NCBI GenBank assembly: GCA_947451235.1
Contig: CANFZA010000017.1
Span: 1 to 32,879, forward strand
Source: Methylophilaceae bacterium
GTDB taxonomy: Bacteria; Pseudomonadota; Gammaproteobacteria; Burkholderiales; Methylophilaceae
Reading direction: 5' to 3'
DNA length: 32,879 bases
The translations under genes and the position numbers were made by a program. Below, piece after piece: positions 1 to 32,879 of this stretch; within the stretch, counting starts at the first letter, position 1; every line of letters begins with the position of its first letter. The notes beneath the pieces were generated by a model. It was not told the origin of the DNA. It worked only from the letters and a program-made list of their open reading frames with translations, and did not search any database.

Positions 1-774
1 AACCGTATGGACCCAACGACTGTTGAAGGCTTTGAGCCAAAACGTGCGATGAAAATGGATGGTCCAGGTAATGGCCGTGGTGATCGTGGTGACATTCGCC
101 GTGACGCACATAAACCAGGTGGTCGCGGTGGCTTTAAACCACGTGATGATCGTGGTAGCTTTAACGACCGTGGTCCACGCACTGAAAGCCGTGGCGATAC
201 TCGCCCTAGCTTTAGTCGCGACAGTTCTGACAGCCGTGGTGATAGCCGTGGTAACCGTGATTCAGCACCGCGTGAATCAAATGGTAACTCAGCTGGTTAT
301 GCAGGCCGTACTGAAAGACCTTCTAGCGACCGTCCACGCAGTTTTGGTGACCGTAATGCTGGTGGCGATCGCTCAAATAGCGACCGTAGCCGTAGCGATC
401 GTCCAAGCGGTGACCGTTCAAGTGCAGCAGCGCCTAACCGTAGCTTTGGTGACAGCGTAGCTTTTGGCAAAAAACCTTTTCCACGTGATGGCGCTAGCGC
501 TCCTCGCGGTGACAGTAATCGTGGCGATAGCCGTGGCGATAGCCGTGGCGACAGTCGCGGTAACCGTACAGATGCACCACGTGGCGACAACCGTGTTTTA
601 GGTCAACGTTACGAAGGCCGTTCTGATGCACCACGTGGCGACCGTTCAGCTGCACCAGCACGTCGTGATAGTAATGACAGCCGTCCTGCTTCTCGTCCTA
701 GCCCTGATACACGTAGCTTTGGTAATGCAAACGCTGGTAGCGGTGCTCCTCGCCGTCCACGTAGTTTTGCTTAA
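1..774 (+). CDS. C-terminal RG-rich tail of a probable DEAD-box RNA helicase (5' partial)
   Basis: The reading frame is open from the first base of the window, so this is the 3' part of a gene; the Met at 7 is probably internal. The first visible residues (DPTTVEGFEPKRAM) resemble the segment that follows the helicase core in RhlE-type DEAD-box proteins. The remaining roughly 240 residues are a low-complexity, strongly basic and acidic tail dominated by RGD, SRGD, RGN, DRS and APRGD units, including a run of RGDS repeats around 525-560 encoded by a 12-bp DNA repeat. Such RG/RGD tails are known to give helicases non-specific RNA binding and to support condensate formation. Another helicase gene starts 38 bp downstream on the same strand, which supports the reading. 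No helicase motif is visible in the window, so an RG-tailed RNA-binding protein of another family (for example a pseudouridine synthase) remains possible. Confidence 0.55.
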   Translation, partial: NRMDPTTVEGFEPKRAMKMDGPGNGRGDRGDIRRDAHKPGGRGGFKPRDDRGSFNDRGPRTESRGDTRPSFSRDSSDSRGDSRGNRDSAPRESNGNSAGYAGRTERPSSDRPRSFGDRNAGGDRSNSDRSRSDRPSGDRSSAAAPNRSFGDSVAFGKKPFPRDGASAPRGDSNRGDSRGDSRGDSRGNRTDAPRGDNRVLGQRYEGRSDAPRGDRSAAPARRDSNDSRPASRPSPDTRSFGNANAGSGAPRRPRSFA

Positions 775-812
775 TTCAATTTATTGAGTTAATTTACGGA
801 ATCAATTTAATA

Positions 813-2222
813 GTGCAAAACAACATGACAGAAATAGTAAATTTTGACAGTTTAGGTTTAGCGCCAGAATTACTAAAAGCGCTAACAGATTCTGGTTACA
901 CCACGCCCACGCCAATTCAAGCACAGGCAATCCCTGTGGCCTTGGCTGGGGGTGATTTAATGGCAGGCGCGCAAACTGGCACAGGTAAAACTGCGGCATT
1001 TGCTTTGCCATTGCTACAAAAATTACTACCGTTTGCCAATAATGGTGCTTCACCTGCAAAACACCCAGTCCGCGCGTTGATTTTAACGCCAACGCGCGAA
1101 CTGGCCATTCAGGTAGAAGAAAGTGTAAGAGCTTATGCAAAACATACGCCGCTACGCTCATTGGTGGTTTACGGAGGTGTTGATATCAGAACGCAAACTC
1201 CGCATTTAAAAACGGGAATTGAAGTTTTGGTCGCCACGCCTGGTCGTTTGTTGGACCACATTGAACAAAAAACAGTACAGCTTAATCAAGTGCAAATGTT
1301 AGTGCTAGATGAAGCGGATAGAATGTTGGACATGGGCTTTATGCCTGATTTGAAAAGAATTTTGGCGTTGCTACCTAAGCAGCGTCAAAATTTAATGTTC
1401 TCAGCGACATTTTCGAATGATATTAAAAAATTAGCTGATGACTTTTTAACCAATCCACAGTTAATTGAAGTTGCGCGTAGTAATGCCACCAACGATAACG
1501 TGACACAAAAAGTGTATTCAGTCGCGCAAAGCGATAAAGAAGCCTTACTGATACAACTGCTCAAAGCAGCAGAAGCAAAACAGGTGATTATATTCACCAA
1601 AACCAAAATTACTGCCAGCCGCTTAAGCCGTAGCTTAGAGCGTGAAGGCCTTGCCGCGGATGCGATTCACGGTGACAAAACCCAACAAGAACGTATTAAA
1701 GCTTTAGATGCTTTTAAAGCCGGCACTATTACTGCACTTGTGGCGACTGACGTTGCCGCACGTGGCTTGGATATTAGTGAATTGCCTATGGTGATTAACT
1801 ACGAGATTCCAAGCGCGCCAGAAGATTACGTGCATAGAATTGGCCGTACCGGCCGCGCTGGTGCGTCAGGTATTGCGATTTCATTCGTAAGCCCTGAAGA
1901 AGAAAAATATATGGTGGAAATCGAGAAATTGATTAAACGCCAAATTACCAAAGAGATAGTCGAGATTGAAAAGCCGGTAGCTAGAACGCGTAGCGCTTCA
2001 AGTAGCAGCAAACCTAGCGCACATAAATCTACAAGTAGTACAGCTAACCAAGAAGCGACTGCTACTAAGCGTACGCCGTATAAAAAGAAAGCAAGTGACC
2101 CTTGGTTTGATAAGCCTTATGAAGCGGTAGTGGCGGCACAACAACAAGTGGCTGTGCGTTCAAGCTCCACTAGAAAAGCACCAGTGGCGGCTTTATTGGG
2201 TGGTTTAGTGTTGAATAAATAA
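813..2222 (+). CDS. rhlE: DEAD-box ATP-dependent RNA helicase, RhlE type
   Basis: This is a cytoplasmic ATP-dependent RNA helicase that unwinds short RNA duplexes; family roles include ribosome assembly, mRNA decay and cold adaptation. All core motifs are present in order: the Q motif (GYTTPTPIQ), Walker A AQTGTGKT (Lys59), PTRELA, TPGR, DEAD (166-169) in LDEADRMLDMGF, SAT (from Ser197), then in the second RecA domain IIFTKTK, TDVAARGLDI and HRIGRTGRAG. After the core comes a Ser/Ala/Lys-rich basic tail of about 90 residues without RG repeats. The start is GTG at 813, preceded by ACGGA about 11 nt upstream; ATG at 825 would lose only four residues and has no clear ribosome binding site. The gene lies 38 bp after another probable helicase gene, so the two may be co-transcribed. 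A hairpin terminator follows. RhlE is the best subfamily fit, but the tail makes the exact paralogue uncertain. Confidence 0.93.
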   Translation: MQNNMTEIVNFDSLGLAPELLKALTDSGYTTPTPIQAQAIPVALAGGDLMAGAQTGTGKTAAFALPLLQKLLPFANNGASPAKHPVRALILTPTRELAIQVEESVRAYAKHTPLRSLVVYGGVDIRTQTPHLKTGIEVLVATPGRLLDHIEQKTVQLNQVQMLVLDEADRMLDMGFMPDLKRILALLPKQRQNLMFSATFSNDIKKLADDFLTNPQLIEVARSNATNDNVTQKVYSVAQSDKEALLIQLLKAAEAKQVIIFTKTKITASRLSRSLEREGLAADAIHGDKTQQERIKALDAFKAGTITALVATDVAARGLDISELPMVINYEIPSAPEDYVHRIGRTGRAGASGIAISFVSPEEEKYMVEIEKLIKRQITKEIVEIEKPVARTRSASSSSKPSAHKSTSSTANQEATATKRTPYKKKASDPWFDKPYEAVVAAQQQVAVRSSSTRKAPVAALLGGLVLNK

Positions 2223-2250
2223 TTTAGTTAGACACGGATTGATTAAATTA

Positions 2251-2279
2251 AAAAAGTGTTAGCTTAGCTAACCCTTTTT
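2251..2279 (+). terminator. Rho-independent terminator after the helicase gene
   Basis: An A-rich left flank, the stem GTTAG/CTAAC with loop CTTAG, one mismatch, and a further AAAAAG/CTTTTT pairing ending in a T tract. It lies 29 bp after the helicase stop. The flanking A and T runs could let it work in both directions. Confidence 0.7.
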
Positions 2280-2337
2280 GCATTTTGTAATCGTAATAGC
2301 CAGTGCCATTCATCATGTCAGTCACCTATCTGTTTTT

Positions 2338-2392
2338 GTAGGAGCGGTCTGTGACCGCGAACCATCGCTTCGCGGTCACAGACCGCTCCTAC
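2338..2392. repeat. REP-like inverted repeat 1 (GTAGGAGC family)
   Basis: Two perfectly complementary 23-nt arms (2338-2360 and 2370-2392) flank a 9-nt loop. Each arm begins or ends with the GTAGGAGC/GCTCCTAC signature and contains its own small hairpin, GCGGTC-TGT-GACCGC. The element sits between the convergent 3' ends of the helicase and globin genes. Two relatives occur at 2948-3025 and 5906-5968. Confidence 0.85.
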
Positions 2393-2471
2393 ACAAAAAC
2401 TATTTCACGTGAATATTTACAGGATTAGCTACAGACAGAAACTTCGCAAGCAGTATTTTTTGATGACCGAC

Positions 2472-2891
2472 CTATTGATTGCGCATAAAATCAGCAACGC
2501 CATACAATTGCTCGGCCAGCTTAGTCATTAGCGCATCATCAAAGCCTTGCAAATGCATGGCTTTAATCATGCAATACATCCATTGATCGCGAGCTGATTC
2601 ATCAATCGCAAAAGGCATGTGGCGTCTACGCAACATCGGGTGACCATAACGCTCAATGTACAATTGTGGGCCACCAGTCCAACCTGTTAAAAACATAAAA
2701 AGCTTTTCGCGCGCTTCGGTTAAGTCAGGCTGATGCATTGCGCGTATAGGTGCGGCTTTGGGTTCGCTGTCCATAATGTCGTAAAAAGATTCTACTAAAT
2801 TACGAATTTTCAATGTGCCTTCCGCTTCACCACCAAGCAAGTCAAAAAAAGTGCTTTTACTGCTACCAACTTCTTCTATTTTATCCAGCAT
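2472..2891 (-). CDS. Group II truncated hemoglobin (TrHbO-like)
   Basis: This is a small cytoplasmic heme protein of the 2/2 globin fold. Family members bind O2 and NO and have been linked to NO or peroxide detoxification and micro-aerobic respiration. Visible hallmarks are the N-terminal GGEAEGT-RNLV-FY helix with a Tyr at the B10-like position (Tyr37), the glycine-rich LTGWTGGPQLY region, the proximal histidine in RRRHMPFAI (His91) and the group II-specific Trp at G8 in RDQWMYCM (Trp104). The frame can be extended upstream to a TTG at 2933. The ATG at 2891 is preferred because AAGGTG lies 12 nt upstream of it and because the resulting 139 aa match the family length. It is a single gene, with REP-like elements on both sides separating it from its neighbours. 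Confidence 0.92.
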   Translation of the reverse strand: MLDKIEEVGSSKSTFFDLLGGEAEGTLKIRNLVESFYDIMDSEPKAAPIRAMHQPDLTEAREKLFMFLTGWTGGPQLYIERYGHPMLRRRHMPFAIDESARDQWMYCMIKAMHLQGFDDALMTKLAEQLYGVADFMRNQ

Positions 2892-2947
2892 AAATAATAA
2901 TTGCACCTTTATTAAATGGGTATCTGCGCCCAAATCACTCTGACAAT

Positions 2948-3025
2948 GTAAGAGCGATCTTTAGATCGCGAAACCGCTGTGGCTGACTACAACCATTGCT
3001 TTCGCGATCTAAAGATCGCTCCTAC
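2948..3025. repeat. REP-like inverted repeat 2 (GTAGGAGC family)
   Basis: Arms 2948-2973 and 3000-3025 are complementary over 26 nt with a single mismatch (GTAAGAGC on the left, GCTCCTAC on the right), around a 26-nt loop. The inner sequence, GCGATCTTTAGATCGC, differs from repeats 1 and 3 but stays self-complementary. It lies just before the globin start and after the purT stop. Confidence 0.82.
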
Positions 3026-3034
3026 CTCATAAGT

Positions 3035-4237
3035 CTATGGCTGAATGGTTGGCTTCACCAAACTAGCCGCTAGTTTCGCACGCTCACGCGCTTCGGTAAT
3101 ATCTTTACCTGTCGCCAAAGCCACACCCATACGTCTTTTAACAAATGATTCTGGTTTGCCAAACAAACGAATATCGCTATTAGGCACAGCCAAAGCGGCA
3201 TCTACGCCGTCAAATATTAGATTCTGTGATGCATGTTGACCGTAAATTACGGCACTTGCACCCGCTTCGCGTAAACTCACGTCTACTGGCAAGCCTAAAA
3301 TTGCGCGTGCGTGTAAATCAAATTCGCTAAAACGCTGACTACACATCGTTACCATGCCAGTATCATGCGGACGTGGGCTGACTTCGCTAAACCAAACCTT
3401 ATCGCCTTTAATAAACAGCTCTACGCCAAATAAACCTAGGCCGCCTAAACTATCTGTCACGGCTTTAGCAATGCGTTTAGATTCCACTAATGCGCCAGTG
3501 TTCATGGCTTGTGGCTGCCAGCTTTCTATATAATCGCCCTTTTCTTGCACGTGGCCAATAGGCTCACAAAAGTAGGTTTCTATCTCGCCTAGTGCATTTT
3601 TTGCACGTACCGTTAGCAAAGTAATTTCATAATCAAAATCAATCTGGCCTTCTACAATCACCACACCTAGATTCACGCGCCCGCCGGTGGCCGCGTAATC
3701 CCAAGCAGTTTTAACTTCGCTGGCATCAGTAATGCGTGATTGGCCTTTGCCTGAAGATGACATAGTCGGTTTAATAAAACACGGATAGCCGATGCCGGCA
3801 TCAATAGCGGCTTGTAAATCAGCTTCGCTTCTGGCGAAAGCATAAGGTGAAGTCGGTAAACTAAGTTCTTCTGCCGCTAATCTACGAATACCTTCGCGGT
3901 TCATCGTCAATTGCACGGCCTTAACGGTAGGAATCACCGTGGCAATGCCGGCCGCTTCAATGTCGGCCAATGTATTGGTGTTGAGCGCTTCAATTTCAGG
4001 CACGATTAAATGTGGTTTTTCTAAGGCAATTAAATCACGCAAAGCCTTATCGTCCGTCATATCAATGGTGTAAGCGCGGTGTGCTACTTGGTGGCCGGGC
4101 GCATTTTTATAGCGATCAACAGCGATCACTTCAACGCCTAAACGTTGCAAGGCAATAATCACTTCTTTGCCAAGTTCGCCGCTGCCTAGCAACATGACAC
4201 GAGTGGCATTAGGACTTAATGGGGTACCAATTTGCAT
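3035..4237 (-). CDS. purT: Formate-dependent phosphoribosylglycinamide formyltransferase (PurT)
   Basis: PurT converts GAR to formyl-GAR with formate and ATP, the folate-independent version of the third step of purine synthesis. The 400 aa match the family length. The N-terminal domain opens with a nucleotide-binding glycine loop ([11 protein letters not shown], about residues 16-26) and the AVDRY segment. The central ATP-grasp domain contains [14 protein letters not shown] and later [25 protein letters not shown] as two separate motifs, followed by the conserved C-terminal region with SAVIYG and [10 protein letters not shown]. The start is ATG at 4237 with GAAAG upstream. In a methylotroph, where formate is an abundant C1 intermediate, a formate-using enzyme fits the metabolism; that link is inference. 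The gene appears to be single. Confidence 0.96.
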
Positions 4238-4426
4238 GATTTTCTTTCAGTTTTTAGTTGGCTGGATTTTACCATGCAGTGATTATGCCGTCATTGATGA
4301 ATGGCAAGTGTGGGCTGGTTTTTATTGCAAATAGCTTGGGGCTGTTGATTTTAATCGTAATTTTCGTGTTGATTAAAAATGTGATTAAAAAAGCGATTAA
4401 ACTTGCGCTTAATGACAGACTAAAAA

Positions 4427-5872
4427 TTAACGTCCAATTTGATGCTTATCCATGCGATAACGCATCGTCATACGCGTAATGCCTAACTTCCGGGCTGCTT
4501 CAGAAATATTGCCATTCGAATCGGTTAACATTTGCAATAAAATTGCTTTTTCAGTGGCCTCTAAGCTTGGCGTAGCGTTTTGATTTGCATTAGTTTGCAT
4601 CGAATATTGCGTAGCGCTCTTGGGGCTTGGTAGCGCTAAATCAAATGCTGTTATTAAACCTTCGTTACACAGCAACATCGCGCGACTCACTTGGTGCTTT
4701 AACTCACGCACATTTCCGGGCCATGCATAGGCCTTAATCATCGCCAGTGCATCTGTAGCAAATACTGGCCGCGCCAAACCATAGCGCTTAGCGGTTTGTG
4801 TTGCAAAATGGCTGGCGAGCAATAAAGCATCAGCTTCACGCTCGCGCAATGGCGGCATTGCAAGACTCATTACATTCAATCGGTAATACAAATCTTGTCT
4901 AAAGCTACCCGATAGTGACATTTCATGTAAATCACGATTTGTCGCGGCAATAAAACGCGCCGCCACGGGACGTTCTTTAGTTGAACCTAATCGGCGCACC
5001 ACGCGACGCTCAAGCACATTAAGCAACTTAGCTTGCAAGGCCAAAGGCAATTCACCAATTTCATCTAAAAAAAGTGTGCCGTCTTCCGCGGCCTCAATCA
5101 AACCTGGGCGTGTAGCTAAAGCACCGGTAAAAGCGCCCTTCTCGTGACCAAATAACTCACTTTCCATTAAATCGGCAGGTAATGAAGCACAATCAATATG
5201 TACGAAAGGCTTATCATTATATTCATCATTATTGGGACATGAGGCATGTAGCAAACGTGCAGCTACATCTTTACCGGTGCCGGTTTCACCACTAATCAGC
5301 ACGGTGGGCGGCACGGTATCGCTAGCTACCAACTGAGAAATACGCTTAATTTGCGCTTTTACACTTTGCATGGCAGCGCTTTCACCTAACATTTCAACAG
5401 TATCTATAGCGTGTACATTACGCTGGCGTGAATAGCCTAAGCGATTACTTTGTAAAGTGACTGCTTCAGCTTTTTGCACAGACAACAACAACTCTTCAAG
5501 GTCTATGGGCTTTTTAAGATAATCGACTGCGCCTTGCTTGATGGCGTTAACCGTATCGCTTATTTCACCGTGTGCGGTCATCACAATCACTGCGGCATTT
5601 TTAGCGACAAACTCTGCCAGTAAATCCAAACCGTTACCGTCAGGCAGGCGCATATCTAGCAATACAATATCTGCTGAAAACTGCTTTGCTATAGCTCGCG
5701 CATCTTGTAAATTTTCTACGTGCTCTACCTCATAGCCGGCTTTTTGCAGACGCCGCATCACAGCGCGTGCAAACAACACCTCATCTTCAACAATCAGTAG
5801 TTTTGATTGTTGTTTTGATTGTAATTCAGACATATTTTCGGCATTTTTTGTGCTTAGTTGCGAGAGTTGCAA
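4427..5872 (-). CDS. Sigma-54-dependent response regulator (NtrC family enhancer-binding protein)
   Basis: This is a cytoplasmic transcriptional activator that works with sigma-54 RNA polymerase and uses ATP hydrolysis to open promoters. The receiver domain (about 23-135) has the acidic pair in VEDE and the phospho-acceptor Asp73 (DIVLLDMRLPDG). The AAA+ domain (about 165-395) has Walker A SGETGTGKD (Lys201), the sigma-54 contact loop GAFTGA in ELFGHEKGAFTGA, and Walker B TLFLDEIGELP. A Fis-type helix-turn-helix ends the protein (GNISEAARKLGITRMTMRYR). The start could be TTG at 5872, with AGGAA 7 nt upstream, or ATG at 5833, which has a weak ribosome binding site; both keep the receiver domain intact. 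No sensor kinase gene is adjacent, so it is an orphan regulator here. The TonB receptor gene just upstream carries a sigma-54-like promoter and palindromic sites that are its best candidate target. Confidence 0.93.
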   Translation of the reverse strand: MQLSQLSTKNAENMSELQSKQQSKLLIVEDEVLFARAVMRRLQKAGYEVEHVENLQDARAIAKQFSADIVLLDMRLPDGNGLDLLAEFVAKNAAVIVMTAHGEISDTVNAIKQGAVDYLKKPIDLEELLLSVQKAEAVTLQSNRLGYSRQRNVHAIDTVEMLGESAAMQSVKAQIKRISQLVASDTVPPTVLISGETGTGKDVAARLLHASCPNNDEYNDKPFVHIDCASLPADLMESELFGHEKGAFTGALATRPGLIEAAEDGTLFLDEIGELPLALQAKLLNVLERRVVRRLGSTKERPVAARFIAATNRDLHEMSLSGSFRQDLYYRLNVMSLAMPPLREREADALLLASHFATQTAKRYGLARPVFATDALAMIKAYAWPGNVRELKHQVSRAMLLCNEGLITAFDLALPSPKSATQYSMQTNANQNATPSLEATEKAILLQMLTDSNGNISEAARKLGITRMTMRYRMDKHQIGR

Positions 5873-5905
5873 AAAGGTGTTCCTGTTTCATGGTACATGG
5901 AAATT

Positions 5906-5968
5906 GTAGGAGCGGCGCCCCACCGCGAATCTATATGAAAAATCATCGCGGCGGGGCGCCGCTCCTAC
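5906..5968. repeat. REP-like inverted repeat 3 (GTAGGAGC family)
   Basis: Arms 5906-5928 and 5946-5968 pair over 23 nt with one A/C mismatch at 5922 (a G-U pair on the minus-strand RNA). The ends are the same GTAGGAGC/GCTCCTAC as in the other two copies, but the inner sequence is GCGGCGCCCC. It lies between the terminator of the TonB receptor gene and the start of the response regulator gene. Confidence 0.84.
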
Positions 5969-5983
5969 ACACGGCATATCCAT

Positions 5984-6012
5984 AAAAAATGCCGAACTAG
6001 TCGGCATTTTTT
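5984..6012 (-). terminator. Rho-independent terminator of the TonB receptor gene
   Basis: Perfect 12-bp stem: AAAAAATGCCGA (5984-5995) pairs with TCGGCATTTTTT (6001-6012) around loop ACTAG. On the minus strand it starts 7 nt after the receptor stop codon and ends in a run of six T. It probably separates receptor transcription from the downstream regulator gene. Confidence 0.88.
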
Positions 6013-6018
6013 GTTTAA

Positions 6019-8370
6019 TTAATCAACATCAACTGAGGCTGCTGCAGTTTTTGGTTTTCCAAAGTCATAACGTAAACCCACCCAACCAGCACGAGGTGCG
6101 CCAGGGGCTAAGAAAGTTTCATTTCTAGCATTGTTACCATCAAATGCGGCACTTGCACCCACAAAAGAATTAGCGCCTAACATCGCGCTAGTGTAATAAT
6201 CACGGTCAAACACGTTATTCACCTTAGCAAATACTTGCCAACCAGTGTTAGCTAGCGTGTAACGCGTATCAAGATTTAACACACCGTAACCACCAATTTT
6301 GCCTGAGCCAAAGTAAGTCGTACCGTCTGCCTGATGCAGATTATTTTCATTACCACGCGCATATTGGTCAGCAAACAACACAGCCGTTGCGCCTATGGTC
6401 CAAGTTGGCATTGCACGCCATTCGCCACGGAATTTCAATTGATGCTTAGGAATACCTGGAATGTTGTCGCCCGGATTAACCGTGATAACACCTCCTAAAT
6501 TCGACGAATTGACATCACTGGCAATATCAAAAGTGCTTTCGTAAGTAGCTTTAATAAAACTATAACCAGCAGACCAGCGGAAATCACCAGTGACCGCGCT
6601 TAAACTTAAATCCATCCCTACACGGCGCGTATCGCCTACGTTTTTAAAGTAGCCAGTGCCGGCTGTATTAGCCGCAATAAACTGTAAATCATCAGAGTTT
6701 GTCGCGTGATATGCCGACATACTCCAATTAGCTGTTTTTCCAAACTTACCGCGCACGCCACCTTCAAATGTTTTAGCAACTACTTGGTTTAATGTTGGTG
6801 GATCGCCCGCCATTGCGTTAGGCAAATTACATGGTACCGCAGGATCAGAACAACCCATTTCTACGATAGATGGTGCACGGTTACCTTCGTTGTAGCCAGC
6901 ATAAACGTTAAGCTCAGGCACAAAGCTGTAGGTAAAGCCTAGCGCTGGGTTAAATCGTTGGTAAGTGGCTGCGCCAGATAAAGAGCCGGGACCAGAAGCT
7001 TGCTGTAAATCTTCATTATTGATATGGGTATTGTTATAGCGACCAGAGGCGGTTAAGGCTAATTTAGAGGTCATATTATAGGTGTCAGTAGCAAATACAC
7101 TCCAAGTGCGGCTACGGCCGTTTAATAAAACATCGGTATTTACCGGGTCTAGCGTACCGCTTAAACCACGCCCTGCGTCAAAGGTACTGAACAATTGGCT
7201 GGTTTGTTCAAAACTGATGCGGGCTAAATCAGCACTGACGCCAGCAGTTAGCTGGTTTTTTTCCGTTGCCCAAGTTAATTGGGCGCCTAAACCGTAGCTC
7301 TTTTGAGAAGTTTGGCTCTGATTGATGACGCCTTCGTAGATATTTGCATTCCCAATTGCACCAGTACCAAAATCACCATTCAAATCGCCATTATAAGAAC
7401 TGGTACGGTTTTTACGGTAATACGCATTAGTGGTGAATAAAAATTCATCTGATAACCACGTGCTGACTTTAGCGTTGATAAAAGCTAACTTGTTTTTAGT
7501 GATGTCCGGTTTAGTGTAAATTGAACTGCGGCCTAAGCTTTGCAATAGACTTTGCGCTTGGTAGCCATTGCCAGTTAACTGATTATCAGCACCAGTAAAA
7601 CTTACATCTACATCGGTTTTATCATTGCTCCAGCCTAACTTGGCAAAGCCTTGCAACACATCTGAAGGCGAACTATCACGCCAACCGTCTTCTTTAAATT
7701 TGTTACCTGCAAAAAAGTAACTCACGCCATTATCTAGCTTGCCGCCGTATTCGCCCTCAACCGCTTTACGACCCCATGAACCGCCTGATAGTTGAATGCC
7801 ACCGCCTGGATTATGCTCACCGCTTTTAGTTTGCACAGAAACTGCGCCGCCCAAAGTATTCAGGCCAAATAATGGGTTAGAACCCGGCATTAATGCGATG
7901 CTTGAAATAGCATTTTGTGGAATCAAATCCCAGTTTACGGTATCGCCAAACGGCTCGTTCACACGAACGCCATCTTGATACACGGACAAACCCTGAGGCG
8001 TGCCTACTAAAGGCGAAGCAGTAAAACCGCGGAAATTAACGTCTGGTTGATACGGGTTATTTTGCGCTTCGTTGATATTTACGCCAGCCATATTCTGATT
8101 CAGGTAATCCGCAATACTCAAACCATGCTGATCTTGAATATCTTTACCTTTTGCTACTTGCACATTAGAAGGAATTTGGTTAATTGGCACGCCAAGGCTA
8201 GAAAGCGGCGTAACACCCACCACTTCAATTTTACCAAGCTCAATCGCTTCGGCGCGGTTTTCAGCTAACGCTAATTGTGGCATTGCATAGGCAGCCAAAA
8301 TTGCAACTAAGATTAATTTTGGCTTTAGCGTGTTAGTTTGTAAAGAAGCCGCTTGTAATGTTTTTGGCAT
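6019..8370 (-). CDS. TonB-dependent outer-membrane receptor
   Basis: This is an outer-membrane beta-barrel transporter powered by TonB-ExbBD for uptake of a scarce ligand (iron chelate, other metal complex, cofactor or oligomer). The start is ATG at 8370, with AGGA 6 nt upstream; an upstream extension to 8427 lacks support. Residues 1-36 form a signal peptide ending LALA before ENRAEA. A TonB-box-like segment follows (GKIEVVGV), then the plug domain (QIPSNVQVAKGKDIQ, VNFRGF, VYQDGVRVNEPFGD, GSNPLFGLNTLGGAVSVQTKSG read as separate motifs) and a long barrel with GYNEGNRAPS and the terminal FAKVNNVFDRDYY and GLRYDFG. The C-terminus runs 12 residues past the aromatic RYDF. The 783 aa are a usual length. 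The ligand cannot be read from the sequence. It has its own promoter region with sigma-54-like features and its own terminator. Confidence 0.93.
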   Translation of the reverse strand: MPKTLQAASLQTNTLKPKLILVAILAAYAMPQLALAENRAEAIELGKIEVVGVTPLSSLGVPINQIPSNVQVAKGKDIQDQHGLSIADYLNQNMAGVNINEAQNNPYQPDVNFRGFTASPLVGTPQGLSVYQDGVRVNEPFGDTVNWDLIPQNAISSIALMPGSNPLFGLNTLGGAVSVQTKSGEHNPGGGIQLSGGSWGRKAVEGEYGGKLDNGVSYFFAGNKFKEDGWRDSSPSDVLQGFAKLGWSNDKTDVDVSFTGADNQLTGNGYQAQSLLQSLGRSSIYTKPDITKNKLAFINAKVSTWLSDEFLFTTNAYYRKNRTSSYNGDLNGDFGTGAIGNANIYEGVINQSQTSQKSYGLGAQLTWATEKNQLTAGVSADLARISFEQTSQLFSTFDAGRGLSGTLDPVNTDVLLNGRSRTWSVFATDTYNMTSKLALTASGRYNNTHINNEDLQQASGPGSLSGAATYQRFNPALGFTYSFVPELNVYAGYNEGNRAPSIVEMGCSDPAVPCNLPNAMAGDPPTLNQVVAKTFEGGVRGKFGKTANWSMSAYHATNSDDLQFIAANTAGTGYFKNVGDTRRVGMDLSLSAVTGDFRWSAGYSFIKATYESTFDIASDVNSSNLGGVITVNPGDNIPGIPKHQLKFRGEWRAMPTWTIGATAVLFADQYARGNENNLHQADGTTYFGSGKIGGYGVLNLDTRYTLANTGWQVFAKVNNVFDRDYYTSAMLGANSFVGASAAFDGNNARNETFLAPGAPRAGWVGLRYDFGKPKTAAASVDVD

Positions 8371-8410
8371 ATCATTTCCTAAGTTTTTATTTGAAACATT
8401 ACAATTAAGT

Positions 8411-8426
8411 AGCAATAAGCATTCCA
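8411..8426 (-). promoter_or_regulatory. Candidate sigma-54 (-24/-12) promoter of the TonB receptor gene
   Basis: On the minus strand the sequence reads TGGAATGCTTATTGCT. The sigma-54 consensus is TGGCACG-N4-TTGCW, so the invariant GG and GC have the required 10-nt spacing and only two of the 12 specified positions differ. Transcription would start near 8400, giving a leader of about 30 nt that contains the AGGA ribosome binding site. Palindromic sites lie at the usual distance upstream. Confidence 0.65.
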
Positions 8427-8509
8427 AACACTTTAATTTTAAAGATATTGAATATAATCAAAGGCTAATATTATTTAAGTGTGACTGTTACGATTTTACA
8501 CTGCGACAA

Positions 8510-8567
8510 TGGTTGTATACAACCATCAATTGGTTGTATACAACCATCAATTGGTTGTATACAACCA
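8510..8567. promoter_or_regulatory. Array of three 16-bp palindromes, candidate upstream activator sites
   Basis: The perfect palindrome TGGTTGTATACAACCA occurs at 8510-8525, 8531-8546 and 8552-8567, with a TCAAT spacer, so centres are exactly 21 bp (two helical turns) apart and all sites face the same side of the helix. They lie about 110-167 bp upstream of the predicted sigma-54 start of the TonB receptor gene and begin 9 bp beyond the stop codon of the upstream permease gene. The symmetry suits a dimeric Fis-type helix-turn-helix protein. A GntR- or TetR-type repressor site is an alternative reading. Confidence 0.75.
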
Positions 8568-8576
8568 CCACAATCA

Positions 8577-11096
8577 TTAAATACTATTCAATAATTGTCT
8601 TGCTGGAATATTTAAAAATCCACGTAAACCCAGCCAAGCCGCTAAAGGAATAAGCGCACTGGCTATCAGCATGGTGCTAATTGCTAGCGTTACATTTAAT
8701 TGAAATGGAATATTTAAAATAGTCACACTTAGATAATAAGCCAGCAAGTTAGCGGCAATGGCGGCAACCAATGCGGCGATGAAACCTATGCAGGCAAATT
8801 CTGCCACATAAGCAATGCCCACTTGCTGCCTTGAGGCGCCAAATACACGCATTAGTGTGGCCTCTGCGATGCGCTCTTCTCGGGTTGCCACCAGCGCTGC
8901 GTATAACACCGCCACACCAGCCATTAAGCTAAAGGCGAATACATATTCTATGGTGCTGCTCATTTTTTGCATAATGCCGCGCACTTGCTGTAAGAGTGCC
9001 GCTACATCTATCACCGTTAAATTTGGATATTCGCGTATTAAAGTATTTAAGGGCGCATCGGCATTAATGGGCAGATGAAAGCTGCTGATGTAATTGGCTG
9101 GATATGGCTCCAACACGCCGGGTGGCGTGACGGCAAAGAAGTTAGCGCGCATGGTGTCCCAATCTACTTTTCTTAAACTAGTCACTGTCAGCGTTAGCGG
9201 ACTGCCAGCCACATCAAACGAAAGCTTATCGCCTAGTTGTATGCCTAGCGTTTTAGCTAAATCTTGCTCCAGCGAAATATATGGTTTACCGTATTCTTGC
9301 GCTGTCCACCAACGGCCTGAGAGCAGTTTATTGTCACTTTGCAGATTGGCAGCCCAAGACAAATTAAACTCGCGCTCAGCCAAGCGTTTCGCGCGTTCAT
9401 CTTGCCACTGCGTTTGGGCTATATTCGTGCCATTCTTGCTGATTAAGCGACCACGCACCATAGGAAATATCGTGGCATTATCAATTTTTTGCTGGGTAAA
9501 AAATTGCTTAATGCCGCTAATTTGTGCAGGCTGAATATTAATCACAAAGCGATTCGGCGCATCTAGCGGCAAGGACGCTTGCCAGTTACGGATTAAATCG
9601 CCGCGAATTAAAGCCAGCAACATCAACACCATCAAGCCCATGCTAAACCCTATCATTTGCACGGTCGATAATCCGAACCTACGCTTTAGGCCAAGTACGC
9701 CTAATTTCACATCGTTTAACGCCCTATTATTGGACGATAAGTTTGGTGGCAGATTAAATAGGTGATTGACTAAACTCACCAACAAATAAGAAAAACCAAC
9801 AATAGCGGCGCACAGCAATAACAAAGCCAAAATGGTGGCAAGGGCTAACTTAGCATCTTGCGCTTGCCAAAAAATCATGCCGCACATGACTAAGGCTGCA
9901 GGTATAAATTTAGCTTGCGCGGCGCTACTCTGCTTTAGGGTTTCGCGCCGTAAAATGTTCATGGCGGATAAATTTCGCATTTGCCATGCGTGCGGCAACA
10001 CCACGGCAAACATCATGGCGATACTGGCAATAATACCGACAAAAACCGGGCTAAATGAGGCAGACGGTAGCGTTTCTAAAAACAGGCTGCCGGCTAATTG
10101 GGCTAATCCAAATTGGCCAACAAACCCTAACGCCACACCAAGCAAAGCGCTAAAGAACGCAATAATCAAAGTTTGGATAGCCAGCACTTGCAATACGGTG
10201 TTTTTAGACGCGCCAAAACAACGCATTAAGGCAAAAGTATCAAGACTTTGGCGGATATAGGGCAAGCTTGAAAGTAGCATCGCCACCATGGCTAAAATTA
10301 CGCTGACCATGGCAGATAAACCTAAAAACTGTTGCGCTTTTTCTAGTGCTAATTTAATTTCTGGGCGCGCGTTTCGCACGTCTTCTATCTTTTCGCCACG
10401 GCCTAATTGCGGCTTACTTTGCGCAAAATATTGGCTGATTTTTTGTGGTTCTGCCGCCAGTAAAAGTTGATATTTAACGCGACTGCCGACCTGAATTAAT
10501 TGGGTAGAGGGTAAATCTGCCGCGTTCATCATCAAGCGTGGTGCAAAGCTAAACATATCGCCACCGCGTGAAGGTTCGTGCAGTAAAATCGCGCTGACTT
10601 TTAATTTGCGCTCGCCGACTTCAACTTCGTCGCCGACCTTTAAATGTAGTAAGTTAATTAACCTAGGCTCTAACCAAACTTCTCCGATATTTGGTGCAGA
10701 TTTTACAACGACGCCCGTCTCGCTAGCAGTTTGGCCTATCGTCAAATCGCCACGTAAGGGAAAACCCTGTCCTACCGCTTTGATTTCAGCAAGTTGATTC
10801 AACTCACCAAACACCACCATACTGGAAAATTCATAGGTTTTTACGCGCTTAATGCCTTGTGCAATAGCCGTTTTTTCGAAATTATCCGCAATAATATGAT
10901 CAGATGACAAAGCAATATCGCCACCCAGCAACAAACCGCCTTGCTGATTAAGCGCGGTTTCTACCCGTTGGGTAAAAAAACCAACTGCCGTAATCGCAGT
11001 AACGGCCAATACCAAAGCAAACACCAATACGCGCAAGGCACCGGCGCGCCACAAGCTTAAAGTTTGCGTCCAAGCTAATCTAAAAGATAGGTTCAT
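8577..11096 (-). CDS. ybbP: ABC transporter permease with FtsX-like domains (YbbP type)
   Basis: This is the inner-membrane subunit of an ABC system of the MacB/LolCDE superfamily. About ten hydrophobic segments are visible: one near residues 20-41, then after a large periplasmic domain a cluster with GLSAMVSVILAMVAMLL and LAIQTLIIAFFSALLG, a middle group (ATILALLLLCAAIVGFSYLL), another periplasmic domain (LSFDVAGSPLTLTVTSLRKVDWD), and a final FtsX group (YVFAFSLMAGVAVLYAALVATREERIAE in parts, then QVGIAYVAEFACIG). The 839 aa match the double-FtsX YbbP architecture. The ATG at 11096 overlaps the TAA of the ATPase gene (TAATG), implying translational coupling. The ybbA-ybbP pair next to tesA is the same neighbourhood as in E. 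coli. The substrate is not established for the family; envelope or lipid extraction is often suggested. Confidence 0.9.
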   Translation of the reverse strand: MNLSFRLAWTQTLSLWRAGALRVLVFALVLAVTAITAVGFFTQRVETALNQQGGLLLGGDIALSSDHIIADNFEKTAIAQGIKRVKTYEFSSMVVFGELNQLAEIKAVGQGFPLRGDLTIGQTASETGVVVKSAPNIGEVWLEPRLINLLHLKVGDEVEVGERKLKVSAILLHEPSRGGDMFSFAPRLMMNAADLPSTQLIQVGSRVKYQLLLAAEPQKISQYFAQSKPQLGRGEKIEDVRNARPEIKLALEKAQQFLGLSAMVSVILAMVAMLLSSLPYIRQSLDTFALMRCFGASKNTVLQVLAIQTLIIAFFSALLGVALGFVGQFGLAQLAGSLFLETLPSASFSPVFVGIIASIAMMFAVVLPHAWQMRNLSAMNILRRETLKQSSAAQAKFIPAALVMCGMIFWQAQDAKLALATILALLLLCAAIVGFSYLLVSLVNHLFNLPPNLSSNNRALNDVKLGVLGLKRRFGLSTVQMIGFSMGLMVLMLLALIRGDLIRNWQASLPLDAPNRFVINIQPAQISGIKQFFTQQKIDNATIFPMVRGRLISKNGTNIAQTQWQDERAKRLAEREFNLSWAANLQSDNKLLSGRWWTAQEYGKPYISLEQDLAKTLGIQLGDKLSFDVAGSPLTLTVTSLRKVDWDTMRANFFAVTPPGVLEPYPANYISSFHLPINADAPLNTLIREYPNLTVIDVAALLQQVRGIMQKMSSTIEYVFAFSLMAGVAVLYAALVATREERIAEATLMRVFGASRQQVGIAYVAEFACIGFIAALVAAIAANLLAYYLSVTILNIPFQLNVTLAISTMLIASALIPLAAWLGLRGFLNIPARQLLNSI

Positions 11097-11797
11097 TATT
11101 GGCTTAGCTCAATTGAATGAGTGAGCTCGGTTAATACGCCATTTTCTAACTTAAGTTGTCGTTGGCAACGCTTGGCTAGCTGAATATCATGCGTCACTAA
11201 AACCAAAGTCGTGCCGGCCTCCATGTTCATATTGAACAATAATTCAATAATCATTTGGCCAGTTGTGTTGTCCAAATTACCGGTAGGTTCATCGGCGAAT
11301 AAAATAGCCGGTTGCGTGGCGAAAGCACGGGCAATGGCTACGCGCTGCTGCTCGCCACCTGATAATTGTTTGGGGTAATGTTGCACGCGGGCACTTAAAC
11401 CCACATTATTTAGAGCCTCTAAACTAAGCGCTTTGGCGTTGGGCTGATTTTTTAATTGTAGCGGTAGCATTACATTTTCTAACGCAGTGAGCGAAGGCAA
11501 TAGCTGAAAAGACTGGAATACAAAGCCCATCGTAGCGGCGCGCACAGCCGCCCTACCGTCTTCATCTAAGTTGCTAAACGGGCTATTTTTAATTTGAATG
11601 CACCCGCTAGTCGGAACATCTAAGCCGGCTAACAAACTTAAAAGTGTAGATTTTCCTGAACCAGAACTGCCAACGATAGCCACTTGCTCACCTGCCACAA
11701 TACTTAAATTTAATCCTTGTAGAATCTTAATCTGGTTATCATGACTAATAAAGTCGTAATTGATGTTTTGTGCTTGAATCATATTATTTAAAATCAT
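11096..11797 (-). CDS. ybbA: ABC transporter ATP-binding protein (YbbA type)
   Basis: This is the cytoplasmic ATPase of a MacB/LolD-like ABC system, partner of the permease encoded 1 bp into its stop codon. Motifs are Walker A GSSGSGKST, Q-loop FVFQSFQLLPSLTA, signature LSGGEQQRVAIARA, Walker B AILFADEPTGNLD and the H-loop in LVTHD. The 233 aa match the family. The start is ATG at 11797 with only a weak AAAG upstream; ATG at 11782 is an alternative that loses five residues. Only 43 bp separate this start from that of the divergent tesA-like gene, so the two promoters must overlap each other or lie within the leader regions. The gene set fits the conserved tesA-ybbAP divergon. Confidence 0.93.
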   Translation of the reverse strand: MILNNMIQAQNINYDFISHDNQIKILQGLNLSIVAGEQVAIVGSSGSGKSTLLSLLAGLDVPTSGCIQIKNSPFSNLDEDGRAAVRAATMGFVFQSFQLLPSLTALENVMLPLQLKNQPNAKALSLEALNNVGLSARVQHYPKQLSGGEQQRVAIARAFATQPAILFADEPTGNLDNTTGQMIIELLFNMNMEAGTTLVLVTHDIQLAKRCQRQLKLENGVLTELTHSIELSQ

Positions 11798-11840
11798 ATT
11801 CTTTGGATTCGATTTACTGAATTATTTGGGAGTTGTTGCA

Positions 11841-12521
11841 TTGATATTTTTTCACTTGTTGTTAAAATTTAAATTGTTAAGATTTAAATTGTTAAGATTT
11901 AAACGCCTTACACTTAGTCTAATAAGTTTATGTTTCGTTGCATGTTCTTTGCCAGTATTGGCAGATAACCCTAAAATTTTGGTCTATGGCGATAGCTTAT
12001 CTGCGGTTTACGGGGTAGCACAAGCCCAAGGTTGGCCTGCATTGCTACAAAACAAGCTCAACGAAAAAAACCAACGTTACGATGTAATTAACGCCAGTAT
12101 AAGCGGTGAAACCACTAGTGGTGGCTTAAGTCGGCTAGCCACAACGCTGGTTGAGTTTAAGCCAAATATTATTATATTAGAATTAGGTGCGAATGATGGT
12201 TTGCGCGGATTACCAGTGCAAGAAATGGCAAAAAACCTTGACGCTATGATCATGTTAAGCAAAAAAAATAAAGCTCAAATAGTGCTGATAGGCATGAGAA
12301 TACCACCTAATTATGGCCCAAAATATTCTAGCGAATTTCGCCAGACTTATACTAAATTGAGCCAACAGCACAAAGTTACATTGGTGCCCTTCATGCTAGA
12401 AAATGTAGCGACAAATCCGAAGTTTACTCAGGATGATGGACTGCACCCAAATTCGCTTGCTCAACCGTTGATATTAGAAAATATCTGGCCGAAATTACAT
12501 GGTTTACTTAACTCAATTTAG
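11841..12521 (+). CDS. tesA: GDSL-type arylesterase / acyl-CoA thioesterase I (TesA-like), exported
   Basis: This is a periplasmic SGNH hydrolase acting on thioesters, aryl esters and lysophospholipids in characterised relatives. SGNH blocks are visible: block I VYGDSLSA with nucleophile Ser52, block II SGETTSGG, block III LELGANDGLRG, and block V DDGLHPN with the Asp/His pair. The preferred start is TTG at 11841, because GGGAG lies 8 nt upstream; TTG at 11826 would place that motif inside the gene. The signal peptide is long and basic, with a KLLRF unit encoded twice by an exact 15-bp tandem repeat (11871-11900), then a hydrophobic core and a probable cut after PVLA (Ala41). The stop lies 11 bp from that of the convergent tilS. 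Confidence 0.9.
   Translation: MIFFHLLLKFKLLRFKLLRFKRLTLSLISLCFVACSLPVLADNPKILVYGDSLSAVYGVAQAQGWPALLQNKLNEKNQRYDVINASISGETTSGGLSRLATTLVEFKPNIIILELGANDGLRGLPVQEMAKNLDAMIMLSKKNKAQIVLIGMRIPPNYGPKYSSEFRQTYTKLSQQHKVTLVPFMLENVATNPKFTQDDGLHPNSLAQPLILENIWPKLHGLLNSI
11871..11900 (+). repeat. 15-bp in-frame tandem duplication in the tesA signal-peptide region
   Basis: AAATTGTTAAGATTT occurs twice head to tail, with a degenerate third copy directly before it. It encodes KLLRF twice, lengthening the basic n-region of the TesA signal peptide without breaking the frame. It could arise and vary by slipped-strand replication. Confidence 0.85.
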
Positions 12522-12532
12522 TCAATTTAATT

Positions 12533-13954
12533 TTAATCTGGCGAATCTTGCCAAGTTATTTGTAGACCTAACTCATGCTCGCCTGCCTGAAGCTCGTTTG
12601 CCAACCCAATATTTGGTACAAAAGCCAGCGTATCGTGCCAATAAACTAGCGGTAAATACTCACGTTTCCACGGTGGAATATTCGCTTCTTGCAATAAATG
12701 CTTAAGCGTTCTGGTCGGCCTTAGCACATTCGGTTTAAAACGTTCGCCACCATCACGGTTAGTAATTCTGAGCTTGGTCATACCAAACTTGAGCGCTAAA
12801 CCAGCACCGGTGACTTGCTTAAACTGCAACTTGCCGCCATTGGGTAAAGTTAACTCCGCCTCACCACTCCATAGTAAATCAAAGGCTTGCGTGTTTTGTT
12901 CTGCTAATAAATATGCCCTTTTTTGGAATCTTTTTAAACTTAAATACTGAGTTTGAATATTTTGGTTTAATTGACCATTTAGGATTAACTGAATATTAAT
13001 ATTGGCATCCGCTTTAGAATTCAGTAACTGGTCGATTATTTCTGTTAAATATTCTGAACTTGGCATAGCGAGTTGGTTTTTGGCGAACCACCAGCGCAGT
13101 ACGTTTTTCACACGGTTCATTGCCAACTCAGCCAAACCCTGCAAGCATAAGTTGTTATTCAACAGCAATTTAGCTGCATCAAGACTCGCTAGCGCATCCA
13201 ACAAATCATTGGCTTCCGCAAGGTGAGATGCGCTTCTGGCAAGCACAGATTTTAGCGCTGGATAACGTGTTTCCAAAACCGGCATGACGTTATGGCGAAT
13301 AAAATTACGTTCATAATGGGTGTCGGTATTACTTTCATCGTCGCACCATTTTATTTGCTGACGTTCTGCGTAGTCTTGCAAACTTAGTCGTGAGACATCA
13401 AGCAAAGGTCGTAGCAAGCGCCTAGGCTGATCTATTGCAGCCATGCTGGCTAAGCCCTTAACTCCAGCGCCCCTAAACAATTGTAATAATAGCGTTTCCG
13501 CCTGATCATCCTGATGATGTGCCGTCACAACAAAGTCCGGCAATATTTGCTTAGATGCACTTGGTAGCTTGCTACTAAATAGCGCCTCATAGCGCAATTG
13601 TCGTGCGGCTGCTTCTATGCCTAATTTGGTGTTTTTATCGATATTGACATGAATAATTTGCAAAGGCACATTCAATAATGCGCACTGCACTGTACAAAAT
13701 TCAGCCCAAGCATCGGCATTAGCACTTAAGCCATGATGCACATGCATGACATGTAAATGAAACGGGATTTTATGCTGAATAGCAGCGAGTAAATGCAGTA
13801 ATACACAAGAATCTAAGCCGCCACTTAAACCTAATAACAAATGTTGATTAGGTTTTAATTGGCGGCTTAAAAATGTTTCTACTTGGCTAAGTAAGGCGTC
13901 TTCTTGATTAGCGGCCTTGGTTGAGGCAATGAGCTTTGATTTCTTTTGCGACAA
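12533..13954 (-). CDS. tilS: tRNA(Ile)-lysidine synthetase
   Basis: TilS ligates lysine to C34 of the CAU-anticodon tRNA-Ile using ATP, which switches its codon from AUG to AUA; the enzyme is essential in most bacteria. The N-terminal PP-loop domain has LSGGLDSCVLLHLL, the HVHHGLS motif and TAHHQDDQAETLLLQ with FRGAG. The central TilS domain and the C-terminal RNA-binding domain (DGGERFKPN, LKHLLQEANIPPWKRE) are present, so the 473-aa protein is complete. The predicted start is TTG at 13954 (SQKKSK), with no obvious ribosome binding site, so the first residues are uncertain; the PP loop lies well inside. It follows accA by 45 bp on the same strand and may be co-transcribed with it. Confidence 0.94.
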   Translation of the reverse strand: MSQKKSKLIASTKAANQEDALLSQVETFLSRQLKPNQHLLLGLSGGLDSCVLLHLLAAIQHKIPFHLHVMHVHHGLSANADAWAEFCTVQCALLNVPLQIIHVNIDKNTKLGIEAAARQLRYEALFSSKLPSASKQILPDFVVTAHHQDDQAETLLLQLFRGAGVKGLASMAAIDQPRRLLRPLLDVSRLSLQDYAERQQIKWCDDESNTDTHYERNFIRHNVMPVLETRYPALKSVLARSASHLAEANDLLDALASLDAAKLLLNNNLCLQGLAELAMNRVKNVLRWWFAKNQLAMPSSEYLTEIIDQLLNSKADANINIQLILNGQLNQNIQTQYLSLKRFQKRAYLLAEQNTQAFDLLWSGEAELTLPNGGKLQFKQVTGAGLALKFGMTKLRITNRDGGERFKPNVLRPTRTLKHLLQEANIPPWKREYLPLVYWHDTLAFVPNIGLANELQAGEHELGLQITWQDSPD

Positions 13955-13979
13955 AATTTATTTCAGTAAATTTTTTTAA

Positions 13980-13998
13980 CATTGCTTGTTAAGCAGTG
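13980..13998 (-). other. Small intercistronic hairpin between accA and tilS
   Basis: CATTGCTT (13980-13987) and AAGCAGTG (13991-13998) pair over 8 bp, with one wobble pair, around a 3-nt loop. It begins directly after the accA stop codon. On the minus strand it is followed by an A-rich rather than T-rich stretch, so it does not look like an intrinsic terminator; an mRNA-stability or processing role is possible. Confidence 0.4.
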
Positions 13999-13999
13999 A

Positions 14000-15010
14000 T
14001 TACTTGATGGCCGGATTAATAACTGGCTTAATGACCGCCTTCTTTTCAACCACTTCTTTAAATTTACCGTAACCCATTAAGCGCTCGTAACGGCTTACCA
14101 ACAACATCTTAATAGACTTGGTTTTTAATTTAGCCAACTCTTCTTTTAGCGCTGCGCGTAATGTTTCCATCACCACTTCTGGTGATCTATGTGAGCCGCC
14201 TAAGGGTTCAGGAATAATACGGTCTATCAAACCCATTGCTTTTAAGCGATCAGCGGTAATGGCTAATGATTCTGCCGCCACTGAGGCTTTATCTGCACTT
14301 TTATACAAAATTGATGCACAACCTTCAGGTGAAATAACTGAGTAAGTGCCGTATTGCATCATCAACAACTGATCGACTACACCAAGCGCTAATGCACCAC
14401 CTGAACCGCCTTCGCCAATAATCACGCCGATAATCGGCGTTTCAAGCTCGGCCATGACATATAAATTACGCGCAATCGCTTCAGATTGACCGCGCTCTTC
14501 AGCACCAATACCAGGATAAGCACCCGGCGTATCGATTAAAGTAATGATAGGAATACCAAATTTTTCAGCTAAGCGAAATAGTCGTAACGCTTTACGATAG
14601 CCTTCTGGGCGTGGCATACCGAAATTGCGATATTGACGCTCTTTAACATCGCGGCCTTTTTGGTGACCAATGACCATGACCGGTTGGCCTTCAAAGCGCG
14701 CTAAACCACCGACAATAGCTGGGTCGTCAGAATAAGCTCTATCGCCATGCAACTCTTCGAAATCAGTAAACATGCCTTGGATATAATCCAAAGTATAAGG
14801 ACGTTGTGGATGACGCGCTAATTGCGAAATTTGCCATGCGCTTAAATTGCCGTAAATATCTTCAGATAGTTTTTGGTTTTTCTTTTCCAAAGCAGTGAGT
14901 TCTTTAGAAATATCCAAAGCATCATTAGCATCGTGCGCGGCTTGCAAACCCTCAATTTGGGTTTCTAGTTCGGCAATTGGCTGTTCAAAATCTAGGTAAC
15001 TAATTTTCAT
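14000..15010 (-). CDS. accA: Acetyl-CoA carboxylase carboxyltransferase subunit alpha
   Basis: The alpha subunit of carboxyltransferase works with AccD to transfer the carboxyl group from carboxybiotin to acetyl-CoA, making malonyl-CoA for fatty acid synthesis. Diagnostic segments are [12 protein letters not shown] at the N-terminus, [30 protein letters not shown], the crotonase-like oxyanion regions with [16 protein letters not shown] and [13 protein letters not shown], and [13 protein letters not shown]. The 336 aa are slightly longer than usual because of a C-terminal extension ending KPVINPAIK. The start is ATG at 15010. Upstream lies a MITE-like inverted repeat that separates it from dnaE; dnaE-accA-tilS in this order is common in betaproteobacteria. 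Confidence 0.97.
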
Positions 15011-15055
15011 GCGCTTAACTCAATTATTAAAGTTTTTCAAAAAATTTTAAAGCTC

Positions 15056-15159
15056 ATTCTCTGTTGCCTTCAAATGAAGACAAGGCGGAAACTCGAAGAC
15101 AGTACGGATAGTACGGCAAGAGTTGACAACGCGGTATTCGTTTGAAGGCAACAGAGAAT
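15056..15159. repeat. 104-bp MITE-like inverted-repeat element
   Basis: Terminal arms 15056-15078 and 15137-15159 are complementary over 22 of 23 bases. Inside them are nested complementary pieces: AACTC (15090-15094) with GAGTT (15120-15124), and GTAC (15102-15105) with GTAC (15111-15114) around GGATA. The whole element can fold as one long hairpin and has no open reading frame. From memory, the core motif around GAAGACAGTAC resembles dispersed intergenic repeats in other proteobacteria; that is not verified. It starts 3 bp after the dnaE stop. Confidence 0.75.
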
Positions 15160-15162
15160 TTA

Positions 15163-18100
15163 CTAATTATATAGGATTTTTACGTTGCTTAGACTCAACC
15201 ACTCCGTTAAGCCCGCAATCAACTCATCGTGCAAGTCTACACGCCAATCATTTCCCAGCATTAATTCCACCTTGCTAGATTGATTATGGTATTCCACCTT
15301 AACCGGGCAGCCGCGCGCTTCATCAGAGGCACTTTTGCAATAAGGCTTCAGTAAAGCCTTTAATTTAACGGCATCCGCTTGACCGTTGCAAGAAATTTTT
15401 AAGAAGCTGGCTTTGCTGTTTCTTAAGCCTGATAAATTATGTAGTTTTCTGGCATTCACACGTATGCCGCCTGAGAATTCGTCGTTACTCACGCGGCCTT
15501 CTACAATAATCAATTGATCGTCTTTTAATAAGGCCTGATATTGATTCAGCAAGTCGCTGCCAACCACCACTTCAATCCTTGTGGTGCCGTCATCCAAACC
15601 AACAATCGCCATTTTTCCGCGTGCAGTCATGCGGTTACGCACGCCAGAAACGATACCTGCGATTAATTGCGGTTGTTCTTTGGGGGCTAAATTGGCCAAA
15701 GTCGTAGAAACAAATTGGCTGATATCTTTTTGGTAAGCCCAATAAGGATGTCCACTAAAATAAAAACCTAATGCAGCTTTTTCTTCTTGCAAACGCTGCT
15801 GCTCAGTCCAGCTCGGCACGGTTGGTAAAATATTAGCTGCTTTATCTGCAAGCTCACCAAATAAACTATTTTGATTGCTATTGGCGCTATTTTGCTCAGC
15901 TGCCGCCATGGCCATTGCTACGCCAGCAAGTAAGGCATTACGGCTTGGATTTACGTCGGCTGAAAGCTTATCAAATGCACCAGCGCGGATTAATGATTCC
16001 ACCACGCGTCGATTCACTTTGCGTAAATCTAAACGATTACAAAAGTCGAATAAATCTAAAAATGGCCCATCTTGCCGACGCGCTTGTAAAATCACCTCGA
16101 TAGCCGCCATGCCCGTGCCTTTTACCGCACCTAAACCATACAATATTTGCTTACGGCTGGTTGGGGTAAATTTGAAATCGCTGTGATTTACATCTGGCGG
16201 CAACACTTCAATTTGGTTGGGCGCGCAATCGTCATAAAAAATATGTACGCTGTCGGTGTTATTCATATCGGCAGACATAGTCGAGGCCAAAAACGCCGCT
16301 GGATAATGCGCTTTTAAATAAGCCGTGTGATAAGCAACCAGCGCATAAGCCGCCGCGTGTGATTTATTAAAACCATAGCCGGCAAATTTTTCCAGCAGAT
16401 CAAACAATTCCGTAGCTTGTCGCTCGGTCATATTGTTTTTAACAGCGCCTTCGGTGAAGGTTTTACGCTGATCATCCATCTCTTCTTTTTTCTTTTTACC
16501 CATCGCGCGACGTAGTAAATCGGCGCCGCCCAAGCTATAACCAGCCACTACTTGCGCAATTTGCATTACCTGCTCTTGATACACGGCAATACCGTAAGTT
16601 TCTTTCAGAATAGGCTCAGTCAGCGGATGCGGATATTCCACACGTTGCTTGCCATGTTTACGCCGACAAAAGTCCGGAATCAAATCCATAGGTCCAGGAC
16701 GATACAGCGCAACCAAGGCAATAATATCCTCAAAGCAATCCGGCATCGCCTGCTTCAACATATCCTTCATGCCACGCGACTCTAGCTGAAATACCGCTGT
16801 GGTATTAGCAGTTTTGAGTAGCTGAAAAGTCGCTTTATCATTCAGCGGGATGGTGGCAAAAGCTAAAGGTTCTAAACCTTCGGCAGCGCGTTGCTTATTG
16901 GCGTTGACTAAAGCCAACTCTAATATCGTTAGCGTGCGTAAACCTAAAAAGTCGAACTTCACCAAACCGACCGCTTCAACGTCATCTTTATCGTATTGGC
17001 TGACTAAACTTGCGCCATCAGCCTGACAATAAATCGGCGAGAAATCTGAAATCTTACCCGGTGAAATAAGCACGCCACCAGCATGCATGCCGACGTTACG
17101 CACCAAACCTTCTAGGCGTAAAGCCAGCTCTAACAATTCGCGTAATTCTTCTTCGTTTTCGCGGCGCTCGGCTAATTGCGGTTCTTTAACCAGGGCATCG
17201 GTTAAGGTAATACCTAACTCAAGTGGGATAAGTTTACTAATGCCATCGACAAAATGGAAAGGTAAATCCAGCACGCGTCCGACGTCGCGAATCACCGCTT
17301 TGGCCGCCATGGTCCCGAAAGTAGCGATTTGCGAAACGGCATCTAAGCCATATTTCTGCTTGACGTAATCAATGACGCGATCTCGCCCTTCTTGGCAAAA
17401 GTCAATATCAAAGTCGGGCATGGAAACCCGGTCTGGGTTTAAAAAACGCTCAAACAATAAGTTGTATTCTAGCGGGTCTAAATCGGTAATGCCTAAGCTA
17501 TAGGCCACCACAGAACCAGCGCCAGAGCCTCGACCTGGCCCAACCGGCACACCATTATTTTTTGCCCAGCTAATGAAGTCGGCCACAATCAAAAAGTAGC
17601 CGGCAAAGCCCATTTGATTAATAACGTTGGTTTCGAAATCTAGCCTAGCATCATATTTTGCTTGCTGGCTGGCACGTTTGCTTTCATCCGGATATAACAC
17701 GGCTAAACGCTTGGCCAAGCCTGCACGCGCTTCGGCGATTAAATATTCATTTAAGCTTTCGTTGTTTGGCGTTGGAAAATTAGGTAAATAATTTTTGCCT
17801 AACACGATAGATAAATTGCAACGCTTGGCAATTTCTACGCTATTGCTCAACGCTTCCGGCATATCCGCAAACAGCTCGGCCATGTCAGCCTGCGTTTTAA
17901 AAAACTGCTCTACGGTGAAATTCTTGGGGCGACGCGTGTCGGCTAAAATATAACCTTCAGAAATACAGGTGCGTGCTTCATGCGCTCTAAAATCATCCGG
18001 CGTCATAAACTGAATCGGATGCGTGGCAACCACGGGTAACTTCAGCGCATTGGCAATGCCGCGCACATGATGAATATAATTTTCTTGCTGTGATTTTAAC

Positions 18101-18669
18101 TGACTATTTTCTGAGGCAATGGCAATACGCTGTACTTCTAGATAAAAGCGCTCTGGAAACAGGTTTTTCCAGCCCGTAGCGTGTTTAGTGGCAAGCTCAA
18201 TATTATCTTGCAAACAAGCCTGACCGACATCGCCAGCTTGCGCACCTGAGAGCAAAATCAAGCCTTCTGTTCCACATTCAACAAACCATTCGCGCTTAAA
18301 TTCAGCCCGACCTCGATACTGGTTAGTTAAGAACGCACGACTTAATAATTGGCATAACAGCAAATAACCAGCTTGCGACTGGCATAACAATAGCAAGCGC
18401 GACGGTTGGTCGCGATTTTCAATATTTTCCAGCCAAATATCACAACCAATAATCGGCTTAATACCTTTACTGCGCGCCGCTTTGTAAAACTTGATGGCAC
18501 CGAACAGATTACTTAAATCTGTGAGCGCCAGCGCCGGAATTTTATCGGCCAGCGCTTGCTTTACATAGTCGTCAATACGCACAATACCATCCACAATGGA
18601 GTATTCACTGTGGCAGCGCAAATGGACAAATGCGGGGGTGTTTGAAGGTGGTGGATTGGTTTGCAGCAT
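15163..18669 (-). CDS. dnaE: DNA polymerase III subunit alpha
   Basis: This is the catalytic subunit of the replicative DNA polymerase. The N-terminal PHP domain starts with FVHLRCHSEYSIVDG. The palm carries the catalytic aspartates in PDFDIDF (Asp419, Asp421 and Asp423), preceded by GPGRGSGAGSVVAY. Next come the fingers with YRPGPMDLIPDF and YQEQVMQIAQ, the helix-hairpin-helix region with GFNKSHAAAYA, and a C-terminal OB-fold domain (IAGIVSGVRNRMTARGKMAIVGLDD in parts). At 1168 aa it has the length of DnaE1. The start is ATG at 18669, without a clear ribosome binding site. A 115-bp gap with the terminator of the upstream chpA gene precedes it, so it has its own promoter in or near that gap. 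Confidence 0.98.
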   Translation of the reverse strand: MLQTNPPPSNTPAFVHLRCHSEYSIVDGIVRIDDYVKQALADKIPALALTDLSNLFGAIKFYKAARSKGIKPIIGCDIWLENIENRDQPSRLLLLCQSQAGYLLLCQLLSRAFLTNQYRGRAEFKREWFVECGTEGLILLSGAQAGDVGQACLQDNIELATKHATGWKNLFPERFYLEVQRIAIASENSQLKSQQENYIHHVRGIANALKLPVVATHPIQFMTPDDFRAHEARTCISEGYILADTRRPKNFTVEQFFKTQADMAELFADMPEALSNSVEIAKRCNLSIVLGKNYLPNFPTPNNESLNEYLIAEARAGLAKRLAVLYPDESKRASQQAKYDARLDFETNVINQMGFAGYFLIVADFISWAKNNGVPVGPGRGSGAGSVVAYSLGITDLDPLEYNLLFERFLNPDRVSMPDFDIDFCQEGRDRVIDYVKQKYGLDAVSQIATFGTMAAKAVIRDVGRVLDLPFHFVDGISKLIPLELGITLTDALVKEPQLAERRENEEELRELLELALRLEGLVRNVGMHAGGVLISPGKISDFSPIYCQADGASLVSQYDKDDVEAVGLVKFDFLGLRTLTILELALVNANKQRAAEGLEPLAFATIPLNDKATFQLLKTANTTAVFQLESRGMKDMLKQAMPDCFEDIIALVALYRPGPMDLIPDFCRRKHGKQRVEYPHPLTEPILKETYGIAVYQEQVMQIAQVVAGYSLGGADLLRRAMGKKKKEEMDDQRKTFTEGAVKNNMTERQATELFDLLEKFAGYGFNKSHAAAYALVAYHTAYLKAHYPAAFLASTMSADMNNTDSVHIFYDDCAPNQIEVLPPDVNHSDFKFTPTSRKQILYGLGAVKGTGMAAIEVILQARRQDGPFLDLFDFCNRLDLRKVNRRVVESLIRAGAFDKLSADVNPSRNALLAGVAMAMAAAEQNSANSNQNSLFGELADKAANILPTVPSWTEQQRLQEEKAALGFYFSGHPYWAYQKDISQFVSTTLANLAPKEQPQLIAGIVSGVRNRMTARGKMAIVGLDDGTTRIEVVVGSDLLNQYQALLKDDQLIIVEGRVSNDEFSGGIRVNARKLHNLSGLRNSKASFLKISCNGQADAVKLKALLKPYCKSASDEARGCPVKVEYHNQSSKVELMLGNDWRVDLHDELIAGLTEWLSLSNVKILYN

Positions 18670-18741
18670 AAGGTGGATTTTACCTTATTTAGCGTGCTTT
18701 TTGAATGAAAAAGTAAAACACAGTGCGCGCAAACAGTTGCG

Positions 18742-18781
18742 AAAAACCGCCTGATTGTGAGTAACAATGAGGCAGGTTTTT
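18742..18781 (-). terminator. Terminator at the end of the pil-chp operon
   Basis: AAAAACC-GCCTGATTGT pairs with ACAATGAGGCAGGTTTTT through a stem with one mismatch and one bulge around loop GAGTA. On the minus strand it begins 3 nt after the chpA stop and ends in five T. It insulates dnaE from the chemosensory operon. Confidence 0.75.
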
Positions 18782-18783
18782 AA

Positions 18784-21700
18784 CTAATTATGCAGCAAAG
18801 CGTTCACTTGCTCTATTAGCGCATCATCTTGCACAGGCTTGCCCAAGAAGGCATTTACGCCTAACTCTTTGGCCACATTACGATGTTTTTCAGCGGTACG
18901 TGAGCTAATAATAATCAATGGAATGGCCGAAGTTTTTTCGTTATCACGCACATAACGCGAGAACTCAAAGCCATCCATACGCGGCATTTCAATGTCGGTT
19001 AAAATAATATCCGGCGTAAATAGTTGCAATTTCTGAATCGCATCCATGCCGTCATTAGCAGTAATCACCTCAAAGTTTTCACGCTCTAACACGCGTGAAA
19101 GTACTTTACGCATCGTCAGCGAATCATCGACGACTAAGGCAATTTTTTTCACTTGCTGTAACACTGGTTGCAGTACTGGCGCAGAAGTTGTCACTTTTAC
19201 TGCACCAATAGATAGCGCCTCGCGATTTGCCAATTGCACAGGGTTAATCACTAACACAATCGCGCCATCGCCCAACACCGTTGCGCCCATCATGCCTGGC
19301 ACACGCGCTAACTGCGTGCCCATTTGCTTCATCACCACCTCTTGGTTGCCCATAATTTCATCTACATGCAAGGCAGTTCTATAAGTACCGCTACGCAATA
19401 AAATCACCGGCGTATAAATATGGTGTTGCGCAAGATGATCCACATCGCCGATTAATTTAGATAAAAAGTATAAGGGGTAATCGTGCGTCGCCCAGTCTAT
19501 TTTATGCGCGGCATAAGCGGCGATCAAATCGGCTTGTTTTAACTTTTGCACCTGCTCAACCATCACCGAAGGAATCGCGAAGGTTTTATTGCCGACACGC
19601 ACCATCACCACTTGCGCCACTGAAAGCGTGACTGGTAAGTAAATATTAAATTTAGCGCCGGTGCCAAGCTCATTAGTTACGTCAATACGGCCGCTTAAAG
19701 CCGTAATATCATTGCGCACAGCATCTAAACCCACGCCACGACCTGAAATTTGCGAAACCTCATCTGCGGTAGTGAAGCCCGGTTCGAAAATAACTGCCAT
19801 CAAAGCTTGATCAGATAAAGATTGATCTGCGCTAATCAAGCCATTTTTAAGGGCTTTTTGCTGTACTTTATCCAGATTAATACCAGCGCCATCATCACTC
19901 ACGACCAGTGTAATTTCATCATTCTCTAAACTAACTTTAAGTTTGATTTGGCCAGTTTCTGGCTTACCAAGTTGTATACGCTGTTCAGTCGATTCCAAAC
20001 CATGCGCAACAGCATTGCGTAATAAATGTTCTAGCGGTGCGCCCATTTTATCTAGCACGCCACGATCCAGCTCAACCTCTTCGCCCTCAATGGTCATTTC
20101 AACAAGCTTATTCAGCTCTCTAGCAGTTTGCCGAACAATGCGCTGCAAGCGCTCTGAAATAGCCGCAAAAGGTAGCATACGCACACCCATCAAGCCTTTT
20201 TGCAATTCACGATTCATGCGGTTTTGCTGTTGTAAGGCGGCATCCGTCTGATCTAAATTAAGCAATAAGCCATTTTGAATGGTCGCCACGTCGTTCACGC
20301 TCTCGGCCATCATTCGCGTTAATTCTTGCAGACGGGTAAAGCGGTCAAACTCCAAGGGATCAAACGTTTCATTCGCTTCTTGCAACAAACTCATACGAGA
20401 CTGCATTTGCGTTTCAGCTTCAATTTCCAGCTCGCGCAAATAGCTGCGTAGGCGACTGATACTATCGGTTAAATCTGTAGAGGACTGCTTAAAGTTCTGC
20501 ATTTCTCTGTCCATCCGAGAACGCATAATCGACACTTCACCAGCCTCGTTAATCAGCCTATCAAGCACATCGGCACGCATGCGCAAGAACTGTGATTTAC
20601 GCGCTGAAGTTCGTGCAGGTACTGGGAGTTTTGTATCGGCATCATCAAGCTGGGCATCAGTTTTAACATCACCAGCAATCGCTTCAAGCATGTAGGAAAT
20701 ATTATCGAACTCAACGAACATTTCATCAAAATCAGCTAAGGTGACTTGCTGTTTAAGTGCGCGAATAACGCGATCTTCCATACTGTGAACGCTATCACCA
20801 ATTTCTGACTGACCAGCCATGCGTGCACTGCCTTTAAGCGTATGCAGCGCACGTTGTAGAGAATCCGAATAGTCACCCGCCTCTGGATGAGTGCGCCAAC
20901 CGCGCAAATCACGTCCTAATTGTGGGACTAATTCTCGGGCTTCTTCTACAAACAAACCAAGCAATTCTTGGTCAACAGCCAAATCTCTAAGTTGCTTGGC
21001 TTGTGCTTTTGCTTCTGCTTTTACTTTAGCTTGCGCAGCAACATTCATGGCTTCTTGCACAGCTTTCGGCACAAGGTCTATAGCTTCTGTCAGCTGTATT
21101 TTTGGTTCAGAATCTTGACCCAACTCTAGCACCGCTGCTGCAGCTTCGTTGGTGGCTAAGGCTTGCATTACCGCAGTTGATCTGGCTAAAGCCTGAATTA
21201 GCGCGCGCGTAGATTTAGGATTTTTCAGTGCTGTCGCTCTTTCTAAACCATCGGCCAGCGCTTTAACAACGTTGCCATACAATGCAATGTGTTGCTCGGT
21301 CCAATCGCTAGTATGGGCATCTAGCCAATACTCTAAAGCGCGCGATAAATCACCAGTAGGCTTAAAGCCAGCGGTAAGTGCATTGCTACCTAAAGTATGT
21401 GCGGCGCGAGAACTCGCCTCTGACGGCAATTCATTGGTGTTGGCAAGTAATGCTTGCTGTGCCGCCATTAAAGTTTGTAAATGTTGTTGTGCTTCCGCCA
21501 AAAAAATATTGAAGAATGCACGGCTTAATGTACGCGTACCGCCTATAAGCACTTCCTCTTTTTGAGGTTTCGGCTTGATTTCAGCCAAGCTCTGCTCAAA
21601 CGCTTGCTCGAGCGCTGCCGCTTCTTTTTGGTAACCGCTAGGGTTTAACGTAACCATTTGCTTGGCTTGCAATTCTGCAACCCAAGTGGCGAAAGCCGCG

Positions 21701-23835
21701 CTTACTTTTTCAATAAAACCTAGCAGTGGGATGGTAGGAAATGCTTTGTGTTCCATCACCAAATTAAGTAGCTTTTCGACCGCCCAAGCGACATCGCTCA
21801 TCGCTGATAAGCCAACCGTGCGACCACTGCCCTTTAGCGTATGGTAAGCGCGGCGAACTTCAGCTAGCGCCTCACTATCAGTTGCATTCACACGTAAAGT
21901 TTGTAGATTTTGCGCTAAGCTGGCTAATACTTCTTCAACTTCCGTTAAGAAAATATCTTGTAACTCAGTATCAAACGCCCTGTCTGTCAGGTCCTGCGAA
22001 GCCGTCATTACATCATTTTGACTGTTTGCGATGTCGGCAACTTCGGCATGTGGCACATTCAAATCTGCTGCATCTGCGTCAATTTCAGCTAGAGTATTAT
22101 CTGCTTCAACCGTTGAGCTAGACACCTCTACAATTGGCACTAAACCCTGCGCTAACTCTTGCAATGCCTCAGATAATGCAAGTTCAGTTTCAGCGCGTAC
22201 ACTAGGCAATTCTTCAGTATATAAGCCTAATACGCTCAAACTATTCGCCAATAACTCATATTTTGAGTGATTAAGCGTACTAGCATCATCACCTTTAAAG
22301 TTTTCTACATAAACAGCACTTAATTGGGCGATAGATTTTGGAATTGGCATTTCCAGCATATCGAATGCCGCAACAATTTGCTGTAAAGGTAAGGTTGTTT
22401 CCTCTAACACAGCCGCATTGGCTGAATCTCTAAAATAGGTATCCAAGGCAGTTTCAGCCAGTTTCAAGGCAGCAATAATTTGCTTCGCCACGGCTTGTAT
22501 TACGCTAGCATCTAAATTAGCCGTTGCAAAGGCTGCTAGTGCAGGCGCTAAAGCAATGCCATCTAAAATAGACTGTAGACGGGCCGTTTGAGTCGCTAGT
22601 TTTTGCTGCGTTTCAGCCTCTATTCGCTGATAATTCTGGCACACATATTCCAGCAAATTAAATGAAGCCGCAATCTCTATTAAGCTAGCTTCGTTGATGA
22701 CGACTTTGCCAGATTGCATGGCCTGCACGGTGGCGTGTATGGTATTAAATAGCTGCGAAACATTTTGATGACTCAGACTTTGCAATAATGCAGCTAAATG
22801 CTCAAGCTTAGCCAAAAATGTTACAAAGTAATCACTGCCTAAATCAACGTTAGCCGAGGCATCGATATTAGACCAAAAATCTTTTAGGCTAGGCAAATCA
22901 GCGCTTAACTGCGCTAAAGCTGCACGTTCGGAGGCTGATACTTCATCAGTTTGGTCAGATTTATGATGGATAGGCAATACCATGTCCAACTCAAACAAAT
23001 CTTTAACACTATTAATCGTGTCACTGCTTCTATCACTAAGCGCCACGTAATAAAGCGCATCGCGTAATAATTGCGTAGGTGCTTTCACCTCACCGGTCGA
23101 CATACTTCGCAATTGCTGATCAAGTCTGCGGCATAGCTTTTTTGCGCCATTATTGGCGGCAATGCTTTCTTGCGCTAAAGCATCCGTAAACGCTGTTGCA
23201 ACCCACCAAAGCGTTTTTTGTGCGTTTTTTTGTTGCACTTGCTGCACGTTTGAAATGGACCCGCGCATTTTATCAAGCGCGATAGCGCTCTTAGTCAGCA
23301 GCCAATCTAACAGTGACTTTTGAAAAATAACGCGCTGATCTGCAACAAAAATAGGCACTGCCGACTCTTCTATCGGATTACTGACTAAGTGCTTAGGCGC
23401 GCTGTAGCTAGTATCTGGATAAAATAAATCACTAATCTCTAATGACTCACCTTGCAGCTCAACTAATGGCTTTAAGCTTTCGTAAAGTTTAGTCGGTGTA
23501 TCGGGCATGCCATTTAATAGATCTTGCAAGTAACGCGACAACGTATCAATCGCATGGATTAAATCCGCCATGATGCTTTTGCTGACTGGAATTTGTTGCT
23601 TTTCCAACTTACTGGTGAGCTTCTCAATTTCTGAGCAATAACGCTTGCATCCTTCAAGGCCAACCATATCCAGCGCACCACTTACCTGATATAAATGGGC
23701 GGTGGTAAAACGCAATGACGCGTACTCTTCTGGCTTTTCACTCACCACCATAAAACTATCAAGCACTTTTTTAAGTGATTGATCAATTTCATCTTTTACC
23801 CAAGATAAAGGGCCAATATCAAATGCTTCAGGCAT
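18784..23835 (-). CDS. chpA: Hybrid chemotaxis histidine kinase ChpA/PilL of the type IV pilus system
   Basis: This is the CheA-like kinase that controls twitching motility and pilus-linked surface responses. The 1683 aa hold several phosphotransfer domains: a degenerate one near the N-terminus (AHLYQVSGAL, His47), a canonical one at YHTLKGSG (His665), a degenerate one at AHTLGSNA (His813) and a canonical one at LHTLKGSARM (His998). After a P3-like helical region come the kinase N-box LRNAVAHGLE (Asn1274), DDGAGI and GRGVGLDAV, a CheW-like domain, and a C-terminal receiver with Asp1614 (IILTDIEMPRMDG). ATG at 23835 has GAGG 7 nt upstream. The gene follows pilJ by 72 bp with no pilK between. 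It is shorter than the Pseudomonas protein and has fewer recognisable Hpt domains. The older name is pilL. Confidence 0.96.
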   Translation of the reverse strand: MPEAFDIGPLSWVKDEIDQSLKKVLDSFMVVSEKPEEYASLRFTTAHLYQVSGALDMVGLEGCKRYCSEIEKLTSKLEKQQIPVSKSIMADLIHAIDTLSRYLQDLLNGMPDTPTKLYESLKPLVELQGESLEISDLFYPDTSYSAPKHLVSNPIEESAVPIFVADQRVIFQKSLLDWLLTKSAIALDKMRGSISNVQQVQQKNAQKTLWWVATAFTDALAQESIAANNGAKKLCRRLDQQLRSMSTGEVKAPTQLLRDALYYVALSDRSSDTINSVKDLFELDMVLPIHHKSDQTDEVSASERAALAQLSADLPSLKDFWSNIDASANVDLGSDYFVTFLAKLEHLAALLQSLSHQNVSQLFNTIHATVQAMQSGKVVINEASLIEIAASFNLLEYVCQNYQRIEAETQQKLATQTARLQSILDGIALAPALAAFATANLDASVIQAVAKQIIAALKLAETALDTYFRDSANAAVLEETTLPLQQIVAAFDMLEMPIPKSIAQLSAVYVENFKGDDASTLNHSKYELLANSLSVLGLYTEELPSVRAETELALSEALQELAQGLVPIVEVSSSTVEADNTLAEIDADAADLNVPHAEVADIANSQNDVMTASQDLTDRAFDTELQDIFLTEVEEVLASLAQNLQTLRVNATDSEALAEVRRAYHTLKGSGRTVGLSAMSDVAWAVEKLLNLVMEHKAFPTIPLLGFIEKVSAAFATWVAELQAKQMVTLNPSGYQKEAAALEQAFEQSLAEIKPKPQKEEVLIGGTRTLSRAFFNIFLAEAQQHLQTLMAAQQALLANTNELPSEASSRAAHTLGSNALTAGFKPTGDLSRALEYWLDAHTSDWTEQHIALYGNVVKALADGLERATALKNPKSTRALIQALARSTAVMQALATNEAAAAVLELGQDSEPKIQLTEAIDLVPKAVQEAMNVAAQAKVKAEAKAQAKQLRDLAVDQELLGLFVEEARELVPQLGRDLRGWRTHPEAGDYSDSLQRALHTLKGSARMAGQSEIGDSVHSMEDRVIRALKQQVTLADFDEMFVEFDNISYMLEAIAGDVKTDAQLDDADTKLPVPARTSARKSQFLRMRADVLDRLINEAGEVSIMRSRMDREMQNFKQSSTDLTDSISRLRSYLRELEIEAETQMQSRMSLLQEANETFDPLEFDRFTRLQELTRMMAESVNDVATIQNGLLLNLDQTDAALQQQNRMNRELQKGLMGVRMLPFAAISERLQRIVRQTARELNKLVEMTIEGEEVELDRGVLDKMGAPLEHLLRNAVAHGLESTEQRIQLGKPETGQIKLKVSLENDEITLVVSDDGAGINLDKVQQKALKNGLISADQSLSDQALMAVIFEPGFTTADEVSQISGRGVGLDAVRNDITALSGRIDVTNELGTGAKFNIYLPVTLSVAQVVMVRVGNKTFAIPSVMVEQVQKLKQADLIAAYAAHKIDWATHDYPLYFLSKLIGDVDHLAQHHIYTPVILLRSGTYRTALHVDEIMGNQEVVMKQMGTQLARVPGMMGATVLGDGAIVLVINPVQLANREALSIGAVKVTTSAPVLQPVLQQVKKIALVVDDSLTMRKVLSRVLERENFEVITANDGMDAIQKLQLFTPDIILTDIEMPRMDGFEFSRYVRDNEKTSAIPLIIISSRTAEKHRNVAKELGVNAFLGKPVQDDALIEQVNALLHN

Positions 23836-23907
23836 TATTTGCCCTCATATTATTTTGCGATATTCTTATACAAAAATCTTTGAATGCCATTTGTAAAACC
23901 GCAGCGA

Positions 23908-25668
23908 CTAAAGTTTAAAACCAGCCACAGAAGAGCGCAACTCTTCCGCAAGCGAAGTCAGCTGACCCACAGAATCAGCCGTCAATTTTGTACCTTCAGA
24001 AGTTTGCGTCGTAATCTCCTGAATCAACTGCATATTATTCGCAACGGTAGTGGCTGATTCGGTCTGCGCATCGGTTGCGGCTGAAATAGATTGAATCAAG
24101 CGCGCCAAATTATTGGTCACGAACTCAATCTCAGACAAGGCTTTACCAGCAGCATCTGCAACACGTGCACCCTCAACCACACCCTCGGTACTTTTCTCCA
24201 TCGCCGCCACCGCACCATGCGTATCAGTTTGAATGGTTTTAACAATGGCACTAATTTGCTTAGTTGCTTCTGATGAACGCTCAGCTAAGCGCTGAACCTC
24301 TTCTGCAACTACTGTAAAGCCTCGACCGGCTTCACCCGCTGAGGCCGCCTGAATCGCCGCGTTTAGCGCCAAAATATTAGTTTGCTCAGTAATATCTGAA
24401 ATCAACTCTACAATTTCACTAATTTCTTGCGAACTTTCACCCAAGCGTTTGATTCGTTTAGAAGTTTCTTGAATCTGTGTGCGAATTTCATTCATTCCGG
24501 CAATGGTATTTTGTACCGCTTGCGAGCCCTGATTAGCCGCTTCTAATGAGCGTTGCGCCACTTGTGAAGCCTGTGACGCATTACTTGAAACCTGCAAAAT
24601 AGAACGCGTCATATCGGTAACCGCATCTGTGGTTTGCATAATTTGCTCTGACTGCATTTCAGCCGCGCTTAATAAACGCGTTGAAGTGCCTTGCGCCACT
24701 GAGGTAGCTGACGTTACCTGCTCAGTGGCACGGTTAATCTCAACCACTAAATCTCGCAAACTATCAATGGTGTAATTAATAGAGTCGGCAATAGCACCGG
24801 TAATACTGTCGCGCACTTGTGCTTTAACGGTTAAGTCGCCATCCGCTAAATCACCCATTTCATCCAACAACTGTAAAACAGCCGCTTGGTTACTTTGGCC
24901 TTCTTGCGCTAACTGCTCAGTTAAAGAGGTCGATTTAACGTTTTGCTTTTTACCTGAAAAATACATGAAAAGTAATAACCACAAGCCTAAAAATACCAAG
25001 CCGATTAATACGATGTTAATAAACGTTGTTTTAGAATTAATTAGCGCCTTATTTTGCTGAGCAATCGCCAAACTAAAAGCGCTACCGGCTTGCTTTGTTG
25101 CCTCAAAGGCTACAGTTAAATCAGATAATGGGGCAGAAGCAGACACGGTACCCAGTGGTAAAGATGGAATATAGCGAGTATTGGCCACTAGATAGAAGTT
25201 TTCGCCAGCTTTAATCAAGCCTTCTAGGGGTGCTTTTAAGCTATTGTTATCTAAATTTTTACGCCAGTAAGCAGAGCGCTCTTTAAATGCAGCCTCAGAC
25301 TTTGCTGCATTGGCGAGTGCTTTATCTCGCTTTTCGGTATTAAAATTAGATGAGGCTACATAAGCTTCGTTGTATGAAGCAAACGCATCTAAGGGATACA
25401 TAGGCGGCGGAGTCGTTTCACCTAATAAGTTTTGATATTCTTTTAAGGTATTGTAAATCGGGCCATTGACTCGAACTTCACTAATCACCCAAAAGCTCAA
25501 CATGGTGAAAATTAAAAATGAAATCATTTGCAAAAACAGTTGGCGGTAACCCGCAGCCAAACCACCAGAACTTGATGTATTTGAAGCACTGCCTTTACTT
25601 TTGAGCTTATTCAAAAATTCACTCATTTGCAGCGGCAAACTTTTGATAATCGCTAAATTTAATGCCAT
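23908..25668 (-). CDS. pilJ: Methyl-accepting chemotaxis protein PilJ
   Basis: This is the transmembrane chemoreceptor of the pilus chemosensory array. The N-terminal cytoplasmic segment (1-43) is followed by TM1 (about 44-64), a periplasmic sensor region of about 150 residues starting [20 protein letters not shown]2 (about 216-237), a HAMP-like linker and the signalling domain with its tip region [20 protein letters not shown] and [11 protein letters not shown]. At 586 aa it is shorter than the roughly 680-aa PilJ of Pseudomonas, and the periplasmic part seems to hold one PilJ-type module. The start is ATG at 25668 with GGGG upstream; ATG at 25626 is possible but has no ribosome binding site. 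A 192-bp gap separates it from pilI, so an extra promoter is possible. Confidence 0.93.
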
Positions 25669-25860
25669 TTAAAACCCCAATCCACAAAACTAATATGCTT
25701 GATAAAAGCTATAACAATAATTGCCAACCTTTTGCTGTTGCTTGCCAATTATTACGTATTCACTATTTTATATTTAACAATTACAAGATTTATTACTTGA
25801 AAACTTCATCCTAAATTTGCACTCGGATTTAGCGTCCAATCTTAACGAAACGGCAAGTCA

Positions 25861-26382
25861 TCAAATAGCAGGTTGGTTAAAAGCTTTATCCTTAACCAAG
25901 TCAACTATATCAAACTCAAGCCATGTTTTATTATCACTGTCTTCGTAAACCAGCTTACTAAAAGCGAGAATCTCATCGCTAGCAGAAGGCTTTAATGCCA
26001 TCACATCAATACTACGTAAACCAATCAAATTTTCAACTAATACAGCAGCTTGTGTGGTCGTCTCCGAGTTAATCAAAATAATCCTATTGTTAGCTGATTT
26101 TGGCGTTGGAGGCATGCCCATAAATTGCGCTAAATCAGTCACGTTATACAAATTACCACGCACGTTAGCGACACCCAAAAACCAAGCTTGTGTTAATGGA
26201 ACTGGCTGTAAAGGCGGCACTGGTAACACCTCAGTCACATCTTTAAGATTGATCAGCACATTATTTGCGCCTACCGTCACGCCTAAACGCGAGCTGGCAG
26301 CTGTACTGCCATGCGAAGCCGCCTCTTTTAACTTTAAAAGAATTGACTCTTGGAATTCACGTAAATTGGAGGATTTAGCCAC
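25861..26382 (-). CDS. pilI: CheW-like coupling protein PilI
   Basis: This cytoplasmic CheW-domain scaffold links the PilJ receptor to the ChpA kinase. The 173-aa protein is a single CheW domain: the first part has RLGVTVGANNVLINLKDVTEV, read here as VGANNVLINLKDV, then the typical LTQAWFLGVANVRGNLYNVTDL region with the conserved NVRG, and RIILINSETTTQAAVLVENL. The start is GTG at 26382 with no strong ribosome binding site. It lies 157 bp downstream of pilH, an unusually wide gap for this operon, and 192 bp upstream of pilJ. Position and domain make the assignment secure. Confidence 0.93.
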   Translation of the reverse strand: MAKSSNLREFQESILLKLKEAASHGSTAASSRLGVTVGANNVLINLKDVTEVLPVPPLQPVPLTQAWFLGVANVRGNLYNVTDLAQFMGMPPTPKSANNRIILINSETTTQAAVLVENLIGLRSIDVMALKPSASDEILAFSKLVYEDSDNKTWLEFDIVDLVKDKAFNQPAI

Positions 26383-26539
26383 GATTATTCAATCATTAAT
26401 GTCAAAGAGATATTAGAGTCAAAAAAGATGTCTCGAGTAATATTCAAACCGTCACATGTTGACGTGCCATTAATAAACCTACAGTAAAGAAAATCAGCAC
26501 GAAAATGAGGTCTATTTACTGTAAAGTAAAATATCAAAA

Positions 26540-26905
26540 TTAACCTAGCGTATTAATTAAATTAAGCAAATCAGCGCTCACTACAGGTTTGGTAATGCAG
26601 GCTTTAGCGCCCATTTTCATAGCCCAAGCTAAATCCGTTGCCTGCGACTTTCCTGTACATAAAATCACTGGAATATGCGTGGTTTTGGGGTCTTTCGTCA
26701 ACGTGCGCGTCACCTGAAAGCCTGACAACCCCGGCATGACCACATCGCATAACACTAAATCTGGTGGATTAAGCGCAACTTTAGCTAAACAATCTTCACC
26801 ATTTTCAGCGCCAAAAACAATAAAACCAGCCGTTTCCAATAACTCAGTTAAAAAGAACCGGTCTGTTGCAGAATCATCAACCACTAAAATTGTTTTGATC
26901 GCCAT
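26540..26905 (-). CDS. pilH: Twitching motility response regulator PilH
   Basis: This is a stand-alone CheY-like receiver of 121 aa that accepts phosphate from ChpA and acts on pilus retraction control or as a phosphate sink. Conserved residues are the acidic pair in LVVDDS (Asp10, Asp11), the phospho-acceptor Asp54 in DLVLCDVVMPGLSG, Thr in ILCTGK and the Lys in ITKPV. It begins with ATG at 26905, two bases after the pilG stop codon, so the two are tightly coupled. The start has no need of its own promoter. Confidence 0.94.
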   Translation of the reverse strand: MAIKTILVVDDSATDRFFLTELLETAGFIVFGAENGEDCLAKVALNPPDLVLCDVVMPGLSGFQVTRTLTKDPKTTHIPVILCTGKSQATDLAWAMKMGAKACITKPVVSADLLNLINTLG

Positions 26906-26907
26906 GC

Positions 26908-27351
26908 CTATTCTTCCTCTTGTTTGTTAATTCGACTAATCGCCGCATAAGTTTGCACTGCATCAATCAAGGTTTCTTTTGTGAATGGTTTGGTCAGGTA
27001 TTGGTCAGAACCCACCATGCGACCGCGCGCACGGTCAAATAAACCATCTTTGCTAGAAAGCATAATGACTGGGGTAGACTTATAACGGGCATTACGTTTG
27101 ATAAGTGAACAAGTTTGGTAGCCATCAAGCCTAGGCATCATGATATCAACGAAAATTAAATCAGGGTGTTCATTGGATATTTTAGCCAAAGCATCAAAGC
27201 CATCTTCAGCTAAAATCACTTCACACCCTGAGGCTTTAAGAAATATCTCAGCGCTACGACGTATGGTATTACTGTCGTCAATTACCATCACTTTCATGGA
27301 TAATAATTGGTCTTTCGTTAACTTTTCTTGACTTGGCTTTTCTTGACTCAC
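26908..27351 (-). CDS. pilG: Twitching motility response regulator PilG
   Basis: This CheY-like receiver is known in Pseudomonas to promote pilus extension and raise cAMP. Receiver residues are the acidic pair in VMVIDDS (Asp25, Asp26), phospho-acceptor Asp69 in DLIFVDIMMPRLDG, Ser in VIMLSS and Lys in LTKPF. The start chosen is GTG at 27351, because AAGGGAG lies 7 nt upstream; a TTG at 27357 would sit against that motif, and ATG at 27297 has no ribosome binding site. It is the first gene of the minus-strand pil-chp operon and stands divergent from the FIST gene. Confidence 0.93.
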   Translation of the reverse strand: MSQEKPSQEKLTKDQLLSMKVMVIDDSNTIRRSAEIFLKASGCEVILAEDGFDALAKISNEHPDLIFVDIMMPRLDGYQTCSLIKRNARYKSTPVIMLSSKDGLFDRARGRMVGSDQYLTKPFTKETLIDAVQTYAAISRINKQEEE

Positions 27352-27420
27352 CAGCAAGCTCCCTTAATATTTATGCGACTTAAACCCAGATGCAAGTTGA
27401 TTGCGTCAATTATGAGTCAT

Positions 27421-27448
27421 TTTATATATAGAATCACTTTATAGGCAA
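27421..27448 (-). promoter_or_regulatory. Candidate promoter of the pilGHIJ-chpA operon
   Basis: On the minus strand TTGCCT (27443-27448) and TATAAA (27421-27426) are separated by 16 bp, resembling a sigma-70 promoter. Transcription would start about 60 nt before the pilG GTG. Other AT-rich hexamer pairs in this gap are possible. Confidence 0.35.
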
Positions 27449-27534
27449 TACTATTGTTTGTTTTAAAAATTATGCGCTTTTACACACAATACTAGTGTGC
27501 TATTTTATAATCAAATATGATACTTTGTTAAAAA

Positions 27535-27563
27535 TTGTTATTAATTGTGAGCAATTGTAATAC
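27535..27563 (+). promoter_or_regulatory. Candidate promoter of the FIST gene
   Basis: TTGTTA (27535-27540) and TAATAC (27558-27563) are separated by 17 bp, close to a sigma-70 promoter. Transcription would start near 27570, about 40 nt before the ATG. The AT-rich context allows alternatives. Confidence 0.35.
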
Positions 27564-27609
27564 TATATAAAAAGATTTGAAATTTGGGTTTTTATTCCGA
27601 GGCACGTAC

Positions 27610-28761
27610 ATGATAGTAAAACAAGAATCATTAACCGCAAAAATGACCTTAAAAGATTTACCCGCAGCATCGCCTTTAGCTAACGCCAACTTGGTTTTAG
27701 TGTTTGGCTCAGTAAAGCGCTTTGGTGAAGCAAAATTACAAAGTATTTTAAAAGCACGCTACCCAAGCGCGCAAGTCATCGGTTGCTCTACATCTGGTGA
27801 AATTAGCGCGGCTGGCGTGTTTGATGATAGCTTACAAATTACCGCAATCTTGTGGGAAAAAACGATTCAGCGCGTCACTTATACAAAAATGACAAGCATG
27901 CAAAACTCTTTCGAAGCCGCGGCAAGCTTAGCGCAGCAATTAGCCTCGGATAATTTAAAAGCACTATTAGTTTATTCTGACGGCCTAAGCGTGAATGGCT
28001 CCGAACTTCTAGAAGGCTTTAAAAGTGTGTTAGGCGAAATACCAATTATGGGTGGCATGGCTGGCGATGGCTTTAACTTTAGTAAAACTGCACAGCTTTT
28101 TAATGACACTATTTCTGATGGTTTAGTAATCGCCGTGGGCTTATATGGTAACCATTTAGTTGCCGCAACTGGCGTAGGCCGCGGCTGGAAGCCTTATGGA
28201 CCACCACGCAAAGTGACTAAATCTGAAAAAAACGTAGTGCTAGAACTGGATGGTAAACCAGCACTTCCACTCTATAAAATGTATATCGGTGAACATTCTG
28301 CTAAAAGTTTACCTGGCAGCGGCTTAAACTTTCCGTTCGCCATTATTGAAGAAGGTAGACGTGATATTGAAAAAATCAGAACCATACTGTCTATTGATAA
28401 CGTAAAAAACAGCTTAACTTTTGCCGGCAATGTGGATGAAGGTGAAACAGTAAGATTCTGCCAGGCCACGCACGACAGACTTGTAGAAGGCGCCGGCGAT
28501 GCAGCACATTTGATTACAAATCACACCAATACCAATCAAAACGGGCTTGCAATATGCGTAAGCTGTGTTGGTCGCAAAGGCGTAATGGCTGAGCAAGTCG
28601 CTGACGAAGTGAAATTAGTACAGCAAATCATGGGCTCACAAACCGCCATTACAGGATTTTATTCTTACGGTGAGTTTTCACCACGACCAGATACGACCGA
28701 CAGCGTATTACATAACCAGACCATGACTATTGCCTATTTGAGTGAAGATTTATTTGCTTAA
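27610..28761 (+). CDS. FIST N- and C-domain sensory protein
   Basis: FIST proteins are predicted cytoplasmic ligand sensors, often linked to signal-transduction genes; small ligands such as amino acids have been suggested. The N-terminal FIST domain is recognisable by VIGCSTSGEI, the LLVYSDGLSVNGSELLEG segment and PIMGGMAGDGF. The C-terminal FIST_C domain has LYKMYIGEH, the GNVDEGETVRFCQA segment, the CVGRKGVM region and TGFYSYGEFSP. The 383-aa protein is complete and has no signal peptide or membrane segment. The start is ATG at 27610 with GAGG 7 nt upstream; the frame is open to a TTG at 27577 without support. It is divergent from pilG with a shared 258-bp control region, and a role in feeding signals into the pil-chp array is a plausible inference. 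A terminator follows. Confidence 0.93.
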   Translation: MIVKQESLTAKMTLKDLPAASPLANANLVLVFGSVKRFGEAKLQSILKARYPSAQVIGCSTSGEISAAGVFDDSLQITAILWEKTIQRVTYTKMTSMQNSFEAAASLAQQLASDNLKALLVYSDGLSVNGSELLEGFKSVLGEIPIMGGMAGDGFNFSKTAQLFNDTISDGLVIAVGLYGNHLVAATGVGRGWKPYGPPRKVTKSEKNVVLELDGKPALPLYKMYIGEHSAKSLPGSGLNFPFAIIEEGRRDIEKIRTILSIDNVKNSLTFAGNVDEGETVRFCQATHDRLVEGAGDAAHLITNHTNTNQNGLAICVSCVGRKGVMAEQVADEVKLVQQIMGSQTAITGFYSYGEFSPRPDTTDSVLHNQTMTIAYLSEDLFA

Positions 28762-28827
28762 ATTTAAGCTTATTTAAGCGGTTTTATTTCCCACTAATTT
28801 ATTGATCGCTAGTATCAATATTTATCT

Positions 28828-28860
28828 AAACGCCCGATGCAAATTGGGCGTTTTTGTTTT
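28828..28860 (+). terminator. Rho-independent terminator of the FIST gene
   Basis: AAACGCCC (28828-28835) pairs with GGGCGTTT (28846-28853) around a 10-nt loop, followed by a T-rich tail. It lies 66 bp after the FIST stop and before tpx. Confidence 0.85.
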
Positions 28861-28952
28861 ATGATACGAAGTTATAATGATGAATAGTTCTCATTTAACT
28901 AAACTTATTTAACCACCCCTATTCAACCCAGCCCACACAAAAGGAATCAACT

Positions 28953-29456
28953 ATGTCAAACACAGTCACATTAAAAGGTAATCCACTTGAAGTTGCAGGC
29001 AATTTACCTACCGTTGGCCAGCAAGCGCCAGCATTTACCTTAGCAGACAAAGCATTAGCCGATGTAACCTTAGAAAACTTTGCCGGTAAACGCAAAGTAC
29101 TTAACATTTTTCCAAGTATTGATACGCCTACTTGCGCGACATCTGTTCGCACATTTAACCAACATGCAAGCGCAATGGATAATACCGTTGTACTTAACAT
29201 TTCAGCAGACTTACCGTTTGCACAAACACGCTTTTGCGCAGCTGAAGGCATCGAAAACGTACAAAACCTATCAACTTTCCGTGACAATGCATTTTTAACA
29301 AACTACGGTGTATTGATGACAACTAGCAAATTAGCGGGCTTAGCAGCACGCGCAGTGATTGTTTTAGATGAAAACAATGTCGTTAAACACGTTGAATTAG
29401 TGGGTGAAATTGCTCAAGAACCAAATTATGAAGCGGCTTTAGCTGTTTTGAAATAA
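28953..29456 (+). CDS. tpx: Thiol peroxidase (atypical 2-Cys peroxiredoxin)
   Basis: Tpx reduces hydrogen peroxide and alkyl or lipid hydroperoxides with electrons from thioredoxin. The peroxidatic cysteine is Cys61 in [13 protein letters not shown], and the resolving Cys95 is in RFCAAEG, the same positions as in E. coli Tpx. The 167 aa match the family. ATG at 28953 has AAGGA about 8 nt upstream. The gene has terminators on both sides, so it is transcribed alone from a promoter in the preceding 90 bp. Confidence 0.97.
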
Positions 29457-29494
29457 GTTATCCATTAGCTAGTTATTACTACCTAAAAAAAATG

Positions 29495-29529
29495 AAAGCC
29501 CAGTTCTCAGAATAGAACTGGGCTTTTTT
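29495..29529 (+). terminator. Rho-independent terminator of tpx
   Basis: Perfect 13-bp stem: AAAGCCCAGTTCT (29495-29507) pairs with AGAACTGGGCTTT (29514-29526) around CAGAAT, followed by T. It lies 38 bp after the tpx stop. Confidence 0.93.
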
Positions 29530-29649
29530 ACTAACTGAGAGCGATATCCTAAAGTAAATTGGAACACATTATTTAATGTTGCTCACAAACCAAAATAAAT
29601 TACTTATGTATTTATATAAAGTTAATCGACTATTTACACAATATTAGCT

Positions 29650-31548
29650 TTACCAATATGCTCCTAAACCCGTTTGTAACGTTTGGCTAGACTCCGAACC
29701 ATACATGGCTTCATAACCAAGTCTTACATCCAACAAGGGTGTTAAAGCCCATCTTAAATCAGCTCGGTAAAACTTCTGCAAAGATATACTGCCGATACCC
29801 TGCCTAAACTCAACATTAAGCTTAGTAGATAATTCATCATTAAAACGAGAGATTACGTCTGCTGACACCCTAGCAAAAGCGGCTCCTTGATTATCATGAA
29901 CGGACTGAAGTGCGCCGCCTATATAAGCGGCTGCAAATGTATGCTTATTTAATTGTATACCCATGCCCACATCGCTTTGCCCAAGAACAATCAGACAATT
30001 TAGGCAACCAGTTTTCCCCTGCTCTGCACCCACTCTAATTTTCCAAGAAAAATTACGATCACTAGGCAAACCAGAAAGTCCGGGATTAGCAGAATCAACT
30101 CTCACAAAGTCTAAGCTATGTAACCTTAGGTCTCCATTTTTCAAGCTAAATTGGGTATCTCCCATGGTGAGGGCAGCGTTCCTTACATGAGTTTCATCAG
30201 AATCAAGTTGATCGTAATAAGCTGGTCTAATTCTAAAACTGCTCGCTATCCCATTACTTGCTGTACTAATAGTACCAATCTGCGCCCAACTAGGTGGCCT
30301 GCCTTTGTCTGGAGACATGCTAGGAGTTAATGTTTCTTGCGCTTTTCTTGGAGGAAGTTTATATCTAGTGGCAATGGCCTTGTAATAGTTAGGATCAACT
30401 TTGGTTTCTGGCGACTGTGGATCACCACTAGAAAATCTATAATAATCAATGATTGTATCTATTATTTTATACTTTGATTCAAGTGTTAAGCTTAGGAAAT
30501 CCATATCACTTTCATTAACACCTAATAAAACCATACGCTTTAATATCGTTTTCTGACTAGCATCTAATTGAGAGAATTTTGAGTAGAATCGTGATTGTCT
30601 TGAAGGATGATAAATTGTGTTTGCTAATAGTGGCTGTCCTGCAAATTCTGCATCACTCAACTTTTGAGCAATCGTTTGCGGAATAGTATAAGGACGAAAG
30701 TGCGGCACTATATCTAAACCGGGTATTATTTGTAGAATATCAGCCATGCGGTATGCACAGTTTTGCCTAAAAAAATAGTAGGTATATTTTTTACTTAGCA
30801 CCTCCCAAGCGTGGGACACAACTAACTTTAAGTCTTCTGGCGGTAAATTAAGCTGATATTCCCATAAATCACGATTTTCATTTTCACCGTACGTATTTTC
30901 ATGGAAGTAAAAATCTATATTACTAAAGCCAGCATCGTATCCACCTAGAACACTTTTAGCTATATATACCGCTGGGTTATCGCCCTTAGATGAAGTAGCA
31001 CCATAATTGACTGTTTTATCTAATAAGTTACTGCTATTTTCTTTATTTTTTTCGTTAAATTTCAGTAAGGTATGTCCATAATAGGAAGCTGGATTACCAA
31101 GATAGCCCGTAGCTAGAATAACACTGATTGATTCAATAGCACCTTCTCTCGTCCATTCGTACATTGCAGGACAATTATTTTTAATATCAAATTTTGAGCT
31201 ACTTTTAAGCCCTTTTTCAATAAATGCGACACGCGCCGGAAACCTACAACGCACATGTTTATCTTTTTCAGTGACAGGCGTGTCCATTTCGGCATACAGA
31301 GCCTTAAGCTCAGAATACGGATTTACCGCACCGTCAGCGGCTAGAAAGAAATCATCACTATGAATAACACTCCTTGCCTCACCGGGTAAGACCAATGGTT
31401 TTTCAAAATGTAATAGCTTAAACCACTGTGGATCATGCGCTAAATTTTCCAGCTGAGCGTTTTCCGCAGACTGTACATTGAGTGTCAGTGATATTAATAA
31501 TACATGTAAAAGTATTGCTAAAAATTTTGATCTGCTACGTATAGTCAA
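29650..31548 (-). CDS. DUF4105 (Lnb-like) envelope protein with C-terminal barrel-like region
   Basis: The N-terminal signal peptide (about 1-28, LLISLTLNVQSA) is followed by a DUF4105 domain. Its recognisable parts are ILATGYLGNPASYYGHTLL with His158, then DFYFHENTYGENENRDLWEY, and FFRQNCAYRMADIL with Cys263; a conserved Cys-His pair is expected of this domain, which is shared with the Lnb lipoprotein N-acyltransferase. The C-terminal third has alternating polar and hydrophobic strands (RVGAEQGK, AAAYIGGAL, LDVRLGYEAMYG) and ends in an aromatic residue (GLGAYW), as outer-membrane beta-barrels do. The 632-aa protein is complete. The start is TTG at 31548 with GGGGA about 9 nt upstream. The DUF3015 gene lies 73 bp upstream on the same strand. 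Enzymatic activity is inferred from the family only. Confidence 0.85.
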   Translation of the reverse strand: MTIRSRSKFLAILLHVLLISLTLNVQSAENAQLENLAHDPQWFKLLHFEKPLVLPGEARSVIHSDDFFLAADGAVNPYSELKALYAEMDTPVTEKDKHVRCRFPARVAFIEKGLKSSSKFDIKNNCPAMYEWTREGAIESISVILATGYLGNPASYYGHTLLKFNEKNKENSSNLLDKTVNYGATSSKGDNPAVYIAKSVLGGYDAGFSNIDFYFHENTYGENENRDLWEYQLNLPPEDLKLVVSHAWEVLSKKYTYYFFRQNCAYRMADILQIIPGLDIVPHFRPYTIPQTIAQKLSDAEFAGQPLLANTIYHPSRQSRFYSKFSQLDASQKTILKRMVLLGVNESDMDFLSLTLESKYKIIDTIIDYYRFSSGDPQSPETKVDPNYYKAIATRYKLPPRKAQETLTPSMSPDKGRPPSWAQIGTISTASNGIASSFRIRPAYYDQLDSDETHVRNAALTMGDTQFSLKNGDLRLHSLDFVRVDSANPGLSGLPSDRNFSWKIRVGAEQGKTGCLNCLIVLGQSDVGMGIQLNKHTFAAAYIGGALQSVHDNQGAAFARVSADVISRFNDELSTKLNVEFRQGIGSISLQKFYRADLRWALTPLLDVRLGYEAMYGSESSQTLQTGLGAYW

Positions 31549-31566
31549 TTTTCAAATTCCCCATAA

Positions 31567-31595
31567 AAAAAGTAGGCCTTAACAGCCTACTTTTT
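31567..31595 (-). terminator. Hairpin terminator between the DUF3015 and DUF4105 genes
   Basis: AAAAAGTAGGC pairs with GCCTACTTTTT around loop CTTAACA; on the minus strand it ends in a T run, 27 nt after the DUF3015 stop. It leaves only about 20 nt to the DUF4105 start, so downstream expression probably needs read-through. Confidence 0.75.
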
Positions 31596-31621
31596 ATACA
31601 ATTCAACCTTGGCAGGTCGGA

Positions 31622-32128
31622 CTAAATACTACAGTTACTTATTACTGCTGTATTAATCACATTGTAAAAATCTGCTGATTTTTCCATATGACCTTTAGCT
31701 TGGTAGCCTGGTTGAGCAATGACCTGACCCATTGAGCTACGAACGGCTTGAATTGCATTGTCATGAGCGCCGCCACACTGCATTAAATTAAGCGCTGCAG
31801 TTAAATGCGAACCTTGTCCAATAGCCGCTTCTTCTACCAACTGCATGTAACTATCACGAATAAAAAGTGCTGTTTTAACATTTTTACCATTACAAGTATT
31901 AGGTGATGTTGTTGCAGAGGTAATCGCTGTTGTACCTAAGTCCCAAATTACATTTGAAGATATAGCTGCCCAGTTAGTATCCGGAAACAGAGTTGCACCA
32001 ACACCGCAATCTGTGTAAGGATTTGGTCCACTACCAGATGCCTTACTTTCTGCAGAAGCACTTGAGGCAAAGGTAAAGACGCTAGAAAGTAGCGCTACTA
32101 ATACAACGTTTTTATTAATTATTTTCAT
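31622..32128 (-). CDS. DUF3015 periplasmic protein
   Basis: This is a small secreted protein of unknown function. A signal peptide (1-26, FTFASSASA) is followed by a Gly/Ser-rich link, then YTDCGVGATLFP and the rest of the DUF3015 domain (LFIRDSYMQLVEEAA, GSHLTAALNLMQC). Four cysteines (in TDCG, NTCN, MQCG and SNCSI) suggest two disulfide bonds in the periplasm. The 168-aa length is usual for the family. The start is ATG at 32128 with GAAAG upstream. From memory, DUF3015 genes often lie next to DUF4105 genes, as here, hinting at a joint envelope role; that co-occurrence was not checked. Confidence 0.85.
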   Translation of the reverse strand: MKIINKNVVLVALLSSVFTFASSASAESKASGSGPNPYTDCGVGATLFPDTNWAAISSNVIWDLGTTAITSATTSPNTCNGKNVKTALFIRDSYMQLVEEAAIGQGSHLTAALNLMQCGGAHDNAIQAVRSSMGQVIAQPGYQAKGHMEKSADFYNVINTAVISNCSI

Positions 32129-32356
32129 TTTTTTACTTTCATTTTAATTGAATTTATCTGCTTACTTATCGTAAACAGGCTTGATATGTTCACCCTACCT
32201 GCATCTGCAATTTCCGCGATAAATTAGAATGTCTAAAAATTATCCCAGAAACTACAACTGCAAAATAATACACTAAAAATGATATAAGTATTCAAATTGA
32301 AATATGTATTCACATTAACTTAATAAATCAAATTAAATAATGAAGTTTAATTGACG

Positions 32357-32386
32357 TTATATGAAGCAAAAATTTGCTTCATATAA
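32357..32386. repeat. Perfect AT-rich hairpin in the long intergenic gap
   Basis: TTATATGAAGCAAA (32357-32370) pairs with TTTGCTTCATATAA (32373-32386) with only AA between; in practice the loop would take in the central A/T bases. No T tract follows, so it is not a typical terminator. Confidence 0.8.
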
Positions 32387-32616
32387 ATATAGCTATTTAA
32401 AGATTACTAGGGATTATTTTGCAGAACGTATTAGACTCAAATATAAATTCTGATGCCAGAAATCGGCATTTAGTTAAATATATTAAATTTTATTGGCAGT
32501 ACAAAACACTTAATTAAAAGTAGGGAAGTTACTTTGCTAATGATCGAAAAAGTAGTGAATTAAAATACTAAGTGCGCGATATTAACTTATAAGAATGTAG
32601 ATATGGATCAAAGTGT

Positions 32617-32657
32617 AATACAAAACTGCCAATGCAAAATAGCAGGTATTTTGTATT
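32617..32657. repeat. Imperfect hairpin in the long intergenic gap
   Basis: AATACAAAA (32617-32625) pairs with TTTTGTATT (32649-32657); further in, CTGC and GCAG can also pair with an offset of three bases. It lies about 50 bp after the stop codon of the pyrophosphohydrolase gene on the minus strand. Confidence 0.5.
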
Positions 32658-32705
32658 CAAGAACAACATTAAAAACTATATTATTTAGCAGCGAAACAAG
32701 CTGAA

Positions 32706-32879
32706 TTACTGATAATCCGTATATTTATTGTTTTTACCGCGCGCTTTTTCCACAGGATATTTAAGCGCATTTAGCGCTATTTTATTATTCGCGGCTTCGA
32801 TTAAATCTATATTTAACACCTGCGAAATCCTGAGTAAATAGACGAAAGTGTCGGCTAACTCATGCCCGACTTGCTCTCG
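32706..32879 (-). CDS. MazG-like nucleotide pyrophosphohydrolase (C-terminal part)
   Basis: Reading the minus strand from the window edge gives 57 residues ending in TAA at 32706. They include HELADTFVYLLRISQ, with the acidic residues that bind the catalytic metal ions in this family, then the LNIDLIEAANNKIALNALKYP helix read in parts, and KARGKNNKYTDY, the standard ending of dCTP-pyrophosphatase/MazG-like proteins. These small cytoplasmic enzymes hydrolyse non-canonical or excess NTPs. The N-terminal half with the first metal ligands lies outside the window. Confidence 0.85.
   Translation of the reverse strand, partial: REQVGHELADTFVYLLRISQVLNIDLIEAANNKIALNALKYPVEKARGKNNKYTDYQ

Follow-up and report, generated by a model that had tools for sequence, protein, structure and literature searches.

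How a TonB-dependent receptor comes to stand behind a sigma-54 promoter, and what it takes up, are the questions raised by this locus. Sigma-54 control of TonB receptors is uncommon, and the sensing of lanthanides and the control of their uptake in methylotrophs is an open question, in which the known systems vary by lineage. The window, by which we mean the whole stretch of 32,879 nucleotides from a Methylophilaceae bacterium, contains a receptor, a response regulator (RR) of the NtrC type and an array of palindromes. Judging from sequence comparison, the window probably holds the receptor half of a two-locus, sigma-54-dependent and XoxF-linked circuit for the uptake of a lanthanide or lanthanide chelate in the Methylophilaceae. 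The parts are of known kinds; within the literature searched, their combination and likely role are new. That search was limited, and print may differ; it returned no work joining a TonB-dependent receptor with sigma-54 in Methylophilaceae, and the papers it found on lanthanides, sigma-54 and methanol dehydrogenase were, by their titles and the beginnings of their abstracts, on other topics. The circuit offers a concrete, testable candidate in this family, with kinase, regulator, enhancer, promoter, receptor and TonB set beside XoxF.

The receptor gene is located at 6019-8370 and the RR gene at 4427-5872, both on the minus strand. The receptor, of 783 aa, carries the Pfam Plug and barrel domains and is a distant relative of PqqU by NCBIfam and PDB sequence searches, scoring 111.7 bits against the PqqU equivalog (cut-off 1200) and matching only two PDB entries, PqqU/YncD 9c4o and 6v81, at E about 1e-20. 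A structure model of the receptor was discarded, its mean pLDDT being 52. The RR has the receiver, sigma-54 AAA+ and Fis-type HTH domains (PF00072, PF00158, PF02954) of an NtrC-family sigma-54 response regulator, and its translation contains the GAFTGA loop, which is GAFTNA or GAFTSA in many orthologs; domains and translation thus bear out the adjacent activator with a GAFTGA loop that the earlier note had described. Among the 25 best NCBIfam matches listed, the RR falls below the cut-off of every family, the equivalogs PrsR of PEP-CTERM systems (363.5 against 502.6), AtoC (361.6 against 714), NtrC (335.6 against 558.6), ZraR (318.4 against 760) and NtrX (296.8 against 600) included. Its best named relatives are Methylotenera records, followed by Methylophilus, which points to a Methylotenera as the likely source organism. 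Of 150 Methylophilaceae genomes, 127 have receptor matches at E <= 1e-60 and 83 have RR matches at E <= 1e-110. The arrangement resembles NtrBC, AtoSC and ZraSR, where a kinase and a receiver-AAA+-Fis regulator are likewise combined with dyad enhancers and a -24/-12 promoter; it differs from them in the scores of the RR, which lie under those family cut-offs, and in the receptor target and the xox linkage, which appear new here. Downstream of the RR gene follow purT and then a globin gene, and upstream of the array lies a ybbP-like gene (8577-11096), itself preceded by a ybbA-like one. This gene order around the receptor and RR is largely kept in the relatives that were read.

The promoter region has a simple anatomy. 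Three copies of the 16-bp dyad TGGTTGTATACAACCA, each a perfect palindrome, occupy 8510-8525, 8531-8546 and 8552-8567, with start-to-start spacings of 21 and 21, and form the proposed enhancer of the RR. Their centres lie 147, 168 and 189 bp upstream of the receptor ATG at 8370, and the array begins just past the stop of the ybbP-like gene at 8577. The putative sigma-54 element TGGAATGCTTATTGCT, of the form GG-N10-GC, is found on the minus strand at 8411-8426, about 40 bp before the ATG, and is assigned on sequence and conservation. Both the three palindromes and the GG-N10-GC promoter had been claimed beforehand, and both are present as described, the former as perfect dyads with a 21-bp period. 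The core GGTTGTATACAACC matches perfectly in the own genome only at this array; with 2 mismatches it occurs at two other places, fewer than its reversed-pattern control, and the looser TGGYTRTANNYARCCA adds one further single match. The own genome also carries rpoN (G000:C93).

Comparison of loci across the family indicates that this anatomy is conserved. The comparison covered 38 receptor loci with the RR linked on the same strand, from at most 36 different genomes, since L223 and L226 are second copies from the genomes of L014 and L021. Dyads with at most one mismatch precede the receptor at 38/38 of these loci (dinucleotide shuffles: mean 0.05, maximum 1), and two or more dyads at 31/38 (shuffles: 0). 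The strict -24/-12 element is found at 31/38 (shuffles: mean 0.27, maximum 2), rising to 37/38 when TTGA or TTGT or a corrected start is allowed. The strict misses are accounted for by a wider window around the start, in which the element becomes visible (L021, L038, L226 and L227), and by TTGT in place of TTGC (L027 and L035); L229 has no -24/-12 element even under the relaxed scoring. Three loci, L042, L230 and L231, were scored as lacking the RR by geometry alone, the RR being beyond the fetched piece in the first and on the opposite strand in the other two, and all three have dyads and the element. Left unscored were two loci without a receptor start and one without a receptor match. At the 13 receptor loci that are truly without the RR (L016, L032, L040, L041, L369-L373, L381 and L383-L385), neither a dyad nor a conserved -24/-12 element was found at any; L016 shows a loose GG-N10-GC of different make-up. 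The alignment of orthologous receptor upstreams proposed in the earlier note therefore comes out in favour of its reading, with dyads (38/38) and strict promoter element (31/38) conserved together with the RR, and sigma-54 control of the receptor through dyad enhancers and the adjacent NtrC-type RR is supported across loci.

Two side observations belong to these loci. At L230 and L231 the receptor is inverted relative to the RR, so the two are transcribed away from a shared intergenic region that contains dyads. In addition, the receptor -12 reads TTGA or TTGT in 10/11 cases where the RR ortholog has a GAFTSA or GAYTSA loop (L017, L022, L026-L028, L030, L034, L035, L374 and L375), and TTGC in 32/32 where the loop is GAFTGA, GAFTNA, GAYTGA or GAYTNA. 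These counts include second copies, and common ancestry may account for the pairing. The GAFTSA genomes retain TTGC at their other dyad promoters, which makes a simple coupling between loop and -12 base less likely.

The next question is whether the dyads belong to the RR at all. Palindromes resembling TTGTATACAA are typical of some GntR-family sites, and the dyads could be read as sites of another DNA-binding protein of this kind, with the RR a mere neighbour; the fit to GntR-family sites and the missing sigma-54 element at the dyads of fabA and of some PepSY genes speak for that. The comparison of whole genomes makes it very improbable. At least two TGGYTRTANNYARCCA hits, where a palindromic site scores on both strands, were found in 70/83 genomes with the RR and in 2/67 without it, and the reversed control averaged 0.27 and 0.06 hits, respectively. 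Even within one genus, g22, two or more hits occur in 8/9 genomes with the RR and in 0/6 without it. Both exceptions among the RR-minus genomes have an evident cause: in G007 the RR is split in two pieces (L380), and in G064 the receptor match starts at base 7 of its contig and is cut by the contig end. Seven RR-plus genomes lack a strict hit; four of them have degenerate dyads with 1-2 mismatches and a -24/-12 element with TTGA or TTGC (L374-L377), G125 has dyads with one mismatch at L031, and the remaining two are loci truncated at contig ends (L378 and L379). The genomes are related by descent, so the counts are not independent events, and exact P values are given no weight because of this shared ancestry. 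The association of RR and dyads is nonetheless tight, and together with the sigma-54 element at 22/36 of the other dyad targets, which requires a sigma-54 activator, it argues for the RR as the protein that would bind them. Loss of rpoN was considered as the cause of RR loss and dropped, rpoN being found in 143/150 genomes. The locus L380 (G007:C129) retains one perfect dyad and no -24/-12 element at the receptor, and may represent a system in decay or a fault of assembly.

These other targets extend the reach of the dyads beyond the receptor. Searching for paired dyads gave arrays in 42/150 genomes, with one control hit overall. Outside the receptor locus, dyads occur near ECF-sigma/FecR/receptor operons, a second receptor, fabA, autotransporters, LanP-like PepSY genes, YVTN beta-propeller genes (3 loci; the TIGR03866 match is below its cut-off) and a MoxY-like kinase, with a few single sites lacking an obvious target. 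Of 36 such upstreams, picked for their nearby dyads, 22 have GGN8TTGC within 160 bp (shuffles: mean 1.5, maximum 6), in many cases some 50 bp ahead of the start codon; therefore, the dyads behave as sigma-54 enhancers, as far as sequence can tell. GGN8TTGC is absent from the 3 fabA and 3 beta-propeller upstreams, and the LanP-like upstreams are mixed, several being without it and some having TATAAT instead. At L084, L085 and L089 the dyads lie about 125-175 bp upstream of fabA without a sigma-54 element; on their other side, L085 and L089 have a moxR/mxaS-like cluster. Methanol dehydrogenase genes were rejected as targets: in 30 fetched loci, no dyad with up to 2 mismatches occurs within about 1.5 kb (0/30).

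The LanP-like genes, which encode two PepSY domains, have dyads with at most one mismatch in front of them in 11/30 loci and none in 19/30. For the own genome, which is 91% complete, no LanP-like match was obtained. The dyad regulon differs from LanP of M. flagellatus in that the LanP-like gene of G062, which we take to be M. flagellatus KT, was searched for a dyad and has none. Such gaps, together with the dyad-free methanol dehydrogenase loci, count against the lanthanide circuit. The likeness is in the proteins themselves: those encoded behind the dyads in the 11 loci have two PepSY domains and ~170 aa, and resemble LanPepSY/LanP of Methylobacillus flagellatus (PMC12482762).

The makeup of this target list raises a different reading of the system, in which the regulon answers general metal starvation, mainly for iron or siderophores, and the window receptor is one siderophore receptor of several. 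Many dyad targets resemble iron or siderophore ECF/FecR/receptor operons in several genera, and the dyads there mostly come with a -24/-12 element. Against this are the partner kinase, which is encoded with tonB near xoxF, the MoxY-like pair that adjoins the receptors lacking the RR, and the perfect array, found in the own genome only at this receptor. We regard the iron reading as unlikely, and the XoxF-linked lanthanide circuit is retained.

The partner kinase itself was traced through RR relatives outside the family. In gammaproteobacterial relatives, Methylophaga among them, the RR gene is usually preceded immediately by a kinase gene: this order holds for 12/15 loci read, whose RRs have 44-56% identity and which include Methylophaga and Methylohalomonas. 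Of the other three, L250 has no kinase next to the RR, L253 begins close to a contig end, and the ORF finder did not resolve the RR of L245. HAMP, HisKA and HATPase domains were recognised in the kinase, and no LapD_MoxY_N match. The three Methylophaga loci have a XoxJ/MxaJ-like gene close by. A profile built from ten such kinases matched 91 of the 150 family genomes; three matches of only 140-157 bits were dropped and 88 kept, a few of them fragments. The ortholog of the own genome is at G000:C46:7701-9152. Kinase and RR occur together in 82 genomes, are both missing in 61, and are discordant in 7 (6 kinase only, 1 RR only). Compared across genomes, the RR is thus associated with an unlinked kinase, as had been supposed beforehand and as the 12/15 adjacency outside the family also supports. 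Modelling of the kinase gave a mean pLDDT of 72.8 and a mostly helical fold, and the best 50 of 690 PDB matches are mainly histidine kinase cores. L259, from a Candidatus Methylomirabilota MAG, may hold an independent pairing: its RR (46% identity) is truncated where the contig begins, and a TonB receptor (28% identity) comes after it.

Within the family, the kinase gene lies away from the receptor-RR locus, with tonB and near xoxF-xoxJ-xoxG. Sixty genomes were scanned for methanol dehydrogenases, and 41 of them bear the kinase; among the dehydrogenases listed, 28/41 have one 7.7-10.0 kb from the kinase, 12/41 have none on the kinase contig, and in G059 the nearest is 157 kb away. In 15 fetched neighbourhoods, of which L352, L365 and L366 reach contig ends, the gene immediately before the kinase is tonB in 15/15 (TonB_C of Pfam, score above the cut-off), XoxF with the DYD motif HDEWDYDG is found in 12/15 and XoxJ in 14/15. 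The residues DYD and DFA distinguish lanthanide from calcium methanol dehydrogenases, and both types were observed in the kinase neighbourhoods. Comparison thus associates the kinase with xoxF. A review figure legend also draws a sigma-54 regulator near methanol dehydrogenase genes; that regulator is GAF-modulated rather than a receiver-type RR, and the legend describes no receptor promoter (PMC11845868). A single dyad with at most one mismatch lies ~100-115 bp before the tonB-kinase genes in 2/15 neighbourhoods (L352:6755, of the own genome, and L364:4780), where it may provide feedback.

From these pieces, the circuit would work as follows. The membrane histidine kinase, encoded behind tonB and near the XoxF genes, would phosphorylate the window RR, with both the signal and its sign being presumptive. 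Binding of the RR to the dyad array, which by estimate lies 115-160 bp ahead of the transcription start, would then activate sigma-54 RNA polymerase at the -24/-12 promoter, so that the receptor gene, and perhaps the RR gene behind it, is expressed. The receptor would take up a lanthanide or lanthanide chelate for XoxF, powered by the TonB protein whose gene adjoins that of the kinase. The earlier note had called the module self-contained, and this did not hold, as the kinase resides elsewhere with tonB near xoxF-xoxJ-xoxG and the same dyads stand before several other operons in relatives; its dyad, sigma-54 and RR control and its unlinked kinase are supported by the comparison.

The receptors lacking the RR provide a natural experiment, with one receptor under two unrelated regulators. 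Beside them, a MoxY-like kinase with HisKA_3 and a NarL-type RR occurs in 10/13 loci (L109-L111, which are wider pieces of L032, L040 and L041, L369-L373, L383 and L384); L016, L381 and L385 have no such pair beside the receptor. Nine of the ten pair kinases match LapD_MoxY_N at E <= 0.001, and 5/10 are over the Pfam cut-off. A LanP-like gene lies nearby in L109 and L110. This pair resembles MxaY/MxaB, the two-component system tied to methanol dehydrogenase choice and lanthanides, of which MxaY controls the lanthanide switch in Methylomicrobium buryatense, as the accessible part of the paper reports (PMC5018670). The window circuit is of a different type, having an NtrC-type RR with sigma-54, a HisKA/HAMP kinase that lacks LapD_MoxY_N, and a receptor as its target. 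Separately, in L092 and L093, from genomes retaining the NtrC-type RR, a related MoxY-like kinase has its own dyad and -24/-12 element. On balance we lean, with somewhat less assurance than for the window circuit, towards a wider sigma-54 lanthanide regulon, in which the xoxF/TonB-linked kinase and the RR would control the receptor, to which several genera add other receptors as well as proteins like LanP and LutB, and would be swapped for a MoxY/MxaY-type pair in some lineages.

The ligand is most likely a lanthanide or lanthanide chelate, favoured because of the linkage to XoxF, TonB, LanP-like and LutB-like genes. The LanP paper is said to describe a lanthanum-induced TonB receptor of M. 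flagellatus. As for known systems, the parts of the sources available describe LutBAH homologs (beta-propeller, substrate-binding protein and receptor) beside xoxF1, moderately downregulated by lanthanides (PMC9291206), and LanP in M. flagellatus as well as a LutH-like receptor downregulated by cerium (PMC12482762). The TonB receptors LutH (lut cluster) and LanA are linked to XoxF and, by way of LutB, to a YVTN beta-propeller (PMC12482762, PMC9291206); they are compared with the window receptor by description only, and these parts mention no sigma-54/NtrC control for them.

The main rival for the ligand is PQQ. The same sigma-54 circuit would then serve a receptor importing PQQ, free or metal-bound, and the kinase would report cofactor supply. 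PqqU/YncD, the sole solved-structure match of the receptor (9c4o, 6v81), suggests such a role, and metal co-binding has been modelled in some PqqU homologs, according to the available part of the report (PMC12124388). Yet the score of 112 bits is far under the PqqU cut-off of 1200, and PQQ is apparently made by the cell, as the own genome has pqqB over its cut-off and so probably synthesizes the cofactor. PQQ uptake is therefore doubtful, a shade more so than the iron reading, and a lanthanide or its chelate remains the preferred ligand.

Elsewhere, a plasmid DNA search returned only short partial matches covering <=7% of the query; those with annotation fall in genes for a receptor or an activator or in purT. 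The translations of window 18784-27357 indicate a chemosensory cluster with ChpA-like histidine kinase, MCP, CheW-like and CheY-like genes. The open frame at window 1-774 is already under way at the first base of the contig; it has a long RGD/RGG-rich tail and could be the last part of a DEAD-box helicase.
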